DNA from: Streptomyces caniferus
GTDB lineage: Bacteria > Actinomycetota > Actinomycetes > Streptomycetales > Streptomycetaceae
Assembly: GCF_009811555.1 (NCBI RefSeq)
Contig: NZ_BLIN01000007.1
Span: 186,001-250,000 of the forward strand
DNA length: 64,000 nucleotides
Direction of reading: 5' to 3'
In this document: positions 1 through 64,000 of the stretch, one piece after another
Layout of the letters: each line of letters opens with the position of its first letter
Position numbering within the stretch: position 1 is the first letter of the stretch
The notes under the pieces: generated by a model
What the model saw: only the letters and a program-made list of their open reading frames with translations
Told to the model about the DNA's origin: nothing
Databases searched by the model: none
Translations under genes and position numbers: made by a program

Positions 1-1239
1 GGCCGCCCACCCGCCGACGTCCCGTCCGACGGGCGACGAGCCGCGGATCGCCCGCCCACGGATCGCCCGTCCGGCGGTCGTCCGTCCGCCGACCGTCGAT
101 CCGCGGACGGCCGGTCCCCCGGCGCTGACCGAGGGGCCGCGGACCGTCCCGCGCCCACCGACCGCCCCTCCGCGGACCACCCACCCACCCCCCGCCCGTC
201 CCCAGCGGATCGCTCTGCCGACCGCCTACCCCCCAACAACCACCCACCCGCCAACCAACGAGCCACCCCCGCCCCACCCGCACCCCGGGACACCCCACCG
301 CACGCCACCGCCGGCCCCGTCGCTGACCGGGTGTCCGATCCTGGGGCCGAGCCCGGTGAACTGCCCGTCGCCGACCCGGCGGTGTTCGACGATCCGGTGC
401 CCGACACCACGCTGGACGGTGCCCACTACGGTGCGCTGACCCTGCGTGCCGCCTCACAGCGCGGCGCAGCCGCCCGCCGGCGCGGTGATGTACGCCGGGA
501 TGCGCTGCTCACCGCCCGCTTCGGCGCTGGCCGGCACGCCCTGATCCTGGTCGCCGTCGCCACCGGTCTGCCGTCCGCCGAGGGCGGCCATCGCGCCGCA
601 CGGGACGCCTGCACCTGGATCGGCGGCGCGGTCGGCCGCAGTTACACCCGACTGGCGGAGGACATCAGGACGGAGCGTCGCGGAGCCCTCAAATCCGGGC
701 TGCAGCGGCTCACCGACCGTAGCTACGGCAAGCTGCGCGGCCTGGCGCAGGAGCGGGGCGCCCCACCGGAGCGGTATCCGGCCGCGCTGCGCTGTCTGCT
801 GGTGCCCGCCGACCCGGAGTGCCGTACCCGGGTGTTCTTCGGCGTCGGCGCGGGCGGTCTGTTCCTGCTGCGCGACGGCGCCTGGCAGGACCTGGAGCCC
901 GCGGCGACGGGCCACACCGTCAGGGAGGCGGCGGGCGGTACCGGCGGACTGCCCCGTCCCGCACCGGACGTGCCGCAGGACCCGTACCCGGCTGAGAGCC
1001 CGGTGCCGCCCGAGCCGTTCCTCTTCCGGACGGCCTTCGCCCGTCCGGGCGACACCCTGTTGCTGTGCAGCGCCGGCCTCGCCGAACCGCTGCGGGACGA
1101 GCCCGACGTCGCCGCCCGGCTGGCCGACCGGTGGTCCGCCCCCGAACCGCCCGGACTGGTGGACTTCCTCGCCGCCGCGCAACTACGGGCCGAGGGCCAC
1201 CCGAAGGACCGTACGGCCGTCGGAGTGTGGGAGTCGTAG
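1..1239 (+). CDS. PP2C-like serine/threonine phosphatase, 5' end outside the window
   Basis: The reading frame is open from the first base, so the gene most likely starts before the window. The first 110 codons are almost all Pro, Arg, Asp, Ser, Ala and Thr, as in the disordered N-terminal extensions of Streptomyces PP2C-like proteins. The folded part starts near the GTG at 331 and has PP2C features: an R-x-D stretch, a core strand with HALILVAVATG, a late strand FLFRTAFARPGDTLLLCSAG, and a C-terminal KDRTAVGVW, the usual D-x-(T/S)-A end of the domain. The usual GDG and DG metal motifs are hard to find, so catalysis is uncertain. A start at GTG 331 is possible but has no clear ribosome binding site. 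Family call is fairly safe; activity is inference. Confidence 0.65.
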   Translation, partial: GRPPADVPSDGRRAADRPPTDRPSGGRPSADRRSADGRSPGADRGAADRPAPTDRPSADHPPTPRPSPADRSADRLPPNNHPPANQRATPAPPAPRDTPPHATAGPVADRVSDPGAEPGELPVADPAVFDDPVPDTTLDGAHYGALTLRAASQRGAAARRRGDVRRDALLTARFGAGRHALILVAVATGLPSAEGGHRAARDACTWIGGAVGRSYTRLAEDIRTERRGALKSGLQRLTDRSYGKLRGLAQERGAPPERYPAALRCLLVPADPECRTRVFFGVGAGGLFLLRDGAWQDLEPAATGHTVREAAGGTGGLPRPAPDVPQDPYPAESPVPPEPFLFRTAFARPGDTLLLCSAGLAEPLRDEPDVAARLADRWSAPEPPGLVDFLAAAQLRAEGHPKDRTAVGVWES

Positions 1240-1329
1240 CGCCGGGCGCACGGGGATCCGGAGCGCGGACCGTACGTACGGCCGTCGGGATGTGGGAGCC
1301 GTAGCGCCGGCCCACGGGCCCCGGAGCGC
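1206..1329. repeat. imperfect tandem duplication of the phosphatase 3' end
   Basis: Unit 1 (1206-1266) contains the last codons and TAG stop of the phosphatase. Unit 2 (1267-1329) repeats it with a GTAC insertion and several substitutions and lies in non-coding DNA. A third start of the unit (GGACCC) follows at 1330. The copy is too diverged to be an assembly artefact. Confidence 0.8.
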
Positions 1330-1453
1330 GGACCCGACGGCGGACGGGAGGGCCGTACAGCGGAGGCGCGCCGGGGCACCACATGGGTTCATGGGAGAGC
1401 GGCCCCTCCACGTCAGCGGGCAGCCACCTACCCGTCGAAGGAGCGAGCGCGAC

Positions 1454-3196
1454 ATGGCGAAGCAGACCGTGGCCGAGCAGTTCGTGGACATCCTCGTGCG
1501 GGCGGGGGTGCGGCGGCTCTACGGGGTCGTCGGCGACAGCCTCAACCCGGTGGTGGACGCCATCCGCCGGAACTCCGCGATCGACTGGATCCAGGTCCGC
1601 CACGAGGAGGTCGCCGCCTTCGCTGCCGGGGCGGAAGCGCAGCTCACCGGCTCGCTCGCGGCCTGCGCCGGCTCCTGCGGCCCCGGCAACCTGCATCTCA
1701 TCAACGGCCTCTACGACGCCCACCGCTCCATGGCCCCGGTCCTCGCTCTGGCCTCCCACATCCCCTCCAGCGAGATCGGCACCAATTACTTCCAGGAGAC
1801 CCACCCCGACCGGCTGTTCGCCGAGTGCAGCCACTACAGCGAACTGATCTCCAGCACCAAGCAGATGCCGCGGGTGCTGCAGACCGCGATCCAGCACGCC
1901 ATCGGACAGAGCGGCGTCGCCGTCGTCTCCCTCCCCGGCGACATCGCCGCCGAGCAGGCCCCCGAGCGCACGATCGAACACGCCCTGGTCACCGCCCGCC
2001 CGTCCGTCCGCCCCGGGGACACCGAGATCGACAAGCTGGCCCGGATGATCAACGAGGCCGGCAAGGTCACGCTGTTCTGCGGCAGCGGCACGGCCGGCGC
2101 ACACGCCGAGGTCATGGAATTCGCCGAGCGGGTGAAGTCCCCGGTCGGCCATGCGCTGCGCGGCAAGGAATGGATCCAGTACGACAACCCCTACGACGTC
2201 GGCATGAGCGGACTGCTCGGTTACGGCGCGGCGTACGAGGCCACCCATGAGTGCGACCTGCTGATCCTGCTCGGCACGGACTTCCCGTACGAGGCGTTCC
2301 TGCCCGACGACGTCAAGATCGTGCAGGTCGACGTCCGGCCCGAACACCTGGGCCGCCGCTCGAAACTCGACCTGGCCGTCTGGGGCGATGTCCGCGAGAC
2401 GCTGCGCGGTCTGATGCCCAAGGTGCAGCCGAAGACGGACCGCAAGTTCCTGGACCGGATGCTGAAGAAGCACGCCGACGCCCTGGAGGGCGTGGTCAAG
2501 GCCTACACCCGCAAGGTCGAGAAGCACGTCCCGATCCACCCCGAGTACGTCGCCTCGGTCCTGGACGAAGAGGCAGCCGACGACGCGGTCTTCACCGTCG
2601 ACACCGGTATGTGCAATGTCTGGGCCGCTCGCTACCTCACGCCCAACGGCCGTCGGAGGGTGATCGGCTCGTTCAGCCACGGCTCGATGGCCAATGCCCT
2701 GCCGCAGGCGATCGGCGCCCAGTTCATCGACCGCGGGCGCCAGGTCGTCTCGATGTCGGGCGACGGCGGGTTCTCCATGCTGATGGGCGACTTCCTCACC
2801 CTGGTCCAGTACGACCTGCCGGTGAAGGTGGTGCTGTTCAACAACTCCTCGCTGGGCATGGTGGAGTTGGAGATGCTGGTCTCCGGCCTGCCGTCGTACG
2901 GCACCAGCAACAAGAACCCGGACTTCGCGGCCATCGCCCGCGCGGCCGGGGCGCACGGCATCCGGGTGGAGAAGCCCAAGCAACTGCGCGGCGCACTGCG
3001 CGAGGCCTTCAAGCACAAGGGGCCGGCGCTGGTCGATGTCGTCACCGACCCCAACGCCCTGTCGATCCCGCCGAAGATCAGCGCGGAGATGGTGTCCGGC
3101 TTCGCGCTGTCGGCCGGCAAGATCGTGCTGGACGGCGGGGTCGGCCGGATGCTGCAGATGGCCCGCTCCAACTTGCGGAACGTGCCCCGGATCTAG
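1454..3196 (+). CDS. poxB: thiamine diphosphate-dependent pyruvate oxidase/dehydrogenase (PoxB type)
   Basis: This 580-residue protein has the three-domain layout of PoxB/acetolactate-synthase enzymes: an N-terminal PYR domain with the catalytic glutamate in RHEEVAAFAAG (about residue 50), a central FAD/Rossmann-like domain, and a C-terminal PP domain with the ThDP/Mg motif GDGGFS (about 435) ending in FNNS (about 463). Residues such as GVVGDSLNPVVDAIRR, and the length, fit pyruvate:quinone oxidoreductase better than acetolactate synthase. It would turn pyruvate into acetate and CO2 at the membrane, passing electrons to quinone. The ATG at 1454 is preferred over upstream in-frame starts because GAAGGAG lies about ten bases before it. 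Acetolactate synthase is the main alternative. Confidence 0.88.
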   Translation: MAKQTVAEQFVDILVRAGVRRLYGVVGDSLNPVVDAIRRNSAIDWIQVRHEEVAAFAAGAEAQLTGSLAACAGSCGPGNLHLINGLYDAHRSMAPVLALASHIPSSEIGTNYFQETHPDRLFAECSHYSELISSTKQMPRVLQTAIQHAIGQSGVAVVSLPGDIAAEQAPERTIEHALVTARPSVRPGDTEIDKLARMINEAGKVTLFCGSGTAGAHAEVMEFAERVKSPVGHALRGKEWIQYDNPYDVGMSGLLGYGAAYEATHECDLLILLGTDFPYEAFLPDDVKIVQVDVRPEHLGRRSKLDLAVWGDVRETLRGLMPKVQPKTDRKFLDRMLKKHADALEGVVKAYTRKVEKHVPIHPEYVASVLDEEAADDAVFTVDTGMCNVWAARYLTPNGRRRVIGSFSHGSMANALPQAIGAQFIDRGRQVVSMSGDGGFSMLMGDFLTLVQYDLPVKVVLFNNSSLGMVELEMLVSGLPSYGTSNKNPDFAAIARAAGAHGIRVEKPKQLRGALREAFKHKGPALVDVVTDPNALSIPPKISAEMVSGFALSAGKIVLDGGVGRMLQMARSNLRNVPRI

Positions 3197-3341
3197 CGAG
3201 GCCGGCAGCGCCCCGTGGGCCGCTGGAGGCCGACGCGCCGTCGGATCGGCCGGCGGAGGACCGACGAGCAGGCCGTCGGCCACCGCAAGATCGGCCGTCG
3301 GGCCGGCCTCCGGCGGCCGGTCGACGACGGCCGCCGGCGCC

Positions 3342-3566
3342 TCAACTGCTCGCGAGCCAGGCGACCCCCGCGCCGAAGGCGGCGACCGCCACGGCCGGTG
3401 CCGCATAGCGGAGGCGGCGGATCCAGTCGACGCGGTGGAGCGCGAAGCCGAGGACGAGGGCCGTGAGGAGGAGGGCGATCGTCCCGATGGTGCCGGGGAG
3501 GGGGCCATGGCTGTACCCGAACGCCTCGGCGTGCCGTATCCACCCGAACAACCAGACGTACTTCAT
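3342..3566 (-). CDS. small two-helix membrane protein, unknown function
   Basis: A 74-residue protein with two predicted membrane helices (about residues 25-42 and 54-72) joined by a basic loop, HRVDWIRRLRY. The start is supported by GCAGGAG five bases before the ATG. It is convergent with poxB and lies about 100 bases downstream of the stop of the M48 protease gene's own strand partner region. I do not recognise a family; a role at the membrane is all the sequence supports. Confidence 0.55.
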   Translation of the reverse strand: MKYVWLFGWIRHAEAFGYSHGPLPGTIGTIALLLTALVLGFALHRVDWIRRLRYAAPAVAVAAFGAGVAWLASS

Positions 3567-3671
3567 TCCCGCTCCTGCTTCCGTGGCACAAGGCTGTTTT
3601 CTGAGCCGGTCGAGAAGAGCAGCGCCTCCTGCCGCACCCGGCTGTACGCGGCAGAAGTCTACGAGCGGCCC

Positions 3672-6569
3672 CTACTTGGCCCCCGACGTGGCCGCCTTCT
3701 GGATGTCCTGGTGCGCGGCGACGAAACGGCGCAGCCCCGCGGCCAGCTCTTCGAGGGACGCGGAGAACTGTCGTGATCGCTCCGCTTCCGTCTTGTGCGG
3801 CGCGCCCTTGGACGGGGCCATCGCCTCCTGGCAGCTCCGGGCGCCGTGGTGCAACCGGCTCAGCGCATCCGACCATGATTTCTGCAGGTCCGGGCTGGGG
3901 ACGGGGAAGTAGTCCTGGGCCTCTTCGACCCGCTTGCCCAAGGTGCCGCAGGCGCGGTGGAAGATCTTCTCGTCCACCGGGACGTTTCCGTTCTTGTCCC
4001 GCTTCCGGGCGGCGGCCTTCTGCAACTCGGTGTTCAGCGCCAGTTGGGCGGCGTTGATCCGCTGGGTGTGCAGACTCCCGCCGCTGTTCAGCCAGGACCA
4101 GGTCTGCCAGGCGCGCATCGCGGGCGCCTGCTTCGTCGGCGGGGCGGAATCCGGTGCCTCGGCGTCCGGGTCGGCCGTGTCCGGCGAGAAGCGGGGGACG
4201 ACCGCGGAGAAGGAGACCTGAGCGTGCGTCACGACGGTCAGCAGCAGAGCGGGCACGCCGAGCGCGAGGACCGCACCCGCCTTCAGGAGGACCGGGCGCC
4301 GCCGGGCCGGCCCGGCGGCCGACTCACGCTCCGGCTCCGGAACCGCCGGCAGGTGCACCGCGTGCCGTCCGCGCACCCGCCGTACGGCCCGTGCCACGCC
4401 CGCGCCGGCCAGGGCCGCGCAGGCCGAGCCGAGGACGGCGTTGGTGAGGGTGAGGACGGTGGCCGCCCAGGTGATGATCAGGCCGTTCCTGAGGTGCCAC
4501 TGGCAGCTGTCGAAGACGGTGTTCAGCGGCCCCAGACAGCCGTCGGCGGAGGAGAGGAGGAACACCGCGCCGTACGACATCAGTTGGACCACCTGAGCGG
4601 CGATCACTGCCCGCAGCAGCCAGTGCCGCCGGGAGAAGGCCGCTACGACGGCGGCCGTCAGCAGACAGGCCGCCAGCAGTGTCGCGATCACCCACCACTC
4701 GTGGACGATGAGGAAGGGCCCGGTCCGCTCCTTCACCGTGGCCGGGCGCCCGGTGTACTGGACGTACCGTGCCAGGGCCATCCCCGCCCAGGACACCAGG
4801 CCGCCCGCACAGCCGGCGACGAGCGTCCGGCGCACCCGCAGACCCGCGTCCGCCCGCTGCCACAGCAGCAGGACCAGCGGGACGAGCCACATCAGGAGCG
4901 TCGCGGCACCGATCGGAACCTGCCGGTGCAGCGGCGAGAGCAGGGACATGCCGGACGAGATCACCGACAGGTCCTGGCCGTAGTCCTGCCAGGCGCCCGG
5001 AACCGCCCGGATGTAGGACCTGGCCAATGCCCCGGCCGGATCGCTGGCCCCCAGGGCGATGCGCTCGCCTCCCAGCCGCCACCACAACAGCCCGCCCCAC
5101 AGCACCGTCGCGGTCACCAGCGCGCCGACCCCCGCCACCGCGCGGCGCGCTCCCCGCTTCGGCAGCCCGAGGGCCAGGCGCAGGGTCTGGGACCACCACA
5201 CCGCGGGCACCGCCGCGATGAAGAGGAACGCCAGCAGATACTGGGGCTGCGGCGGCAGCCAGTCGACCCGGTAGCGCCCGCTGGCCACGAACTCGCCCAC
5301 CAGCAGACCACAGCCGAGCCAGAGACCCGCGAGCGCACCGGACCTGGTGGACGCGCCGGCCGCTCCGCCGTCCCCGATGCGCGAGGACCGTACGACCGCG
5401 CGCCCCAGGGCGATACAGAGCACCGGCGCCACCATCGCGACCGTGAGCCACAGGGTGCCCTGCACCGACGGCAGGAAGGGGAGCGCCGCCAGCGAACCGG
5501 ACAGCAGCGAGGCCGAGGCGCCGGTCAGGAACATCTCCAGCGGGCTGACCCGGAGGAGGCGGTCGGCGTCGGCGAGGACCCGCCTGCGTTCCGCCCAGCC
5601 GGGGTGGGTCCGCAGCAGCGCGGTGGCCCGGTGCAGCAGGGGCGCCACGGTGCCCGACGGGTCGGGCCGGTCCCAGTTGGCGGGGTGCGCGCCCCACGCC
5701 ACCGCCTGGAGGTCGGCATGGTGTTCCCGCCGCCGCAGCAGATCGGCGCGGGCCAGATGGACCAGCCCGGCCAGCAGGAGCCCGGCGATGACGAACGACA
5801 GCAACTCGGGCGCGGCCCCGGGCCACCAGGGCGACTTGGTGCCGGACAGGACGAGGAAGACGACCCAGGCGATCAGGGCGAGGTCCGGCAGCAGGGCGAA
5901 GAGGACGAAGACCCGCCACAGCACCGTACTGGCGTAGGCATAGTCGACGTCGCGGTGGTGGATGTGGGCGAGTTCGTGCAGGACGACGGCGCGGAAGCCC
6001 TCGGGATCGGTGCCGCGCCGGGCCAACAGGCCCGCGTGCAGACTGACGGTGTAACTCCCGGTGCGGCCGTAGACGCCGGCACCCGAGGTCATCCGGGCCG
6101 GATCGACGCGGAAGCGCACGTCCGAGCGGATCCCGGTGCGCTCGGACAGCGCGGCCAGCTCCGCCCCCAGCGAGCCGTCGGCGTCGACGGCCTCGACGGG
6201 CACCAGCCTGCGCCACCGGTCGCGCACCTTCGGCAGCCACCAGTACACCAGCCCCGCGACGGCGAGCAGTGCCGCCGTCGCGGCCATGCCCCAGTAGGAC
6301 ACCGGCTGTTCGCCGAAGCACTTCATCAGGGCCGTCGAACGGCGCGTGGCCGCCAGGAGGTTGTCCGTATCGCTGCGGGTGGGGTCGAACCCGGCGGCGT
6401 ACAGACAGCCGATGATGCCCGTCAGACCGCGCCGGGGATCGTTTTGGCCCTGAACGGTCGCGAACAGACTGTTGAACAGCGGGGCGCTCGTCACCGTCAC
6501 GAGGACCATCAGCAGCGCGAAGCGGGGACCCGTCCCGGTCGCGCTCCGGAACCCGGCGAAGCGCCTCAC
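3672..6569 (-). CDS. large multi-pass membrane M48-family zinc metalloprotease
   Basis: A 965-residue protein. After an N-terminal helix (about 17-38) and a second helix (about 92-112) comes the M48 catalytic segment with the zinc motif HELAH at residues 198-202, followed by HHRDVDYAYAS, typical of HtpX/Ste24-like enzymes. The next 500 residues hold many further hydrophobic segments, and a soluble, charged tail follows a final helix near residue 770. Ordinary HtpX proteins are about 290 residues, so this is an enlarged form. The GTG start overlaps the stop of the upstream gene in GTGA, implying translational coupling and co-function. Substrate is unknown; membrane protein quality control or processing is inference. 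Confidence 0.88.
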   Translation of the reverse strand: MRRFAGFRSATGTGPRFALLMVLVTVTSAPLFNSLFATVQGQNDPRRGLTGIIGCLYAAGFDPTRSDTDNLLAATRRSTALMKCFGEQPVSYWGMAATAALLAVAGLVYWWLPKVRDRWRRLVPVEAVDADGSLGAELAALSERTGIRSDVRFRVDPARMTSGAGVYGRTGSYTVSLHAGLLARRGTDPEGFRAVVLHELAHIHHRDVDYAYASTVLWRVFVLFALLPDLALIAWVVFLVLSGTKSPWWPGAAPELLSFVIAGLLLAGLVHLARADLLRRREHHADLQAVAWGAHPANWDRPDPSGTVAPLLHRATALLRTHPGWAERRRVLADADRLLRVSPLEMFLTGASASLLSGSLAALPFLPSVQGTLWLTVAMVAPVLCIALGRAVVRSSRIGDGGAAGASTRSGALAGLWLGCGLLVGEFVASGRYRVDWLPPQPQYLLAFLFIAAVPAVWWSQTLRLALGLPKRGARRAVAGVGALVTATVLWGGLLWWRLGGERIALGASDPAGALARSYIRAVPGAWQDYGQDLSVISSGMSLLSPLHRQVPIGAATLLMWLVPLVLLLWQRADAGLRVRRTLVAGCAGGLVSWAGMALARYVQYTGRPATVKERTGPFLIVHEWWVIATLLAACLLTAAVVAAFSRRHWLLRAVIAAQVVQLMSYGAVFLLSSADGCLGPLNTVFDSCQWHLRNGLIITWAATVLTLTNAVLGSACAALAGAGVARAVRRVRGRHAVHLPAVPEPERESAAGPARRRPVLLKAGAVLALGVPALLLTVVTHAQVSFSAVVPRFSPDTADPDAEAPDSAPPTKQAPAMRAWQTWSWLNSGGSLHTQRINAAQLALNTELQKAAARKRDKNGNVPVDEKIFHRACGTLGKRVEEAQDYFPVPSPDLQKSWSDALSRLHHGARSCQEAMAPSKGAPHKTEAERSRQFSASLEELAAGLRRFVAAHQDIQKAATSGAK

Positions 6570-7057
6570 GAGGCGGCGTCGGGGGTGGGGGGCCGCTCCT
6601 GGCCGGTTTCGGCCGCCGTCGCGAGCTTCGCCACGACGCCGTCCGCCAGGGCCTCGGCCTCCCGGCGCTCGATGCCCCGCTCGGCCGCCCGCTCCAGGAT
6701 GTGCGTCCTGACGAGCGCCAGCTCGGCGGGGTCCAGCGCGATCAGCTCACGCTCCGGTGGTGCCGGAGCGCGGCGCAGCAGTCTGCGCACTCCCGACCGG
6801 CCCCGCGTCAGCATGCTCTCCGTGGCCGTGTCGACCGCACGCCGGGCCGCCTGGTCGAGGACCAGCCAGACCACGGGGGTGACCAGCGCGGCCACCTCGG
6901 CATAGCCGAAGCCCAGCGGTTCCCGCCGCTGCCCCCGCCTGCTGAGCGTGCGGACGACCTCGTCGTCGTCGCGCCTGCGCAGGCTGTCGACGAGCGGCAA
7001 CTCGTGTGCCGCGTGCTCCGCCACCACCTCGCGTACCAGATCGCGTACGTACACCAC
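6566..7057 (-). CDS. hypothetical protein coupled to the M48 protease
   Basis: A protein of about 163 residues if it starts at the GTG at 7057 (MVYVRDL), preceded by a G-rich Shine-Dalgarno-like stretch; the frame stays open to 7102. It is rich in Arg, Glu and Ala, has one moderately hydrophobic segment (ALVTPVVWLVLDQAA) near the middle, and a charged helical C-terminal half. No known domain is recognised. Its stop overlaps the protease start by four bases, so the two are almost certainly co-translated, and it may recruit, inhibit or position the protease; that role is inference. Confidence 0.7.
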   Translation of the reverse strand: MVYVRDLVREVVAEHAAHELPLVDSLRRRDDDEVVRTLSRRGQRREPLGFGYAEVAALVTPVVWLVLDQAARRAVDTATESMLTRGRSGVRRLLRRAPAPPERELIALDPAELALVRTHILERAAERGIERREAEALADGVVAKLATAAETGQERPPTPDAAS

Positions 7058-7228
7058 GTGCAACCCCCGTATGAGACAAGCGCGTGGGGTGCATTCCAGC
7101 ATGCTGCGCCGCCGGAAGTGACGAGAATCGGTCAGTGTGGAGGTGCCGTTGGGGCCGGCACCGGTCCCGTGCGCGCCCTGCGCCGAGCCGCCCGCCCAGG
7201 AGCCTCGCTGCCCGCCCGGTTCCCGGGT

Positions 7229-10200
7229 TCAGGCCCCGGGCGGGTGCTGCGGCCGGAGCCGGAGCGTCAGGATCTGGAACGGACGCAGCTCCACCGCCAC
7301 GTCCGAGGTCGGCCCGCCCTCCTCCTCGTGCAGCGGGCGCTCCAACAGGTCGGTCACGGTCACCCGTCGGACCGGGAAACCGGGCGAGAGCGTGCCGCTC
7401 GCACGGCCGCCGCGCGACTCGTACAGCCGCACCACCACATCGCCGCTGCGGTCCTCGGCGAGCTTCACCGATTCGACGGTCAGGGCCGGGTGGTCGACGC
7501 GGATCAGCGGGGGGACGGGCGGTGCGCCGGCGGTCCGCAGGGGCAGATTGAGCGCCAGCCCCTCGGCGACCGCCTCGCCGACGCCGGCGCCCGGCCGCAG
7601 CGCATAGGTGAAGCGGTGGCTGCCCTGGTCGGTCTCGGGGTCGGGACTGTGCGGTGCGCGCAGCAGGGTCAGCCGGACCGTCGTGCCCAGGCCCTCGGGG
7701 TGCGGGGTGCGGGTGACGTCATGGCCGTAGGTGGAGTCGTTGAGCAGGGCGATGCCGTAGCCGGGCTCGGCGACCCGCAGCCAGCGGTGGGCACAGATCT
7801 CGAAACGGGCCGCGTCCCAGCTGGTGTTGGCATGGGTGGGCCGGTGGACATGACCGAACTGCACCTCGGAGGTGGACCGTTCGGCGTGCACGTCCAACGG
7901 GAAGGCGGCCTTGAGGACCTTCTCCGACTCGTGCCAGTCGATGTCGGTGCGGATGTCCAGGCGGTGCGAGCCCGCCCGCAGGGTCAGTTCCTGCACGATG
8001 CGGGACGCGCCGAACGCCCTGGTCACCCGTACGGTCGCGGACAGCGGGCCGGCCGCGGCCAGCTCGACGGACTCGGCGTGGGTCAGATCGGTGTGCCGGT
8101 TGCGGTAGTGCCGGTCGAGGTCCCAGGCGTCGTACTGGTTGGGGTGGTCGGGGTGCAGTTGCAGCAGATTGCCGCGGGCGCCCGGCGCCAGCACCTCCCG
8201 CCCGGCGTGCAGATCACGCACCGACGCCAGCAGGCCGTCGGCGTCGACGACCACCCGCAGCAGCCCGTTGTCGAGCGTGATCGTGTGCCCGGAGCCGGTG
8301 CCGGTGCCGGTGTCGGTGGAGGTGTCCGCCCGTACGGCCGGGGGCGGCGGGGTGGTGGAGTCCTCCGCGGCCGGGCGGACGGCCGCCGAGCCCAGCGCGG
8401 GGACATGCACCGCGACCTCGGTGGCCTCGCCCGTCCCCGACGGCGCCGCCGGCAGCGCGACGACCTCGTCCCGGTCGTAGGGCGAGGCGTTGAACACCGT
8501 CGGCACCCCGGCCTTCGCCGCCGCCCCGCTCTCCAGTGCCCCGAGCGCCGCCTCGATGATCCCGGTCAGCTCGCCCGCGACCGCCGCGTAGGTGTCACGG
8601 GCCTCGCGATGGACCCAGGCGATGGACGACCCCGGCAGGATGTCGTGGAACTGGTGCAGCAGCACGGTCTTCCAGAGGCGGTCGAGGGCGTCGTACGGGT
8701 AGGCGTAACCGCCGCCCGTCCGTACCGCCGCCGTCGCGGCCCACAACTCCGCCTCGCGCAGCAGGTGTTCGCTGCGCCGGTTGCCCTGCTTGGTCTTCGC
8801 CTGCGAGGTGTACGTGCCGCGGTGGAACTGGAGGTAGAGCTCCCCCGACCAGACCGGCGCCGCCGCCCCGTACTCCGCGTGGGCGGCCTCGAAGAACCGG
8901 GCCGGCGGCTCGACCGTGACGCGCGGCGAGCCCTCCAGGGAGCGCAGCCGGCGGGCCCGCTCCAGCATCTCGCGGGTCGGGCCGCCCCCGCCGTCGCCCC
9001 AGCCGAAGGGCACCAGGGAGCGGGTGGCGCGGCCCTTGTCGGCGAAGTTGCGTTCGGCGTGGGCGAGTTCGGCGGCGGCCAGCCGCGAGTTGTAGGTGTC
9101 GACCGGCGGGAAGTGGGTGAAGACGCGGGTGCCGTCGATGCCCTCCCACCAGAAGGTGTGGTGCGGCATCTTGTCCGTCTGGTTCCACGACAGCTTCTGG
9201 GTGAGGAACCACTTCGCACCGGCCAGCCTCGCCAGCTGCGGGAAGGCGGCGGTGTAGCCGAACGAGTCCGGCAGCCAGACCTCCTCGGTCTCCACCCCGA
9301 GCTCCTCCAGGAAGAACCTCTTGCCACACGCCAGCTGCCGGGCCAGCGCCTCACCGCCGGGCATATTGGCGTCGGACTCCACCCACATCGAGCCGACCGG
9401 CGCCCAATTGCCCTTGCGTACGGCCTCCTTGATGCGCTCCCAGAGATGCGGCTGGTGCTCCTTGACCCAGGCGTACTGCTGCGCCTGCGAGCAGGCGAAC
9501 ACCAGCTCCGGGTACTCCTCGGCCAGCTGGGTGACATTGGCGAAGGTGCGGGACGCCTTGCGCACGGTCTCGCGCAGCGGCCACAGCCAGGCGGAGTCGA
9601 TATGGGCATGCCCGGTGGCCGAGACGCGATGGGCGCTCGCCGTGGCCGGCCGGCCCAGTACGTCCGCCAGCGCGGCCCGCCCCGCGGCCGCGGTGGCGCC
9701 GACCTCGTGCAGATCGAGCGCGTCCAGCATGTCCTCCAGGGCCCGCAGGATCCCGTGCCGGCGCGAACCGTTGGCGGGCAGCTCGTGCATCAGCTCCGAC
9801 AGCACCTCGATGTCCAGGACCAACTGCCAGACGCTCTCGTCGAGCACCGCGAGATCCGCCGAGGCGAAGCGGTAGAGCGGGCGGGCGGGAGCGGTGCGTA
9901 CGTCACCGAGGTCGGTCGGGCGGAAATCCCGCAGCACCGCCGGATTCGCGGCGGCCTCCAGCAGCAGCCGCACCTCCTCGCCACCGACGGCCGGTGTGCC
10001 GACGGGGACGTGCCGGTTGCGCGGATGGATGCCCTTGAGCGGTACGCCCTCGGCGTCGTACACCAGCCCCTCGGCCTGGAACCCGGGCCCGTCACCGCTG
10101 AACCCGGGGTCGACGACGGCCTCCACCCGCCGCCCCGCCCACTCCCGCGGCACCTCGCCGGCCAGCCGGAACCAGCTCGTGGACCACGGCGGCCCCCAGG

Positions 10201-10381
10201 GATCGCCGACCGCGAAGGGCTCGTACGGGGCCCGCAGCGCCTCGCCCACAGGTACGGGTTCGCCCGCGGCGTGCCAGACGGCGAGCCGCAGCGGCACCCG
10301 CGCCGCGTACTGCGCGGGCCGGATGAACTGCCCCAGCGCCCGCTCCAGGCGCCCCTCCACCAGCAGTCGGTCGTCGTGCAC
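7229..10381 (-). CDS. alpha-mannosidase, glycoside hydrolase family 38
   Basis: A 1050-residue protein with a complete GH38 layout. The N-terminal part resembles the accessory domain of bacterial and yeast-type alpha-mannosidases. The catalytic domain shows the zinc motif GHAHIDSAWLWP (about residues 255-266) and WLPDSFGY (about 368-375), whose Asp is the expected nucleophile. A helical middle domain and a beta-rich C-terminal domain (AVELRPFQILTLRLRP) follow. It should release alpha-linked mannose from oligosaccharides or mannosylated glycans. No signal peptide is seen, so it is probably cytoplasmic. The GTG start has AGGAG five bases upstream. No transporter or regulator adjoins it. Confidence 0.93.
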   Translation of the reverse strand: MHDDRLLVEGRLERALGQFIRPAQYAARVPLRLAVWHAAGEPVPVGEALRAPYEPFAVGDPWGPPWSTSWFRLAGEVPREWAGRRVEAVVDPGFSGDGPGFQAEGLVYDAEGVPLKGIHPRNRHVPVGTPAVGGEEVRLLLEAAANPAVLRDFRPTDLGDVRTAPARPLYRFASADLAVLDESVWQLVLDIEVLSELMHELPANGSRRHGILRALEDMLDALDLHEVGATAAAGRAALADVLGRPATASAHRVSATGHAHIDSAWLWPLRETVRKASRTFANVTQLAEEYPELVFACSQAQQYAWVKEHQPHLWERIKEAVRKGNWAPVGSMWVESDANMPGGEALARQLACGKRFFLEELGVETEEVWLPDSFGYTAAFPQLARLAGAKWFLTQKLSWNQTDKMPHHTFWWEGIDGTRVFTHFPPVDTYNSRLAAAELAHAERNFADKGRATRSLVPFGWGDGGGGPTREMLERARRLRSLEGSPRVTVEPPARFFEAAHAEYGAAAPVWSGELYLQFHRGTYTSQAKTKQGNRRSEHLLREAELWAATAAVRTGGGYAYPYDALDRLWKTVLLHQFHDILPGSSIAWVHREARDTYAAVAGELTGIIEAALGALESGAAAKAGVPTVFNASPYDRDEVVALPAAPSGTGEATEVAVHVPALGSAAVRPAAEDSTTPPPPAVRADTSTDTGTGTGSGHTITLDNGLLRVVVDADGLLASVRDLHAGREVLAPGARGNLLQLHPDHPNQYDAWDLDRHYRNRHTDLTHAESVELAAAGPLSATVRVTRAFGASRIVQELTLRAGSHRLDIRTDIDWHESEKVLKAAFPLDVHAERSTSEVQFGHVHRPTHANTSWDAARFEICAHRWLRVAEPGYGIALLNDSTYGHDVTRTPHPEGLGTTVRLTLLRAPHSPDPETDQGSHRFTYALRPGAGVGEAVAEGLALNLPLRTAGAPPVPPLIRVDHPALTVESVKLAEDRSGDVVVRLYESRGGRASGTLSPGFPVRRVTVTDLLERPLHEEEGGPTSDVAVELRPFQILTLRLRPQHPPGA

Positions 10382-10721
10382 AGCGGCTCCTCACGCTCGT
10401 ACTCCCCGACACCGCCGGGGCGCGGGCGGGGCCCCGGCGGTCGCCGGGGGAGTGCCCCGGCCGTCCCGGCAGGGCTTCCACGACAGGCTCGGGTCAGACA
10501 TACCCACTCAGCGGGCCTCTCCCCGATCGGACCGGATCAGCGGAGCGTGGCCTGAGCGGGGAGACACCCCCAGGGCCCACCCGGCGCACCCGGCGCACGC
10601 GGCGCACGAGCCGTGCACCGGCGACCCGGCGGGCGGAAGCATGGCGGCAGAACCGATGGGCATGCTGACCGTGAGGCTGTTCGAGGCAGAGCGCCGAAGT
10701 TCGTTGGGGGCGGGGGAGAAA
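10382..10721. other. divergent intergenic region with a 9-bp triple repeat
   Basis: This 340-bp gap separates the mannosidase (leftward) from the RsbW-like gene (rightward). It contains three tandem copies of a CGGCGCAC-based 9-mer at 10582-10608. If the ATG at 10641 is the true start of the next gene, part of this stretch is coding. No convincing promoter was identified. Confidence 0.5.
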
Positions 10722-11195
10722 ATGCGTCAGCCTGTGCGGCGCGAGGAACGGGACAGAAGGCAGGAAACGGCTGAGGGGAGCCGGAACGGGGGGATCACCG
10801 CGCGAGCGCCGGGTGTGCTGGAGCGGAAGGTGCGGCATGCGGATCTGAAGGCGGTCGGCGAGGTGCGCAGGGAACTGCGCCAGCTTCTCAGCCGCTGGGC
10901 GACGCCGGGGGACGGCGAGCTCGCCGAGGTCGCGACGCTGCTCACCAGCGAACTGGTCACCAACGCGCTGGTGCATGCGGAGGGCGGAGCCGTCGTCACG
11001 GCCAGGGTCGGCGACCGGCTGCGGGTGGAGGTCAGGGACTTCGTCCCCGGCCGCCCCGAGCCGCGCACACCGACGACCGACGGAACCTCCGGCAGGGGGT
11101 TGATGCTGGTGCGCTCCTTAGCCGACGCATGGGGGATACGCACCGAAAGCCTCGGCAAGAGCGTGTGGTTCGAACTGGGCGGCGGACCGGCCTGA
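10722..11195 (+). CDS. RsbW/SpoIIAB-like ATP-binding regulatory protein (HATPase_c)
   Basis: A 157-residue protein with the GHKL ATPase boxes of anti-sigma and regulatory kinases: the N box in LLTSELVTNALVHA and the G box in SGRGLMLVRSLADAWG. Streptomyces encode dozens of these; they usually bind anti-sigma antagonists or sense signals through short N-terminal regions. The ATG at 10722 is chosen because GGGGGAG lies five bases upstream. An in-frame ATG at 10641, also with a passable site, would add 27 residues. It stands alone with no sigma factor or anti-anti-sigma partner next to it. Confidence 0.8.
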   Translation: MRQPVRREERDRRQETAEGSRNGGITARAPGVLERKVRHADLKAVGEVRRELRQLLSRWATPGDGELAEVATLLTSELVTNALVHAEGGAVVTARVGDRLRVEVRDFVPGRPEPRTPTTDGTSGRGLMLVRSLADAWGIRTESLGKSVWFELGGGPA

Positions 11196-11235
11196 CCCAT
11201 GGGCGAGGGTGCCGGTTGGCGCGGTCCGCCGCGGG

Positions 11236-12327
11236 TCAGCCGAATTGCCGTTCGATCTCGGCGAGTTTCTCCTCCAGGGAGTCCAGACGGGGGATCGTCT
11301 GGGTGTCGTCCTCCGCGGTGAGATCAACGGTCCGCCCGGCCTCGGCCGCGGTATCGACGCCGTCGGCCTCGGCGCCGGATACGGCCTTGAGCGCGGGACG
11401 GGCGCGTACCGGCAGGTCCCCGGTGCGCGGCGGCTCGGCGTCGCCGGCTATGGCGGGGTCCGGGCCGGCCACCTCCGCGGGCGCCGCCGCCGCCGTCGTC
11501 ACCGCCAGCTGTCGCCCGCCACCACGCCCCAGGCCCCAGCTGCGGTGCTGCCGGTTGATGGCCTTGAGACGCGCCCGGTCGAGCTTGCCCTGCTCGCGCC
11601 GGCGAAGACGGAGCTGTTCCTTCTCGCGCCGGTCCTCGCGCACCTCCTCCACCGCCTCGTCCAGCGTCCGTACGCCCTCCAGCAGCATCAGCGACCAGGC
11701 CGCGAAGGTCTCGCGGGGAGCGCGCAGCCAGCGGACGATCCGGATCTGCGGCAGCGGACGGGGCACCAGACCCTGTTCGCGCAGCGCCGCCCGGCGGGTC
11801 TGCTTGAGCGCCCGGTCGAAGAGGACCGCCGCCGACAGCGACATCCCGGCGAAGAACTGCGGTGCGCCCGCGTGGTCCAGGCCGCGCGGCGCATGCACCC
11901 AGTTGAACCACGCCGCCGCGCCCGCGAACGTCCACACCAGCATCCGGGAGCCCAGCGCCGCGTCACCGTGACTGGCCTCCCGCACGGCGAGCACGGAACA
12001 GAACATCGCCGCGCCATCGAGCCCGAACGGCACCAGGTACTCCCAGCCCCCGGAGAGGTTGAGGTTCTGCACGCCGAAGCCGACCAGACCGTGGAAGGAC
12101 AGCGCGGCGGCGACCGCCGCACAGCAGAACAGCAGCAGATAGGAGGCCGACGCGAAGACGGTCTCCTTACGACGACGGCGCTCCTCACTGCGCTCCCAGG
12201 AGTCCTCACCGGCGGACCGGGCCGCCGCACGCCTGCCCCGTACCACCACCGCCACGGCCACCGGCACACCGACGAGCAGCAGGGCGCCGGGAACCAGCCA
12301 ATCCAGCGATATGTCGGTCATTCTCAT
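11236..12327 (-). CDS. DUF2637 domain membrane protein
   Basis: About 363 residues beginning MRMTDISLDWLVPG, with a first helix at residues 9-28, a cluster of basic residues, then three or four further helices up to about residue 190. This matches the actinobacterial DUF2637 family, often found on plasmids and integrative elements and sometimes described as SpdB-like. The remainder is a basic linker, a low-complexity Ala/Pro/Glu region and a short amphipathic coiled-coil end, LDSLEEKLAEIERQFG. Start choice lies between ATG 12327 and ATG 12321; AGGGA lies nearer the first. Function is unknown; a link to mobile-element biology is inference from the family. Confidence 0.75.
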   Translation of the reverse strand: MRMTDISLDWLVPGALLLVGVPVAVAVVVRGRRAAARSAGEDSWERSEERRRRKETVFASASYLLLFCCAAVAAALSFHGLVGFGVQNLNLSGGWEYLVPFGLDGAAMFCSVLAVREASHGDAALGSRMLVWTFAGAAAWFNWVHAPRGLDHAGAPQFFAGMSLSAAVLFDRALKQTRRAALREQGLVPRPLPQIRIVRWLRAPRETFAAWSLMLLEGVRTLDEAVEEVREDRREKEQLRLRRREQGKLDRARLKAINRQHRSWGLGRGGGRQLAVTTAAAAPAEVAGPDPAIAGDAEPPRTGDLPVRARPALKAVSGAEADGVDTAAEAGRTVDLTAEDDTQTIPRLDSLEEKLAEIERQFG

Positions 12328-12978
12328 TACTGGGGTCCCTTTGCGTCGGCTACACGATTTCGCGCGACATCCTGGCGGAATCCAGCCCTCGCCCAGAGGG
12401 TTTCGGGGCAAGAGCACGCCAAGGGGTGCGAGGAAACCACCTCGACATCGAACTGTCTTTCCCAAAGCGGCAGTTGAGTTCGAATGAGATCACGCTGACG
12501 GGTGGCGTGGGGGCCGGGGTGTGAGGCCGAGCATCGATTCGCGTCTGCGTGACGTGCCCGGGGTGGACTCGTCGAGAGTGGCTATGTGAACTCGCCGGGG
12601 ATGGCGTCGGTTTCGACTCGGCGGACCTGTGCGTGCTGACGCGGCTCTCGGACTCGCCGGTCTCCTCGTAGAGCTCGCGCATCGTGGTCTTGGCGATGGG
12701 GTTCGCCAGGCTCGCTCGTGACGACAGGCAGGTCCCACATTCCTTCGGCGACTTGACGTGTGAACAACACGTATCGCACCCAGGACAAATGCTGTGGAGA
12801 CGCCGACAACCGCAACAACCCGCTCGCGCCGCCGGACCGCAACGAGACCTGAAATCCCCAGGAGCGTGGAGAGGGTCAGCCGGCCACGAGCACCGCCTGA
12901 TCGTTGCCCCGTTCACGCCCGAAATCGCAGGCATCCCACTATGGTTCTGCCTCAACAGGGCATCGAGATCGGGGGATC
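12328..12978. other. no supported gene; possible decayed sequence
   Basis: A 650-bp stretch of visibly lower GC with no frame showing a credible start, codon pattern and domain. One leftward frame contains a helix-turn-helix-like piece (MRELYEETGESESRVS, near 12650-12700) without a complete gene, which may be a remnant. Confidence 0.4.
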
Positions 12979-13362
12979 ATGTCTGACGTTGCCAGCCTCA
13001 AGCGCTGTGTCGTGTGCGGTCAGCCGGTGAGTCACAAGAAGCTCGTCACCATCGACGGCAGGCAGCCGGCGCACCGCTCCTGTCGCCCACCTACTCGCAG
13101 TAAGTCGCCCGTTTTTACTGCTCCACCTGTCCGGGCCAAGAAGCAGAAGCCGATGAGCCGTGAAGAACTCCTGCGAAGAATTGCTGTGTTGCGGGAGCGC
13201 GATGCGCAGAAAGCGGACATTGCCGCGAAGGGCCGGTCCGGAACCCGCCGCAAGTCTAAGTCCAACCGTTCCCACCCAAGTGTCGGTCCCCAGCCGTACT
13301 ACGGGGTGGAGATGAGGCGCATCGCCGGCCAGTGGGTCCAGATGCACCCAGAGTCCGAGTAG
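12979..13362 (+). CDS. small basic protein with a CxxC...HxxC zinc knuckle
   Basis: A 127-residue protein starting at ATG 12979 with GGGGGA eight bases upstream. The first 35 residues form a possible treble-clef or zinc-ribbon unit with Cys10, Cys13, His32 and Cys35. The rest is strongly basic and Ser/Lys/Arg-rich, with a helix MSREELLRRIAVLRERDAQK. No homologous family is recognised. The composition suggests nucleic-acid binding. It sits at the edge of the accessory stretch and is convergent with the cell-wall operon. Confidence 0.55.
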   Translation: MSDVASLKRCVVCGQPVSHKKLVTIDGRQPAHRSCRPPTRSKSPVFTAPPVRAKKQKPMSREELLRRIAVLRERDAQKADIAAKGRSGTRRKSKSNRSHPSVGPQPYYGVEMRRIAGQWVQMHPESE

Positions 13363-13630
13363 CGAGTCACCGCGCCCCGGCAGCGGGCTCGCACATCCTG
13401 CTCGTAGCAGTCCCGAGCATTCTGTCGCCTGGGCCTGGTGCCGCCCATGCCACAACGACCCTGCGGTGGCCTTGAGTTCGGCAGTTGCGGCGGCCATCAG
13501 TCCCGTAATCCTCCGGTTGTTGATGATGACTGCATGTCGCGCTCGCCGGCGCACGACGGGACCAGCGATTGACGGTTCGACGCTTCAAGCCGCCCGTCCA
13601 GGGGTTCTCAGGCGGACGCGATGCGAACTC

Positions 13631-14293
13631 TTATGAGACGTGCCTTTGAAAGAACGCGTGCGCAGCACTTCGACGCTTCGGGTCGAAGGCGTCGATCGTC
13701 CCCGCGCCACCGTTGCCAGGGCTGCTGTTCCACTCGCGGATCTTGCGAGCCACACCCTTCAAACGGGGGTGGCCGGGCTGGAGCGCGATCTCGAAATGGG
13801 ACTCCTTCGGTCTCTTGAAGTCACCGCCCCACGCGACGACACCGTCGAGTTCAGCGAGGATGTCCCGGATGATGACGAGTTCGTTCGGATATAAATTTCC
13901 TTTCGCACCGACCGGGTACCCCACGGGACGGATCGCTATCGCGCTGCCGGACAGGTAGTTCGACTCGTACGCCTCAGTCACCTCACGGTCGCTTGTCCAG
14001 CCGTGAACGTCGCCGGCGCGCAGGGAGTCGATCTCGTAGTGGAACCGGCGGGCCACGTTGAGGAGAACCGTGGCGGCGTCCCCCTCGGCGAGTGGGACCT
14101 TCTGGCCGCTGCCTTCGATGGTGAAGCTGGTCGCCTCGTCCAGGACAGGCCATCTGTTCTTGGATACCGGACCTTTCCATGCGCGGGTATCGGCTGAAGC
14201 GAAGTTGGCTCCACCGAGGTTGACCAGCGTCGCAGCAGCAACGCCGGAACCGGCGCCTATGAACCGGCGCCTTGACAGACCGGACTGGTTCAT
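13631..14293 (-). CDS. Tat-exported M15-like cell-wall peptidase, probably inactive
   Basis: A 220-residue protein. The N terminus carries a twin-arginine signal (SRRRFIG at residues 7-13, then a hydrophobic stretch and an ASA-type cleavage site near 34). The C-terminal half follows the D-Ala-D-Ala carboxypeptidase/M15 pattern: SNYLSGSAIAI at 111-121 aligns with SxHxxGxAxD, and WGGDFKRPKESHFEI at 155-169 with the closing WGGDW...HFE motif. The first zinc His is Tyr113, the zinc Asp is Ala120, and the acid expected three residues before His166 is Lys163. The fold may remain as a wall-binding module. The start has AAGGGG eight bases upstream and overlaps the preceding gene as ATGA. Confidence 0.78.
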   Translation of the reverse strand: MNQSGLSRRRFIGAGSGVAAATLVNLGGANFASADTRAWKGPVSKNRWPVLDEATSFTIEGSGQKVPLAEGDAATVLLNVARRFHYEIDSLRAGDVHGWTSDREVTEAYESNYLSGSAIAIRPVGYPVGAKGNLYPNELVIIRDILAELDGVVAWGGDFKRPKESHFEIALQPGHPRLKGVARKIREWNSSPGNGGAGTIDAFDPKRRSAAHAFFQRHVS

Positions 14294-14739
14294 GACTGGT
14301 GCCCCTTTCTGGGCAAGCGGGTGAGGTGTGTGGTGCCGAACCATAGAAGGACGGCGATCGCGGCCAATGAAATGACGGTGCAGGTCACGATGGTCGGATT
14401 GACCCATGTGGGCACCAGGTCGTAATGCGCATTGCACTTGTTGTGCAGCGGGAAGATCTTCCGGAACTCCTCGGAATGAGATTCCCGGTACGTCTCGTCG
14501 TAGCGCTCATGATGGACGAACAGGCAAGCTTCGTGGACGTCGAGACCCCCACCGAACACTCCCCGGGCCCACGATGCGAGGCCGACGAAGAGCGAGACGG
14601 AGCACAAGCGCGTCCACCACATCGCGCGCCGCCACGATCCGTTTCCCACCCCGATGGCCATACGGACGAGGTTCCACAGGTTCCACACCAGCCACGCGGC
14701 AAGGATCACTGTGACGATAAGGGCCGAGGCTTCTTTCAT
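14290..14739 (-). CDS. three-helix membrane protein of the cell-wall operon
   Basis: A 149-residue protein with membrane helices at about 5-29, 41-63 and 112-135. Between the second and third helix lies a loop of roughly 45 residues, probably outside the cell, with two Cys (in ACLFVHH and NKCNAHY) that could pair. No family is recognised. It begins 19 bases after the stop of the DUF1906 gene and overlaps the M15-like gene by four bases, so it is the middle gene of a tight three-gene operon. It could anchor or help export its neighbours; that is inference. Confidence 0.68.
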   Translation of the reverse strand: MKEASALIVTVILAAWLVWNLWNLVRMAIGVGNGSWRRAMWWTRLCSVSLFVGLASWARGVFGGGLDVHEACLFVHHERYDETYRESHSEEFRKIFPLHNKCNAHYDLVPTWVNPTIVTCTVISLAAIAVLLWFGTTHLTRLPRKGHQS

Positions 14740-14758
14740 GCCGTTGTTCTATCCGTTG

Positions 14759-17191
14759 TCATCGAGCGGAGCGGGCGCGGGCTGCCTTGAGGTATTTTTC
14801 ATGGTTTGCGCGGTACTGGGTTAGGTTGCGCCTCTCCGTACCCATGCGGGCCAGCAGCGCGTCGACAAATCCCTGTTCGAAACCGCTGAGCTTTTCTTCT
14901 CCGCCGGGGAGGTTTTGGTAGGCCGCCGGCTGGACTGCTCCGGACCAGGTGATGAGGTAGATCTGCGCGGCCGAGAGGGTTTTGTCCAGTGACGTCAGGG
15001 CGTTGTGGGCGGAGGTCTTGCAGTCTGTGGCGTTGCCCCACCTCTGGGTGAAGTAGTTGTTGAAGCGTCGCAGGCCGCCGCCGCTGTTGTAGTGGTCCTT
15101 CAAGGCTTCGACGATGTTCTTGTTGCCGCGCACGGCTCGGGCGAGGTGGTACCCGTCGGCGTCCTCTATGAGGTCGTTGAAGCCGAAGGACGATGCGACA
15201 CCGGGGACTGCGAGCTTGTCGTGGGCGAACTGCCACGGATTGGCATAACGCTCTTCGGAGTTGCGCCACTCGGCCCAGAACGTCATCAGGTCGCCGGCCC
15301 AGCCCCCGACATCGCCGCCATTGGCGGCCTTCTTGCTGTCCGGCTGATCCCTGAGGAGGTGTGCGTTCGCCGTGGCCATCATGTGCTCGGAACCGAGTTG
15401 ATAGCCGGTGAAGGGGTCGGTGAAGGACTTCCTGATGCTCATGCCCTTGGAATTGCAGTACTCGACGAACCCGGTGTCGTACGAGCCGATGAGGTACCAC
15501 CAGCCGAGCTTGTTGACGGGACTCTTGTTGCCGTACTCGAGGTGGCGGATGTACTCCATGACGAGCTGGTCGCGCTTAGTGCCGCTGGCCCCGTATGAGC
15601 CGGCCAGATCGTACAGCTGCTGGACGTAGTTGATGAAGCCGTCCGCCGGTCCGCCTGTGTCGTTCACTGAGGAGACACCGGGGTCGATCCCGGACACCAC
15701 ATCGCGGTCCAGGTCGAACGTATCGGAGCCGTTGGTGACCTTGAATTCCTTGATCTGGTTGAAAGCCCAGTTTTTGGGGATGGGGAAGCCGAGATTTCCG
15801 GAGAATCCCCAGGACATGCCGGATACGAAGGAGAAGCGGGCGAACGTCTCGTTGCTGACGGTGCTGCAAACGTTACGGGATCCGTACACCCCGTGCGTGT
15901 ATTTCTTGCCCTGGCTGGCGAGGGCGGCCTGCACGCCATGGAAATATGGAACAATGGCGCTCCGGATCTCTTCTCCCGTCGCGTCGTAATCGACAGCGAA
16001 GTAGATGGTGGTGCCCCGGTTGAATCCGTATTCGGAGGCGTGTTTGTGTGCGTTCAGTCCGTGCTGGTAACCGGAGCTGTATGTGAAATCTCCGAGCTTT
16101 CGGGCGTTGTCCTGGTAGATCGGGAAGACCTTGAGGCCGTTGCTGAAGATGGTTTCCAGCTCGCCTGGCTTGATTTCTTTGTCAAGAGTTGAGCCGGGCG
16201 GGTCATATATGTAGCGCCCGACGAACTGATAGCCGTTGTCGTGCATCCATTTGGCGCGAGAACGAGTGATCTCGTATCGTGTGTCCGATCCGTTTGCGGG
16301 GCGTTCTGGGTCTCCCATGGAGACCAAGAGCTGGGCCCATGTCGCATAGTCGCCTTTGCCGCTATCAGTCAACCTGTTGAACTTCTGGAAGATCTTGACC
16401 CATTCGGCGAGGCTTGAACCACCGGAGTCGTATTTGGGCCGCCAAGTCGTGAGGACCGGGTCGCCCTCCGGATCGTAGGTCGGAGAGTTGAAGACGCATG
16501 CGGCAGAAAAGAGTTGGACGAAGACCCCGGAATCGCCCGGGGCAAGAGTGTGGGACTTCAAACCTTCCTGGGTGCCGGGGCCGAAGTTGCCGGTCGGAGC
16601 GGAGATGCCCAACTCGTACTGGAGGGCGATCATCAGTGACTTCTGGACATCTCGGGAGTAGACGCCGTCGCAGGGGCCGATGTTGTAGGCGTCACGGGTC
16701 CAGTAGCGGCCGTTGAGCCACTGCTGAATCGAGCGGATCCCGTCGGTGCCGCCGGCCACGACGACGTAGGCGTCCATGTTGAGGACAGCTTTGGCGATCG
16801 GGGCGTTGATGACGCCTTCGCCGCCGATGCCCATGTTCTCGCGAAGCTTTTTGACGGCATCACGGGTGACGCCGGTGAACCAGCCTTCGCTCCCGGGCTC
16901 TACGGCCCAGTACCCCTTGCACCACAGGCCGTACTCAAGGACGGAGACAAGGTTGCGGTTCTTGTCCCACTCGAAGCCGATGTCGCCGAGGGCGGCGAAC
17001 TTCGAATACGTGGTGGGACCGAATGAGCCTGTAACCGGGCTGATGCCAAGTTCGTGCTGGAGCGCCATGACAAGGGAAGTCATGGTCCCCCAGCCGGTCC
17101 GGCCATCCTCGGGGCAGCGTACGTAGCCCGCAGCACTGCCATAGTGGGAGTTGACCCACTTCTGAGCTCTGAGAACTTGCTCGTCTGCCAT
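14759..17191 (-). CDS. peptidoglycan-binding / DUF1906 glycoside hydrolase-like protein
   Basis: An 810-residue protein. Two peptidoglycan-binding-like units occupy the N-terminal 220 residues (around TMTSLVMALQHELG and SLMIALQYELG). A DUF1906 (Rv2525c-like, GH25-related TIM barrel) domain follows at about 310-515, with acidic residues in YFAVDYDAT and DLDRDVVSG. The last 270 residues (about 540-810) form a separate domain rich in aromatics that I cannot name. DUF1906 proteins are usually exported wall-active enzymes or phage lysins, yet this one begins MADEQVLRAQKW with no signal peptide. It is first in an operon with a membrane protein and a Tat-exported M15-like protein. Confidence 0.82.
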   Translation of the reverse strand: MADEQVLRAQKWVNSHYGSAAGYVRCPEDGRTGWGTMTSLVMALQHELGISPVTGSFGPTTYSKFAALGDIGFEWDKNRNLVSVLEYGLWCKGYWAVEPGSEGWFTGVTRDAVKKLRENMGIGGEGVINAPIAKAVLNMDAYVVVAGGTDGIRSIQQWLNGRYWTRDAYNIGPCDGVYSRDVQKSLMIALQYELGISAPTGNFGPGTQEGLKSHTLAPGDSGVFVQLFSAACVFNSPTYDPEGDPVLTTWRPKYDSGGSSLAEWVKIFQKFNRLTDSGKGDYATWAQLLVSMGDPERPANGSDTRYEITRSRAKWMHDNGYQFVGRYIYDPPGSTLDKEIKPGELETIFSNGLKVFPIYQDNARKLGDFTYSSGYQHGLNAHKHASEYGFNRGTTIYFAVDYDATGEEIRSAIVPYFHGVQAALASQGKKYTHGVYGSRNVCSTVSNETFARFSFVSGMSWGFSGNLGFPIPKNWAFNQIKEFKVTNGSDTFDLDRDVVSGIDPGVSSVNDTGGPADGFINYVQQLYDLAGSYGASGTKRDQLVMEYIRHLEYGNKSPVNKLGWWYLIGSYDTGFVEYCNSKGMSIRKSFTDPFTGYQLGSEHMMATANAHLLRDQPDSKKAANGGDVGGWAGDLMTFWAEWRNSEERYANPWQFAHDKLAVPGVASSFGFNDLIEDADGYHLARAVRGNKNIVEALKDHYNSGGGLRRFNNYFTQRWGNATDCKTSAHNALTSLDKTLSAAQIYLITWSGAVQPAAYQNLPGGEEKLSGFEQGFVDALLARMGTERRNLTQYRANHEKYLKAARARSAR

Positions 17192-18435
17192 GGCCGTTCC
17201 TCTCGCGTGGATACTCGGGGACTAGCCCCACAGCCCGGTAGGGCGATGGGCGGTATTGACGTCAGCGACGAAGCGCTTCGACAGGCTGGATGCGGCTCTC
17301 GCCAGGCTGGGCAGAGGCCGGCGACCAAGCTGGTGGCCAGAGCGAGCGCCGGCGCGGCGCCGGTGGTGGGAGCACGGGGACCAGCCGCGGATGAGCATGA
17401 CCACCCGACGGTGGGTGCGCCGAGTGAGGCCGCGACCATGCCCCGGTGCCATGGAATTGCCCATCAGGGAAGCGGAATTACTCAAAAATAGAAGGCGTGA
17501 GTTCTGAGCGAGACGGTACACAACAGCAAACCTGGCGTCACTCGAAGCGGGCTTGGTGGGCCAACCTCAATGCAGGGCGGGACTCGCACATCGGCCAGAC
17601 GAAGCGGTTTCTGGTCTGGGTAGGCGCACCTGCCACGCGGGTGCCTCTAGGTGTTCTCGTCTGAGCCACATACGCCAACACGCAGGATGCCGATCCACGT
17701 TGGTATGGCGGACCCGATTAGCGCAACCCGCGTTGAACAGTGGATGACGGCATGAAGCCCGAGCTCCTACTGAATGTGTATGACATGACTCCCCCAGTCA
17801 TTCGGCTGTGAAGGCAACAGCCGTTCCGTCGGCGCCGGCCACTCGCCGGAAGGTCTCCCCTCAAGGCGCAGTGCAAGGCCGTGGACGCTGGCGCCGTTGC
17901 CGGCTGAGCAGTGGACGCATCTCATCCCATGTGTCCCGGGCCAGTCAACTGTTCGCAGCGGCTTGCCATTGAACTGCGCTCTCCGTTTGTGAGATCCAGT
18001 CAAACTGGCTGGATTGTCGTCGCTCTCACTGCGTGCATGCCTGCATGTCTCGGCCATGACGCAGCAATTGAGTCAAGAAATGGATGGACTTACTCATCAG
18101 GGATCATGTTTTAGATATGGAGCCTGTGGTTCCTCTGTCCACTGCCGATGCCTGTGGGTTACTGTGCCTGAGTGCGATGACTCGCGTCCCTGTTTGGTGT
18201 TGCCGGGATCGCGTCGAGGCCGCACCAGAGTGGCGCCGACTCTCTTCCGGTCGAAGCGTTGGATGTAGCTGATCACGGAGCGCGCGGAATTGCTCCCACA
18301 AGGACCTCTTCGACGCCATACGGCTCGGACGGTCGGGCTCATCGCACATCTTCCAGGTGCAACTTTGCAGTGCCCGGCAACCCTGGATTGCATTCCTTGG
18401 GCAAGGTCTTCTCTCGAAGAAGGAGTGGCTTTCTC
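17192..18435. other. 1.2-kb region without a supported gene
   Basis: Leader region between the leftward cell-wall operon and the rightward secreted-protein gene. The right part (17500-18430) looks clearly lower in GC than the flanks. Several short frames exist (for example 17256-17507 forward and 18104-18349 reverse), but none has a ribosome binding site, typical codon use and a recognisable domain together. Regulatory DNA or decayed genes are both possible. Confidence 0.4.
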
Positions 18436-18990
18436 ATGCGTAACGTCTTACGCACCGCTGCCGCGGTAGCGGCGCTCGCTCTCACGCTTCTCGCAGCTCC
18501 TCAAGCAACGGCCCAGGACTCCCCGTCCAGCGACCGGCGCATCGCCGGCACCAGTGTCGTGCTGTCCGAGAATGGCGTCAAAGACGCCCGGACTCGTGCG
18601 ATCGCCGAAGCGGACTCGGATGCCGTCACAGCGACCGCAACCCTCTGTGGCAGCGGCTACAAGCTCGAATACGCCGAGCGGCTTCCGGACTCGAGACGGT
18701 ACGGAACCCTGTTTACCTACACGAAGTTCACCACGGGGTCGTCTGGTGCCTGCGTGGTGTTCGACAACAACACCAGCGGTGCGAAGCACATGAAGCTCAA
18801 GCTGTGCCCCAACAAGACCGGTGCAGCCTGCAAGGTCGATGAAGGTACCTTCAGCCGGTACGCGGGCCCCGTGAAGTACGAAAACGACATCGGGAGGTAT
18901 GTCCAGTGCTCCATGGTCAGCGCGCTGATGTGGGACGCGAACGGCAAGGTTCTGATCGACCGTGTCATGTCGGCCACGGTTTGCGACTGA
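18436..18990 (+). CDS. secreted protein of unknown function
   Basis: A 184-residue precursor. A Sec signal peptide is clear: MRNVLRTAAAVAALALTLLA with an AxA-type cleavage site near residue 27. The mature part contains about six Cys, probably disulfide-bonded, and reads as a small beta-rich extracellular domain (for example LFTYTKFTTGSSGACVVFDN). AAGGAG lies about 12 bases before the ATG. It resembles small Streptomyces secreted hypothetical proteins. No enzymatic motif is visible. Confidence 0.72.
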   Translation: MRNVLRTAAAVAALALTLLAAPQATAQDSPSSDRRIAGTSVVLSENGVKDARTRAIAEADSDAVTATATLCGSGYKLEYAERLPDSRRYGTLFTYTKFTTGSSGACVVFDNNTSGAKHMKLKLCPNKTGAACKVDEGTFSRYAGPVKYENDIGRYVQCSMVSALMWDANGKVLIDRVMSATVCD

Positions 18991-19314
18991 CCTCAGTTGA
19001 TGCGCTGTGACCGCAGTACAGCGCAATGGTGTTCACGGGAGCGCACAGCTGTACCTCGGAAGGGAGCCCCGCTGCAGAGCGCCATACGGTCGGAAGGGCA
19101 CTCACACCAAGCCTCCGGCCCGGCGCATCAGAGTGAGGGCAGGGAGGCGCAGGACAGGCTGCGGACGTGCGCCACCGGGCAGGCGTCACGGGCCAGCGTC
19201 GGTGCCCACCCCGGAACATCGTGGCCAACGGAAACGCTCCGCAGACGCCGGTCGACAGGTCGCCTCGGGCCCGGTGTGCCGACTGATGCTGACGCTTTGC
19301 TGACCGCCGAGGAG
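18991..19314. other. convergent intergenic region, nothing recognised
   Basis: A 324-bp gap between the ends of the secreted-protein gene and the FhuF-type gene. No gene, RNA or strong terminator hairpin was identified. Confidence 0.4.
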
Positions 19315-20154
19315 TCAGGCGGTGGCGGTGAGGCGTTTGATGCGGGCTTCGTCGGGGGTGCGGGGGCAGGTGAGGCAGGTGTCCTCGGGGCGCAGTGTGT
19401 AGAACATGCAGCAGCTGGCGCGGTCCCGGGTCGCCAGTGGCTCGCCGCGCGGTCCGGTCAGCTCGCGGAAGCCCGCGCTTCCCATGTACGGAGCGGTGGC
19501 GCCCGGCAGCAGCCGCTCCAGTGCGGCCACCGCGCGCTGTTCCTCGCCCAGCAGGTGCCCGACGTACCAGAGGCCCTCGACGATCTCGTCGGCCGCCATG
19601 CCCCACAAGGCCCGCGGTCCGCGCCGCATCCGGGTACGGAAACCGTGGAGCACGGGCTCGAGGTGCTGGGCCACCGCCGCCCGCACCTCCGTCCGCAGCG
19701 CCTCTTCGTCCGGTACCACCCGGGCGCCGGGCAGCTCGGCTGCCGGATCGTCCGGCAGGCAGCTGAAGGCGCTGATCCGCACCGCCATCCGGCCCAGCTC
19801 GCGCTGGAAGGAGACGTCCTGCACGGGCAGCCGCGGGACCCGGCGGTGCAGGAACCAGGGGATGGTGATCAGCAGGCAGGCGGGCCAGGCGTAGCGGTGC
19901 AGCGCGAAGCTCGCGACGACGTCCGGCCGGGCGCGCTGTCCGTAATCCCGCACGATCTGGGCGTCGTCCCAGGAGAGGAAGGCTTCCAGGCTCTCGCCGC
20001 CGGCCGCGAGCCCGGCCGCGCAGACCCAGCCGTCGCCGCTGGGCGGGGCGGTGTCCCACAGGGTGACCCGCAGGCCGGGGAAGGCCGCGTAGAGCCGGGC
20101 GTAGGCCTCGGCGAGGGGGTGGACGGCAGGCGGAGCGGCGGGGGCACGAGTCAT
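19315..20154 (-). CDS. FhuF-like (2Fe-2S) ferric-siderophore reductase
   Basis: About 279 residues. The C terminus has the FhuF-type iron-sulfur signature CCMFYTLRPEDTCLTCP (CC-x10-C-x2-C), which binds a 2Fe-2S cluster. Upstream is the usual FhuF body with a conserved central FALHRYAWPACLL segment. The protein should reduce Fe(III)-siderophores in the cytoplasm to release iron. ATG 20154 is used; GTG 20166 would add four residues, and neither has a strong ribosome binding site. An iron box lies about 30 bases upstream, so expression should rise when iron is scarce. No siderophore transporter adjoins it. Confidence 0.88.
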   Translation of the reverse strand: MTRAPAAPPAVHPLAEAYARLYAAFPGLRVTLWDTAPPSGDGWVCAAGLAAGGESLEAFLSWDDAQIVRDYGQRARPDVVASFALHRYAWPACLLITIPWFLHRRVPRLPVQDVSFQRELGRMAVRISAFSCLPDDPAAELPGARVVPDEEALRTEVRAAVAQHLEPVLHGFRTRMRRGPRALWGMAADEIVEGLWYVGHLLGEEQRAVAALERLLPGATAPYMGSAGFRELTGPRGEPLATRDRASCCMFYTLRPEDTCLTCPRTPDEARIKRLTATA

Positions 20155-20182
20155 GCGGGAGACCACCGAATCGCGATCGTCA

Positions 20183-20201
20183 GCAGGTAAGCCTTACCTT
20201 A
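20183..20201. promoter_or_regulatory. DmdR/IdeR iron box
   Basis: The 19-mer here matches the actinobacterial iron box TTAGGTTAGGCTAACCTAA at about 14 of 19 positions and keeps the AGGT...ACCT palindromic halves. It lies directly upstream of the FhuF-type gene on the minus strand, overlapping a -10-like TAAGGT. Confidence 0.85.
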
Positions 20202-20324
20202 TCCAAAGACTTACCCGGGCCCGCTGAGTGCCAGTCCTGGCGGCCCGTACGGCCTCCCGACCGGCTTTCCGGATTTGAACTGGGGCGCGCGCCGCCTATG
20301 GTGCTGGAGACGTCAGGAGGAACC

Positions 20325-21026
20325 GTGAGGGAACAGGGCACAGCGGAACAGGACCCGCACGCCCGGGCCTGGGTGCCCGGGCAGGCCGGTTCCGCCGTGC
20401 CCCGGCGGCACTCCGTGCGCGGCCAGGTGCTGGCCGCGCTGCGCCATGCGCTGGTCGGCGGGGAGCTGACCCCGGGCGAGGTCTACTCCGCCCCGGGGCT
20501 CGCCGAGCGCTACGGCGTCTCCGCGACCCCGGTCCGCGAGGCCATGCAGCAGCTCGCGGGCGAAGGTGCCGTCGAGGTCGTGCCCAACCGCGGCTTCCGG
20601 GTCGCCGAGCGCAGCTCCCGTGACCTCGCCGAGCTGGCCGAGGTCCGGGCGATGCTGGAGGTGCCCGCGGTGGTCCGGCTGGCCCGGGCGCTGCCGCCCG
20701 AGCGCTTCGAGGCGCTGCGCCCGCTCGCCGAGGCGGGCGTCGCGGCCGCCGCCCGCGGGGACCGGGTCGGCTACGCCGAGGCCGATTACTCCTTCCATGA
20801 CGCCCTGATGTCGCTCACCGGCAACCGCCGGCTCACCGAGGTCACCGGCGATCTGCTCCGCCGCGCCCAGTGGCCGCCGGCCGACGGCCCCCGGAGGCGC
20901 ACGGCCGAGCTGCTGGCCGACGCCTCCGAGCACACGGCACTGCTCGACGCCCTGGTCGCCCAGGAGTACGCGGTGGCCGAGCGGATCGCCCGCGAGCATG
21001 TGTCGGTGGCCCGCCACCCGCACTGA
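20325..21026 (+). CDS. GntR-family transcriptional regulator, FadR/FCD type
   Basis: A 233-residue regulator. The N-terminal winged helix shows the GntR signature LRHALVGGELTPGEVY...LAERYGVSATPVREAMQQL, followed by the wing VVPNRGFRVAE. The C-terminal FCD domain is helical with metal/ligand-type residues (ADYSFHDALM, then late His residues). The GTG at 20325 has a perfect AGGAGG four bases upstream, so an earlier in-frame start is rejected. It converges with the methyltransferase gene and is divergent from the FhuF-type gene. The FCD subfamily usually senses small carboxylates; its targets here cannot be read from the sequence. Confidence 0.9.
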   Translation: MREQGTAEQDPHARAWVPGQAGSAVPRRHSVRGQVLAALRHALVGGELTPGEVYSAPGLAERYGVSATPVREAMQQLAGEGAVEVVPNRGFRVAERSSRDLAELAEVRAMLEVPAVVRLARALPPERFEALRPLAEAGVAAAARGDRVGYAEADYSFHDALMSLTGNRRLTEVTGDLLRRAQWPPADGPRRRTAELLADASEHTALLDALVAQEYAVAERIAREHVSVARHPH

Positions 21027-21039
21027 GCCGGCGGCTCAG
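21023..21039. terminator. palindrome shared by two convergent stop codons
   Basis: CTGAGCC-GGC-GGCTCAG forms a 7-bp stem with a 3-base loop that contains the TGA stops of both the GntR gene (plus) and the methyltransferase gene (minus). It can act as a compact bidirectional terminator, though it lacks a T tract. Confidence 0.6.
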
Positions 21040-21911
21040 CCGGGCAGCAGCTCCTCCAGTGGCAGCGCCGCGACATCGGCGGCGGGCCGGGAGAGATAGA
21101 GATCGGCGTGGTAGAAGCCGTCGGCTTCCTTGTCCGCGGTGGACAGCCCGCGGGCGGTCAGGGCCTCGAACGCCGCCTGCCGCTCGTTGCCGTCGGCGAA
21201 CTGCCGCTGGCGGAACGTACGGGTGGTGAGTCTCTCCGTCACCAGCCCGGCCCGGGCCAGCAGGGCGGAGATCGGCCGGTAGGACACCTCGCGCAGGACG
21301 AACGCGGCGACCCAGGGCGGCGAGGAGACGCAGTCGAAGAGGCGGCCGAAGGTGCGCGCGGAGATGTAGCCGACGCCGCCGGTGACGGTGATCAGATCGG
21401 TGCCGGCCAGCACCTTGCGCAGTTCCGGGCTCGGCTCTTCGAGTTCCAGGTTCTCCGCGAAGCCGTGGTCGAGCAGCCCGACCGCCCGCGCATAGCCGAC
21501 CGCGCGGTCCGCCGCGTCGATGCCGGTCACCCGCAACGGTTCGGCACGCCGCCGAGTGGCGTAGAACTTGCGGTCCTCGTCGATGAGTTGGCCGGTGGAC
21601 GGCTGTGCCCGGCCGTTCGCCGTGTAGCGGCCGTAGAGATCGTCGAGGGACAGCTGGTGGTTGAGCAGGGCGGCGTTGACCCCGTACGAGCAGCAGAGGT
21701 CGACGACGTTCAGCGGTGGGCGGTCGCTGCGGTGCCGTTGCAGGGTCTCGGCCACGGCGCGGAACACCGCTTGGCCGTGGTGCGGAATCTGGTACTCCAG
21801 GGGGTGGAGGGTGGTGAAGTACCTACGGGGATCCGGGCAGTTGTAAATCGCCTCGAAATCTGCCTTGCCCCAGTCGGTTGCAGCGGTCGTGTTGGTCACT
21901 CCTGCTGTCAT
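21036..21911 (-). CDS. class I SAM-dependent methyltransferase-like protein
   Basis: A 291-residue protein. VVDLCCSYGVNAALL at about residue 57 is the SAM-binding motif I region, and VTGIDAADRAVGYARAVGL fits the motif II strand of a Rossmann-type methyltransferase. The LITVTGGVGYIS segment matches the post-III strand. The double Cys in motif I replaces the more usual glycines, so cofactor binding should be checked. The ATG at 21911 has AGGAGG four bases upstream, excluding the longer upstream frame. A perfect 17-bp palindrome sits about 38 bases before the start. Substrate is unknown. Confidence 0.75.
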   Translation of the reverse strand: MTAGVTNTTAATDWGKADFEAIYNCPDPRRYFTTLHPLEYQIPHHGQAVFRAVAETLQRHRSDRPPLNVVDLCCSYGVNAALLNHQLSLDDLYGRYTANGRAQPSTGQLIDEDRKFYATRRRAEPLRVTGIDAADRAVGYARAVGLLDHGFAENLELEEPSPELRKVLAGTDLITVTGGVGYISARTFGRLFDCVSSPPWVAAFVLREVSYRPISALLARAGLVTERLTTRTFRQRQFADGNERQAAFEALTARGLSTADKEADGFYHADLYLSRPAADVAALPLEELLPG

Positions 21912-22302
21912 GTGGCCTCCTGAAAGGCTGTGCCAGTGGGTGGGGCCAGCTGGTCCCGGACCAGCATCCATACCCCGCTGCCGCCTCACAGTGCGACTTG
22001 CGGCCATTCTCGGGGCCTGTGGGGCGTCGTGAGACACCCTTCCCCGGGCCGTCGGCCCATAGTCCCACCTCAGGGTTCGTCCGGCGCGTCGACGGCCGGC
22101 CCGGGCGGCAACCATCGCGCCCCGGCCGATCCACGGCGCGGACCGTCCGGATCCGGCCAATCGTCGAAGAAGCCGGCATGGCTGATGTTGGGGGGTTGAC
22201 GGCGAGCGGTTGAGCGGGTACGGGCGGTAGCGGACGAGCGGCAGCCAACCCGCCACGGAAGGTGGTGGATTGGCAGCCGCCCGTGATGTCTGCGGACACG
22301 TC
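21912..22302. other. promoter region between two leftward genes
   Basis: A 391-bp gap upstream of the methyltransferase and downstream of the TPR-like gene. It holds the 17-bp palindrome listed separately and a good ribosome binding site; no small gene is supported. Confidence 0.5.
21949..21965. promoter_or_regulatory. perfect 17-bp palindrome upstream of the methyltransferase
   Basis: GCTGGTCC-C-GGACCAGC is a perfect inverted repeat with a one-base centre, about 38 bases upstream of the start. The position fits a repressor operator. It is not a typical terminator because the next gene on this strand begins just after it. Confidence 0.5.
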
Positions 22303-23172
22303 CTAGGTCGCCGTGACGCCGGTGGACAGGTGGTCGGCGAGCCAGGTGGGAACGCCGCCCATGAGGCGGAAGAGCCGGGCCGCCTCGGCCCGCAGCCGGT
22401 CCGCGTCGGTGTCCGGGGCGGCGTCGGCCAGCGCCACCAGGGCCGGTGCCGTGCCGACCAGGAAGCCCAGCTCCTCGCGGATCCGCAGCGACTCGGCGAA
22501 GCCGTGCCGGGCCTCCGCCAGTTCGCCGTCGCGCAGCGCCAGCCCGGCCAGATGGCGCCAGGTGAAGGAGAGCAGCAGGGTGTCGCCGTGTGCGGTGGCG
22601 CCGGCGTGGGCGCGGCGGTAGGCGGCCCGTGCCGCGTCCGGGCTGTCGGCGACGTGCTCGGCCATCAGCCCGCGGCGGAAGTCGAGCAGCGGGCGGCCGG
22701 CCGCGGTGGGCGCCAGCAGCGCGGCCGCCCGGCCGAGCGCCGAGCGCGCCTCGTCGGCCCGGTCGCGGACACCCAGGACCGTGGCGGCGTACGCGAGATG
22801 GCCGCGCTCGCAGGCCGCGCCGCCCCGCTCGTCGTCGTCGGCCGCCAGCGCCTCGGCGGCCCGCAGCGCATCCTCCGCCTCGGCCCAGCCGGCGGCCGTG
22901 AACATGCACCGCTCGACCAGCAGCGCGGCGCGGCGCAGTGCGGACGGTGCGTGATGGACGGAGTGCGGTTCCAGCAGGGCGGCCGCGTCGTCCCAGCAGC
23001 CGCGCGAGCGCAGCCGCCAAACGGCACGGTCGAGGGGATCGTCCCCCTCGACCGTGCCGACTGATCCTGTCTCCGGTGCGGATGCGGGTGCTGGTACCGC
23101 GATCGACACCGGAACCGCAGAACTGACCGGATCCGCGGAATCCGCGGCATCCGACATGGCGGTATCCGCCAC
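22303..23172 (-). CDS. TPR-like helical repeat protein
   Basis: A 289-residue protein. After an Ala/Pro/Ser-rich disordered stretch of about 40 residues it is built of Ala- and Leu-rich helical pairs with tetratricopeptide-like spacing (for example AEAEDALRAAEALAADDDERGGAA and ARHGFAESLRIREELGF). Such proteins usually act as protein-interaction scaffolds or as C-terminal parts of regulators. A GTG start at 23172 has GGGAGGG six bases upstream. No catalytic motif is visible. Confidence 0.65.
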   Translation of the reverse strand: MADTAMSDAADSADPVSSAVPVSIAVPAPASAPETGSVGTVEGDDPLDRAVWRLRSRGCWDDAAALLEPHSVHHAPSALRRAALLVERCMFTAAGWAEAEDALRAAEALAADDDERGGAACERGHLAYAATVLGVRDRADEARSALGRAAALLAPTAAGRPLLDFRRGLMAEHVADSPDAARAAYRRAHAGATAHGDTLLLSFTWRHLAGLALRDGELAEARHGFAESLRIREELGFLVGTAPALVALADAAPDTDADRLRAEAARLFRLMGGVPTWLADHLSTGVTAT

Positions 23173-23407
23173 ATTGCCCTCCCCGAGCGCGCCATTGAGC
23201 TGGAAGTTGGAAGCAGTGGGCGCATCTCAGCACGAATTCCGTGGTGCGGCCAAGGGGGTGGGTGAATGAATTCACAATCCCCGGGAGGGGGTTCAGGACG
23301 CCCGGCAGGGCCCTGATCGGGCGCATCGCCGCACTGTGCGACCGCCTTGCGGCTCAAGGATGTTGAGCGCGAGGCCGCCCGATCGAGTTACCCCGAATGG
23401 AGTAGTC

Positions 23408-23437
23408 GGGCCCCGCCGGATCGAACCGGCGGGGCCC
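23408..23437. terminator. strong hairpin downstream of pucR
   Basis: GGGCCCCGCCGG and its exact complement are separated by six bases, giving a 12-bp GC stem about 50 bp beyond the stop of the PucR gene. There is no T tract, as is common for Streptomyces terminators. Confidence 0.75.
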
Positions 23438-23489
23438 GGGGGACCACGGGGTGCGGAAGACCGCGGGGCGCGGGTGGCGTCCGCCGCCG

Positions 23490-25205
23490 TCAGCTCATCC
23501 GCAGTGCCAGGAAGAAGTCGAGCTTGTCCTCCAGGCGGGCCAGATCGCGGCCGGTGAGCTGCTCGATGCGGCCGACCCGGTAGCGGAGGGTGTTGACGTG
23601 CAGGTGGAGGCGGCTGGCGCAGCGGGTCCAGGAGCCGTCGCAGTCCAAGAACGCCTCCAGGGTGGGGATCAGCTCCGCGCGGTGCTTGCGGTCGTAGTCG
23701 CGCAGCGGGTCCAGGAGGCGGGCGGTGAAGGCCCGGCGGACGTCGTCGGGCACGAAGGGCAGCAGCAGGACGTGCGAGGCCAGCTCCTCGTGTCCGGCGG
23801 CGCAGACCCGGCCCGGGCGGGCCGCGGCGACCCGGCGGGCGTGCCGGGCCTCCTCCAGGGCGCCGCGCAGCCCCTCCGCCGAGTGGACCGCGGCGCTCAC
23901 CCCGACCGTCAGCCGCCCGTCGTCCGCCAGCCCGCGGCCCAGCGGCTCGCGGACGACGGAGAGCAGCTCGTCGGCGTGCAGACCGGTCGTCGAGGCCTCA
24001 TCGGGCTCGTCCGGGACGGGCAGCGGCACCAGCGCCACCGCCTCGTCGCCGGTGTGCGCCACGGCGATGCGGTCGGAGGGCTCCGGACCGAAGGTGCCGG
24101 GGTCGACCAGCATCTCCTCCAGCAGGCTCTGCGCCACCGGGCCACCGGGGACGTCGCCGTCCTCCCACTCGACCCTGGCCACCACGATCTGCCAGTGCGG
24201 CGCGGCGCCCAGTCCGGGCAGCAGCACCGGGGCCGCCACCCGCAGCCGGGCCGCGATCTCGGCGGGCGGCGCACCGGTCTGGACGAGCTCCAGCACCTCC
24301 TGGGCGAGCCGGCGGCGGACCGTACGGGCCGCATCGCGCCGGTCGCGTTCCACGACGATCAGCTGGGTGACCCCGTGCAGCAGGTCGAGCCGCTCGTCGG
24401 GCCAGTCGCCGGCGTCCGCCTCGACGGCCAGCAGCCAGTCGCTCAGCAGCGTCCGGCGCAGATCACGGCCCTCGTGGCGGATCGGGAAGAGGGAGAAGGT
24501 GGAGCCGCCCGACCCGTCGCCCGGCCCCCGCCCCTCATCGGGGCGCTGCGCGCCGCCCCCCTCGATCGTGACGCGGTGCGGTCCCCGCCGGCCCGTACGG
24601 GCCGCCGCCAGATGCTCGCCCGCGAGCCGGGCGGCCAGTTCGCCGGAGAGCTCGGGGCCGGAGTCCGCCAGCGTCGAGCCCGCGATCTGCCGGCCGGTGG
24701 GGGAGAGCACCCAGGCCCGCAGGTCCAGGTCGGAGCCGAGCAGGTCCAGGACCACTTCCGGACCGCCGCCCGTGGGCCCCGACGTCATCAGCCGGCGGTG
24801 GCGGTCCACCACGGCCGCCAGATCGCCGGCCCGTTCGCTGGAGACCTGGCGGACGACATGCTCGGTGATGGAGGCGAACGAGACGTCCTCGACGACGGAG
24901 AACAGCGGCAGCCGGTGCCGGAGACAGGCCTGGACGAGGTCGTCGGGGACCGAGCCCAGCTCCGCCTCGCCCGCCGCGAGCCCGGCGACCCCGGCGGTGG
25001 CCAGGATGCGGACGAACCGCTCGGAGTCCTCCGGTTCACGGCGCCACGCCAGCCCCGTCAGCACCAGTTCGCCACCGGAGAGGTAGCGGCTGGGGTCGCG
25101 CAGGTCGGTGGTCATCACGCCGCGGACCGTGCGGTCCAGCTCTTCCTCGCCCCCGAGCAGGCGAAGGCCCAGGGTGTGAGTGTCCAGGAGTGCGCGGAGC
25201 CGCAT
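23490..25205 (-). CDS. PucR-family transcriptional regulator of purine catabolism
   Basis: A 571-residue regulator. It starts MRLRALLDTHTLGLRLLGGEEELDR, the beginning of the PucR N-terminal sensor domain (to about residue 125), has a GGDEF-like CdaR middle region, and ends with the PucR C-terminal helix-turn-helix (about 505-560, LHLHVNTLRYRVGRIEQLTG). PucR-type proteins control purine and ureide use, and this one is divergent from the xanthine dehydrogenase module 270 bp away, making it the obvious controller. Several Streptomyces PucR proteins respond to pathway intermediates; the ligand here is unknown. Confidence 0.92.
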   Translation of the reverse strand: MRLRALLDTHTLGLRLLGGEEELDRTVRGVMTTDLRDPSRYLSGGELVLTGLAWRREPEDSERFVRILATAGVAGLAAGEAELGSVPDDLVQACLRHRLPLFSVVEDVSFASITEHVVRQVSSERAGDLAAVVDRHRRLMTSGPTGGGPEVVLDLLGSDLDLRAWVLSPTGRQIAGSTLADSGPELSGELAARLAGEHLAAARTGRRGPHRVTIEGGGAQRPDEGRGPGDGSGGSTFSLFPIRHEGRDLRRTLLSDWLLAVEADAGDWPDERLDLLHGVTQLIVVERDRRDAARTVRRRLAQEVLELVQTGAPPAEIAARLRVAAPVLLPGLGAAPHWQIVVARVEWEDGDVPGGPVAQSLLEEMLVDPGTFGPEPSDRIAVAHTGDEAVALVPLPVPDEPDEASTTGLHADELLSVVREPLGRGLADDGRLTVGVSAAVHSAEGLRGALEEARHARRVAAARPGRVCAAGHEELASHVLLLPFVPDDVRRAFTARLLDPLRDYDRKHRAELIPTLEAFLDCDGSWTRCASRLHLHVNTLRYRVGRIEQLTGRDLARLEDKLDFFLALRMS

Positions 25206-25449
25206 GACCTCGCCCGCCGTTCTTTGCTGTCTGGTTGTTGCCGGTGGAATGCCGCGAGGTTCTGGAGCCTCGTCTTTCGTTCGAATCTACAAGACGGGTG
25301 GCCTGGCCAGCCAACCGCTTCATGGTTTCGGTGACTGCACCCGGTGGGTGCCGGGCGCGTTCACTGAGGCCATCCGGATGAACACGACATGAACGGCGCC
25401 GTGGCGATGCCAGTGCAGCGTCCTCACCATGAGTAGCGAACGACCCGAT

Positions 25450-25467
25450 TTCGTAGAATTCGTAGAA
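25450..25467 (+). promoter_or_regulatory. 9-bp tandem direct repeat before the xdh operon
   Basis: TTCGTAGAA occurs twice in tandem, ending at the ribosome binding site of the first xdh gene. A similar TTCGTTCGAATCTAC lies nearer pucR, around 25280. The repeats may be PucR or other regulator contact sites. Confidence 0.4.
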
Positions 25468-25477
25468 GAGGCCAACC

Positions 25478-26365
25478 ATGGACTTCCTTCGCCCCGCCAG
25501 CTGGGAGGAGGCGCTCGCCGCCAAGGCCGAGCACCCTACAGCTGTGCCTATCGCGGGCGGCACGGACGTGATGGTCGAGATCAACTTCGACCACCGCCGT
25601 CCCGAGTACCTGCTCGACCTGAACCGCATCGGTGAACTGAGCGAGTGGGAGGTCGGCGAGAAGACCGTGCGCCTGGGCGCCTCCGTCCCGTACACCCAGA
25701 TCATGGAGAACCTGCGGGCCGAACTCCCGGGCCTGGCCCTGGCCTCGCACACGGTGGCCTCCCCGCAGATCCGCAACCGCGGCGGCGTCGGCGGCAACCT
25801 CGGCACCGCCTCCCCGGCCGGCGACGCGCACCCCGCGCTGCTCGCCGCCGGCTGTGAGGTCGAGGTGGAATCCGTGCGCGGCCGCCGGATGATCCCGATC
25901 GACGACTTCTACGTGGGCGTCAAGCGCAATGCCATGGAGCCCGACGAGCTGATCCGGTCGGTGCACCTGCCCAAGGCGGACGGCCCGCAGCAGTTCTCCA
26001 AGGTCGGCACCCGCAACGCCATGGTGATCGCGGTCTGTGCCTTCGGCATCGCGCTGCACCCCGAGACCCGCACGGTGCGCACCGGCATCGGCTCCGCCGC
26101 GCCCACGCCCGTACGGGCCCGCGAGGCCGAGGACTTCCTCGCCGCGGCGCTGGAGGAGGGCGGCTTCTGGGAGTCGGCGGGCGCCCTCCCGCCGTCCGTC
26201 GCCAAGCAGTTCGCGCAGCTCGCCTCCGGCGCCTGCAACCCGATCGACGATGTGCGCGGCAGCGCCAAGTACCGCCGGCACGCGGTCGGCATCATGGCGC
26301 GCCGCACCCTCGGCTGGACCTGGGAGTCCTACCGGGGCAACGAGAGGAGCGCACAGTGCGCGTGA
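25478..26365 (+). CDS. xanthine dehydrogenase family FAD-binding subunit (M)
   Basis: A 295-residue protein matching the FAD subunit of three-subunit molybdenum hydroxylases. The first FAD motif is VPIAGGTDVMVEINF (about residue 23) and the second is SPQIRNRGGVGGNLGTASPAGD (about 95-116). The C-terminal CO-dehydrogenase flavoprotein-like region is complete. FAD here takes electrons from the 2Fe-2S subunit and passes them to NAD or oxygen. It is first in the operon and overlaps the next gene by ten bases. Confidence 0.93.
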   Translation: MDFLRPASWEEALAAKAEHPTAVPIAGGTDVMVEINFDHRRPEYLLDLNRIGELSEWEVGEKTVRLGASVPYTQIMENLRAELPGLALASHTVASPQIRNRGGVGGNLGTASPAGDAHPALLAAGCEVEVESVRGRRMIPIDDFYVGVKRNAMEPDELIRSVHLPKADGPQQFSKVGTRNAMVIAVCAFGIALHPETRTVRTGIGSAAPTPVRAREAEDFLAAALEEGGFWESAGALPPSVAKQFAQLASGACNPIDDVRGSAKYRRHAVGIMARRTLGWTWESYRGNERSAQCA

Positions 26366-26970
26366 CATTCACCGTCAACGGCCGCCGGCAGGAGGCCGAC
26401 GACGTCTGGGAAGGCGAGAGCCTGCTGTACGTCCTCCGTGAGCGGATGGGGCTGCCGGGCTCCAAGAACGCCTGTGAGCAGGGCGAATGCGGCTCCTGCA
26501 CGGTCCGTCTGGACGGTGTGCCGGTCTGTTCCTGTCTGGTCGCGGCAGGGCAGGTCGAGGGCCGCGACGTGGTGACCGTCGAGGGCCTGGCGGACTTCGC
26601 CAGGCAGCGCGCCGAGGGCGGCGGCTGTGCCTCCGGCGCCTGCGGTACGAGCATCGACGAGGCCCAGCGGTGGCAGGCCCGGCCGGCCGATGCGCAGAGC
26701 GACGAGGCCGCCGACCTCCCGCGGGAGACGCTCTCGCCGATCCAGCAGGCGTTCATCGACGCCGGCGCGGTCCAGTGCGGTTTCTGCACCCCGGGCCTGC
26801 TGGTCGCCGCCGACGAGCTGCTGGAGCGCAACGACTCCCCGTCGGACGCCGACATCCGTGAGGCGTTGTCGGGCAACCTGTGCCGCTGCACGGGCTACGA
26901 GAAGATCCTCGACGCGGTCCGGCTGGCGGCCGCCCGCGGCGAGGACCGGACCGCCGGACAGGGGGCCTGA
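26356..26970 (+). CDS. xanthine dehydrogenase family 2Fe-2S subunit (S)
   Basis: A 204-residue protein with two 2Fe-2S centres: the plant-ferredoxin type CEQGECGSC...C (about residues 39-60) and the helical one CGFCTPG...CRCTGYE (about 141-180). It carries electrons from the molybdenum centre to FAD. Between the two clusters is an insertion of about 45 residues (QRAEGGGCASGACGTS...) that makes it longer than the usual 155-170 residues and contains two further Cys. The GTG start lies inside the end of the FAD-subunit gene. Confidence 0.92.
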   Translation: MRVTFTVNGRRQEADDVWEGESLLYVLRERMGLPGSKNACEQGECGSCTVRLDGVPVCSCLVAAGQVEGRDVVTVEGLADFARQRAEGGGCASGACGTSIDEAQRWQARPADAQSDEAADLPRETLSPIQQAFIDAGAVQCGFCTPGLLVAADELLERNDSPSDADIREALSGNLCRCTGYEKILDAVRLAAARGEDRTAGQGA

Positions 26971-26975
26971 TCGCC

Positions 26976-29387
26976 ATGGCTGACAAGGAGACACGCGTCG
27001 CCACCGCTCCGGGCCGTACCCCCACGAACCTCACGCAGGGCGGCCGGACCAAGGCCGGCATCGGGGAGTCCACGCTGCGGCCCGACGGCACCCTCAAGGT
27101 GACCGGAGAGTTCGCCTACTCCTCGGACATGTGGCACGAGGACATGCTGTGGGGCTTCACCCTGCGCTCCACCGTCGCGCATGCCGAGATCAGGTCGATC
27201 GACACGTCCGAGGCGCTGGCGACCTCCGGCGTCTACGCCGTCCTGACCTACGACGACCTGCCCACCGACGTGAAGAACTACGGCCTGGAGATCCAGGACA
27301 CGCCGGTTCTCGCGCACGGCAAGGTGCGCCACCACGGGGAGCCGGTGGCGCTGGTCGCCGCCGACCACCCGGAGACCGCACGCCGCGCCGCCGCCAAGAT
27401 CAAGATCGACTACGCCGAGCTGCCGGTCGTCACCGACGAGGCCTCCGCCACCGCCGAGGGCGCCCCGCTGATCCACGAGAACCGCGACGACCACCACGTG
27501 GGCCATGTCCCGCACCCGAACATCGTCCACCGCCAGCCGATCATCCGCGGCAACGCCGACGAGGCGGCCAAGAAGGCCGACGTCATCGTCTCCGGCGAGT
27601 ACGTCTTCGGCATGCAGGACCAGGCCTTCCTCGGCCCGGAGTCCGGCCTCGCGGTGCCCGGCGAGGACGGCGGCGTCGACCTCTACGTCGCCACCCAGTG
27701 GCTGCACTCCGACCTGCGCCAGATCGCCCCGGTCCTCGGCCTGCCGCCGGAGAAGGTGCGGATGACGCTCTCCGGCGTCGGCGGCGCGTTCGGCGGCCGC
27801 GAGGACCTGTCGATGCAGATCCACGCCTGCCTCCTGGCGCTGCGCACCGGCAAGCCCGTCAAGATCGTCTACAACCGGTTCGAGTCCTTCTTCGGACACG
27901 TCCACCGGCACCCGGCGAAGCTCTGGTACGAGCACGGCGCCACCAAGGACGGCAAGCTCACCCACCTCAAGTGCCGCATCGTGCTGGACGGCGGCGCCTA
28001 CGCGTCCGCCTCCCCGGCCGTCGTCGGCAACGCCTCCTCGCTCGCCGTCGGCCCGTACGTGGTCGACGACGTCGACATCGAGGCCCTCGCGCTGTACTCC
28101 AACAACCCGCCCTGCGGGGCGATGCGCGGCTTCGGCGCCGTCCAGGCGTGCTTCGCCTACGAGGCGCAGATGGACAAGGTCGCCAAGAAGCTGGGCATGG
28201 ACCCGGTCGCGTTCCGGCAGCTCAACGCCATGGAACAGGGCACGCTCATGCCCACCGGCCAGCCGGTCGACTCGCCGGCCCCGGTCGCCGAACTCCTCCG
28301 GCGCGTCAAGGCGATGCCGCTGCCGCCCGAGCAGCAGTGGCTGGCGGCCGGAACGGGCGCCGACGTCCGTGCGCTGCCCGGCGGGCTGTCCAACACCACC
28401 CACGGCGAGGACGTGGTCCGCGGCATCGGCTACGCCGTCGGCATCAAGAACGTCGGCTTCTCCGAGGGCTTCGACGACTACTCCACCGCCCGGGTGCGGA
28501 TGGAGGTCGTCGGCGGGGTGCCGGTCGCCACCGTCCACACCGCGATGGCGGAGGTCGGCCAGGGCGGTGTCACCGTCCACGCCCAGATCGCCCGTACGGA
28601 GCTGGGCGTCCAGCAGGTCACCATCCAGCCGGCCGACACCCGGGTCGGCTCGGCCGGCTCGACGTCCGCCTCCCGCCAGACCTATGTCACCGGCGGCGCG
28701 GTCAAGAACACCTGTGAGCACGTCCGCGAGCAGGTCCTCGACATCGGCCGGCGCAAGTTCGGCACCTACCACCCGGCCTGGGCGACCGCCGAACTCCTGC
28801 TGGAGGGCGGCAAGGTCGTCACCGACGGCGGCGAGGTGCTGGCCAACCTGGCGGACGTGCTGGAGGACGAGGCGGTCGACCTGGAGCTGGAGTGGCGCCA
28901 CCGCCCCACCGAGCCCTTCGACCTGCACACCGGCCAGGGCAACGGCCACGTCCAGTACTCCTTCGCGGCCCACCGCGCGGTCGTCGAGGTGGACACCGGA
29001 CTCGGCCTGGTCAAGGTCATCGAGCTGGCCTGCGCCCAGGACGTCGGCAAGGCGCTCAACCCGCTGTCCGTGGTCGGCCAGATCCAGGGAGGGACCACCC
29101 AGGGGCTGGGCGTGGCGGTCATGGAGGAGATCATCGTCGACCCCAAGACCGCGAAGGTGCGCAACCCCTCCTTCACGGACTACCTCATCCCCACGATTCT
29201 CGACACCCCGACGATCCCGGTCGATGTGCTCGAACTCGCCGACGAGCACGCCCCGTACGGGCTGCGCGGCGTCGGCGAGGCCCCCACCCTGTCGTCCACC
29301 CCGGCCGTCCTCGCGGCGATCCGGAACGCGACCGGGCTGGAGCTCAACAAGACGCCGGTACGGCCCGAACACCTCACCGGCACATAG
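26976..29387 (+). CDS. xanthine dehydrogenase molybdopterin-binding catalytic subunit (L)
   Basis: An 803-residue protein of the aldehyde oxidase/xanthine dehydrogenase large-subunit family, with the conserved FGGRED near the Mo pocket, CGAMRGFGAVQACFAYE, and the late catalytic-site region GLRGVGEAP containing the essential Glu (about residue 766). It should hydroxylate hypoxanthine to xanthine and xanthine to urate in the cytoplasm. It starts five bases after the 2Fe-2S gene. The ATG at 26976 is chosen from the operon spacing and the family N terminus; the open frame continues upstream. Confidence 0.93.
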   Translation: MADKETRVATAPGRTPTNLTQGGRTKAGIGESTLRPDGTLKVTGEFAYSSDMWHEDMLWGFTLRSTVAHAEIRSIDTSEALATSGVYAVLTYDDLPTDVKNYGLEIQDTPVLAHGKVRHHGEPVALVAADHPETARRAAAKIKIDYAELPVVTDEASATAEGAPLIHENRDDHHVGHVPHPNIVHRQPIIRGNADEAAKKADVIVSGEYVFGMQDQAFLGPESGLAVPGEDGGVDLYVATQWLHSDLRQIAPVLGLPPEKVRMTLSGVGGAFGGREDLSMQIHACLLALRTGKPVKIVYNRFESFFGHVHRHPAKLWYEHGATKDGKLTHLKCRIVLDGGAYASASPAVVGNASSLAVGPYVVDDVDIEALALYSNNPPCGAMRGFGAVQACFAYEAQMDKVAKKLGMDPVAFRQLNAMEQGTLMPTGQPVDSPAPVAELLRRVKAMPLPPEQQWLAAGTGADVRALPGGLSNTTHGEDVVRGIGYAVGIKNVGFSEGFDDYSTARVRMEVVGGVPVATVHTAMAEVGQGGVTVHAQIARTELGVQQVTIQPADTRVGSAGSTSASRQTYVTGGAVKNTCEHVREQVLDIGRRKFGTYHPAWATAELLLEGGKVVTDGGEVLANLADVLEDEAVDLELEWRHRPTEPFDLHTGQGNGHVQYSFAAHRAVVEVDTGLGLVKVIELACAQDVGKALNPLSVVGQIQGGTTQGLGVAVMEEIIVDPKTAKVRNPSFTDYLIPTILDTPTIPVDVLELADEHAPYGLRGVGEAPTLSSTPAVLAAIRNATGLELNKTPVRPEHLTGT

Positions 29388-29418
29388 AAGCCGTCCGGGG
29401 GCGACCCCGGACACCGGC

Positions 29419-29478
29419 CTCCGGGCGGTGCGTGTCAGGGGCGGTCCCTGTCCGTCCTCCTCCGCGCACCGCCCGGAG
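29419..29478. terminator. 14-bp stem hairpin between xdh and the permease
   Basis: A 14-bp perfect inverted repeat (29419-29432 with 29465-29478) spans 32 bases, inside which a smaller AGGG/CCCT hairpin can form. It may lower read-through from the xdh genes to the permease or act in RNA stability. Confidence 0.55.
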
Positions 29479-29584
29479 TCCGTTCCCGTACCACGCAGTC
29501 GCTGCTCCGCCCCGGCGGAGCCAGCACCCCATCGTTCGCCTCGGGCCGTCCCCCGGGTCGTGCAGCCGATGTTTCATCCCAAAT

Positions 29585-29601
29585 CTCGCACCCGGTGCGA
29601 G
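29585..29601. promoter_or_regulatory. short palindrome upstream of the purine permease
   Basis: CTCGCAC-CCG-GTGCGAG, a perfect 7-bp inverted repeat, ends about 30 bases before the permease ATG. Operator or leader hairpin; the sequence alone does not decide. Confidence 0.4.
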
Positions 29602-29631
29602 TGCCCCTGTGAACCTTGGGAGTAAGGCACC

Positions 29632-31089
29632 ATGACCCAGCAGTCCACAGAGCCGAGGACCACGGCGGAAGACGCGGGCGACGGCTCGCGCCAGCCCGCC
29701 GGCCGGTCCTGGCTCGACCGGTACTTCCACATCTCCGACAGAGGATCGACGCTTGCGCGAGAGGTGCGCGGCGGCATCACCACCTTCATGGCGATGTGCT
29801 ACATCCTCCTGCTCAACCCGCTGATCCTGTCGACCCCGGACGTGGAGAAGAACACCCTCGCGCATGCGGGCGTGGTCACCGCGACCGCGCTGGCCGCGGC
29901 CGTCTCCACGCTGCTGATGGGCTTCATCGGCAAGGTACCGCTGGCCCTGGCGGCCGGTCTGAACGTCTCCGCCGCCCTGACCGCCCAGGTCGTCCCGAAC
30001 ATGACCTGGCCGCAGGCCATGGGCATGTGTGTGGTCTACGGCGTGGTCATCTGTCTCCTGGTGGTGACCGGCCTCCGAGAGATGATCATGAACGCCATCC
30101 CGCTGGCGCTCAAGCACGCCATCACCATGGGCATCGGCATGTTCGTCGCCCTGCTCGGCCTGGTGAAGGCCGGTTTCGTCGGCAAGGGCGAGGGCGGCCC
30201 CGTCACCCTCGGCCTGACCGGGCAGCTGTCCGGCTGGCCGGTGCTGTTCTTCTGCGTCACCCTGCTGCTGATCTTCATGCTGCAGGCCCGCAAGGTGCCC
30301 GGTGCGATCCTCATCGGCATCGTGGCCGGCAGCGTGCTGGCCATCGCCGCGACCCGGATCGGCGGCCTCACCGCCAAGGACTGGGGCGGTACGCCCCCGG
30401 AGCTGAGCGGCAGCGCGGTCGCGATGCCCGACTTCGGCCTCTTCGGCCATGTCGAGTTCGGCGGCTGGGGCTCCATCGGCGCGCTCAGCGTCGGCATGAT
30501 CGTCTTCACCCTGGTGCTGGCCGGTTTCTTCGACGCGATGGCCACCATCATCGGTGTCGGCACGGAGGCCGGGCTGGCCGACGACAAGGGCCGGATGCCG
30601 GGCCTGTCCAAGGCGCTGTTCGTGGACGGCGCGGGCGGTGCGATCGGCGGTGTGACCGGCGCGTCCGGCCAGACCGTGTTCATCGAGTCGGCGAGCGGTG
30701 TCGGCGAGGGTGCGCGCACCGGTCTGTCGTCCGTCGTCACCGGCCTGTTCTTCGCGGCCTGCCTGTTCTTCACCCCGCTCACCCAGCTCGTACCGGCCCA
30801 GGTGGCCTCGGCCGCCCTCGTCGTCATCGGCTCGATGATGATGAGCGCCGCCGGCCACGTGGACTGGCGCGACCGCTCGGTGTCCATCCCGGTCTTCCTG
30901 ACCGTGGCCCTGATGCCGTTCACCTACAGCATCACCGCAGGTGTCGGCGCGGGCGTCATCGCTTACGTTGCCATTAAGGCGGCACAGGGCAAATGGCGCG
31001 AGGTCGGCGGCTTCATGTGGGTGCTCGCCGCGATCTTCGTCGTCTACTTCTCACTCCATCCGATCGAGGAGTGGCTGGGCGTCAAGTAA
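29632..31089 (+). CDS. NCS2-family (AzgA-type) purine permease
   Basis: A 485-residue membrane protein with about 12-14 helices. It opens with the charged GSTLAREVRGGITTFMAMCYI segment typical of the AzgA/GhxP branch of NCS2 transporters and includes the substrate-region motif GLNVSAALTAQ. It should import hypoxanthine, guanine, adenine or xanthine with protons. Its place between xanthine dehydrogenase and XdhC points to purine supply for catabolism. Confidence 0.92.
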   Translation: MTQQSTEPRTTAEDAGDGSRQPAGRSWLDRYFHISDRGSTLAREVRGGITTFMAMCYILLLNPLILSTPDVEKNTLAHAGVVTATALAAAVSTLLMGFIGKVPLALAAGLNVSAALTAQVVPNMTWPQAMGMCVVYGVVICLLVVTGLREMIMNAIPLALKHAITMGIGMFVALLGLVKAGFVGKGEGGPVTLGLTGQLSGWPVLFFCVTLLLIFMLQARKVPGAILIGIVAGSVLAIAATRIGGLTAKDWGGTPPELSGSAVAMPDFGLFGHVEFGGWGSIGALSVGMIVFTLVLAGFFDAMATIIGVGTEAGLADDKGRMPGLSKALFVDGAGGAIGGVTGASGQTVFIESASGVGEGARTGLSSVVTGLFFAACLFFTPLTQLVPAQVASAALVVIGSMMMSAAGHVDWRDRSVSIPVFLTVALMPFTYSITAGVGAGVIAYVAIKAAQGKWREVGGFMWVLAAIFVVYFSLHPIEEWLGVK

Positions 31090-31125
31090 CCGCCCGCCCT
31101 CCCTCCCGTCCGTAAGGAGACCGAC

Positions 31126-32364
31126 ATGCTGGACATCGCCGAAGAGCTGCACCGGTGGGTCGAGCAGGGCCGCGACTTCGCGGTGGCCACCGTGGTGGCC
31201 ACGCACGGCAGCGCGCCCCGCCATCCCGGCGCCGCCCTGGCCGTCGACAGTGACGGCACGGCGATCGGGTCGGTCTCCGGCGGATGTGTGGAGGGGGCGG
31301 TGTACGAGCTGTGCCAGGAGGCGCTGCAGACCGGCGAGCCGGTCCTGGAGCGCTTCGGCTACAGCGACGAGGATGCCTTCGCCGTGGGCCTGACCTGCGG
31401 CGGCATCATCGACATCCTCGTCCAGCCGGTACGGGCGGGCACCCGGCGCCCGGCCGGCGGCACAGCGTCGGGAGAGCCGGCGGAAGGCGTCGCCGGCACG
31501 CTCGCCGCCGGCCTGGCCGCCGCCGCCACGGGAGAGGCGGCGGCCCTCGCCCGGGTCATCGACGGCCCCGCCGAGCTGCTCGGCCGTGCGCTGATGGTCC
31601 GCCCCGACGGCAGCCACACCGGCACCCTCGGCGGCCACCCCGCCCTCGACCGCACCGCGGTCGCCCTGACCCGTGCCCTGCTGGACGCCGGGCGCACCAC
31701 GACGATCGAGATCGGGTCGGGCCCGGCTCCGGAGGAGGGCGCCAAGGGCGAGGGGGCGGGGCAGCCGAGCGGTTCGCAGTGCGGCCCGCCCGTCCTCCTC
31801 CTCGTCGAATCCTCCGTCCCCGCGCCCCGCATGATCGTCTTCGGCGCCATCGACTTCGCCTCCGCGCTGGTCAAGGTCGGCAAGTTCCTCAACTACCACG
31901 TCACGGTCTGCGACGCCCGCTCCGTCTTCGCCACCAGCACCCGCTTCCCGGACGCCGACGAGATCGTCGTCGACTGGCCGCACCGCTACCTGGACTCCCA
32001 GGACCTCGACCCCCGCACGGTGCTGTGCGTGCTGACCCACGACGCCAAGTTCGACGTACCGCTGCTGGAGCGGGCGCTCAAGCTCCCGGTCGCCTACGTC
32101 GGCGCGATGGGCTCGCGCCGCACCCACCTGGACCGGCTGCAGCGGCTGCGCGACACCGGCCTGACCGAACTCGAACTCAACCGGATGCGCTCGCCCATCG
32201 GCCTCGACCTCGGCGCCCGCACCCCCGAGGAGACCGCGCTGTCCATCGCCGCCGAGATCGTCGCCAACCGGCGCGGCGGCACCGGCACACCGCTGACCGG
32301 CGCGCACACCCCCATCCACCACGACACGGGCCGGCCGGTGGGGCGGATCGGGTCGGTGGCCTGA
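31126..32364 (+). CDS. xdhC: XdhC-family molybdenum cofactor insertion protein
   Basis: A 412-residue protein. The N-terminal XdhC/CoxI domain has ATVVATHGSAPRHPGA and SVSGGCVEGAV with the conserved Cys, followed by TCGGIIDILVQPV. The C-terminal half is the XdhC Rossmann domain (IVFGAIDFASALVKVG, HRYLDSQDLDPRTVLCVLTHD, AYVGAMGSRRT). XdhC binds molybdenum cofactor, supports its sulfuration and delivers it to the large subunit. AAGGAG lies just upstream of the ATG. It closes the purine module. Confidence 0.92.
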   Translation: MLDIAEELHRWVEQGRDFAVATVVATHGSAPRHPGAALAVDSDGTAIGSVSGGCVEGAVYELCQEALQTGEPVLERFGYSDEDAFAVGLTCGGIIDILVQPVRAGTRRPAGGTASGEPAEGVAGTLAAGLAAAATGEAAALARVIDGPAELLGRALMVRPDGSHTGTLGGHPALDRTAVALTRALLDAGRTTTIEIGSGPAPEEGAKGEGAGQPSGSQCGPPVLLLVESSVPAPRMIVFGAIDFASALVKVGKFLNYHVTVCDARSVFATSTRFPDADEIVVDWPHRYLDSQDLDPRTVLCVLTHDAKFDVPLLERALKLPVAYVGAMGSRRTHLDRLQRLRDTGLTELELNRMRSPIGLDLGARTPEETALSIAAEIVANRRGGTGTPLTGAHTPIHHDTGRPVGRIGSVA

Positions 32365-32437
32365 GGACCGGCGCGCGACGGCCGGCGGACGCGCGGGGGA
32401 AGCCGGAAAACGGGATGAAGGTCCCGGCGCACCGGGC

Positions 32438-32443
32438 TAGCGT
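32438..32443 (+). promoter_or_regulatory. -10 element of a probable leaderless promoter
   Basis: TAGCGT lies seven bases before the GTG at 32451, and no ribosome binding site is present. This spacing places transcription start at or next to the start codon. Confidence 0.5.
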
Positions 32444-32450
32444 CCCCCGG

Positions 32451-33710
32451 GTGACCACCGACGACGCCGCCCGCACCGCCACGGACCTCCGCGACATCCC
32501 GGAGGCCGACTGCGACCGTGCCCTGGATCTGTGCTACTCCGTCTTCCACCTGGCGCCCGGCGACCGGACCCGGCGCCACCACGAGGAGCTGCTGCGGGCC
32601 GCGCTCCGGATCGGTGCCTACGACGGCGGACAACTGGCGGGCATGGCCGGGGCGCACCGCCGCACCCTCTCGGTGCCCGGCGGTCAACTCCCGTGCGCCG
32701 CAGTGGACTTCGTCTCCGTGCTGCCCACGCACCGGCGCCGGGGCATCCTCGGTTCGATGATGGAGGAGCTCTGGCGCCGCTGCGCGGCCGACGGGCGGCC
32801 ACTGGCCTGCCTGTGGGCGTCCGAGCCCGCCATCTACGGCCGCTACGGCTTCGGCGCCGCCACCGAGCTGTGCCACATCGAGATCGACGCCTCCCGCCCG
32901 CTCGCGCTCCGTCTCGCCCCCGACAGCCGCCCGCTGCGGCTGATCGACCCGGCCGAGGCGCCCGCGGCGCTCGCCCCGCGCTACGACGCGACCCTGGCGC
33001 TGCGGGCCGGCCGCTTCACCCGCGACGAGAGCTGGTGGCGCTGCGGGGCGCTGGACCTCGACGGCGCCCAGATGGACCTTCCGGCCAACGGGTTCGGGGC
33101 GGTGCGCGTCGTGGTGCTCGGCGCCCCGGGCCATGCGCCCGGCGGCTACGCGGTCTACCGCACCCGCGGCGCGGGCGACGACCGCCCCGGCGTGGTCTCC
33201 GTCGGCGAACTGGAAGCGGAGTCCGCACCGGCCGCCGCCGCCCTGTGGTCCTACCTCGCCTCGATCGACCTCACCTCGACCGTACGGGTCCAGGGCCGCC
33301 CCGCCGACGACCCGCTCCTGCACCTCGCCGCCGACCGTGACCAGGTGCGCGTCACGGGCCAGGAACCCAACCTCTGGCTCCGGCTGGTGGACGTCCGCAC
33401 CGCGCTCACCGCCCGCTCCTGGGCGGCCCCCGTCGACCTCGTCCTCGACCTGCGCGACACCGCGCTGCCCGCCAACGCGGGCCGCTTCCGGCTGACCGCA
33501 GGCCCCGGCGGTGCCACGTGGGAGCCCGCCGACGAAGCGCCCGACCTCTCCCTGGACGTGCGGGAGCTGTCCTCCTGCTATCTCGGCGGCACCCCGCTGC
33601 GCCACCTCGCGCACGCCGGTCTGGTCACCGAGCACACCCCGGGTGCGGTGCGCCGTCTGGACGCCGCCCTGCAGACCGAGCTGCTGCCGTTCACCGGGGA
33701 GAACTACTGA
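32451..33710 (+). CDS. Eis-like GNAT N-acetyltransferase
   Basis: A 419-residue protein with the tripartite layout of Eis (enhanced intracellular survival) acetyltransferases. An N-terminal GNAT domain has the acetyl-CoA loop VLPTHRRRGILGSMM (about residue 90) and SEPAIYGRYGFGAA. A second degenerate GNAT domain and a C-terminal SCP2-like domain follow, ending with the conserved carboxylate stretch PFTGENY. Eis proteins acetylate aminoglycosides and lysine-like amines. The GTG at 32451 is chosen because a -10-like sequence lies just upstream; ATG 32415 is an alternative. It converges with a second GNAT gene. Confidence 0.85.
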   Translation: MTTDDAARTATDLRDIPEADCDRALDLCYSVFHLAPGDRTRRHHEELLRAALRIGAYDGGQLAGMAGAHRRTLSVPGGQLPCAAVDFVSVLPTHRRRGILGSMMEELWRRCAADGRPLACLWASEPAIYGRYGFGAATELCHIEIDASRPLALRLAPDSRPLRLIDPAEAPAALAPRYDATLALRAGRFTRDESWWRCGALDLDGAQMDLPANGFGAVRVVVLGAPGHAPGGYAVYRTRGAGDDRPGVVSVGELEAESAPAAAALWSYLASIDLTSTVRVQGRPADDPLLHLAADRDQVRVTGQEPNLWLRLVDVRTALTARSWAAPVDLVLDLRDTALPANAGRFRLTAGPGGATWEPADEAPDLSLDVRELSSCYLGGTPLRHLAHAGLVTEHTPGAVRRLDAALQTELLPFTGENY

Positions 33711-33715
33711 GGGCC

Positions 33716-33745
33716 GGGCGCGGGCCCGGCCGTCGGCCCGCGCCC
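33716..33745. terminator. bidirectional hairpin between convergent GNAT genes
   Basis: GGGCGCGGGCC and its complement GGCCCGCGCCC are separated by eight bases, in the 40-bp gap between the stops at 33710 (plus) and 33751 (minus). Confidence 0.7.
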
Positions 33746-33750
33746 CGGTC

Positions 33751-34314
33751 TCAGCCCGCGCCCCCGGTCCGCCGCGGCCGCCGCGCGGCCATCACGAACA
33801 CGTCGTGCCACGCGCCGTCCCAGAACAGCGCCTCCCGCATCCGGCCCTCCACCTCGAAGCCGCACTTCTCGTACGCCCGCCGGGCGCGCGGGTTGTAGTC
33901 GTAGACCTCCAGCTGGACGCGGTGCAGGCCCACCCGGTCGAAGGCGTAGTCGAGCAGCAGCCGGGTCGCCTCGCTGCCGATGCCGCGGCCGGTCGCGTCC
34001 GGGACGAGGGCGATCCGGAAGCTGCCCTGGGCGTTCGGCGCATCGATGCCGCTCAGCGCGAGTTCGCCCAGGAACTCGCCGGATTCCCGGTCCTCGACGG
34101 CGAGGTCCAGCCGGTCCGCGCGGTCGAGGCTGCCGGCGCACCACGCCTGCAGCTCCTCCAGCGTGAAGTCATGGTGGGTGCCGGTCAGCCGGCGGTTCTC
34201 GGGGTCCACGGCGGAGGCGTGGAAGGCGGCCGCATGCCGCGCAGACAGCGGGGTGAGACGTATCCGGTCGCCCGTGAGCACCGGTTTCTCGGAGAGTGCG
34301 GTGGCGTCGATCAT
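33751..34314 (-). CDS. RimJ/RimL-type GNAT acetyltransferase
   Basis: A 187-residue single-domain GNAT protein. It has the RimJ/RimL pattern: TGDRIRLTPLSARHAAAF near the start, the acetyl-CoA motif RIALVPDATGRGIGSEATRLL (about residues 98-118), and the late motif NPRARRAYEKCGFEVEGRMRE. These enzymes acetylate N-terminal amines of ribosomal proteins or small molecules. It is divergent from the LysR gene, with about 115 bp between starts. Confidence 0.88.
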   Translation of the reverse strand: MIDATALSEKPVLTGDRIRLTPLSARHAAAFHASAVDPENRRLTGTHHDFTLEELQAWCAGSLDRADRLDLAVEDRESGEFLGELALSGIDAPNAQGSFRIALVPDATGRGIGSEATRLLLDYAFDRVGLHRVQLEVYDYNPRARRAYEKCGFEVEGRMREALFWDGAWHDVFVMAARRPRRTGGAG

Positions 34315-34428
34315 GGGGGGATGATGTCCGGACCGCGGACGGACGGCAACGGAATTGACGGGCCGGGGGAGTGCCGGACCGGGCGGGCGCGGCCGGGCTC
34401 AGGGGGAGCGGGCCGGAAAGGGGAAGGC

Positions 34429-35358
34429 GTGGAGCTGCGGCAGGTGCGGTACTTCGTCATGGTCGCGCAGGAGCTGCACTTCGGGCGGGCCGCGGAGAAG
34501 CTGCACATCGTGCAGTCGGCCGTGAGCCAGCAGATCAGGCGGCTGGAGCGGGAGTTGCAGACCGAGCTGTTCGACCGGTCGGCACGCCAGGTGCGGCTGA
34601 CGGCCGTGGGCGAGCGGTTCCTTCCGGAGGCACGCGCGCTGCTCGCCGCCGAGCAGCGCGCCCGCGCCGTCGTCGCCGAGGTGACCGCCGGTCGCGCCGC
34701 CACCCTGCGCCTGGGGACGAGTACGGGCCTGGGTGCCCATCTGGACCGGGTGCTGGACGCGCTGGCCGGTATCGCCCCGGAGGTCCGGGTGGAGCTGGTG
34801 GCGGCGCGGGCCGGGGAGCGGCTCGACCTGGTGGCGTCCGGCGGGCTGGACGCCGCCTTCCTCCGCGGTGAGCCGGACGACCGCGGACCGGACGGCCTGC
34901 GCGCGGTGCCGCTGTGGCAGGACCCGCTGGTGGCGGTCCTCCCCGCCCGGCACCCGCTGGCCGCCTCGCCCGGCCCCCTCGCGCTCGCCGAACTCGCCGC
35001 CGTCCCGCTGGTGCTGACCGCGCGGCGCAACAACCCCGCCCTGGTCGATCTGGTCGTGGGCGCCTGCCACGACGCCGGTTTCACCCCCGCCCCGGGGCCC
35101 GCGTACGGCTCGCTGGACGACACCCTGACGGCGATCGGCGCCGCCGGTGCGACGGACGGCCTGTGGACCGTCGTCTACGCCTCGCACGCCGCCCGGCTGA
35201 GCACCCCCAGGGTCGCCTTCCTGCCGTTTCGCCACCCGGGCATGGAGCTGACCACCTCGCTCGTGGTGCGCCGCACGGACCCGCCCGCCGGGCTGGATCC
35301 GCTGCTGCGGGCCTGTGCGGCGACGGACCGGAGCGCGGTGCCCGATCTCGATCGGTGA
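34429..35358 (+). CDS. LysR-family transcriptional regulator
   Basis: A 309-residue LysR regulator. MELRQVRYFVMVAQELHFGR begins the winged helix, with recognition helix AVSQQIRRLERELQTELFDR, followed by a two-lobe ligand domain (RLGTSTGLGAHLDRVL onwards). The GTG at 34429, with AAAGGGGAAGG upstream, is the family-typical start. The tautomerase gene 170 bp downstream on the same strand and the divergent GNAT gene are the likely neighbours under its control. Confidence 0.92.
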   Translation: MELRQVRYFVMVAQELHFGRAAEKLHIVQSAVSQQIRRLERELQTELFDRSARQVRLTAVGERFLPEARALLAAEQRARAVVAEVTAGRAATLRLGTSTGLGAHLDRVLDALAGIAPEVRVELVAARAGERLDLVASGGLDAAFLRGEPDDRGPDGLRAVPLWQDPLVAVLPARHPLAASPGPLALAELAAVPLVLTARRNNPALVDLVVGACHDAGFTPAPGPAYGSLDDTLTAIGAAGATDGLWTVVYASHAARLSTPRVAFLPFRHPGMELTTSLVVRRTDPPAGLDPLLRACAATDRSAVPDLDR

Positions 35359-35529
35359 TCGCTGTGTGCGCATTCCGCTTCTTGGTCGCACGGGCCGTTC
35401 GCGATGGACTGAGGGCACGCCGGTCAACCACCGGAAACCCGGGGAGAACCCGGGTGCTCCAGGCCGGGGAACACGGGGGAGAACCCGCAGATGTTCCCCT
35501 ACGGCCGCAACCGACAAGGGAGTTACGTC

Positions 35530-35712
35530 ATGCCGATCGTCACCGTCCAGCAGGGCCCGCGCAGCGTCGAGCTGAAGCGGGAGCTGGTCCGGCAGATCAC
35601 CGACGCGTTCGTGGACGCGTACCGCATTCCCGCCGAGACCGTGCAGGTGTGGATCCAGGAGGTCCCCACCGACAGCTGGGGCGCGGCGGGCACGCTGACC
35701 GCGGACAAGTAG
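35530..35712 (+). CDS. 4-oxalocrotonate tautomerase family protein
   Basis: A 60-residue protein starting MPIVTVQQGPRS; Pro1 after Met removal is the catalytic base of the family. The helix REDLVRQIT-like segment (RELVRQITDAFVDAY) and the strand VQVWIQEV match 4-OT/DmpI tautomerases, which act as homohexamers of about 62 residues. AAGGGAG lies seven bases upstream. No meta-cleavage pathway genes adjoin it, so the physiological substrate is open. Confidence 0.88.
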   Translation: MPIVTVQQGPRSVELKRELVRQITDAFVDAYRIPAETVQVWIQEVPTDSWGAAGTLTADK

Positions 35713-35730
35713 CCACGGGCGGGCCGGCCT

Positions 35731-35896
35731 TCACGGGGGAGGGCCGGCCCGCGCGGGGGAGGGCCGGATTGCACGGGGGGGGAGGGCCGGTCCCAAGGCA
35801 GCACCCCCGGGTCACGTCGCTAAGGGAGGGTTTTCTACGGGAGGGCCCCCGCCTCACGTCCCCTACGGGAGCGCCGCACCCGCCCCACGTCCCCTA
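35731..35896. repeat. two small degenerate tandem arrays ending in the LuxR stop codon
   Basis: The left half has three copies of a CGGGGGAGGGCCGG unit. The right half has copies beginning CTACGGGAG at 35835, 35863 and 35894, separated by 28 and 31 bases with CACGTCCC at their ends. The last copy is the true 3' end of the LuxR gene, so the other two are duplications of it. Confidence 0.7.
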
Positions 35897-36799
35897 CGGG
35901 AGCACCCCGGCCCGCCGCGCCGCGACCACCGCCTGCAGCCGGGTGTGCGCCCCCAACTTGCGCATACCGGACCGGAGATAGCTCTTCACCGTCTCCGGAC
36001 GCAGCCCCAGCCGCTCCGCCACCACCGCATTCGTCGCACCCGACGCCACACAGGCCAGGACGTCCACCTCGCGCGGCGACAGCACCGGGCCCGCGCCGTC
36101 CGTGCCGGCTGTCCCGTCCGTGCCGCCGGTGTCCCGCCGCCTCGACGAGGCCGCCGCGAGCCGGCCGCACGCCGCCAGCATCTCCTGCCGCAGCAGCGGG
36201 TCGCCGACCCGCTGCGCCAGCGCGCGCAGCTCACTGTGCGCCTCCCGTACCTCCTCCCACCTCGCCGGATCCCCGGCAGCCGGCGCGGGGGACGCCTCCC
36301 GCGCCCCCGAGGCGGCAGGGAGGACGTCCGACAGCAGCCGCGCCGCCTCGTCCTGCAGCACGAGCGCCTGCTCCAGCTCCCGCGCCGCCTCCATGGCCGC
36401 CGCCAGCGGCCGGTCGCCGAGCCGCACCGGCCGGCGCAGCGCCCCGTACAGCACCCCGCGCACCCGGCGCCGGACGATCACCGGCACCGCGAGCACCGAC
36501 CGCAGCCCCTCCGCGGCCACCGCCGCGTCGTATTCGTGGCTGATCACCGACGAGGCGCCGTAGTCGGTCACCGCGAACGGCCGGGACAGCGCCACGGCCT
36601 TCCCGCCCAGCCCGTTGCCCTGCAGGATGTCCAGGCCGTGCAGCACGGTGGTCTCCGTACCGGCCACGTCATTGATGCGGTAGCGCCCCGTGCCGGCCAG
36701 CAGACCGCCGAACGCCACCGGCAGACCGGTCGCCCGCCGCAGCCGCGACAGCGCCGTCCGTACGTCCGCCGACTCGTGCGCCGCCGCCTCGATCCGCAC
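35894..36799 (-). CDS. GAF-like / LuxR helix-turn-helix regulator
   Basis: A 301-residue regulator. The N-terminal 150 residues look like a GAF domain (VLHGLDILQGNGLGGKAVALSRPFAVTDYG and RSVLAVPVIVRRRVRGVLYG). A helical linker follows, then the LuxR helix-turn-helix LSPREVDVLACVASGATNAVVAERLGLRPETVKSYLRSGMRKLG (about 240-283). The GTG at 36799 has GGAGG seven bases upstream, so the very long open frame beyond it is rejected. It is divergent from two acyl-CoA synthetase genes, 94 bp away, and probably controls them in response to a small molecule or acyl compound. Confidence 0.88.
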   Translation of the reverse strand: MRIEAAAHESADVRTALSRLRRATGLPVAFGGLLAGTGRYRINDVAGTETTVLHGLDILQGNGLGGKAVALSRPFAVTDYGASSVISHEYDAAVAAEGLRSVLAVPVIVRRRVRGVLYGALRRPVRLGDRPLAAAMEAARELEQALVLQDEAARLLSDVLPAASGAREASPAPAAGDPARWEEVREAHSELRALAQRVGDPLLRQEMLAACGRLAAASSRRRDTGGTDGTAGTDGAGPVLSPREVDVLACVASGATNAVVAERLGLRPETVKSYLRSGMRKLGAHTRLQAVVAARRAGVLP

Positions 36800-36892
36800 G
36801 CCGATACCTCCGCTTCCCCCCATTCGGGGGTGGTGAGACCTGCGCCACTGATTACACGATGGCAGGGAGCGGTGCGGCAATGAGGAGGACAC

Positions 36893-38596
36893 ATGACGGA
36901 TACGGAAAACGGCGGGACGGGCCGGGCACCGGCCGCCACCGAGGCGTTCCGGGCGGCGCGGGATCTCCTGCTGCGCCACCGGGAGGACTATGACGCGGCC
37001 CGCGCGGAGTTCCGCTGGCCCCGCCCCACCCACTTCAACTGGGCACTGGACTGGTTCGACGCCATCGCCCGCGACAACGACCGCACCGCGCTGCACATCG
37101 TCGAGGAGGACGGCACCGGGACCCGGCTGAGCTTCGAGGAGCTGCGCCGCCGCTCCGACCAGGCCGCCAACTGGCTGTCCGCCCAAGGGGTACGGCCCGG
37201 CGACCGCATCGTCATGATGCTCGGCAACCAGGCGGAACTGTGGGAGACCGCGCTGGCCGCGATGAAGCTGCGCGCGGTCGTCATCCCCGCGACACCCCTG
37301 CTGGGCGCCGCCGATCTCGCCGACCGGATCGACCGCGGCCGGGCCCGCCATGTCCTGGTGCGGGCCGCGGACACCGACAAGTTCGACGCCGTGCCGGGCG
37401 ACTACACCCGCATCGCGGTCGGCGGCGCGGCGGACGGCTGGCTGGCGTACGAAGAGGCCTACGGGAGCCCCGAGCGCTATGAGCCGGACGGTCCCACCCG
37501 GGCCGACGATCCGCTGATGCTCTACTTCACCTCCGGCACCACCGCCCTCCCCAAGCTCGTCGAGCACACCCACGCGTCCTACCCCATCGGCCACCTCGCC
37601 ACGATGTACTGGATCGGCCTGCGGCCCGGCGATGTGCATCTGAACATCTCCTCGCCCGGATGGGCCAAGCACGCCTGGTCCAATCTCTTCGCGCCCTGGA
37701 ACGCCGAGGCCACCGTCTTCATCCACAACTACACCCGCTTCGACGCGGCCCGGTTGATGGCCGAGATGGACCGTGCCCAGGTCACCAGCTTCTGCGCCCC
37801 GCCCACCGTCTGGCGGATGCTCATCCAGGCCGATCTGTCGGCGCTGCGCCGCCCGCCGCGCGAGATCGTCGCCGCCGGTGAACCGCTCAACCCGGAGATC
37901 ATCGAGCAGGTGCGGCAGTCCTGGGGCGTGACGATCCGGGACGGCTTCGGCCAGACCGAGACCGCCGTCCAGGTGGCGAACACCCCCGGCCAGAGCGTCA
38001 CACCGGGCTCCATGGGCCGGCCCACCCCCGGCTTCGACGTCGTCCTGCTCGACCCGGTCAGCGGCGCACCGGCCGACGAGGGGGAGATCGCCCTCGACCT
38101 CTCCACCCGTCCGGTCGGCCTGATGACCGGCTATCAGGGCGACCCCGAACGCACCGCGGAGGCGATGGCCGGCGGCTACTACCGCACCGGCGACATCGGC
38201 TTCCGCGACAGCGAGGGCCGGCTCACCTACATCGGCCGCGCCGACGACGTCTTCAAGGCCTCCGACTACAAGATCTCGCCCTTCGAGCTGGAGAGCGCCC
38301 TGCTGGAGCACGAGGCGGTCGCCGAGGCCGCCGTGGTGCCGGCCCCCGACCCGCTTCGGCTGTCCGTGCCCAAGGCGTACGTCGTGCTGGCGGCCGGGTG
38401 GGCGCCCGGCCCGGAGACCGCGAAGCTGATCTTCGCGCACTCCCGCGAGGTCCTGGCCCCCTACAAGCGCATCCGGCGGCTGGAGTTCGCCGAACTGCCG
38501 AAGACCGTCTCCGGCAAGATCCGCCGTATCGAACTGCGGGAGCGCACCGCGCAGGGCGACGGCAGCGCCGAGTACCGCGAGGAGAACCACCGATGA
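36893..38596 (+). CDS. AMP-binding acyl-CoA synthetase (medium-chain/aryl type)
   Basis: A 567-residue ANL-superfamily enzyme. The phosphate-binding loop is [17 protein letters not shown] (about residue 212), A5 is DGFGQTE, A7-A8 include [23 protein letters not shown], and the A10 lysine is in [12 protein letters not shown] near the C terminus. It should convert a carboxylic acid, ATP and CoA to acyl-CoA. The order resembles AcsM/benzoate-type synthetases more than long-chain FadD. The stop overlaps the next synthetase start by four bases (ATGA), so the pair is coupled. Confidence 0.92.
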
Positions 38597-40233
38597 GCCG
38601 GCCGCAGCAGGAACTGTCGTACACCAGCGGAGCCGCCGACCAGCCGCTGCTCGGGCACACCATCGGCACCGACCTGGCCCGCACCATCGCGCGGTTCGGC
38701 GACCGCGAGGCCCTGGTCGAGGTGGCGAGCGGCCGCCGCTGGACGTACACCGAACTGGGCCGCGCGGTCGACGAGGTGGCGCTCGGCCTGCTCGCCAAGG
38801 GCGTCCGCACGGGCGACCGGGTCGGCATCTGGGCGCCCAACTGCGCCGAATGGGTCCTCGTCCAGTACGCCACCGCGCGGATCGGCGCGGTCCTCGTCAA
38901 CGTCAACCCCGCCTACCGTGTCCACGAGTTGGCGTACGTCCTGCAACAGGCCGGGATCAGCCTCCTGGTCTCCGCGACCCACCACAGGACCAGCGACTAC
39001 CGCGGGATGGTCGAGCAGGTGCGCGCCGAGAGCCCGGCGCTGCGCGAGGTGGTCTACATCGACGACCCGACCTGGGGCGGGCTGCTGGCGGCCGGCGCGA
39101 CCGTCCCGGCAACCCGCCTCGCCGAGTACGACACGGCCCTGACCGCCGACGACCCGATCAACATCCAGTACACCTCGGGCACCACGGGCTTCCCCAAGGG
39201 CGCCACCCTCTCGCACCACAACATCCTCAACAACGGCTACTGGGTCGGCGAGACCGTCGCCTACACCGAGCAGGACCGGGTGTGTCTGCCGGTGCCCTTC
39301 TACCACTGCTTCGGCATGGTCATGGGCAACCTCGCGAGCACCTCGCACGGCGCCTGCATCGTCATCCCGGGCCCCGCCTTCGACGCCGCCACCACCCTGC
39401 GGGCCGTCCAGGACGAGCGGTGCACCTCCCTCTACGGCGTCCCCACCATGTTCATCGCCGAGCTCGACCACCCCGACTTCGCCACCTTCGACCTCTCCTC
39501 CCTGCGCACCGGCATCATGGCGGGCTCGCCCTGCCCGGAGGAGGTGATGAAGCGGGTGGTCGCCGAGATGCACATGACCGAGGTCTCCATCTGCTACGGC
39601 ATGACCGAGACCTCCCCGGTCTCCACCCAGACCCGGCGCGAGGACGACCTCGCCCACCGCACCGCGACCGTCGGCCGGGTGCTGCCGCACATCGAGGTCA
39701 AGGTCGTCGACCCGGCGAGCGGGGTGACCGTGCCCCGCGGCACCCCCGGCGAGCTGTGCACCCGCGGCTACAGCGTGATGCTCGGCTACTGGGAGGACAC
39801 CGCGCACACCGACGAGGTCATCGACGCCGCCCGGTGGATGCACACCGGCGACCTCGCGGTGATGAACGACGACGGCTACGTCCGGATCGTCGGCCGCATC
39901 AAGGACATGATCATCAGAGGCGGCGAGAACGTCTACCCGCGCGAGATCGAGGAGTTCCTCTACTCCCACCCCAAGATCGCCGACGTCCAGGTCGTCGGCG
40001 TCCCCGACGAGAAGTACGGCGAGGAGATCGCCGCCTGCGTCATCCTCCGCGACCCCGAAGACCCGCTCACCCACGACGAGTTGACCGACTACTGCCGCTC
40101 CCGCCTCGCCCACTTCAAGGTGCCGCGCTACCTCCGCCTCCTCGACGCCTTCCCGATGACCGTCAGCGGCAAGGTCCGCAAGATCGAGCTGCGAGAGCGG
40201 CTGGCGGAGGAGCTGGGGCACGTACCGCGATGA
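38593..40233 (+). CDS. AMP-binding acyl-CoA synthetase (FadD-like)
   Basis: A 546-residue fatty-acyl-CoA synthetase. Motifs are [20 protein letters not shown] (about residue 190), [31 protein letters not shown], and the A10 lysine in [14 protein letters not shown]. The protein resembles AMP ligases acting on medium- to long-chain acids. It overlaps the preceding synthetase gene, so two non-identical ligases are produced together, possibly for different chain lengths or as alternatives in one catabolic route controlled by the divergent LuxR protein. Confidence 0.92.
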
Positions 40234-40364
40234 ATCCGCGCCCGGCGACCGGGGGCGGCGACGCGCGGCGAGCGGAGGGTCCCCTCCGCTCGCCGCATGC
40301 CGATGAGGGACCGGGCCTCCCACGGATGCCCGCCTCACGAGCCGAGGGCGGGCAGCCCCCCGGG

Positions 40365-41009
40365 CTACTGCCGCCCGCTGCCGGCGCGGCGGGGCCCGAC
40401 CCGGGCGGGGCGCGTCCACGGAATCAGGGCGGGGACGCGCGCACGATAGGCGTCGTAGGCGACGCCGAACTGACTGGCCATCAGGCAATCCTCGACCCGC
40501 ACCCGGCGCAGCAACCAGGGGACGGCCACCACCAGGTAGACCACCCGGATCCCGAAGCCGGAGGCCGGCATGCCGCCGACGATCAGGCCGAGGAGACCGG
40601 TGTAGATGGGGTGCCGGACCAGCCGGTAGGGCCCGTCGGTACGCAGCTCGTGGTGCTCCTGCACCAGCGGGACGCCGGCCCACATCGTGCCCAGCGTCCA
40701 GCGGGCCCACAACAGCAAAGCCGTGGAGGCGAGGGCGAGCAGGGCACCCAGGAGCGCCAGCCCGGGCTGCCAGTACTGGAGGTGGCGCCAGAACGACGGC
40801 GGAGAGTGCCCGACGAGCACAGCGAACACACCGGCTCCCAGGACCAGCGGAATCCGTGCGGACGCGGTGCGCGGCAGCCCCCGCACCCAGCCGCCCAGCC
40901 CGTTCCGGCTCTTCACACCGAAGTAGACCGCCCCCACGATCCGGGCCACGAGGAAGATCAGGACACAGACGTCGATGACAGCGACAACTGCCGCATGGAG
41001 AAAGCCCAT
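40365..41009 (-). CDS. isoprenylcysteine carboxyl methyltransferase-like membrane protein
   Basis: A 214-residue protein with four to five membrane helices and the ICMT/PEMT signature LRTDGPYRLVRHPIYTGLLG (about residues 123-142) that binds SAM at the membrane face, followed by RVEDCLMASQFGVAYDAYRARVPALIPW. Bacterial members methylate small lipids or alcohol/acid groups and their substrates are mostly unknown. It converges with the ligase pair and is divergent from a hypothetical gene. Confidence 0.85.
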   Translation of the reverse strand: MGFLHAAVVAVIDVCVLIFLVARIVGAVYFGVKSRNGLGGWVRGLPRTASARIPLVLGAGVFAVLVGHSPPSFWRHLQYWQPGLALLGALLALASTALLLWARWTLGTMWAGVPLVQEHHELRTDGPYRLVRHPIYTGLLGLIVGGMPASGFGIRVVYLVVAVPWLLRRVRVEDCLMASQFGVAYDAYRARVPALIPWTRPARVGPRRAGSGRQ

Positions 41010-41106
41010 ACGACGAGACTGCGCCGCATGCTGAGCGGTTCACCACCACCCACGGGTGGAACCGCAAGACTCCACCCACAGGTGGAGCCCCGGGGATGAT
41101 GCAGGC

Positions 41107-41484
41107 ATGCCCTCTCTGCCCGTCGCACCCCGCCCCCTGAACCACTCCGAGCGAGCCGTACTGGAACACCTCCTCACGGCCGACTTCCCCGGCGCGTCCG
41201 CACTCCGAAGCCAACTGGACCGGACGGAGGTCGTAGCCGTCTGGGCCCCCGGTTCCGTGAGCGTCGACCTCCGGGTACGCGAACCAGCACGGCCCGCGGC
41301 CCTGCCCTCCCGACTCGTACCCGTCGACGCACACGTACACGACCGATCCGGCGCACACACCGGCGAACTGCTGGTCTGGCTCGACGCCGGCACCACCCTG
41401 TCGGCCCTGGAATACGCCTGGACCACGAACGAGATGCCTGCCCGCCTGCCGCCTGTCGATCGAGTGCGGGTCAGGGTGCGCTGA
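41107..41484 (+). CDS. conserved hypothetical protein
   Basis: A 125-residue protein beginning MPSLPVAPRPLNHSERAVLEHLL. It reads as a small alpha/beta protein of the kind common and unnamed in Streptomyces: an N-terminal helix, strands with DLRVREPARPA, and a helix SALEYAWTTNE. No catalytic motif is visible. ATG 41107 is taken as start because the family-like sequence begins there; the frame continues upstream to 41056. Confidence 0.65.
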   Translation: MPSLPVAPRPLNHSERAVLEHLLTADFPGASALRSQLDRTEVVAVWAPGSVSVDLRVREPARPAALPSRLVPVDAHVHDRSGAHTGELLVWLDAGTTLSALEYAWTTNEMPARLPPVDRVRVRVR

Positions 41485-41811
41485 CGGCTTTCCGTTGAAG
41501 CCGGGATCGAACGCAGCCACGAGCATTCATCAGCGACGGCGGACAACACGTCAGAGATCGTGAAGGACCCGAATGCACCGGTGAAGGTGACACATGCCAA
41601 CTAGACCGTGTCTCTTCGATCATGCGATTCGTCGAGTTTGGGTACGGGGATCAGTATGCGATGGGTGCTGACGGGCTGACCATGGCAGAGCGATTCGGAG
41701 GCTGACGGCAGTGGCCCATCGCGGGAGCTGGCGGACAGGAAATTGCGTCGAACGCGGAGTCGATCTTTGAGAAGGTCGTGAGTGTCCCGGGTCTACAGCG
41801 AAAGGAAGCCC
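41485..41811. other. region without a gene; possible insertion-sequence end
   Basis: A 327-bp gap. The segment from about 41604 (GTGTCTCTTCGATCATG) has the look of an IS5-family terminus followed by an early transposase-like GCGATGGGTGCTGACGG, but there is no open transposase frame and I could not find its partner repeat. Confidence 0.3.
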
Positions 41812-42222
41812 GTGCCGCGTGCTGTCACGTTGATTCGTTCTGCATCCCTGTCCGATGTCGCCGAGTACTCCTACGCTGCCACGGCCCCGGCCGAGTCGCG
41901 GCTGATCTTCCTGGCCGGAGCATGTCCGCTGAATGAGGACGGTTCCACCGCGGCAATCGGAGACGTCGCGGGGCAGGCGGCCAAGGCCGTGGAGAACATG
42001 CGGACCGCTCTGGCAGACTCCGGCGCGTCACTCCACGATGTCATCAGCACCCGCGTTCTCGTTGCCTCCCACCGGCGGGAGGACCTGGTGACGGCGTGGG
42101 GGGTTGTCCGGACTGCGTTCGGCGACCACGACGTGCCCAGCACGTTGATGGGTGTCACCGTGCTCGGCTACGACGGCCAGCTCGTAGAGATCGAGGCCAT
42201 CGCCGCTGTGCTCGATTCCTGA
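41812..42222 (+). CDS. RidA/YjgF-family protein
   Basis: A 136-residue protein of the RidA (YjgF/YER057c/UK114) superfamily with family motifs such as LIFLAGACPLNEDGS, QAAKAVENMRTALADSGASLHDV and the closing VEIEAIAAV. RidA-type enzymes hydrolyse reactive enamine/imine intermediates; other subfamilies act on related compounds. The key Arg seen in RidA (in the R-V-E-I-E stretch) is not obvious here, so it may belong to a Rid4-7 type. GTG 41812 has AAAGGAAG upstream. Confidence 0.82.
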   Translation: MPRAVTLIRSASLSDVAEYSYAATAPAESRLIFLAGACPLNEDGSTAAIGDVAGQAAKAVENMRTALADSGASLHDVISTRVLVASHRREDLVTAWGVVRTAFGDHDVPSTLMGVTVLGYDGQLVEIEAIAAVLDS

Positions 42223-42279
42223 GCCGACGGACCCTCCCTGCAAGGACGAACAACCGCCTCGCCCGCGTTCTGGACCCGA

Positions 42280-42950
42280 TCACGACCGGAGCCAAATGAG
42301 GAGGGCGGCAGCTGTGACGGTGCCGAGATAGTGGTACCCGCGCTTGTCGTAGTGGGTGGCGACGGCCCTGAACTGCTTGAGCTTTCCGATAGCCCGCTCC
42401 ACCGTGTTGCGATCTTTGTACCGGCTCTTGTCGAAGGCCGGGTGCCGTCCGCCGTGCGCCCCCGGCGCAGGCGAGCGGCCTTGTGGCCTTCTTCTCCGGG
42501 ATCACGTGCCGGATGCCGCGCTGGCGGAGGTAGGCGCGGATCTTGCGGTTGGTGCACCGCCTCCGCCAGCAGGAGCCGCAGGATCATGTGCGCGTGCAGG
42601 TGAACTCATCTTTGTGGCACCCCCTTTGAAAGCCAGGTGCGGCGGGAGGCGGGTTCGCAGGTGCACCGGCGGCGTGCTGGTGGGCCCGCACAGAGGTGGA
42701 GTCGACGTTGACGTTCCAGTCGAGGTCGCCCTCGGCGTCGGCAGCGGCCTGGACGTGCTGGAGGCATCTCTCCCAGGTGCCGTCGGCCCACCACAGCAAA
42801 TGCCGCTTGTGGACCGTCTTCCACGGGCCGAAGCGTTGGAGAAGTTCACGCCACTGCACCCGGTGCTGAGTCGGTGAACGATTCCGTTGATCACCTGCCG
42901 GTGGTCCCGCCACCGGCCGCACCGATTGTTGCTCACCGGCAGCAGCGGCT
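42280..42950 (-). pseudogene. decayed IS5-family transposase
   Basis: Read leftward, pieces of a Streptomyces IS5-type DDE transposase appear in changing frames: WRDHRQVINGIVHRLSTG, then PWKTVHKRHLLWWADGTWER and DWNVNVDSTSVRAHQHAAG, then a jump to RGIRHVIPEKK-like and YDKRGYHYLGTVTAAALLIWLRS before a stop at 42280. The middle of the protein, with most of the DDE core, is missing, and at least two frameshifts separate the parts. No intact terminal repeats were found. Confidence 0.8.
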
Positions 42951-43266
42951 CCAGGTTTGATACCGAGGGCGAGCGGAATGTGGCGGGGGCTGTGGGGCGA
43001 CACACCGCGATCGGGCTGTCCGTCGTCACGGCCCGGCGAGGCTCGCTATCAGGCTCCTGCTCGCCGACCAGGAGGGCAGCCAACTCGTCGGCACCGTGGA
43101 CAAGTTCACGTTGGAGCGGAACTGCCCGAATCGTCAGCGGGTCCGGTCCGTCGTGTCCTAGAGTGCGAGCGCGGCCGAGACCAGGAAGCGTGAGCTGGAG
43201 GCCGAGAGACGTACGAACGTTGAGATCGTCAAGGTTCCGATCTTCAGAAGCGTGGGGGAAGAGCTG
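42951..43266. other. no supported gene
   Basis: A 316-bp stretch between the transposase remnant and a small hypothetical gene. Short frames exist, but none looks like a complete gene. Confidence 0.35.
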
Positions 43267-43527
43267 ATGGATGAGGACAAGAGGAAGGGCGCCGAGCTAC
43301 CACCCTTGCTCTCCCGGCTCGTGGACGTGGCGGTGTGGGCCAGGACAAACAGTGATCTTGTCTGGGACAGGCAAGCAGATGGAAGGTTCCGCGCTGGACT
43401 CGTCCTCAAGTTCTCCGCTTCCCAGTCGGTCATGCTGAAGATCGAGAAGAATCCTGGCAGCCGTCTCGACTGGCAGTTCGGTCCCGCCAAGCCCCTCCCC
43501 AAGCTGCGCAGGAAGCCTCTGCGCTGA
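43267..43527 (+). CDS. small hypothetical protein
   Basis: An 86-residue frame (MDEDKRKGAELPPLLSRLVD...) with GGGGGAAG just upstream of ATG 43267; GTG 43252 is an alternative start. It contains aromatic and charged segments (VAVWARTNSDLVWDRQADGRFRAG) but no known domain. It lies in a region of remnants, and the sequence may itself be the end of a longer lost gene. Confidence 0.35.
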   Translation: MDEDKRKGAELPPLLSRLVDVAVWARTNSDLVWDRQADGRFRAGLVLKFSASQSVMLKIEKNPGSRLDWQFGPAKPLPKLRRKPLR

Positions 43528-43758
43528 CACGTGAACCCACGCCCTCTACGTTCCGAAGCACTTGGGTGGGGGAGGTGCCTGGGATTGGTGTGCTCCTCAC
43601 CTGCGTCGATGGTTCGTACGCTTCCGCGCTCGTTCAGCGTTGTGCGTCGGCAATGTCACGCAATTCGACACGCGCTTCGTCCAGTCACCTTGGTGTAGGT
43701 AGGAACGTGAGGTGCCTTTCAGCGTCTTGTTCTGGCAAGGCCTGCCAGACTCCGTCGG

Positions 43759-44856
43759 TCAGCCGCACGGCGAGATCACCAGCGGCCCGTCGGGGACGGT
43801 CGCGCCGGTGGTGCTCATCAGGGCGCGCAGTCCGGCGCCGATGCCGATCCCGGCGGCCAGGCCGGTGACCGCGGCGACCGCGCCGACCACGAACGCCTCG
43901 ATCAGCACCGAGCGGGTGACCTGACAGCGGCTGGCGCCGACCGCGCGCAGCAGCGCCAGCTCCTTGGTGCGCTGGGCGACCAGCATGGTGAAGGTGTTGG
44001 CGATGATGAAGACACCGACGAACAGGGCGATACCGGCGAAGGCGAGCAGGCCGGTCTTCACGACCTCCATCTTCTTGGCGGTCAGCTCGGCCTGGGTGTC
44101 GGCGAGTTGCTTGCCGGTGTGCGCCTCGGCGCTGTCCGCGGGCAGAATCCCTTCGATCGCGGCCTTCAGGGCCGTCGGTGAGGTGCCGGGGGCGGCCTTG
44201 ACGTCGATCTCGCTGAACGTGCCGGGTGCGGCGAACAGCTTCTGTGCGGTCGGGGTGTCGAACAGCGCGAGGCTGCCGCCGGCCGCGACCGCGCCGTCGT
44301 CGGTGGTGAAGACGCCGGTCAGCTTCTGCTCACGGACCGGTCCGTCGACGGAGATCCGGACGGTGTCGCCGACCTTGTAGCCGGCCTGGTCCGCGGTGCG
44401 GGCGTCCAGCGCGACCTCGTGCGCGCCGTGGGGGGCCGTGCCATCGCGCAGCGGGTAGCGGGCGTCCCTGCCGTCCTTGCCGGGGAAATAGTTGCCGCCG
44501 AGGGTGGAGAATCCGTCGCCGACCGGCTGGCCCTTCTTGTCGGCGATGGCGGTGAAGCCGGAGACGGTGCCGGTGACGGAGGCGGCGCCGGGCACCTGGG
44601 CGGCCCGGTCGAGCAGCTTGCGGTCAAGCCGGGGGACCGCGCCGGGCGCGCCGCTGCCGCTGTCCGAGGACTTCGGCAGGATGGCGACGTCGACGTTGTC
44701 GTAGCCCTTTTGGGAGCTGGCCCGGTAGGCGTCGGAGAGGGTCGAGGTGAAGACCAGGGTGCCGGAGACGAAGGCCACGCCGAGCATCACGGCGAGGACG
44801 GTCATCAGCAGCCGGGCCTTGTGCGCAAGCACATTGCGCAAGGCGGTACGGAACAT
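43759..44856 (-). pseudogene. truncated FtsX-type ABC permease
   Basis: The first 360 residues form a normal FtsX/MacB-like permease: TM1 at about 17-38 (ARLLMTVLAVMLGVAFVSG), a large extracellular region, TM2 (about 272-297) and part of the FtsX domain with ELALLRAVGASRCQVTRSVLIEAFVVG. After ATVPDGPLVISP the frame meets CG and a stop. Full-length actinobacterial members run to about 840 residues with a second FtsX domain, so more than half is lost at a junction near 43770. TM4 of the first unit is also missing. The intact ATPase gene lies 47 bp upstream. Confidence 0.82.
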
Positions 44857-44903
44857 GAGGGGTCCTGGAGGAGAGATCCGAGTACGGGGGCGGCTGCCGC
44901 TGA

Positions 44904-45716
44904 TCAGTTCGTACGGCCCTGGGGGCCGTGGCCCGGGGCCTGGGGGGTGTTCCCGGAAAACCGCCGCATGCGCTCCAGCACCGTGTCGGCGGTCGGGCCG
45001 CGCATATCGTCGACGATCCGGCCGTCGGCGAGGAAGACCACCCGGTCCGCGTAGGAGGCGGCGACCGGGTCGTGGGTCACCATCACCACGGTCTGGCCCA
45101 GTTCGCGCACGGAGTCGTGCAGAAAGCCGAGGACCTCGGCGCCGGAGCGCGAGTCGAGGTTTCCGGTGGGTTCGTCGGCGAAGATGATCTCGGGCCGGGA
45201 GGCCAGCGCGCGGGCGACCGCGACGCGCTGCTGCTGGCCGCCCGAGAGCTGGCTGGGGCGGTGCTTGAGGCGGTCGGCCAAGCCGACGGTCTGTACGACG
45301 CGGTCCAGCCAGGCGCGGTCGGGCTTACGGCCGGCGATGTCCATGGGCAGGGTGATGTTCTCCAGGGCGGTCAGGGTCGGCAGCAGGTTGAACGCCTGGA
45401 AGATGAAGCCGATCTTGTCGCGCCGGATTTGGGTGAGTTCCTTGTCCTTCAGCACGGTGAGTTCGGTGTCGCCGATCCGGGCGGAGCCGCCGGAGATCGA
45501 GTCCAGCCCTGCCATGCAGTGCATCAGGGTCGACTTGCCGGACCCGGAGGGGCCCATGATCGCGGTGAACTGGGCCTGCCGGAAGTCGACGGAGACCGCG
45601 TCCAGGGCGACCACCTGGGTCTCGCCCTGTCCGTAGACCTTGGTGAGGTCCGTGGCACGGGCGGCCGCCGCGGTGGCGCGGGTGGCGGTGGCGACGCCGG
45701 AGTGGGTGGTGGTCAC
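44904..45716 (-). CDS. MacB/LolD-type ABC transporter ATPase
   Basis: A 270-residue ATP-binding protein with Walker A GPSGSGKST (residues 55-63), Q-loop region FIFQAFNLLPTLTALEN, signature LSGGQQQR, Walker B IIFADEPTGNLDSRSG and the switch His in VTHDP. This is the standard ATPase partner of FtsX permeases (lipoprotein or peptide export family). The GTG at 45716 with AGGAG nine bases upstream sets the start, rejecting the longer frame. Since its permease gene is truncated, the transporter is probably not functional unless another permease pairs with it. Confidence 0.9.
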   Translation of the reverse strand: MTTTHSGVATATRATAAAARATDLTKVYGQGETQVVALDAVSVDFRQAQFTAIMGPSGSGKSTLMHCMAGLDSISGGSARIGDTELTVLKDKELTQIRRDKIGFIFQAFNLLPTLTALENITLPMDIAGRKPDRAWLDRVVQTVGLADRLKHRPSQLSGGQQQRVAVARALASRPEIIFADEPTGNLDSRSGAEVLGFLHDSVRELGQTVVMVTHDPVAASYADRVVFLADGRIVDDMRGPTADTVLERMRRFSGNTPQAPGHGPQGRTN

Positions 45717-46184
45717 GGGAACGGGCTCCTGTCGGCAGGTAGGAAGGACCTGATCCGCCGCGGCCACGAGGGCTCGGGCCGCGAACGGGAGGCGGACGCT
45801 TGCCATCGTGGGCCAGAGAGCGGAGGGAAGGCGTCCATCCATCTGCCATTCCTTGACCACCCTTGGGTCGTATCCGTGGCCGCCTCCGGTCATCCCTGCG
45901 GAGGAGCCGGAGCCCGATGCCGTTGCCGCGGCCCGCGGCAGCCGGACGGGCGGCACAGCGGGGGTGACGGACATGCCGATCAGGCGTCGGGCTCGGTCAA
46001 TTGAATTCGTGGGCGACGCTGCCGAGGACGACCTGAGCGCGGCCGGGATGCTGGGGAATCGGGCACGGGGGCACACTCGTGCCCCTCGCATCCACTACGT
46101 CAAGGTTGGCCGACACGTCCATTCCGCAGAGCGCGCGCGACGCGTACATCGCGGCCCGCACCGTAGAGCCTGTGCGCCGTTCCC
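45717..46184. other. intergenic, no supported gene
   Basis: A 468-bp region upstream of the ABC ATPase. It contains a possible TTGACC element near 45850 on the plus strand. No complete gene is recognised before the 7-bp repeat begins. Confidence 0.35.
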
Positions 46185-46268
46185 CCTCCGACCTCCGACC
46201 TCCGACCTCCGACCTCCGACCTCCGACCTCCGACCTCCGACCTCCGACCTCCGAATTCCGAATTCCGG
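46185..46268 (+). repeat. heptanucleotide tandem repeat, ten perfect copies
   Basis: CCTCCGA is repeated ten times without error (46185-46254), then two degenerate units in which CC becomes AT (ATTCCGA and ATTCCGG). A 7-bp period changes frame with each unit gained or lost, and copy number is expected to vary by slippage. No gene depends on it in the present sequence. Confidence 0.95.
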
Positions 46269-46331
46269 CTGGCGGCCTGACGGCCCGCGAGCGCAGGCCG
46301 CAGCGGCGGCGCTACGGATCCGTGCGCCGGC

Positions 46332-46650
46332 TCACCTCGGGCGCTGGCAGGCCCGTTATCCGGGTGTGAGCGGCGTCCTGGGGACTGGACCGACCCGTAC
46401 GCCGGGTCGGTCAACTTCCTTGCGTACGCGACCAAGTGGATCGACGAGCGAGGGCCGGCTGCGACCACGGACGAGCTGTACCGCAGGTTGCTGTGCCTGC
46501 ACCTGGAGCCTTTGCCGGGCGAGCTGGACGTCAACGAGATCAGTGTGGCGAAGGCCAGGGCTGGGCGGGCCGAGCGGCTGAAGGCGACGGGCACGACCAC
46601 GGTCGCCAAGTCCTACCGCCTGCTGAAGGCGATCATGAACAGAAGCCTTC
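46332..46650 (+). pseudogene. fragment of a tyrosine-recombinase integrase
   Basis: RWQARYPG near 46350 and, after a frame change, WTDPYAGSVNFLAYATKWIDER, ELYRRLLCLHLEPL and TTTVAKSYRLLKAIMN match the N-terminal arm-binding and core-binding domains of actinobacterial SAM-like integrases. Everything after LLKAIMN, including the catalytic R-H-R-Y domain, is missing. The break lies directly at the left arm repeats of the first att-like module, where integrase genes of tRNA-targeted elements normally end. Confidence 0.75.
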
Positions 46651-46905
46651 TGGTGCGGATCTGGTGCAAGACGCCTGAACTGGCCCGGACAACAAAGAAG
46701 GCCCAGGTCTCCGACCTGGGCCTCAACTATGGAGCGGGTGACGGGAATCGAACCCGCGCTCTGAGCTTGGGAATCAAGGGCGCTCGTGACAGCCATTGAC
46801 GTGCTGACCTGCGTAAACGCGGGCTGTGGGTGCAGCGGGGAGGGGAAGCGGGCACCAGTATTGACCGTGATTTACCGTCCGTTAGGACACGCAGAGGGCA
46901 CGGCG
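46651..46905 (-). repeat. tRNA-Gly(CCC) attachment-type module A
   Basis: A 255-bp module. It has a direct-repeat pair beginning TGGTGC at 46651 and 46662, then a perfect 10-bp terminator hairpin at 46700-46722, then 43 bp (46731-46773) identical to the tRNA-Gly(CCC) 3' half from anticodon loop TTCCCAA to the acceptor end, read on the minus strand. At 46884-46905 follows a second 11-bp repeat pair (AGGACACGCAG, AGGGCACGGCG). The tRNA 5' half is absent. Confidence 0.85.
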
Positions 46906-47361
46906 CTGGAGCGGGGAGCGACGGCGGCGAGATCCGTGGCCTCGGTCGGCGTGGCTGCCTCTCTGTGGCGGCACCAGCGCGACCGCCGATGCCCTGGTGT
47001 GCGCATGCGAAGCACCTTCTGGGGGCGTGTGGGAAGAACGGCTGTCCTGACTGCCGGAGCTGCAAGGATCTGTGCCATGGATGTTTCGAGGTCTGCCAAC
47101 GACGCAACTGCTGTAGGAGAAGGGGGAGTTCGCCCTGGGACGGCACCGTCGCGGTAGGCCATGATCCTCATATCTCCCCACGGCGTGGTGCACCTGCCCG
47201 GCAGGTGCAGCCATCACCCCTACAAGAGCCACCGAGAGGCGGGCTGGGGATGGGTGATGGAGCCAGATGAGGGGTCTGGGAGGGGATCAGCCGCGAAAGC
47301 CCGCTCCGAGCGACGCACGGCAATGCGGCGCGTGTCGCCCGGGAACGATGTGGTCACTGCC
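46906..47361. other. region without a supported gene inside cargo segment 1
   Basis: About 450 bp between the right arm repeats of module A and the adk remnant. Frames exist on both strands but none has a domain or a good start. Confidence 0.35.
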
Positions 47362-47647
47362 TCATGCGGGAGCCGCGACAGAGCATCGAGACCGGCAGCG
47401 GCGCCCGAGCAGCGCTGCGTTGATGCGGGCCGAAGTCGGTCTGCCTCCCGTGCACACCACTGTCGGCTGGATGTGGATTGCTCCGGCCACAGCAGCGGGC
47501 CGGGTGTGGGGACGGCCGTCGGGCAGGCGGATGCGCACCTTCTTCAGGGCGGGGATGAACCTCTGGGATCGCGCGAGGTTCTTGGCGAGGTACGCGGCCC
47601 GGGTACCCTTGCCGCCCCCCCGGGGGTCCGACGAGGACGATTCGCAT
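47362..47647 (-). pseudogene. adk: adenylate kinase 5' remnant with a frameshift
   Basis: The ATG overlaps the secY stop (TGATG), as in the secY-adk order of actinobacterial ribosomal operons. Codons read MRIVLVGPPGG, then an extra G in a run of seven shifts the frame. Removing one G restores GPPGGGKGTRAAYLAKNLA, the Adk start with its Walker A loop. After about 25 residues the restored frame no longer resembles Adk and stops at 47362. So this is a broken, truncated copy and not a working gene. Confidence 0.8.
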
Positions 47648-48954
47648 CAGCGGAGGAACCCTTCGTAATTGCGCTGCTGAAGCTGGCTCTCGATCTGCTT
47701 CACGGTCTCCAGGCCCACACTCACGATGATGAGGATGCTTGTCCCGCCGAAGGGGAAGTTCTGGTTCGCGTGGAACAGCACCAACTCCACTGTTGGTACG
47801 AGCGCGATCAGCCCCAGATACAGCGAGCCCGGCCACGTGATCCGGTTGAGCACGTAGCTGAGGTACTCGGCCGTCGGGCGACCGGCCCGGACGCCCGGGA
47901 CGAAGCCACCGTGCTTCTTCATGTTGTCGGCGACTTCTTCGGGGTTGAAGCTGATGGCCACGTAGAAGAAGGCGAAGAACACGATCAACAAGACGTACGC
48001 GGCGAGGTAAACGGGGTGGTCTCCCTTGGTGAAGGTGGTGGCGATCCAGGTCGCCCATGCCGCCTTCGACCCGCTGAACTGTGCGATGAGCGCCGGGATG
48101 GAGAGCAGCGATGACGCGAAGATGACGGGAACCACACCCGCCTGATTCACCTTGAGCGGGATGTACGTGGACGTACCGCCATAGGACCGGCGGCCGATCA
48201 TCCGCTTCGCGTACTGCACCGGGATGCGCCGCTGGGCCTGCTCGACGAAGACCACCAGGGCGACCATTGCCAGGCCCACCAGGATCACCGCGAAGAACTC
48301 GATCCAGCCGCCGGCGAGCTTGCCGGTGAGCTTGACCTGCCACAGCGCGCCCGGGAAGCGGGCGGCGATCGAGATGAACATCAGGATCGACATGCCGTTG
48401 CCGATACCGCGGTCGGTCACCATCTCGCCCAGCCACATGACCAGGGCCGCACCGGCGGTCATCGTGATGACCATCGTGATGGTGGTGAAGACCGAGCCGT
48501 TGGGCACGATCTGGCGCGTGCAGCCCTGGAAGAGCGAACCGGCGCGGGCGGCGGTCACCAGGGCGGTGCCCTCCAGGGCGGCGAGCGCCACGGTCAGATA
48601 GCGGGTGTACTGGGTGATCTTCGCCTGGCCGGACTGCCCCTCCTTCTTGAGGGCCTCCAACCGCGGGATCACCACGGTCAGCAGCTGGAGGATGATGCTC
48701 GCCGTGATGTACGGCATGATCCCCAGCGCGAAGATCGTGACCTGCAGCAGCGCACCACCGCTGAACATGTTCACCAGGCCGAACAACCCGCTGTTGGCGT
48801 GGTTCCGCTCCATGCAGAACTCGACGTTCGCGTACTTCACTCCAGGGACCGGGATGTGCGCTCCGACCTGGTAGAGCACGATGATGCCCAACGTGAACAG
48901 CAGCTTCTTGCGCAGGTCGGGCGTCTTGAACGCTCGGGCGAACGCGGTGAGCAC
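47647..48954 (-). CDS. secY: SecY preprotein translocase channel subunit, likely second copy
   Basis: A complete 435-residue SecY with ten membrane helices. Family landmarks are MLTAFARAFKTPDLRKKLLFT at the start, the plug region after HIPVPGVKY, GIMPYITASIILQLL, the cytoplasmic loop VVFVEQAQRRIPVQYAKR, and SILIIVSVGLETVKQIESQLQQRNYEGFL at the end. It forms the Sec pore with SecE and SecG. The GTG has AGGAGG four bases upstream. No ribosomal protein genes surround it and the adk gene behind it is broken, so this looks like a relocated copy of the spc-operon secY, with the housekeeping gene presumably elsewhere. Confidence 0.92.
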   Translation of the reverse strand: MLTAFARAFKTPDLRKKLLFTLGIIVLYQVGAHIPVPGVKYANVEFCMERNHANSGLFGLVNMFSGGALLQVTIFALGIMPYITASIILQLLTVVIPRLEALKKEGQSGQAKITQYTRYLTVALAALEGTALVTAARAGSLFQGCTRQIVPNGSVFTTITMVITMTAGAALVMWLGEMVTDRGIGNGMSILMFISIAARFPGALWQVKLTGKLAGGWIEFFAVILVGLAMVALVVFVEQAQRRIPVQYAKRMIGRRSYGGTSTYIPLKVNQAGVVPVIFASSLLSIPALIAQFSGSKAAWATWIATTFTKGDHPVYLAAYVLLIVFFAFFYVAISFNPEEVADNMKKHGGFVPGVRAGRPTAEYLSYVLNRITWPGSLYLGLIALVPTVELVLFHANQNFPFGGTSILIIVSVGLETVKQIESQLQQRNYEGFLR

Positions 48955-49200
48955 GGTGCCTCCTGCGCCTCCCGCCACTCTTGGGGCAGGGAGGCGACGG
49001 TCTTGAGGATCGATGAATACGTAGCGGCTGTACCGCGCGGAGCTCGCCCGCAGGGCGGGTTCCGAGGCAGGCCCCCGTGGCCGACTTGGTTGCCCAGGGT
49101 GCGGTGCGCGCGCAAAAGTCGCCGTCTCCCTCTCGCCCAGGTGTACGGACGCTGGGCTTCCGCACACACCCATCGGGACCGCTTGACCGCGGCCAAGGCG

Positions 49201-49677
49201 CTACCTGGCGGTCGGGGTTTGTGTCGGCGTCGGAACCGGCTCGGCGGGTGAGGGACGGTACGGCATCGGCACCAGGCCGGTAGTCGGGGCGCGGGTCGGC
49301 ATCGGCACCGGGCCGGCAGTTGGGGCGCAGGTCGGCATCGGAACCGACCGGGTGGTCGACGTGCAGGTCGGCATCGGCGCCTTCGTCCCCCTCGGCACGG
49401 GGCGAGGAGTCGACGGCACCGGGGCCGACTCGGCAGGGGTGCCGGGGCGGCGCTGAGGGCCCGTGGGGCCGTCCTGAGCGAAGGAGCTCGGCAGGACCAT
49501 CAGTCCGACTCCGAGCCCGGCAGCGGTCAGCACTGATCCGGTGGCCGCCCAAGCCGCTCGAGCCCGCCGGCGTGCGCGAACGCCGGCGTGCAGTCGGTCG
49601 CGGTGCCGGTCCTCATAGAGCGTGTCCTCCTGGCCGTCGCGCATCATCCGCGCCAGCTCCTGCTCGAAGTGATCCAT
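49201..49677 (-). CDS. membrane protein with repetitive Pro/Thr tail, partner of the sigma factor
   Basis: A 158-residue protein starting MDHFEQELARMMRDGQEDTLYEDRHRDRL, with one membrane helix (about residues 44-66), then a long extracellular-type tail built of about five repeats of 12-13 residues based on VPMPTxAPTxGP. The start has AGGAGGG upstream, ten bases after the sigma factor stop, so they form an operon. The soluble N-terminal region plus one helix resembles anti-sigma or sigma-associated membrane proteins. The tail may reach into or sense the wall; that is inference. Confidence 0.72.
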   Translation of the reverse strand: MDHFEQELARMMRDGQEDTLYEDRHRDRLHAGVRARRRARAAWAATGSVLTAAGLGVGLMVLPSSFAQDGPTGPQRRPGTPAESAPVPSTPRPVPRGTKAPMPTCTSTTRSVPMPTCAPTAGPVPMPTRAPTTGLVPMPYRPSPAEPVPTPTQTPTAR

Positions 49678-49687
49678 GGCTCCCTCC

Positions 49688-50200
49688 TCACTCCACCGGC
49701 TCTGCCTCAGCCAGAAGCTGACGCAGCCGTGCAACGCCGCGTGCCGTCAGCGAACGGGCGGTACCCACCGGACAGCCCAGTACCTCCGCGACATCCCGCT
49801 CGGGCAGGTCCTGGTAGTAGCGCAGCACCACCGCAGCCCGCTGCCGCGCCGGCAGCAACGCCAATACGGCCTCCAACCGGGTCTGCTCGTCCACGGCAGC
49901 GGTCTCGTCCGCCACCTCGGGCGGGTCGGGCAGCTGGTCCACAGGGTGCTCGCCCCACCAGCGACGCCGTGCCGAGCGAGCCGCAGCACGGGCCAAGACC
50001 CTGCGCACGTACGCCTCGGGTGCCTCCTTGGCCACCTTCGGCCAGGCGAACCACAGTTTGACGAGCGCTTCCTGCAGCAGATCCTCGGCCCGGTGTCGGT
50101 CTCCACCGGTGAACAGCCGCGCCAGGTGAAGCAACGCCGACCACCGAGCCGCCACGAACCGGTCGAACTCATCGGCCCGCAACTGCCCCATCAGCGTCAC
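49688..50200 (-). CDS. ECF RNA polymerase sigma factor, SigE family
   Basis: A 170-residue sigma factor. Region 2 is DEFDRFVAARWSALLHLARLFTGGDRHRAEDLLQEALVKLW with the conserved DLLQE, and region 4 is LLPARQRAAVVLRYYQDLPERDVAEVLGCPVGTARSLTARGVARLR. It matches the actinobacterial 'SigE family' (SigE-like, about 170-190 residues), whose genes are commonly followed by a one-helix membrane gene, as here. GTG 50200 is preferred; ATG ten bases later is possible. Confidence 0.9.
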   Translation of the reverse strand: MTLMGQLRADEFDRFVAARWSALLHLARLFTGGDRHRAEDLLQEALVKLWFAWPKVAKEAPEAYVRRVLARAAARSARRRWWGEHPVDQLPDPPEVADETAAVDEQTRLEAVLALLPARQRAAVVLRYYQDLPERDVAEVLGCPVGTARSLTARGVARLRQLLAEAEPVE

Positions 50201-50277
50201 CCCCTCACCTCAACACGCCCCTACACCCTCAATAAAGGCACTGGCCCCTGCCCCGCTATGCACCCCCGACAAGTGAC

Positions 50278-50778
50278 ATGGCTCACGCATCCGTCCGGGC
50301 CGTGCCCACGGCGCGACGTGTCCGGGCCGGCGGCGGCAGGCCGGACGGGATGCTTGCGGGCGGTAGACGAGTCAGTCCGCATGCCTGCGGGCCCGTACAC
50401 CCCGACGACCAGGACGCGAAGACTGCCGACGAGGTACGCAACGCGTGGAACGCATGGCACCCGAACTGTCCCGCTGGCCTGTTGCCACAGTCCGGGACAG
50501 TTCCGGACCGCGAGGCGTCGGCCTCCCCGACCGCAACTCCCCAACAGGCTCCACCGAGGCGGGACGTCCCCGCCCCACTGCCGGAGCCGTTGACCGCCCG
50601 TGAGGTAGAGGTTTTGGCACTGATCGCGCAGGGGCTGTCCAACGCCGAGATCGGCGAACGCCTCTATCTCGGCCGCGCCACGGTCAAGACGCACATCAAC
50701 CGCATCTTCGCGAAGACCGGCGCACGCGATCGCGCACAGGCCGTCCGCTACGCCTACCGCACCGGACTGGCGGACTGA
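50278..50778 (+). pseudogene. HTH-only remnant of a NarL-type response regulator
   Basis: The C-terminal 65 residues are a good LuxR/NarL helix-turn-helix (LTAREVEVLALIAQGLSNAEIGERLYLGRATVKTHINRIFAKTGARDRAQAV). The receiver domain that should precede it is missing; the upstream 100 codons (PNCPAGLLPQSGTVPDREASAS...) resemble a scrambled linker with no Asp phosphorylation site. It may be a decayed regulator, or a short DNA-binding protein if a start near 50578 is used. Confidence 0.55.
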
Positions 50779-51057
50779 GCACTGCACTTGACTCGCTACG
50801 TGGCTCGCCTTTTGCCGGGCCCCGCTACCTCTCACGCCGACCGGTCCGAGGCGGCCGTGTGGACGAGCCGCGGCTTCCCGGCATCCCAGCCGGTTGAGGG
50901 GCGTCGGCCCCGTGCTTTCCGGTCGGCTGCTACGACGCGCGCGACGGTCGAGTGGCGGGGATCGTGGGGAGTGCGTCTCGGGAAGTGCGGCGAAGGGTGA
51001 ACGCGCGATTGGCTGCTCTGCGCCCTGAGCGTCAACCGCCCGGTTTTTGGCGCCATG

Positions 51058-51312
51058 TGGTGCGCAAGTGGTGCGCGAGCCTGTGAGAGGTCTGGACAAC
51101 AAACAAGACCCCGGTCTCTGACCAGGGCCTTCGCTGTGGAGCGGGTGACGGGAATCGAACCCGCGCTCTGAGCTTGGGAACCAACGGGACCAGTGAGCTC
51201 GATTCGGCCCGTGACCAGGGGAAACGCCGCTCTACCTGACTGTTCGGTGGTGCACTGACGTACTGTTCTCGACCGTTGTTGACCGTGCTGGAGGGCACGG
51301 TTGGGGCACGAG
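51058..51312 (-). repeat. tRNA-Gly(CCC) attachment-type module B
   Basis: A 255-bp module built like A: 11-bp repeats TGGTGCGCAAG and TGGTGCGCGAG (51058-51079), terminator-like hairpin (about 51108-51128), tRNA-Gly(CCC) 3' half at 51138-51180 identical to A, and right repeats GAGGGCACGGT and TGGGGCACGAG (51291-51312). The sequence beyond the anticodon loop differs from A. Confidence 0.85.
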
Positions 51313-51436
51313 CCTGGTCAGTGCAGCCTCAGCGCTGCTCTTGGGCCTGGCTGGGCGCGATGGCGACGCGTCTCCTATGAGGTGGGAGAAGTGGCATTGC
51401 CATCGCAAGGTATCTGCCCCTGAAGGCTGACCGCGT

Positions 51437-52135
51437 TCACGTCCCCGGCTCCACGTGGACTGCTGGTTCGGCGCCGCGCCGCGGGTGCTGGTGTATGTGG
51501 TTCTGCTGTACCGCGGTGAGGGCGCGGACGACGAGGATGGCGGCCACGGCCGCGCCGATGACGGCCGCGTCGGTCACCAGCAGCAGGGGCGTGTCCGTGT
51601 AGGCGCGGGCGATGACGGTGTTCGTGGTGCCGGTGTACAGGCCCGCCCCGCCCAGGAAACCGACCAGCCACAGGCCCCACCACCAGTTCACGGCGTGCGG
51701 CAAGCGCTTGTCGGGCGCGCTGGCGCGGTGGATGTCCGCGATGATCCCGCGGGGGATCCACAGGCTGGCGATGGGGACGATCCAGCCGGCGTAGACCCAT
51801 GGCCCGGCGTAACGCGGGCGCTGTCCCGAGAGTGTGCCCGCGTTGTCCCGCACGCGCCAAAGCCAGAGCAGGAAGGCGACCGCGCACAGCACTATGGCCG
51901 CGTCTCCCAGGTTGATGACGAGGTGGTGGTAGTCGTTCTCCAGCGCGGTCAGCGGGCGGTGCCGGCCGCCGCCCTGGTCCAGCGGTCCGGATGGCGGCTG
52001 TCCGGCCACGGTGAGCCGGATCTGCCACACGGCCCGGGCCGCCCAGGCCGCGCCGGCGAGGACGAGGGTGGCGACGGCGCAGCCGGCCGCTCCCCGGACC
52101 GGGCGCAGGGCGGGCGGTGCTATGTGATCGTTCAC
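51437..52135 (-). CDS. DUF4328 membrane protein
   Basis: A 232-residue protein with about six membrane helices. The DUF4328 signatures include VYAGWIVPIASLWIPRGIIADIHRAS and the Trp-rich NWWWGLWLVGF. The family is widespread in Streptomyces, and its members are often attached to or beside signalling genes; function is unknown. GTG 52135 has AAAGGA seven bases upstream. It is the first gene of cargo segment 2 and stands apart from the others. Confidence 0.8.
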   Translation of the reverse strand: MNDHIAPPALRPVRGAAGCAVATLVLAGAAWAARAVWQIRLTVAGQPPSGPLDQGGGRHRPLTALENDYHHLVINLGDAAIVLCAVAFLLWLWRVRDNAGTLSGQRPRYAGPWVYAGWIVPIASLWIPRGIIADIHRASAPDKRLPHAVNWWWGLWLVGFLGGAGLYTGTTNTVIARAYTDTPLLLVTDAAVIGAAVAAILVVRALTAVQQNHIHQHPRRGAEPAVHVEPGT

Positions 52136-52591
52136 GCGATCGTCCTTTACTGCGGGTCTCTTACGGGAGGTCGCGCCGGCCGTACATGGCATCGACGACC
52201 TCGCCTCACCGCCGACGGGCTTCGGCGTCGAGGGGCGAGGAGTCCAGGGTGTCTGCGGGCTTGAGGAGCAGCTGACCTCGGCCGTGGCGCACCGTCGCGC
52301 CGGGGCCCGAACGGGCCCTCCGGCTACGGTACCGAACCGCTTCTGCCACAGGGTGACCTGCGCGGTCAGTATGCCGTCGGGCCGCCACAGTGGCGTCGGG
52401 GAGTCCGGCCTGCTGAGTCCTCTCGCGGGATCCCTGTAATGGTTGTCATGCCTCGAGGTATTACATCAGCCTGTCGGTATGCGCTCTTCGACGCCCAGTG
52501 CCCCGGGCACTGACTCTTCCCACACCCACCAGCGAGACAGAACGGCCACCGGTTCCACGGAGGTTCCGTTCGCCTTGGGGAGGGCTGACCG
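52136..52591. other. region without a supported gene inside cargo segment 2
   Basis: A 456-bp divergent gap between the DUF4328 gene and the aminotransferase; it probably holds both promoters. Short reverse frames are not convincing. Confidence 0.4.
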
Positions 52592-53746
52592 GTGACCGGC
52601 TGCCCGGTGACTCCCTCCGGCTCACCCATCCTGGAGATGGCCCGCCGCGCGGCCGAGTATCGCGCGGAAGGCCGTCGGATCATCGACCTCACGCTCGGCG
52701 AGCCCGACTTCGCCCCGCCTGTGCACGCGGTTCGTGCCGCCCAGGAAGCCGCTGCCCGCCCGTTGGGCTACGCCCCCGCCAACGGGATACCGGAACTGCG
52801 CCGTGCCGCACGGCGCGCAGTGGAACGGGACCGCGCCCTGAGTTACTCGGATGCCGAGGTGGCCGTGGGATGCGGCGCCAAGCAGGTCATCTTCAACGCG
52901 TTCTTCGCCACCCTGGGCCCGGGCGACGAGGTGATCATCCCGGCGCCCTACTGGGCAAGTTACCCGGACCTGGTGCGCCTGTGCGGCGCCGTGCCCGTGA
53001 TCGTTCCCTGCTCGGCCGACTCGGGGTTCAGACTCGCTCCCGACGCCCTGGAAGCGGCCCTGACCGCGCGCACGCGCTGGGTCGTGCTCAACGCTCCCGG
53101 AAACCCCTCGGGCGCCACCTACAGCCATGACACCCTGACCGGTCTCGCCGAGGTCCTGCGACGGCACCCCTCGGCGATGATCCTCTCGGACGAGATCTAC
53201 GCCCACATCGGCTACGCCGAGGGCGAGTACTTCAGCATCGCGCAGGTCGCGCCTGACCTGCGCGAGCGGATCCTGCTCGTGGACGGCGTCTCCAAGGCGT
53301 ACGCGATGACCGGCTGGCGGGTCGGCTGGGGGTTCGGGCCGGCCGAACTGGTCCGTCGTATCACCGCCGTACAGACACAGAACTGCACGCAGACGGCGAC
53401 CGTGAGCCAGATCGCCGCGGCCGCCGCCCTGGAGGGGCCTCAGGGGATTCTGGCGGAACGATGTGGAACATACCGTCGACGGCGCGATGCGGCGCTGGCG
53501 ATTCTGCGGCAGAGCCGGCACCTGGACACGGTCGAACCAGACGGTGCGTTCTACCTCTTGCCGCGCCTTGCGAGCGGCGACGACCTCGCAGCAGCGGACA
53601 CCCTCCTCGAAGCGGGATGCGCGACCGTCCCGGGCAGCGCCTTCGGCGCGCCAGGCCACCTGCGGCTCTCCTTCGCCACCGACCTCGCCACCCTGGAAGA
53701 GGGCTGCCGCATCATCGTCGCCACGCTGGACGGGACTCCGGCGTGA
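52592..53746 (+). CDS. class I/II PLP-dependent aminotransferase (aspartate aminotransferase group)
   Basis: A 384-residue fold-type I aminotransferase. Key parts: LTLGEPDFAPP (about residue 33), YAPANGIPELRRAARRAV, VLNAPGNPSGATYS (the conserved NPTG-type Asn), the ILSDEIYAHIGY Asp-Tyr pair, and the PLP lysine in VDGVSKAYAMTGWRVGW (about 228-244, Lys near 234) with the substrate Arg in HLRLSFA near the end. It transfers amino groups between an amino acid and a 2-oxoacid. A GTG start with GGGGAGGG upstream is used. The stop overlaps the exporter start as GTGA. Confidence 0.9.
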   Translation: MTGCPVTPSGSPILEMARRAAEYRAEGRRIIDLTLGEPDFAPPVHAVRAAQEAAARPLGYAPANGIPELRRAARRAVERDRALSYSDAEVAVGCGAKQVIFNAFFATLGPGDEVIIPAPYWASYPDLVRLCGAVPVIVPCSADSGFRLAPDALEAALTARTRWVVLNAPGNPSGATYSHDTLTGLAEVLRRHPSAMILSDEIYAHIGYAEGEYFSIAQVAPDLRERILLVDGVSKAYAMTGWRVGWGFGPAELVRRITAVQTQNCTQTATVSQIAAAAALEGPQGILAERCGTYRRRRDAALAILRQSRHLDTVEPDGAFYLLPRLASGDDLAAADTLLEAGCATVPGSAFGAPGHLRLSFATDLATLEEGCRIIVATLDGTPA

Positions 53747-54660
53747 TCGCGCTGACCGTCAAGGCGCTGATTCCGGTCGTCCTGCTGATCGCGCTGGGCT
53801 ACGCCCTCAAGCGATCGATGATCACCACCGAGCGATTCTGGTCCGAAGCCGAGCGCCTGAGCTATCACGTGCTGCTCCCGGCTCTGTTCCTGCACAGCCT
53901 GGCGACGGCCGACACCGACGATCTTCCGGTAGCGGCCCTGGCAGGCACTCTGGTCGCCTCCACGGTGACAGTCGCGGTGCTGGTCATCGCCTTCAGGCCC
54001 ATGATGCGACTGAAAGACGACGGCTTCACCTCCGTCTTCCAGGGCAGCGTCAGGTTCAACAATTACATCGGCGTGACGATCGCTGCCGGTCTGTACGGCA
54101 CCCAGGGCGTCGCCACCGCGGCGGTCTGCAACGCGGTGATCGTGCCCACGGTCAACGTCTTGTGCGTGCTGGTCTTCGCGCGGTTCGGGAGCGCACGCCT
54201 GCGCCTAGCGGGCATCGTCAAACAGCTCGTGACCAACCCGCTCATCCTCGCCTGTGTGGGAGGCATCCTCCTTCAGGCACTCGATCTGCGCCTGCCGCCG
54301 GGCATCGAGCCGGCGCTTCAGGCACTCGGAGCCGCCTCGATGCCGCTGGGGCTGCTGTGCATCGGCGCCGCGCTGCGCTTCGGTGCGGCACGCTCGTGGG
54401 CGGCACCGATCCTCACGTCGTCGTCCGTCAAGTTCGCCCTCATGCCCGCCGTGACCTTCCTGGCGGCTCAGATGGCCGGCCTGGGCTCCCACGCGCTGAT
54501 CATCGCCGTGCTCTTCCAGGCTCTGCCCACGGCATCGTCCTCGTACATCATGGCGAGACAACTCGGCGGCGACGCGCCGCTGATGGCCGGCATCACCGCG
54601 ACGCAGACACTTCTGGGCATCGCCGCAGTCCCGTTCGTCCTGGCACTGGTCTCGGCATAG
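53743..54660 (+). CDS. AEC (auxin efflux carrier) family transporter
   Basis: A 305-residue protein with ten predicted helices and the AEC pattern: an N-terminal half MIALTVKALIPVVLLIALGYALKR, a charged middle loop, and a C-terminal half with ALPTASSSYIMARQLGGD matching the family's PTA motif. Bacterial members export small carboxylates or amino acids, and this one is translationally coupled to an aminotransferase. The pair suggests making and exporting, or importing and converting, one amino/keto acid. Confidence 0.87.
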   Translation: MIALTVKALIPVVLLIALGYALKRSMITTERFWSEAERLSYHVLLPALFLHSLATADTDDLPVAALAGTLVASTVTVAVLVIAFRPMMRLKDDGFTSVFQGSVRFNNYIGVTIAAGLYGTQGVATAAVCNAVIVPTVNVLCVLVFARFGSARLRLAGIVKQLVTNPLILACVGGILLQALDLRLPPGIEPALQALGAASMPLGLLCIGAALRFGAARSWAAPILTSSSVKFALMPAVTFLAAQMAGLGSHALIIAVLFQALPTASSSYIMARQLGGDAPLMAGITATQTLLGIAAVPFVLALVSA

Positions 54661-54681
54661 CACCTGCGCCAGGGCGGAACG

Positions 54682-55206
54682 CTAGCGCCGCGTCATGCGG
54701 TGGCGGCGGACCGCATCGGTGTTGGCGCAGCGCGCGCAGCAGTAGGCGCGGCGACCGTTGCGGCTGGTGTCGACGAAGGCGGTCCGGCAGGAGTCCAGCG
54801 CGCAGACGCCCAGCCGTTCCCCCTCGGCCTCCATGGTGAAGATGGCCAGAGCTCCCGCGGTCACGGCCTTCACGCGGCTTTGGACGTCCTGGGCGTCCGG
54901 TGCGAAGTGCAGATGCGGCCGCAAGTCGTCGTGCGTGGTCAGGTACACGCTTCCCGCGCCGTCCGCGAGCAGAGCGTTGATCCTCTCGCACCGTTCGCCC
55001 TGCGAGGCAGCCTCGAAAACGGGCCGCAAAAGCCGCGACCACGCCCTGATCTCCTCACCGGCCGAGCCGGTGACACGCGAACGCCGGATCGCATGCTCCT
55101 GCAAGGCCCGTTCCAGAGCCTCAGCCCCCCAGGAACCACTCGACTCAAGATTCACCAGCGACACAGCAAGGCGAACCCCGACCATGTTGTCATGCTCAAA
55201 CTTCAC
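54682..55206 (-). CDS. CGNR zinc-finger transcriptional regulator
   Basis: A 174-residue protein. The C-terminal part is the CGNR zinc finger: LGVCALDSCRTAFVDTSRNGRRAYCCARCANTDAVRRHR, with Cys pairs and the RNGRRAYC core. The N-terminal half is the usual ABATE ligand-type domain (NMVGVRLAVSLVNLE...). Such proteins are found beside transporters and enzymes that they probably control, and this one converges with the aminotransferase-exporter pair. The GTG at 55206 is the annotated choice; an ATG a few codons later is possible. Confidence 0.87.
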   Translation of the reverse strand: MKFEHDNMVGVRLAVSLVNLESSGSWGAEALERALQEHAIRRSRVTGSAGEEIRAWSRLLRPVFEAASQGERCERINALLADGAGSVYLTTHDDLRPHLHFAPDAQDVQSRVKAVTAGALAIFTMEAEGERLGVCALDSCRTAFVDTSRNGRRAYCCARCANTDAVRRHRMTRR

Positions 55207-55410
55207 TCAACCATTGCACCACAGGTCGGGCCCGGAGCGGTGGTCCAGCTGCCCAGGGCACCAGGCGGCCCGACCGAGGCCGTCCCACCCACTTGACGCG
55301 TTGGTGGCGCAAGCCATAGGAGTCCCGTCTCGGGATTCGAGGCGCCGTCCACCGTGTGACCGCTGAGGTGTCGTGCGCCACCTCTCTGTGCAATCCATAG
55401 AGGGAAGTTG

Positions 55411-55665
55411 GGACACGCCAAGGGCACGCCCGCACCGGAAGGTCTATACAACAAACAAGGCCCAGGTCACCGACCGGGGCCTCAACCATGGAGCGGGTGA
55501 CGGGAATCGAGCCCGCGCTCTGAGCTTGGGAATCACGGGTTTGCCGAGCGGTTAACCGGGCTCTGACCTGCTGCGATGGGGCTTTGAACGGCTCGTCTGG
55601 TGGCCCCGTCGCGTACCCGAATTCCCCGTGGCTTACGGGGCCTTCGGGCACGCAACGGGCACGGC
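55411..55665 (-). repeat. tRNA-Gly(CCC) attachment-type module C
   Basis: A 255-bp module like A and B: left repeats GGACACGCCAA and GGGCACGCCCG (55411-55432), hairpin at about 55458-55480, tRNA-Gly(CCC) 3' half at 55490-55532 with one substitution in the T loop (T54 to C on the tRNA strand), and right repeats TCGGGCACGCA and ACGGGCACGGC (55644-55665). Confidence 0.85.
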
Positions 55666-55876
55666 AGCCCCTCGTTGCGAACTACAGGCGGGCCGACCGG
55701 TGAGGTCTGCTGGCGTGGTCAGCAGGGGGCTAGAGGGGGATGGCGGACGCTAGCGGTTCTTGCGGTTGCGGTGCTTCACTGCTGTAACCGCAAGTGGCGC
55801 CGAACAGTCCTGCGAGGGTCACCGCAGACCGTAGGCGCTTGCCACCTGGGCTGCCGGAGCCCACACGATCACCAGA

Positions 55877-56017
55877 ATGCGCGAGGCTGCCGCCGACGAA
55901 TCGCACGGACGGGGCCTGTGCCTTGTCGATGCGCTGGCGGACTCGTGGAGCGCCGGCCCGAGCCGCTTCGGCGGAACAGTCGTCTCGTTCTCCGTCGATG
56001 AGGCTTGGAAGCCCTGA
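55877..56017 (+). pseudogene. C-terminal remnant of an RsbW-like ATPase
   Basis: The frame reads HGRGLCLVDALADSW and ends FSVDEAWKP, the closing G box and last strand of the GHKL regulatory ATPase family. The N box and first half are absent, so only about 45 residues remain next to module C. Confidence 0.6.
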
Positions 56018-56149
56018 TGGACCTCGGCAGATTTGTGGTGCCCGGAGCGAAGGCCTTGTAGGTGGGGATGGACACGCGGGTGCTGTACGCGTACGCCAGC
56101 CTGGTCTGTCAGGGCCTGGAGTTTGGGGAGTTGCACCGGCCGGTGGCGG

Positions 56150-56530
56150 TCAGGGCCGTTGTTCCCCGGGCCAGTCGAGCAGCAGGCGCTGGGCGCGGGG
56201 GAGGGAAGCGACCACGAGGTCGTAGGAGTCCTCGATCATGTCGAGGATGAGTTGGTCGGGGAGGGCGCCGGTGAGTGTGACGGTGTTCCAGTGGCGTTTG
56301 TTGAGGTGGTAGCCGGGCACCACCTCGGGGTGTGTCGCGCGCAGGCGCTCGGCCAGTTCGGGGTCGCACTTGAGGCTCACGGTGAGCGGCGCGTCCGTCA
56401 GGGTCGTCAGGGCGAAGATCTTTCCACCGACCTTGAAGGTCGATACGTCCGGGTGCCGGGGGAAGGGGAACTCCTCGACGGCCCCGTTGAAGTCCAGGCA
56501 GACGGCTCGAAGGGCATTCGCGTCGATCAT
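56150..56530 (-). CDS. MmcQ/YjbR-family protein
   Basis: A 126-residue MmcQ/YjbR (CyaY-like fold) protein: DFNGAVEEFPFPRHPDVSTFKVGGKIFALT, then SLKCDPELAERLRATHPEVVPGYHLNKRHWNTVTL, closing with DMIEDSYDLVVASLP. The conserved NKRHWNTV segment defines the family. Its function is unsettled; DNA-binding activity is shown for YjbR relatives. ATG 56530 is the natural start by family alignment, although no good ribosome binding site is seen. Confidence 0.88.
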   Translation of the reverse strand: MIDANALRAVCLDFNGAVEEFPFPRHPDVSTFKVGGKIFALTTLTDAPLTVSLKCDPELAERLRATHPEVVPGYHLNKRHWNTVTLTGALPDQLILDMIEDSYDLVVASLPRAQRLLLDWPGEQRP

Positions 56531-56571
56531 GCCGTCATTATGTCGGGCGGGTGGTGGTGGCTGACCGGGTG

Positions 56572-57108
56572 TCATGTGCGGGGGCCGGGATCCCGTCTCA
56601 TGCACACGCGCGGCCAGTGGTCGAGTCCCAGCGTCGCCTCGTGGGCGCGGATCTCGCGCAGGCCCGGGGTGAGTTCGGCATCGGTGAGGGTCCGGAATCC
56701 GAGGCGGGTGTAGTACGGCGCGTTCCACGGCACCTCGGCGAAGGTGGTCAGGGTGAGCGGGGCCGAGCCGCCGTCCTGTTCCGCCCGGTCGATGAGTGCT
56801 TGGCCGATACGACGGTGGGCGTGCTGTGGGTGGACTGACACCTGCTCGATGTGGGTGCAGCCGTCGACCGGTTCCCAGAGCAGAAAGCCGAGTGGCGCTC
56901 CGGTCCCTTCGGCGGCCGCCGCCCCGCACGGTTCCTCGTACGCCGCCAGTGCTCGACCCGCGCGCTGGAACTCCGCCAGCTGCGCGAGGGAGGGGGGTTC
57001 GGCGTCCGCGATCGTCGCCATACCGAGCCCGCGGAATGCCGTACCGGCTGCGAGCTCGATGCTGCGCAGGGCGGGCAGCTCGGCGGGGGAGGGGGCATGG
57101 ATGAGCAC
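56572..57108 (-). CDS. GNAT-family N-acetyltransferase
   Basis: A 178-residue acetyltransferase. It has the acetyl-CoA pyrophosphate loop SVHPQHAHRRIGQALIDRAEQ (about residues 91-111), the substrate strand GFLLWEPVDGCTHIEQV before it, and NAPYYTRLGFRTLTDAE at the end of the fold. Substrate unknown. GTG start. It lies 41 bp upstream of the MmcQ gene on the same strand, and the two may be co-transcribed. Confidence 0.85.
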   Translation of the reverse strand: MLIHAPSPAELPALRSIELAAGTAFRGLGMATIADAEPPSLAQLAEFQRAGRALAAYEEPCGAAAAEGTGAPLGFLLWEPVDGCTHIEQVSVHPQHAHRRIGQALIDRAEQDGGSAPLTLTTFAEVPWNAPYYTRLGFRTLTDAELTPGLREIRAHEATLGLDHWPRVCMRRDPGPRT

Positions 57109-57174
57109 GGGGTCAGTGTCGCCGGTCCGGGCGGGCGAGGCGAGCGGATTTCCACGGACGGCTCGCCCTCGGCC

Positions 57175-57918
57175 TCACCGCCCCGCCGCCCCGTACTTGA
57201 TCAGTTCGTCGGCCGGATCGTTGACCGGCTGGGGGGTGCCCGTGAGGTCCATGACGAACAGCGGGATGTGCAGTTCGTCGGCGCGGGAGCGGGCGTCGCG
57301 GGCGTAGCCGGCGAGGGAGAAGAAGACCGCTATGGCCGAGTCGTTGAGGCCGTTGAGCCAGACGCATTCGATCTCGCGCAGTGGGGTGGCGCGGGTGGTC
57401 GGGTCGACCTGGGCGACCACGCCCGTACCGCGGAGGTCCACGCCGGAGGCGGTGCGCTCCTGGGTCCGGGCGACATCGGCGTAGCCCAGCCACTTCAGGT
57501 ACTGCTCGGCGGCGGTGACGCAGTCGCGGGCCGTACGGATCGTGACCGGACGGAACGCGGGCCGCAGGACGGCGCGCGGAGTCTCGGCGGCGGGGGCCGG
57601 GGCGGGTTTGGGCGCGGCTGGGCCGAACGAGGGGAAATTCGGGGGCGGTTGGGTGGGCGCGGGAGCGACGGGGACCCGTACGACCGTGCCGCAGGCACAG
57701 CCGGACTCCGGGGCCGGCCACTCGTCCTGCCGTCCGCAGACCTCGCAGCGCACCTCCACCCAGGACGCCTGCCAGGTGCGGTGGTGTATCTCGACGGGCA
57801 CCCCGCCGCGCAGCACGGGCAGGGTCAGCGGGGCACCGCACGCGCACGGGAAGGTGGGCGGGGTGAAGGCGTTCTCACGGCGGCACGTGGGGCACCGCAC
57901 CGGCACGCTGTCGGCCAT
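57175..57918 (-). CDS. zinc-ribbon protein with Mrr-like nuclease fold
   Basis: A 247-residue protein. Two zinc-ribbon-like units occupy the first 90 residues (VRCPTCRRENAF...CACG and VRCEVCGRQDEW...CACG). After a Pro/Ala linker the C-terminal half reads as an Mrr-type PD-(D/E)XK domain: AAEQYLKWLGYADVARTQERTASGVDLRGTGVVAQVDPTTR, with the Asp of GVDL. The usual Q/E-x-K motif appears as QVD, so the catalytic Lys is missing and cleavage is doubtful. ATG 57918 begins the first ribbon. Confidence 0.7.
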   Translation of the reverse strand: MADSVPVRCPTCRRENAFTPPTFPCACGAPLTLPVLRGGVPVEIHHRTWQASWVEVRCEVCGRQDEWPAPESGCACGTVVRVPVAPAPTQPPPNFPSFGPAAPKPAPAPAAETPRAVLRPAFRPVTIRTARDCVTAAEQYLKWLGYADVARTQERTASGVDLRGTGVVAQVDPTTRATPLREIECVWLNGLNDSAIAVFFSLAGYARDARSRADELHIPLFVMDLTGTPQPVNDPADELIKYGAAGR

Positions 57919-58336
57919 GGTCGGCTCCTGGCGGATCGGGCGGCAGACAGGTCGGATCTGCCGCTGCCCCCATGGTCTCTCCAAAAGCGGGCGCAGGGGG
58001 GTGATTTGCGAGGAGAGCCGCAGGTGAGGAAGAGCCTCGGGGGAGCCACGGCGCACGGGGGGAGCGCATCGCGGCGCACGGGGCCGTCGGGCAGGTGCCG
58101 CGCACGCACCGGTCCCGGAATCCGTGACCGTACGGATTCCGGGACCGCTGTGGTTCCCGTCCGACAGCGCGAGAATCGGGCGCGACAGGACATCGCGCCG
58201 CCGGACGGAGTCTGTGGGGTGGTGGAGCGAGGGGAGCAGGCAAGCTCCGCGGTGGGGGAGAGGCCCGCCCTGTCTGTCGGACGGGCACGGCCACCGCACT
58301 GGTTCTCCCGGTGTACCGCGGAGCTCGCACCGCCTC

Positions 58337-58380
58337 TCCGTACCGGCCGACCACCCCTCAAACGGGCCGGCCGGTACGGA
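58337..58380. terminator. hairpin downstream of the catalase gene
   Basis: TCCGTACCGGCC and its complement GGCCGGTACGGA form a 12-bp stem with a 20-base loop, about 25 bp past the catalase stop. No T tract. Confidence 0.7.
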
Positions 58381-58403
58381 TGCGCAAGGGTGCCGACCTC
58401 CCG

Positions 58404-59876
58404 TCAGTCCTCGCGCAGCTCTCGGACCCTGGCCTCGACGCGCGCGCCGTAGTCCGGGTCGGCGGCGTGGAAGTGAGCGAGGTTCTTCTCGATCACGTCG
58501 TCCCGGCCGACCTGGGAGAGGCCGCCGGCGATGTTGTTCACCAGACGGGTCTTCTCGTCCTTCGACATCAGGCGGTAGAGCTCACCGGCCTGGAAGAAGT
58601 CGTCGTCCTTGGTGTGCGCCGGGGCCGCGTGGGCGCCGGTGTGGCCGGAGACGGCGAGCGGGGCGGAGAGCGCCTCGTCGGTCTGCGCCGGGCCGCCGTA
58701 GGAGTTCGGCTCGTAGTTCTTGGCGTGCCGGTCGTAGCGGTTGGTGGCCATCAGGCCGTCCCGGCCGTAGTTGTGGGCCTCGGTCGCCTTGGGGGCGTTC
58801 ACCGGCAGCTGGGTGTGGTTGACGCCCAGGCGGTAACGGTGCGCGTCGGCGTAGGCGAACAGCCGGCCCTGGAGCATCTTGTCCGGGGACGGGCCGATGC
58901 CGGGCACGAAGTTGTTCGGGGAGAAGGCCGACTGCTCGACCTCGGCGAAGACGTTGTCGGGGTTGCGGTCCAGGACCAGGCGGCCCACCCGCTGCAGCGG
59001 GTAGTCGCTGTGCGGCCACACCTTGGTCAGGTCGAACGGGTTGAAGCGGTAGTCGGCCGCCTCGGCCGCCGGCATGATCTGCACGTACAGCGTCCAGGAG
59101 GGGTAGACGCCCCGCTCGATGGACTGGAGCAGATCGGTCTGGTGGCTGTTGGGGTCCGTGCCGGACAGCTCGGCGCCCTGCTCGGCGTCCAGGCAGCGGA
59201 TGCCCTGGTTCGTCTTGAAGTGGTACTTGACGAAGAAGGCCTCGCCCTCGGCGTTCGTCCACTGGTAGGTGTGCGAGCCGTAGCCGTTCATGTGGCGGTA
59301 GGAGGCCGGGATGCCGCGGTCGCCCATGAGCCAGGTGATCTGGTGCGTCGCCTCGGGGGAGTGCGCCCAGAAGTCCCAGACGTTGTCCGGCTCCTGCTTG
59401 CCCGTGAAGGGGTCGCGCTTCTGGGAGTGGATGAAGTCGGGGAACTTGATCGGGTCCTTGATGAAGAACACCGGGGTGTTGTTGCCGACGAGGTCGTAAT
59501 TGCCCTCCGCCGTGTAGAACTTCAGGGCGAAGCCACGCGGGTCACGGGCCGCGTCCGGGCCGCCGAGGCTGTCGGCGACGGTCGAGAAGCGGATGAACGT
59601 CTCGGTGCGCTTGCCGATGGTGTTGAGGAAGTCCGCGCGGGTGAAGCCCGAGACGTCGTCGGTCACCTCGAAGTAGCCGTATGCGCCGGAGCCACGGGCA
59701 TGCACGACGCGCTCCGGGATGCGCTCGCGGTTGAAGCGCGCGAGCTTCTCCAGCAGGTGCTGGTCCTGGAGGATGATCGGGCCGCCGACGCCGGCGGTGG
59801 CGGAGTTCTGGTTGTCGGCGACGGGGGCGCCAGCCTCCGTAGTGAGAAAGCGCGCCGTCAGCGTGGGCTTCGACAT
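58404..59876 (-). CDS. katA: monofunctional clade 3-type heme catalase
   Basis: A 490-residue catalase. The distal His is His59 in [15 protein letters not shown], the distal Asn lies in [10 protein letters not shown], and the proximal Tyr is in [14 protein letters not shown]. Length and the short N terminus fit small-subunit NADPH-binding catalases of Streptomyces. It breaks down hydrogen peroxide in the cytoplasm. The ATG at 59876 has GGAAGGT four bases upstream. A 15-bp palindrome 75 bp before the start is a candidate CatR/Fur-family operator. A peroxide-producing oxidase such as the upstream purine genes gives one possible reason for its position. Confidence 0.95.
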
Positions 59877-59948
59877 GGTGACCTTCCGTACGAGAGCGCG
59901 GAAGTTGGCTTCCGCATGTCGGAGCGTAAGAAGCACTCCGACCAAACG

Positions 59949-59963
59949 TCAACAGTTTGTTGA
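59949..59963. promoter_or_regulatory. 15-bp palindrome upstream of katA
   Basis: TCAACA-GTT-TGTTGA is a perfect inverted repeat about 75 bases before the catalase start, in the promoter zone. AT-rich inverted repeats in this place are typical operators of the Fur-family peroxide regulators (CatR/FurA type). Confidence 0.55.
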
Positions 59964-60106
59964 AACAAAGCGGGGTGGTATCCGCGGTTCCGGACGGCGG
60001 CCACGCCTGGGCGCGACAGGACAAGTGTCGGCGCAGCCGCCGCCCGGAAGTCTGGGGGACCGGTGCTCGGCGCTAGGTCCCGTGGGTGGTGGGTACGGGC
60101 ACGGGG

Positions 60107-61429
60107 TCAGGTCCCGTGGGTGAACTCGGGCACGGGCCGGGGCCCGTGGGTGTCCCGGCGAACGGGACCGGTGGCCGCGCCGTCGGACACCCGCCCCGCC
60201 CACTCGGTCCGGACCTCCACGAGGACCGGCCGCCGGGTGGAGACGGCTTCCTTCCGGGCCCACTCGACCGCCGAGCGGAGTTCCGCCGGTTCGACGACGT
60301 CCCGGCCCGCGCAGCCGTACGCCTCCACGAGCTTCACGTGGTCCGGCAGGTGCTCGTCGAGGTGCCCGTCGTCGGGGTGGTGGCCCTGGTGTCCGCTGGG
60401 GTGGCCGGGCGGGAGCAGGAGCAGTACGAAGGGCACCTCGTGGCGGACCGCGGACGCCAACTCCTCGGCCAGGAGCGGGAATCCCCGGCTGCCGACGGCC
60501 ACGACGACCTCCGCCTCCCGCTCGCCCCGGGCGTCCAGGGCCGTGCGGATGCCGATCGCGGCCGGTACCTCCCAGCCGGGTGGCCCGTGGTGGCAGTGGA
60601 ACCGGTCGCGGCGCCCCTCCCGTACCGCGGCGGTGGCACAGGTGCCCGGCGCGCCGCCGACGAGGTGGGTCCCCGGCGCCGCGTCCGTCCCGAAGATCTC
60701 GGTGATCTCCGCCAGGGGCCACGGAGCCGGGACGCACGCACCGTCGAGGCCGGCAGGGCCGGCCCTGCCCGCCGGGGCGTGCGGTGGCACCGCACGTCCG
60801 CGCTCCGGCCCGGCCGATGCCGGCCGGAAGGCGAAGCCGGGGCCGCGCCCGCTCCCGTCCGCGGGCTCCGTCGCGGCCAGGTCGGCCGGGACGTCGAGCA
60901 GGACCGGACCGGGGCGGCCCTCCCGCGCGATGTGGAAGGCCTCGCGAAAGGCCCCCGGTATACGCGCCGGATCCTCGATCCGCTCGGCGCGCTTGGTGAC
61001 CGGACCGGCCAGCCGCACGAGGTCCGGCGGCCGGAAGGTGTCCGGGCGCAGCGGGCCGGTGGTCCGGCGCGGACCGGCCGGCTCCCGGCCGATGATGCAC
61101 ACCAGCGGGACCGCGTCCTGCTGCGCCGCGTACAGCCCGGTGAGCAGGCGCGCCGCCCCCGGGCCCGCGGGCGCCGCGACGACGCCGGGCTTCCCGCTCG
61201 TACGGGCCCAGCCGTGCGCCATGTGCGTGGCGCCCTCTTCGTGGCGCGCCGACAGCCGCTCGATGCCGCGGGCCTCCGCCATCGCCGTGCAGAGGGGGAG
61301 GAGGGCGGCGCCCGGGCAGCCGAAGACGACCTCGACGCCCTCGTCCTTCATGACCCGGACGGCCGCCGTCCCCCATTGCCCCCGCGGCACGGGAGGCACC
61401 CCGACGGCGGGAATCCGCTGCGCCGCCAT
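60107..61429 (-). CDS. degenerate glyoxylate carboligase-like protein, ThDP motif lost
   Basis: A 440-residue protein at the gcl position of a gcl-glxR-hyi cluster. The N-terminal PYR domain is recognisable (GVEVVFGCPGAALLPL, RHEEGATHMAHGW, RPGPVLLDVPADLA). The central Rossmann-like domain of about 130 residues is gone, replaced by a Pro/Ala/Arg-rich linker. In the C-terminal domain the ThDP motif GDG...NN reads GSR (313-315) and PP (340-341). Normal Gcl is about 590 residues. It cannot bind ThDP-Mg in the normal way. The frame is intact, so it is either a young pseudogene or a protein with a new role. Confidence 0.75.
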   Translation of the reverse strand: MAAQRIPAVGVPPVPRGQWGTAAVRVMKDEGVEVVFGCPGAALLPLCTAMAEARGIERLSARHEEGATHMAHGWARTSGKPGVVAAPAGPGAARLLTGLYAAQQDAVPLVCIIGREPAGPRRTTGPLRPDTFRPPDLVRLAGPVTKRAERIEDPARIPGAFREAFHIAREGRPGPVLLDVPADLAATEPADGSGRGPGFAFRPASAGPERGRAVPPHAPAGRAGPAGLDGACVPAPWPLAEITEIFGTDAAPGTHLVGGAPGTCATAAVREGRRDRFHCHHGPPGWEVPAAIGIRTALDARGEREAEVVVAVGSRGFPLLAEELASAVRHEVPFVLLLLPPGHPSGHQGHHPDDGHLDEHLPDHVKLVEAYGCAGRDVVEPAELRSAVEWARKEAVSTRRPVLVEVRTEWAGRVSDGAATGPVRRDTHGPRPVPEFTHGT

Positions 61430-61433
61430 GGAC

Positions 61434-62330
61434 TCAGTTTCCGGTGGGGTGTCCGGAGAGGCGTTCGACGCCGCGCAGGAGGGCGGAGTGGTCGAGGCCG
61501 CCGTCGCCTTGGGCGCGCAGGGAGGCGACGAGGCCGGCGACGACGGTGCCGACGGGGAGGGCGGCGCCGACGGTGCGGGCGGCGTCGGTGACGATGCCCA
61601 TGTCCTTGTGGTGGAGGTCGATGCGGAAGCCGGGGCGGAAGTCGCGGGTTGTGAAGTTGTCCTTCTTGCGGGCCAGGACGGTGGAGCCGGCGAGGCCGCC
61701 GGCGAGGACGTCGAGGGCGGCGGTGAGGTCGACGCCGGACTTCTCCAGGAAGACGACGGCTTCGGCGCAGGCCTGGATGTTGACGGCGACGATGAGCTGG
61801 TTGGCGGCCTTGACGGTCTGGCCGCTGCCGTGGGGGCCGCAGCGCACGATGGTCTTGCCGAGGGTTTCGAGGAGGGGGCGGGCGGCGTCGAAGTCGGCCT
61901 GGTCGCCGCCGACCATGATGGACAGGACGGCTTCGAGGGCGCCGGCTTCGCCGCCGGAGACGGGGGCGTCCAGGACGCGGATGCTCTTGGCGGCGGCGGC
62001 CTGTGCGAGGTCGATGGAGGTCTGGGGGGTGATCGAGGACATGTCGATCAGCAGGGTGTGGGGGCGGGCGTTTTCGAGGATGCCGTCGGGGCCGTAGGCG
62101 ATGGCCTCGACCTGGGGGGAGGCGGGGACCATGGTGATGACGATGTCGGCGTCGGCGACGGCCTCGGCGATCGATCCGGCCGCGGTGCCGCCGGCCGCCG
62201 CGAGGCGCTCGAGCTTGTCGGCCTCCAGGGTGAAGCCGGTGACCGGGTAGCCGGCCTTGATCAGGTTCTCGGCCATGGGCGAGCCCATGATGCCGAGACC
62301 GATCCATGCGATCTTGGGCAGGTTGCTCAT
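61434..62330 (-). CDS. glxR: 2-hydroxy-3-oxopropionate (tartronate semialdehyde) reductase
   Basis: A 298-residue beta-hydroxyacid dehydrogenase. The NAD(P) motif is IAWIGLGIMGSPMAENL, the substrate loop DAPVSGGEAGA (about residues 119-129), and the catalytic Lys lies in GSGQTVKAANQLIVAV (about 171). It reduces tartronate semialdehyde, the Gcl product, to glycerate. It lies between hyi and the gcl-like gene on one strand, 4 bp from the latter. Confidence 0.94.
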   Translation of the reverse strand: MSNLPKIAWIGLGIMGSPMAENLIKAGYPVTGFTLEADKLERLAAAGGTAAGSIAEAVADADIVITMVPASPQVEAIAYGPDGILENARPHTLLIDMSSITPQTSIDLAQAAAAKSIRVLDAPVSGGEAGALEAVLSIMVGGDQADFDAARPLLETLGKTIVRCGPHGSGQTVKAANQLIVAVNIQACAEAVVFLEKSGVDLTAALDVLAGGLAGSTVLARKKDNFTTRDFRPGFRIDLHHKDMGIVTDAARTVGAALPVGTVVAGLVASLRAQGDGGLDHSALLRGVERLSGHPTGN

Positions 62331-62411
62331 GCGGGTGCCTTTCTCAAATGCTGTGCTGCGTCAGGAGCGGACGCGCTGTGCCGCGTCGGGGGCGGGCCGG
62401 GCCGTGCCGGG

Positions 62412-63254
62412 TCAGGGGCGGGCGGCGCGCAGGGGGGCCGGGAGCCACTCGAAGGCGCCGGCGCTCGGCCCGTCGCCGGGCTTGTACTCCAGGCCGGTCC
62501 AGCCGTCATAACCGGCCTTCTGCAGCCGGGCCAGCAGCGCGGCGAGGTCGAGCGAACCGGTGCCGGGGGCGCCGCGGCCGGGACTGTCGGCGATCTGCAC
62601 ATGCCCGGTCTTGGGCGTGTAGCGGTCGATGACCTCCTCGAGGTCCTCGCCGTTCATCGCCAGGTGGTAGAGGTCCATCAGGAAGCGGGCGTTGTCCAGG
62701 CCGGTGGCCGCGTTCACCGCGTCGACGACCTCGATGGCCTTCGGCGCGCTGACGATGGGGCAGTGGGGCGACTCGGGCGCGTTGAGCGCCTCGATCAGCA
62801 GCGTCCCGCCCACCTCCGCCACCGCCCGCGCAGCGAAGGCCAGGTTCTCCAGCGCCAGCGCATCCTGCTCGGCGGCCGGCACGCCCTCGACGCGGTTGCC
62901 GTAGAGGGCGTTGAAGGACGTGCAGCCCAGCGAGCGGCCGAACTCCACCGCCACCGGCACATTCGCCCGGAACCGCTCCGACTCCTCACCCGGCACCGAC
63001 AACGCCCCCCGGTCCGGCCCCGGCAACCGCCCCGCATAGAAGTTCAGGCCCACCAGCCGCGTCCCGGCATCGTCCAGCGCCGCACGCAGCGCCGCCAGCT
63101 CCCCCCGCTCCACAACCGGGGCATCCACCCACGGCCACCACAGCTCCACCGCCGTGAAACCCGCCGCCCGCGCGGCCGCCGGCCGCTCCAGCAACGGAAG
63201 CTCGGTGAACAGGATCGACAGATTGACGTTGAAGCGCGTGTCCGTGAAACCCAT
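62412..63254 (-). CDS. hyi: hydroxypyruvate isomerase
   Basis: A 280-residue TIM-barrel isomerase of the Hyi/xylose-isomerase-like family: RFNVNLSILFTELPLLERPAAARAAGF at the start, catalytic glutamates in LLIEALN (about residue 140) and TGLEYKP (about 260), with metal ligands in between (MDLYHLAMN). It interconverts hydroxypyruvate and tartronate semialdehyde. First gene of the glyoxylate operon; ATG 63254 has GGAAGGGG upstream, and the longer frame is rejected. Confidence 0.93.
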   Translation of the reverse strand: MGFTDTRFNVNLSILFTELPLLERPAAARAAGFTAVELWWPWVDAPVVERGELAALRAALDDAGTRLVGLNFYAGRLPGPDRGALSVPGEESERFRANVPVAVEFGRSLGCTSFNALYGNRVEGVPAAEQDALALENLAFAARAVAEVGGTLLIEALNAPESPHCPIVSAPKAIEVVDAVNAATGLDNARFLMDLYHLAMNGEDLEEVIDRYTPKTGHVQIADSPGRGAPGTGSLDLAALLARLQKAGYDGWTGLEYKPGDGPSAGAFEWLPAPLRAARP

Positions 63255-63283
63255 CAGGCCCGGCGCCCCTTCCGGATAGTGGA

Positions 63284-63309
63284 ACTGTTTTTCTGCTTGT
63301 TGGAACAGT
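63284..63309. promoter_or_regulatory. inverted repeat upstream of the hyi operon
   Basis: ACTGTT and AACAGT are separated by 14 bases (63284-63289 and 63304-63309), inside an unusually T-rich stretch about 30-55 bases before the hyi start. It fits an operator for an IclR/AllR-type regulator but was not matched to a known site. Confidence 0.4.
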
Positions 63310-63390
63310 GCCTGCCGGGCTCGGAGGCTGTCAAGGGGGCCCCGGGGCAATTTCTGGTGGCCGGGCCGAACCGCGCGTAGGTTGAGCGGC

Positions 63391-63675
63391 GTGCGATTGA
63401 GAGTGGAGTTCACGACGGAACCGTTCGACCTGGACGAGGCGCCGGCGCATGCGGTGGTGGCGCGGGACGTCGTCACGGGCGCCGAACTGGACGCCGTCGA
63501 CGTCGGTCCGTTCGGCAACACGGCCGAGGGCGAGGCCGATCAGGTGCTCGGCGCGGTGACCGACCTGCTGCGCGAATCGCTGCGGGCGGGCGCCACCCGG
63601 GTGTCCCTGCAGGTCAATGTGATCCGGGAGGCCGGGCAGGGCGAGGCCGGCCAGGGCGCGGGGGAGGCGACGTGA
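63391..63675 (+). CDS. small conserved hypothetical protein
   Basis: A 94-residue protein starting at GTG 63391 with MRLRVEFTTEPFDLDEAPAHA. It has strands and helices typical of a small alpha/beta protein and an acidic, glycine-rich tail. No domain is recognised. TAGGTT at 63378-63383, seven bases before the start, and the absence of a ribosome binding site point to a leaderless transcript. It overlaps the next gene by four bases (GTGA), so the two form an operon divergent from hyi. Confidence 0.7.
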   Translation: MRLRVEFTTEPFDLDEAPAHAVVARDVVTGAELDAVDVGPFGNTAEGEADQVLGAVTDLLRESLRAGATRVSLQVNVIREAGQGEAGQGAGEAT

Positions 63676-64000
63676 CGGAGCCCGCCGACCACCCGTTCGT
63701 CCAGGCGGTCAAGCCGCTGATCGACGCGATGGGCGGACAGATGATCGCGCCGGACCAGGCCCAGGGCGACGATGTCGTACTGACCTGGGAGGGGCGGGAC
63801 CGGGTGGCCGTACGGCTCCCGCATCTGTCGGACTCGCTCGACCACATCCTCGCCGAGCTCCAGCGCCGGCACGGCATGCCGCTCGCGGAGCTGGACCGGA
63901 AGACCAAGCAGTCGGTGGTGCGGATCCTGGAGTCGCGCGGGGCCTTCTCGGTCCGGCACGGGGTGGAGACGGTCGCGGGCGCCCTCGGGGTCAGCCGGTT
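63672..64000 (+). CDS. helix-turn-helix protein, cut by the window end
   Basis: The first 109 residues are visible. They start MTEPADHPFVQAVKPLIDAMGGQM and have a short N-terminal alpha/beta region (VVLTWEGRDRVAVRLPHLSD), then QSVVRILESRGAFSVRHGVETVAGALGVSRF, which looks like the first two helices of a DNA-binding helix-turn-helix. Coupled to the preceding small gene. Its place beside the hyi-glxR operon suggests a regulator of purine/glyoxylate genes; this is inference. Confidence 0.7.
   Translation, partial: MTEPADHPFVQAVKPLIDAMGGQMIAPDQAQGDDVVLTWEGRDRVAVRLPHLSDSLDHILAELQRRHGMPLAELDRKTKQSVVRILESRGAFSVRHGVETVAGALGVSR

Follow-up and report, generated by a model that had tools for sequence, protein, structure and literature searches.

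A displaced array of integrase-free units in Streptomyces probably derives from CIME-like accretion at tRNA-Gly(CCC)

We analysed a 64-kb stretch of Streptomyces caniferus DNA (the window) and found three tRNA-type attachment sites within an insertion that spans about 41.08 to 55.88 kb. The insertion is probably a displaced piece of an array that accreted at tRNA-Gly(CCC) in the manner of cis-mobilizable elements (CIMEs) and was served by integrases of actinomycete conjugative elements (AICEs). CIME-like accretion is a known class. On our best reading, a new variant of it is seen in long arrays whose cassettes are small and in some cases encode toxin or defence functions.

Results

The first-pass annotation had placed three modules, M1 to M3, in the window, and they were recovered where it had put them (Table 1); successive cores are 4407 and 4352 bp apart. 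A 21-base core pattern, searched with at most 3 mismatches, gave three matches in the window, whereas 100 dinucleotide shuffles contained none. All three cores were flanked by arm pairs with at most 1 mismatch to the motifs used, both motifs and mismatch limits having been chosen after inspection of the arm sequences. The arms also kept their spacing, as the annotation had described. When every core examined was considered, the outer (L) arm began 124-129 bp upstream of the core start in 83 of 85, and in 52 of 57 the inner (R) arm began 105-109 bp downstream. The L arm was present at 85 of 123 displaced cores, at none of 31 intact tRNAs and in 5 of 3538 control windows. For the R arm, the corresponding counts were 38/123, 19/31 and 56/3538. 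Thus, 38 of the displaced cores had no recognisable L arm and 85 had no recognisable R arm.

Judged by its sequence, each module is a full attachment site in which the 3' half of tRNA-Gly(CCC) and its terminator lie between two arm-repeat pairs. This layout of core and arms supports the view that the modules are integrase-type sites. The idea that they are mere sequence shared around tRNA genes was ruled out, as the L arm was absent upstream of all 31 intact tRNAs and the units vary between strains. ARAGORN found no tRNA in the window. The genome itself contains 13 matches, two of which are the intact tRNA and a further tRNA-Gly gene; the strong matches among these cores are 84-95% identical. 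M1 matches G318:4118149-4118460 at 94% (relatives are cited by genome number).

Table 1. Features of the insertion in the window
Feature	Position	Strand	Basis or detail
Segment E0, damaged left part of insertion	41084..46650	.	left junction by synteny with G088; Pfam
E0 RidA-like gene	41782-42222	+	Pfam
E0 MacB/FtsX permease	43759-44856	-	Pfam
E0 ABC ATPase	44904-46091	-	Pfam
Integrase N-terminal remnant, runs into M1 R-arm repeats	46368..46658	+	57% identity to residues 56-153 of 386-aa G030 integrase
Module M1, full attP-like site	46651..46905	-	R arm about 46651-46672, core 46682-46774, L arm about 46884-46905
Unit E1: SecY paralogue and sigma factor	46906..51057	.	gene content, Pfam; 96% homologue beside tRNA-Gly(CCC) in G318
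SecY paralogue, 508 aa	47647..49173	-	PF00344 E 1.1e-114
Sigma-70 family factor, 170 aa	49688..50200	-	PF08281, PF04542
Module M2, full attP-like site	51058..51312	-	core 51089-51180
Unit E2: DUF4328, aminotransferase, transporter, CGNR zinc finger	51313..55410	.	Pfam
Class I/II aminotransferase (E2)	52592..53746	+	PF00155
Mem_trans-type transporter ORF (E2)	53461..54660	+	PF03547 over residues 100-392
CGNR zinc-finger protein (E2)	54682..55206	-	PF11706
Module M3, full attP-like site	55411..55665	-	core 55441-55533
Insertion DNA past M3, about 211 bp	55666..55876	.	G088 alignment resumes at 55877

As the insertion starts at about 41.08 kb, a third segment, E0, lies to the left of M1. The annotation had described the segments between modules as holding cargo genes only. 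This was correct for E1 and E2, in which Pfam found no recombinase and searches for int, RepSA and TraB gave no match at E 1e-8, but the description overlooked the integrase remnant beside M1, segment E0 and the 13 matches in the genome. Pfam gave no match for the remnant itself. E1 and E2 have att-type sites on both sides and lack integration and transfer genes, as CIMEs do. They also lack all three of the genes that define an AICE: an integrase, a replication initiator and an FtsK-type transfer gene. The E1 sigma factor would be of the ECF type, judged by its size and domains. In E2, the transporter probably starts further downstream than its open reading frame, because the domain begins at residue 100.

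The case for mobility of E1 and E2 themselves is weaker. CIMEs derive from an integrative conjugative element by deletion; such a descent would fit the integrase stump in E0 and the stubs in units of relatives, but E1 and E2 contain none, and the E1 genes also occur elsewhere in chromosomes. In G318 the E1 homologue adjoins the tRNA, with a different neighbour there. The two E1 genes are also neighbours, without modules, in the five named species that match best; G199 and G390 probably represent two of these. The annotation had named module-free copies of the same genes as evidence against its reading; for E1, they exist in part. No core was found at any of 80 sigma-factor loci. Part of E2 (52614-55224) has an 85% match in G121, where there was no core within the 20 kb region examined.

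The home of the site is the 3' side of an intact tRNA-Gly(CCC), where cores are lined up. Among 19 same-genus regions, 12 had at least two tandem units, 5 had one and 2 had none; these genomes were hand-picked among the same-genus matches listed, mostly for many matches or long contigs. The longest arrays reach 11 units, and the smallest units are about 1.06 kb. Some array units bear toxin-antitoxin or defence genes. In one genome survey, 9 of 392 genomes were unscored, and its figures apply among the matches listed.

The annotation's reading changes in one respect: the home locus of the array, the intact tRNA, is on another contig, and the copy in the window is ectopic. The array is missing at the ectopic site in all 6 relatives examined there. 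The left junction rests on G088, the sole relative that aligned past 40.2 kb; by eye, the right junction interrupts a gene that is longer in G088. A search of the outer ends found no core at either junction. Thus, arrival at the window site was not visibly the work of an integrase, and a clean site-specific insertion of the array there is unsupported. Ectopic copies may be common, because the matches listed include some outside the examined regions (e.g. G030, G007, G026, G035).

Full-length cognate integrases were confined to units next to the tRNA. We sought the cognate integrase in the units directly and not through the PF00589 listing. It was full-length in 6 of 29 tRNA-proximal units and in none of the 78 distal ones (Fisher p 2.6e-4); this set of 107 units is enriched for the AbiEii cassette described below, because 20 of its regions were selected for it. 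Three of the 6 units with a full integrase are complete AICEs: integrase, RepSA and FtsK/TraB occur together in unit 1 of G030, G019 and G036 (by Pfam in G030 and G019). C-terminal stubs of the integrase were seen at the R arm in units that lack a full one. Among the PF00589 matches listed, another tyrosine recombinase lies in a distal unit (G025:3725078-3726205). No intact close relative of the integrase turned up in the S. caniferus genome. The window piece therefore looks stranded unless an AICE arrives.

Presence and absence of integrase-free units, which the annotation had called for, was seen in relatives. Close relatives differ in whether they carry a 6.9-kb integrase-free unit, and the switch falls at the tRNA core. 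The A/C junction of G202 is a hybrid of the G005 A/B (left) and B/C (right) junctions, with the switch at or near the core start. An AbiEii-type cassette of ~1.34 kb (1.2-1.37 kb) is a separate unit in 12 genomes. It sits between two cores and, in regions that include the tRNA, is unit 1, 2, 3 or 5; its R arm is not clear in G005 and G019. Across 13 cassettes, identity fell from about 0.85 to about 0.6 over the last 170 bp (L arm and spacer to the core), so replacement of these ends was frequent. The identity of a cassette correlates with that of its flank (rho 0.69, p 0.013); some of the pattern is therefore vertical. Of 7 proteins run through PADLOC, the first was called AbiEii and another hit a single, weak regulator model. 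Pfam gave no result for the AbiEii partner or for a nucleotidyltransferase-like protein of G012.

Discussion

In the model that we propose, tRNA-Gly(CCC) serves pSAM2-type AICEs as an integration hotspot in Streptomyces. An incoming element would insert at the 3' end of the intact tRNA and displace older units outward. Most units lack cognate integrase, replication and transfer genes, yet retain the core and often the arm repeats. The integrase of a resident or arriving AICE could excise, insert or exchange such integrase-free, CIME-like cassettes. The piece E0 (with its integrase stump)-M1-E1-M2-E2-M3 would have landed elsewhere in the chromosome, where we now find it. The site, its home, its ectopic copy, the bias of integrases towards the tRNA and the unit differences that switch at the core can be read directly from the genomes compared; that an AICE integrase was the agent, the order of arrival and any continued mobility of E1 and E2 are what we infer from them. 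Carriage in cis with an adjacent AICE fits the data as well as action in trans. Several results weigh against the model: the outer ends of the insertion, where no core was found, the module-free E1 genes, the displaced cores that lack a recognisable arm, the replaced cassette ends, the cassette-flank correlation and the distal recombinase of G025.

The same arrays might be pure fossils, left by successive AICEs that integrated and decayed by deletion, with units immobile since integrase loss and strain differences due to deletion and vertical descent. The graded integrase stubs are consistent with this, as are the overall cassette-flank correlation and the agreement of G005 and G202 (95.6 flank, 95.2 cassette), and a population study describes AICEs that have decayed until partial integrases, cargo and repeats are left (PMC9513070). 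Yet the AbiEii cassette occupies varied positions in its 12 genomes, and its identity exceeds that of the flank in G019 and G077 but falls short of it by 8-11 points in G227 and G139. The hybrid junction, which concerns an integrase-free unit B, also speaks against a fossil, although loss of B alone would give the same junction. We consider a purely fossil array distinctly unlikely. Homologous recombination by RecA between similar modules (about 90-255 bp) could also shuffle, delete and swap units, making the integrase dispensable after the first insertion. It draws on the resemblance among cores of the same genome, and the drop in identity between L arm and core in otherwise alike cassettes fits crossovers outside the core. 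However, the A/C junction switches at the core start or close to it, the tracts of homology are short and imperfect, and RecA alone would not deliver foreign cassettes beside the intact tRNA, as in G005 and G077. This account seems unlikely as well.

For the window itself, it is moderately likely that the array is a fragment of the home locus that a single recombination event, illegitimate or homologous, moved to its present site, where it is inert. This would fit the failure to find a core at the outer junctions or an intact close relative of the integrase in the genome, and the position of E1 at the home locus in G318. Against inertness, M1-M3 retain both arm pairs, so the window units could be excised, given an integrase. 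As to the origin of the array, a single-event fragment is compatible with accretion at tRNA-Gly(CCC).

The annotation could match the elements to no named family. They probably match a named class, CIMEs in accretion with AICEs. In CIME accretion, att-bounded units that lack integration and transfer genes share one site, in tandem, with an element that is functional (PMC5704250). The arrays here likewise consist of att-bounded units in tandem, most of them free of such genes, and can include a complete AICE; they differ in having up to 11 units, in the small size of some units, and in including an integrase-free cassette shared by many genomes and some toxin-antitoxin or defence cargo. In a Streptomyces population, one to three AICEs and one remnant are stacked at tRNA-Arg, direct repeats enclose partial integrases and cargo, and mobilization in cis was suggested (PMC9513070); 'tRNA-Gly' has 0 occurrences in its main text. 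In Frankia and S. avermitilis, a tandem pair of AICEs occupies a single tRNA gene, and the Frankia pair excised singly and as one circle (PMC3218068). Unlike our arrays, both members are AICEs with integrases, and small integrase-free units are absent from that account. The ssrA islands of Dehalococcoides lie in tandem downstream of one RNA gene, with an integration module in 16 of 31 (PMC3146451), but they use a serine recombinase, and the section covered does not describe arm-repeat tyrosine-integrase sites. In Islander tandems, tRNA-gene fragments mark successive island ends, and 4 tandems of three or more came from 2168 genomes (PMC4383910). As described there, every island must have its own integrase, and arrays like these would be passed over for that reason. 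Among the titles and abstract openings listed from an open-access collection, none describes tRNA-Gly(CCC) cassette arrays.

Our arrays can also be compared with a system of a different kind. Chromosomal integrons hold small integrase-free cassettes with toxin-antitoxin cargo and an integrase at the insertion end, and the arrays here share all of these features. In contrast, the site here is, by its structure, a tRNA-type core with arms and not attC, and the integrase comes from a conjugative element and not from a fixed platform. A stronger version of our model, which we hold only tentatively and somewhat doubt, is that tRNA-Gly(CCC) in Streptomyces is an integron-like platform. Integrase-free cassettes of 1-7 kb, several of which encode toxin-antitoxin or defence functions, would be inserted, stacked and swapped there by integrases of passing AICEs, whether these act in cis or in trans, and the arrays would form a genus-wide standing store for gene exchange.

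If our reading of CIME-like accretion holds, small cargo genes of Streptomyces would have a site-specific route of spread that is invisible to island finders based on integrases. The order of units in the arrays may also record the sequence in which elements arrived at a single locus. Last, the occurrence of AbiEii, CcdA/PIN, Phd and Shedu genes, of toxin-antitoxin or anti-phage type, as single cassettes suggests a route by which the arrays could be maintained.

Structure and position of the modules

The module layout described by the first-pass annotation is upheld. In each of the three window modules (M1–M3), two 11-bp repeat pairs (the L and R arms) flank a core on the minus strand, consisting of the tRNA-Gly(CCC) 3' half from the anticodon loop plus its terminator. 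The core pattern matched three times in the window and never in 100 shuffles, and ARAGORN found no tRNA genes in the window. The cargo described also stood: E1, between M1 and M2, contains a SecY paralogue and a sigma factor, and E2, between M2 and M3, contains DUF4328, aminotransferase, transporter and CGNR genes. However, an integrase N-terminal remnant left of M1 had been overlooked.

Positions of modules and related features (window numbering for the first five rows; G000 is the window's own genome; C and L numbers are contigs and loci)
Feature	Position	Description
Module M1	46651-46905	
Module M2	51058-51312	
Module M3	55411-55665	
Integrase remnant	46368-46658	N-terminal; extends into arm repeats of M1
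Tandem repeat	46171-46282	7-bp unit (CCTCCGA), ~110 bp, upstream of integrase remnant
G000 tRNA-Gly(CCC)	C5:4220019	intact
G000 L012	C2:1296692	module with flanking gene (~250 aa)
G000 L015	C1:207323	module with flanking gene (~250 aa); broken integrase relative nearby
G000 L014	C5:3735801	armless module adjoining hemolysin III-like gene
G088 unit 1	L154:3424-3816	helix-turn-helix gene; final residues resemble integrase C-terminal tail
G227 array (L243, L191, L244)	C24:20001-64926	longest array seen, 12 cores and 11 units in ~34 kb; contig without the tRNA
G012 array (L053-L056)	C1:1-80000	tRNA-Gly(CCC) array no more than 62 kb from contig start; genome is one contig

Among 154 cores, the L arm pair was present at 85/123 displaced cores and 0/31 intact tRNAs, and the R arm pair at 38/123 and 19/31, respectively; random control windows gave 5/3538 (L) and 56/3538 (R). 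Arm positions were constant to within a few bases. This split between displaced cores and intact tRNAs matches the prediction for attB-half versus element-end sites. In three genomes (G030, G036 and G019), the R arm lies within a tyrosine integrase gene, at its 3' end.

The window's own genome (9.15 Mb), assigned to Streptomyces by inference from 80 named loci (77 Streptomyces, three Kitasatospora), holds 13 module matches. The intact tRNA-Gly(CCC) is followed by three further cores spaced 2.5-2.7 kb; besides these and the window's three, matches lie on C2 (two), C1 (one) and C5 (one, plus one that is weak), and the last is a different tRNA-Gly gene. A module match occurred in 59/61 genomes searched, a figure to which a tRNA gene alone can contribute. 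We surveyed the home locus in regions from 19 same-genus genomes, counting matches inside those regions. Intact tRNA-Gly(CCC) was present in all 19, and extra cores always lay 3' of it in a single orientation. Tandem arrays of two or more units (a unit being the DNA between neighbouring cores) occupied 12 regions, one unit was found in five, and none in two (G015 and G031).

Integrase-free units and their probable exchange

Cognate integrase, counted where >75% of the profile was covered, occurred in 6/29 units proximal to the tRNA and 0/78 distal units (n=107; Fisher p 2.6e-4). Three of these six units are complete AICEs, with RepSA and FtsK/TraB genes besides the integrase. Shorter pieces of integrase are found in both classes, and a distal unit of G025 holds a different tyrosine recombinase, which counts against a simple proximal-only rule. 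Relatives of this integrase in the window's own genome comprise fragments, a half-length copy bearing a stop, and open proteins that are 29-32% identical. Median unit length was 7.6 kb (proximal) and 2.7 kb (distal).

Site-specific exchange of an integrase-free unit is best supported by a comparison of sequences around unit B, which is 6.9 kb long, encodes an RHS-repeat protein and has no integrase, RepSA or TraB match within it. The order is tRNA-A-B-C in G005, tRNA, four units, A-C in G202, and tRNA, two units, A'-B in G139, where A' is the counterpart of A. G005 and G202 share A at 94.7% and C at 90.5% identity across nearly the full length. The G202 A|C junction is closer to G005 A|B until the core start and to G005 B|C thereafter. 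Because the first 75 bp of this core resembles both G005 junctions (0.80-0.88 vs 0.92-0.96), we place the switch at or near the core start. G139 and G005 diverge after B, likewise past the core. We read B as precisely gained or lost; loss of B alone would suffice to explain the junction.

Distribution of a 1.34-kb AbiEii-type cassette

In the tRNA-adjacent 1.34-kb unit of G005, the gene for an AbiEii protein (PF08843) is accompanied by a partner whose product had no Pfam hit. As a query the unit matched 166/392 genomes (E 1e-40 or better); most matches listed cover the gene region, not the core, but in at least 15 genomes besides G005 the alignment starts at the core (positions 1-4). Of 22 sites inspected (20 regions plus G005 and G019), 12 are separate 1.2-1.37-kb units with a core on each side, eight lie in larger or one-sided units and two are without a core. 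Identity among the 12 is 93-95% for close ones and only ~70% for G413. Where the tRNA is visible, the cassette is unit 1 (G005, G077), 2 (G382), 3 (G019, G139) or 5 (G202).

Flanks were compared for 13 cassettes (78 pairs; the far end of G203 placed by hand). At least 300 bp was common within 3 kb in five pairs on the left, one by the tRNA flank alone, and in two on the right. Cassette and flank identity to G005 correlate overall (rho 0.69, p 0.013; 12 genomes), and G202 agrees (flank 95.6, cassette 95.2). Outliers lie both ways: the cassette falls far below the flank in G139 (94.9/83.6) and G227 (94.5/86.3) and above it in G019 (90.9/92.9) and G077 (90.0/93.9). Thus, both descent and transfer seem to contribute.

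Ectopic copies and occurrence of E1 and E2 elsewhere

The window array is missing at the corresponding site in G318, G088, G335, G199, G215 and G390, six of the eight genomes searched (this site was fetched in these six, leaving out G121 and G289). In these relatives, matches to the window up to 40.2-41.1 kb and from 55.9-56.2 kb onwards sit 1.1-3.2 kb apart. No core was found at either outer end of the window insertion, left or right.

G318 carries E1 at 96% in the unit that directly follows its tRNA. M1, including its R arm, is common to G318 at 94%; homology ends at the arm and the next unit is unlike, as is the R end of E1 (~740-870 bp). In each of the five named species that match best, the two E1 genes are neighbours and modules are absent; of 115 sigma-factor loci retrieved, 80 were retained, and not one of these contains a core. 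These results suggest that the E1 cargo was captured from the chromosome rather than being a widespread cassette. E2 had matches in 17/121 genomes (E 1e-30), all single-gene stretches except in G121 (2.6 kb at 85% identity), where no core was found in the 20 kb fetched.

The genes flanking L012 and L015 are nearly identical on two contigs, and a unit end thus seems to have been duplicated within one genome. A hemolysin III-like gene, as beside L014, lies a few kb past the home array in G318, a placement hinting at rearrangement via modules. More module-like matches outside the fetched tRNA-Gly(CCC) regions in G030, G007, G026 and G035 suggest that further species may likewise harbour ectopic copies.

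Relation to known systems

The cargo of small units in relatives also includes a CcdA-like antitoxin alongside a PIN protein (both barely above the Pfam cut-off), a Phd antitoxin, a Shedu protein and an AbiEi-like regulator, whose partner we read as a nucleotidyltransferase. Integrons are a further comparison of our own for such arrays.

Among described systems, the array units agree with the definition of CIMEs as printed in PMC5704250 and fit AICE accretion and decay as outlined in PMC9513070. In Frankia, tandem AICEs have been observed to excise both singly and jointly, according to PMC3218068. In structure, the best analogue is provided by the ssrA islands of Dehalococcoides (PMC3146451). 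The novelty of the arrays is their scale and form.
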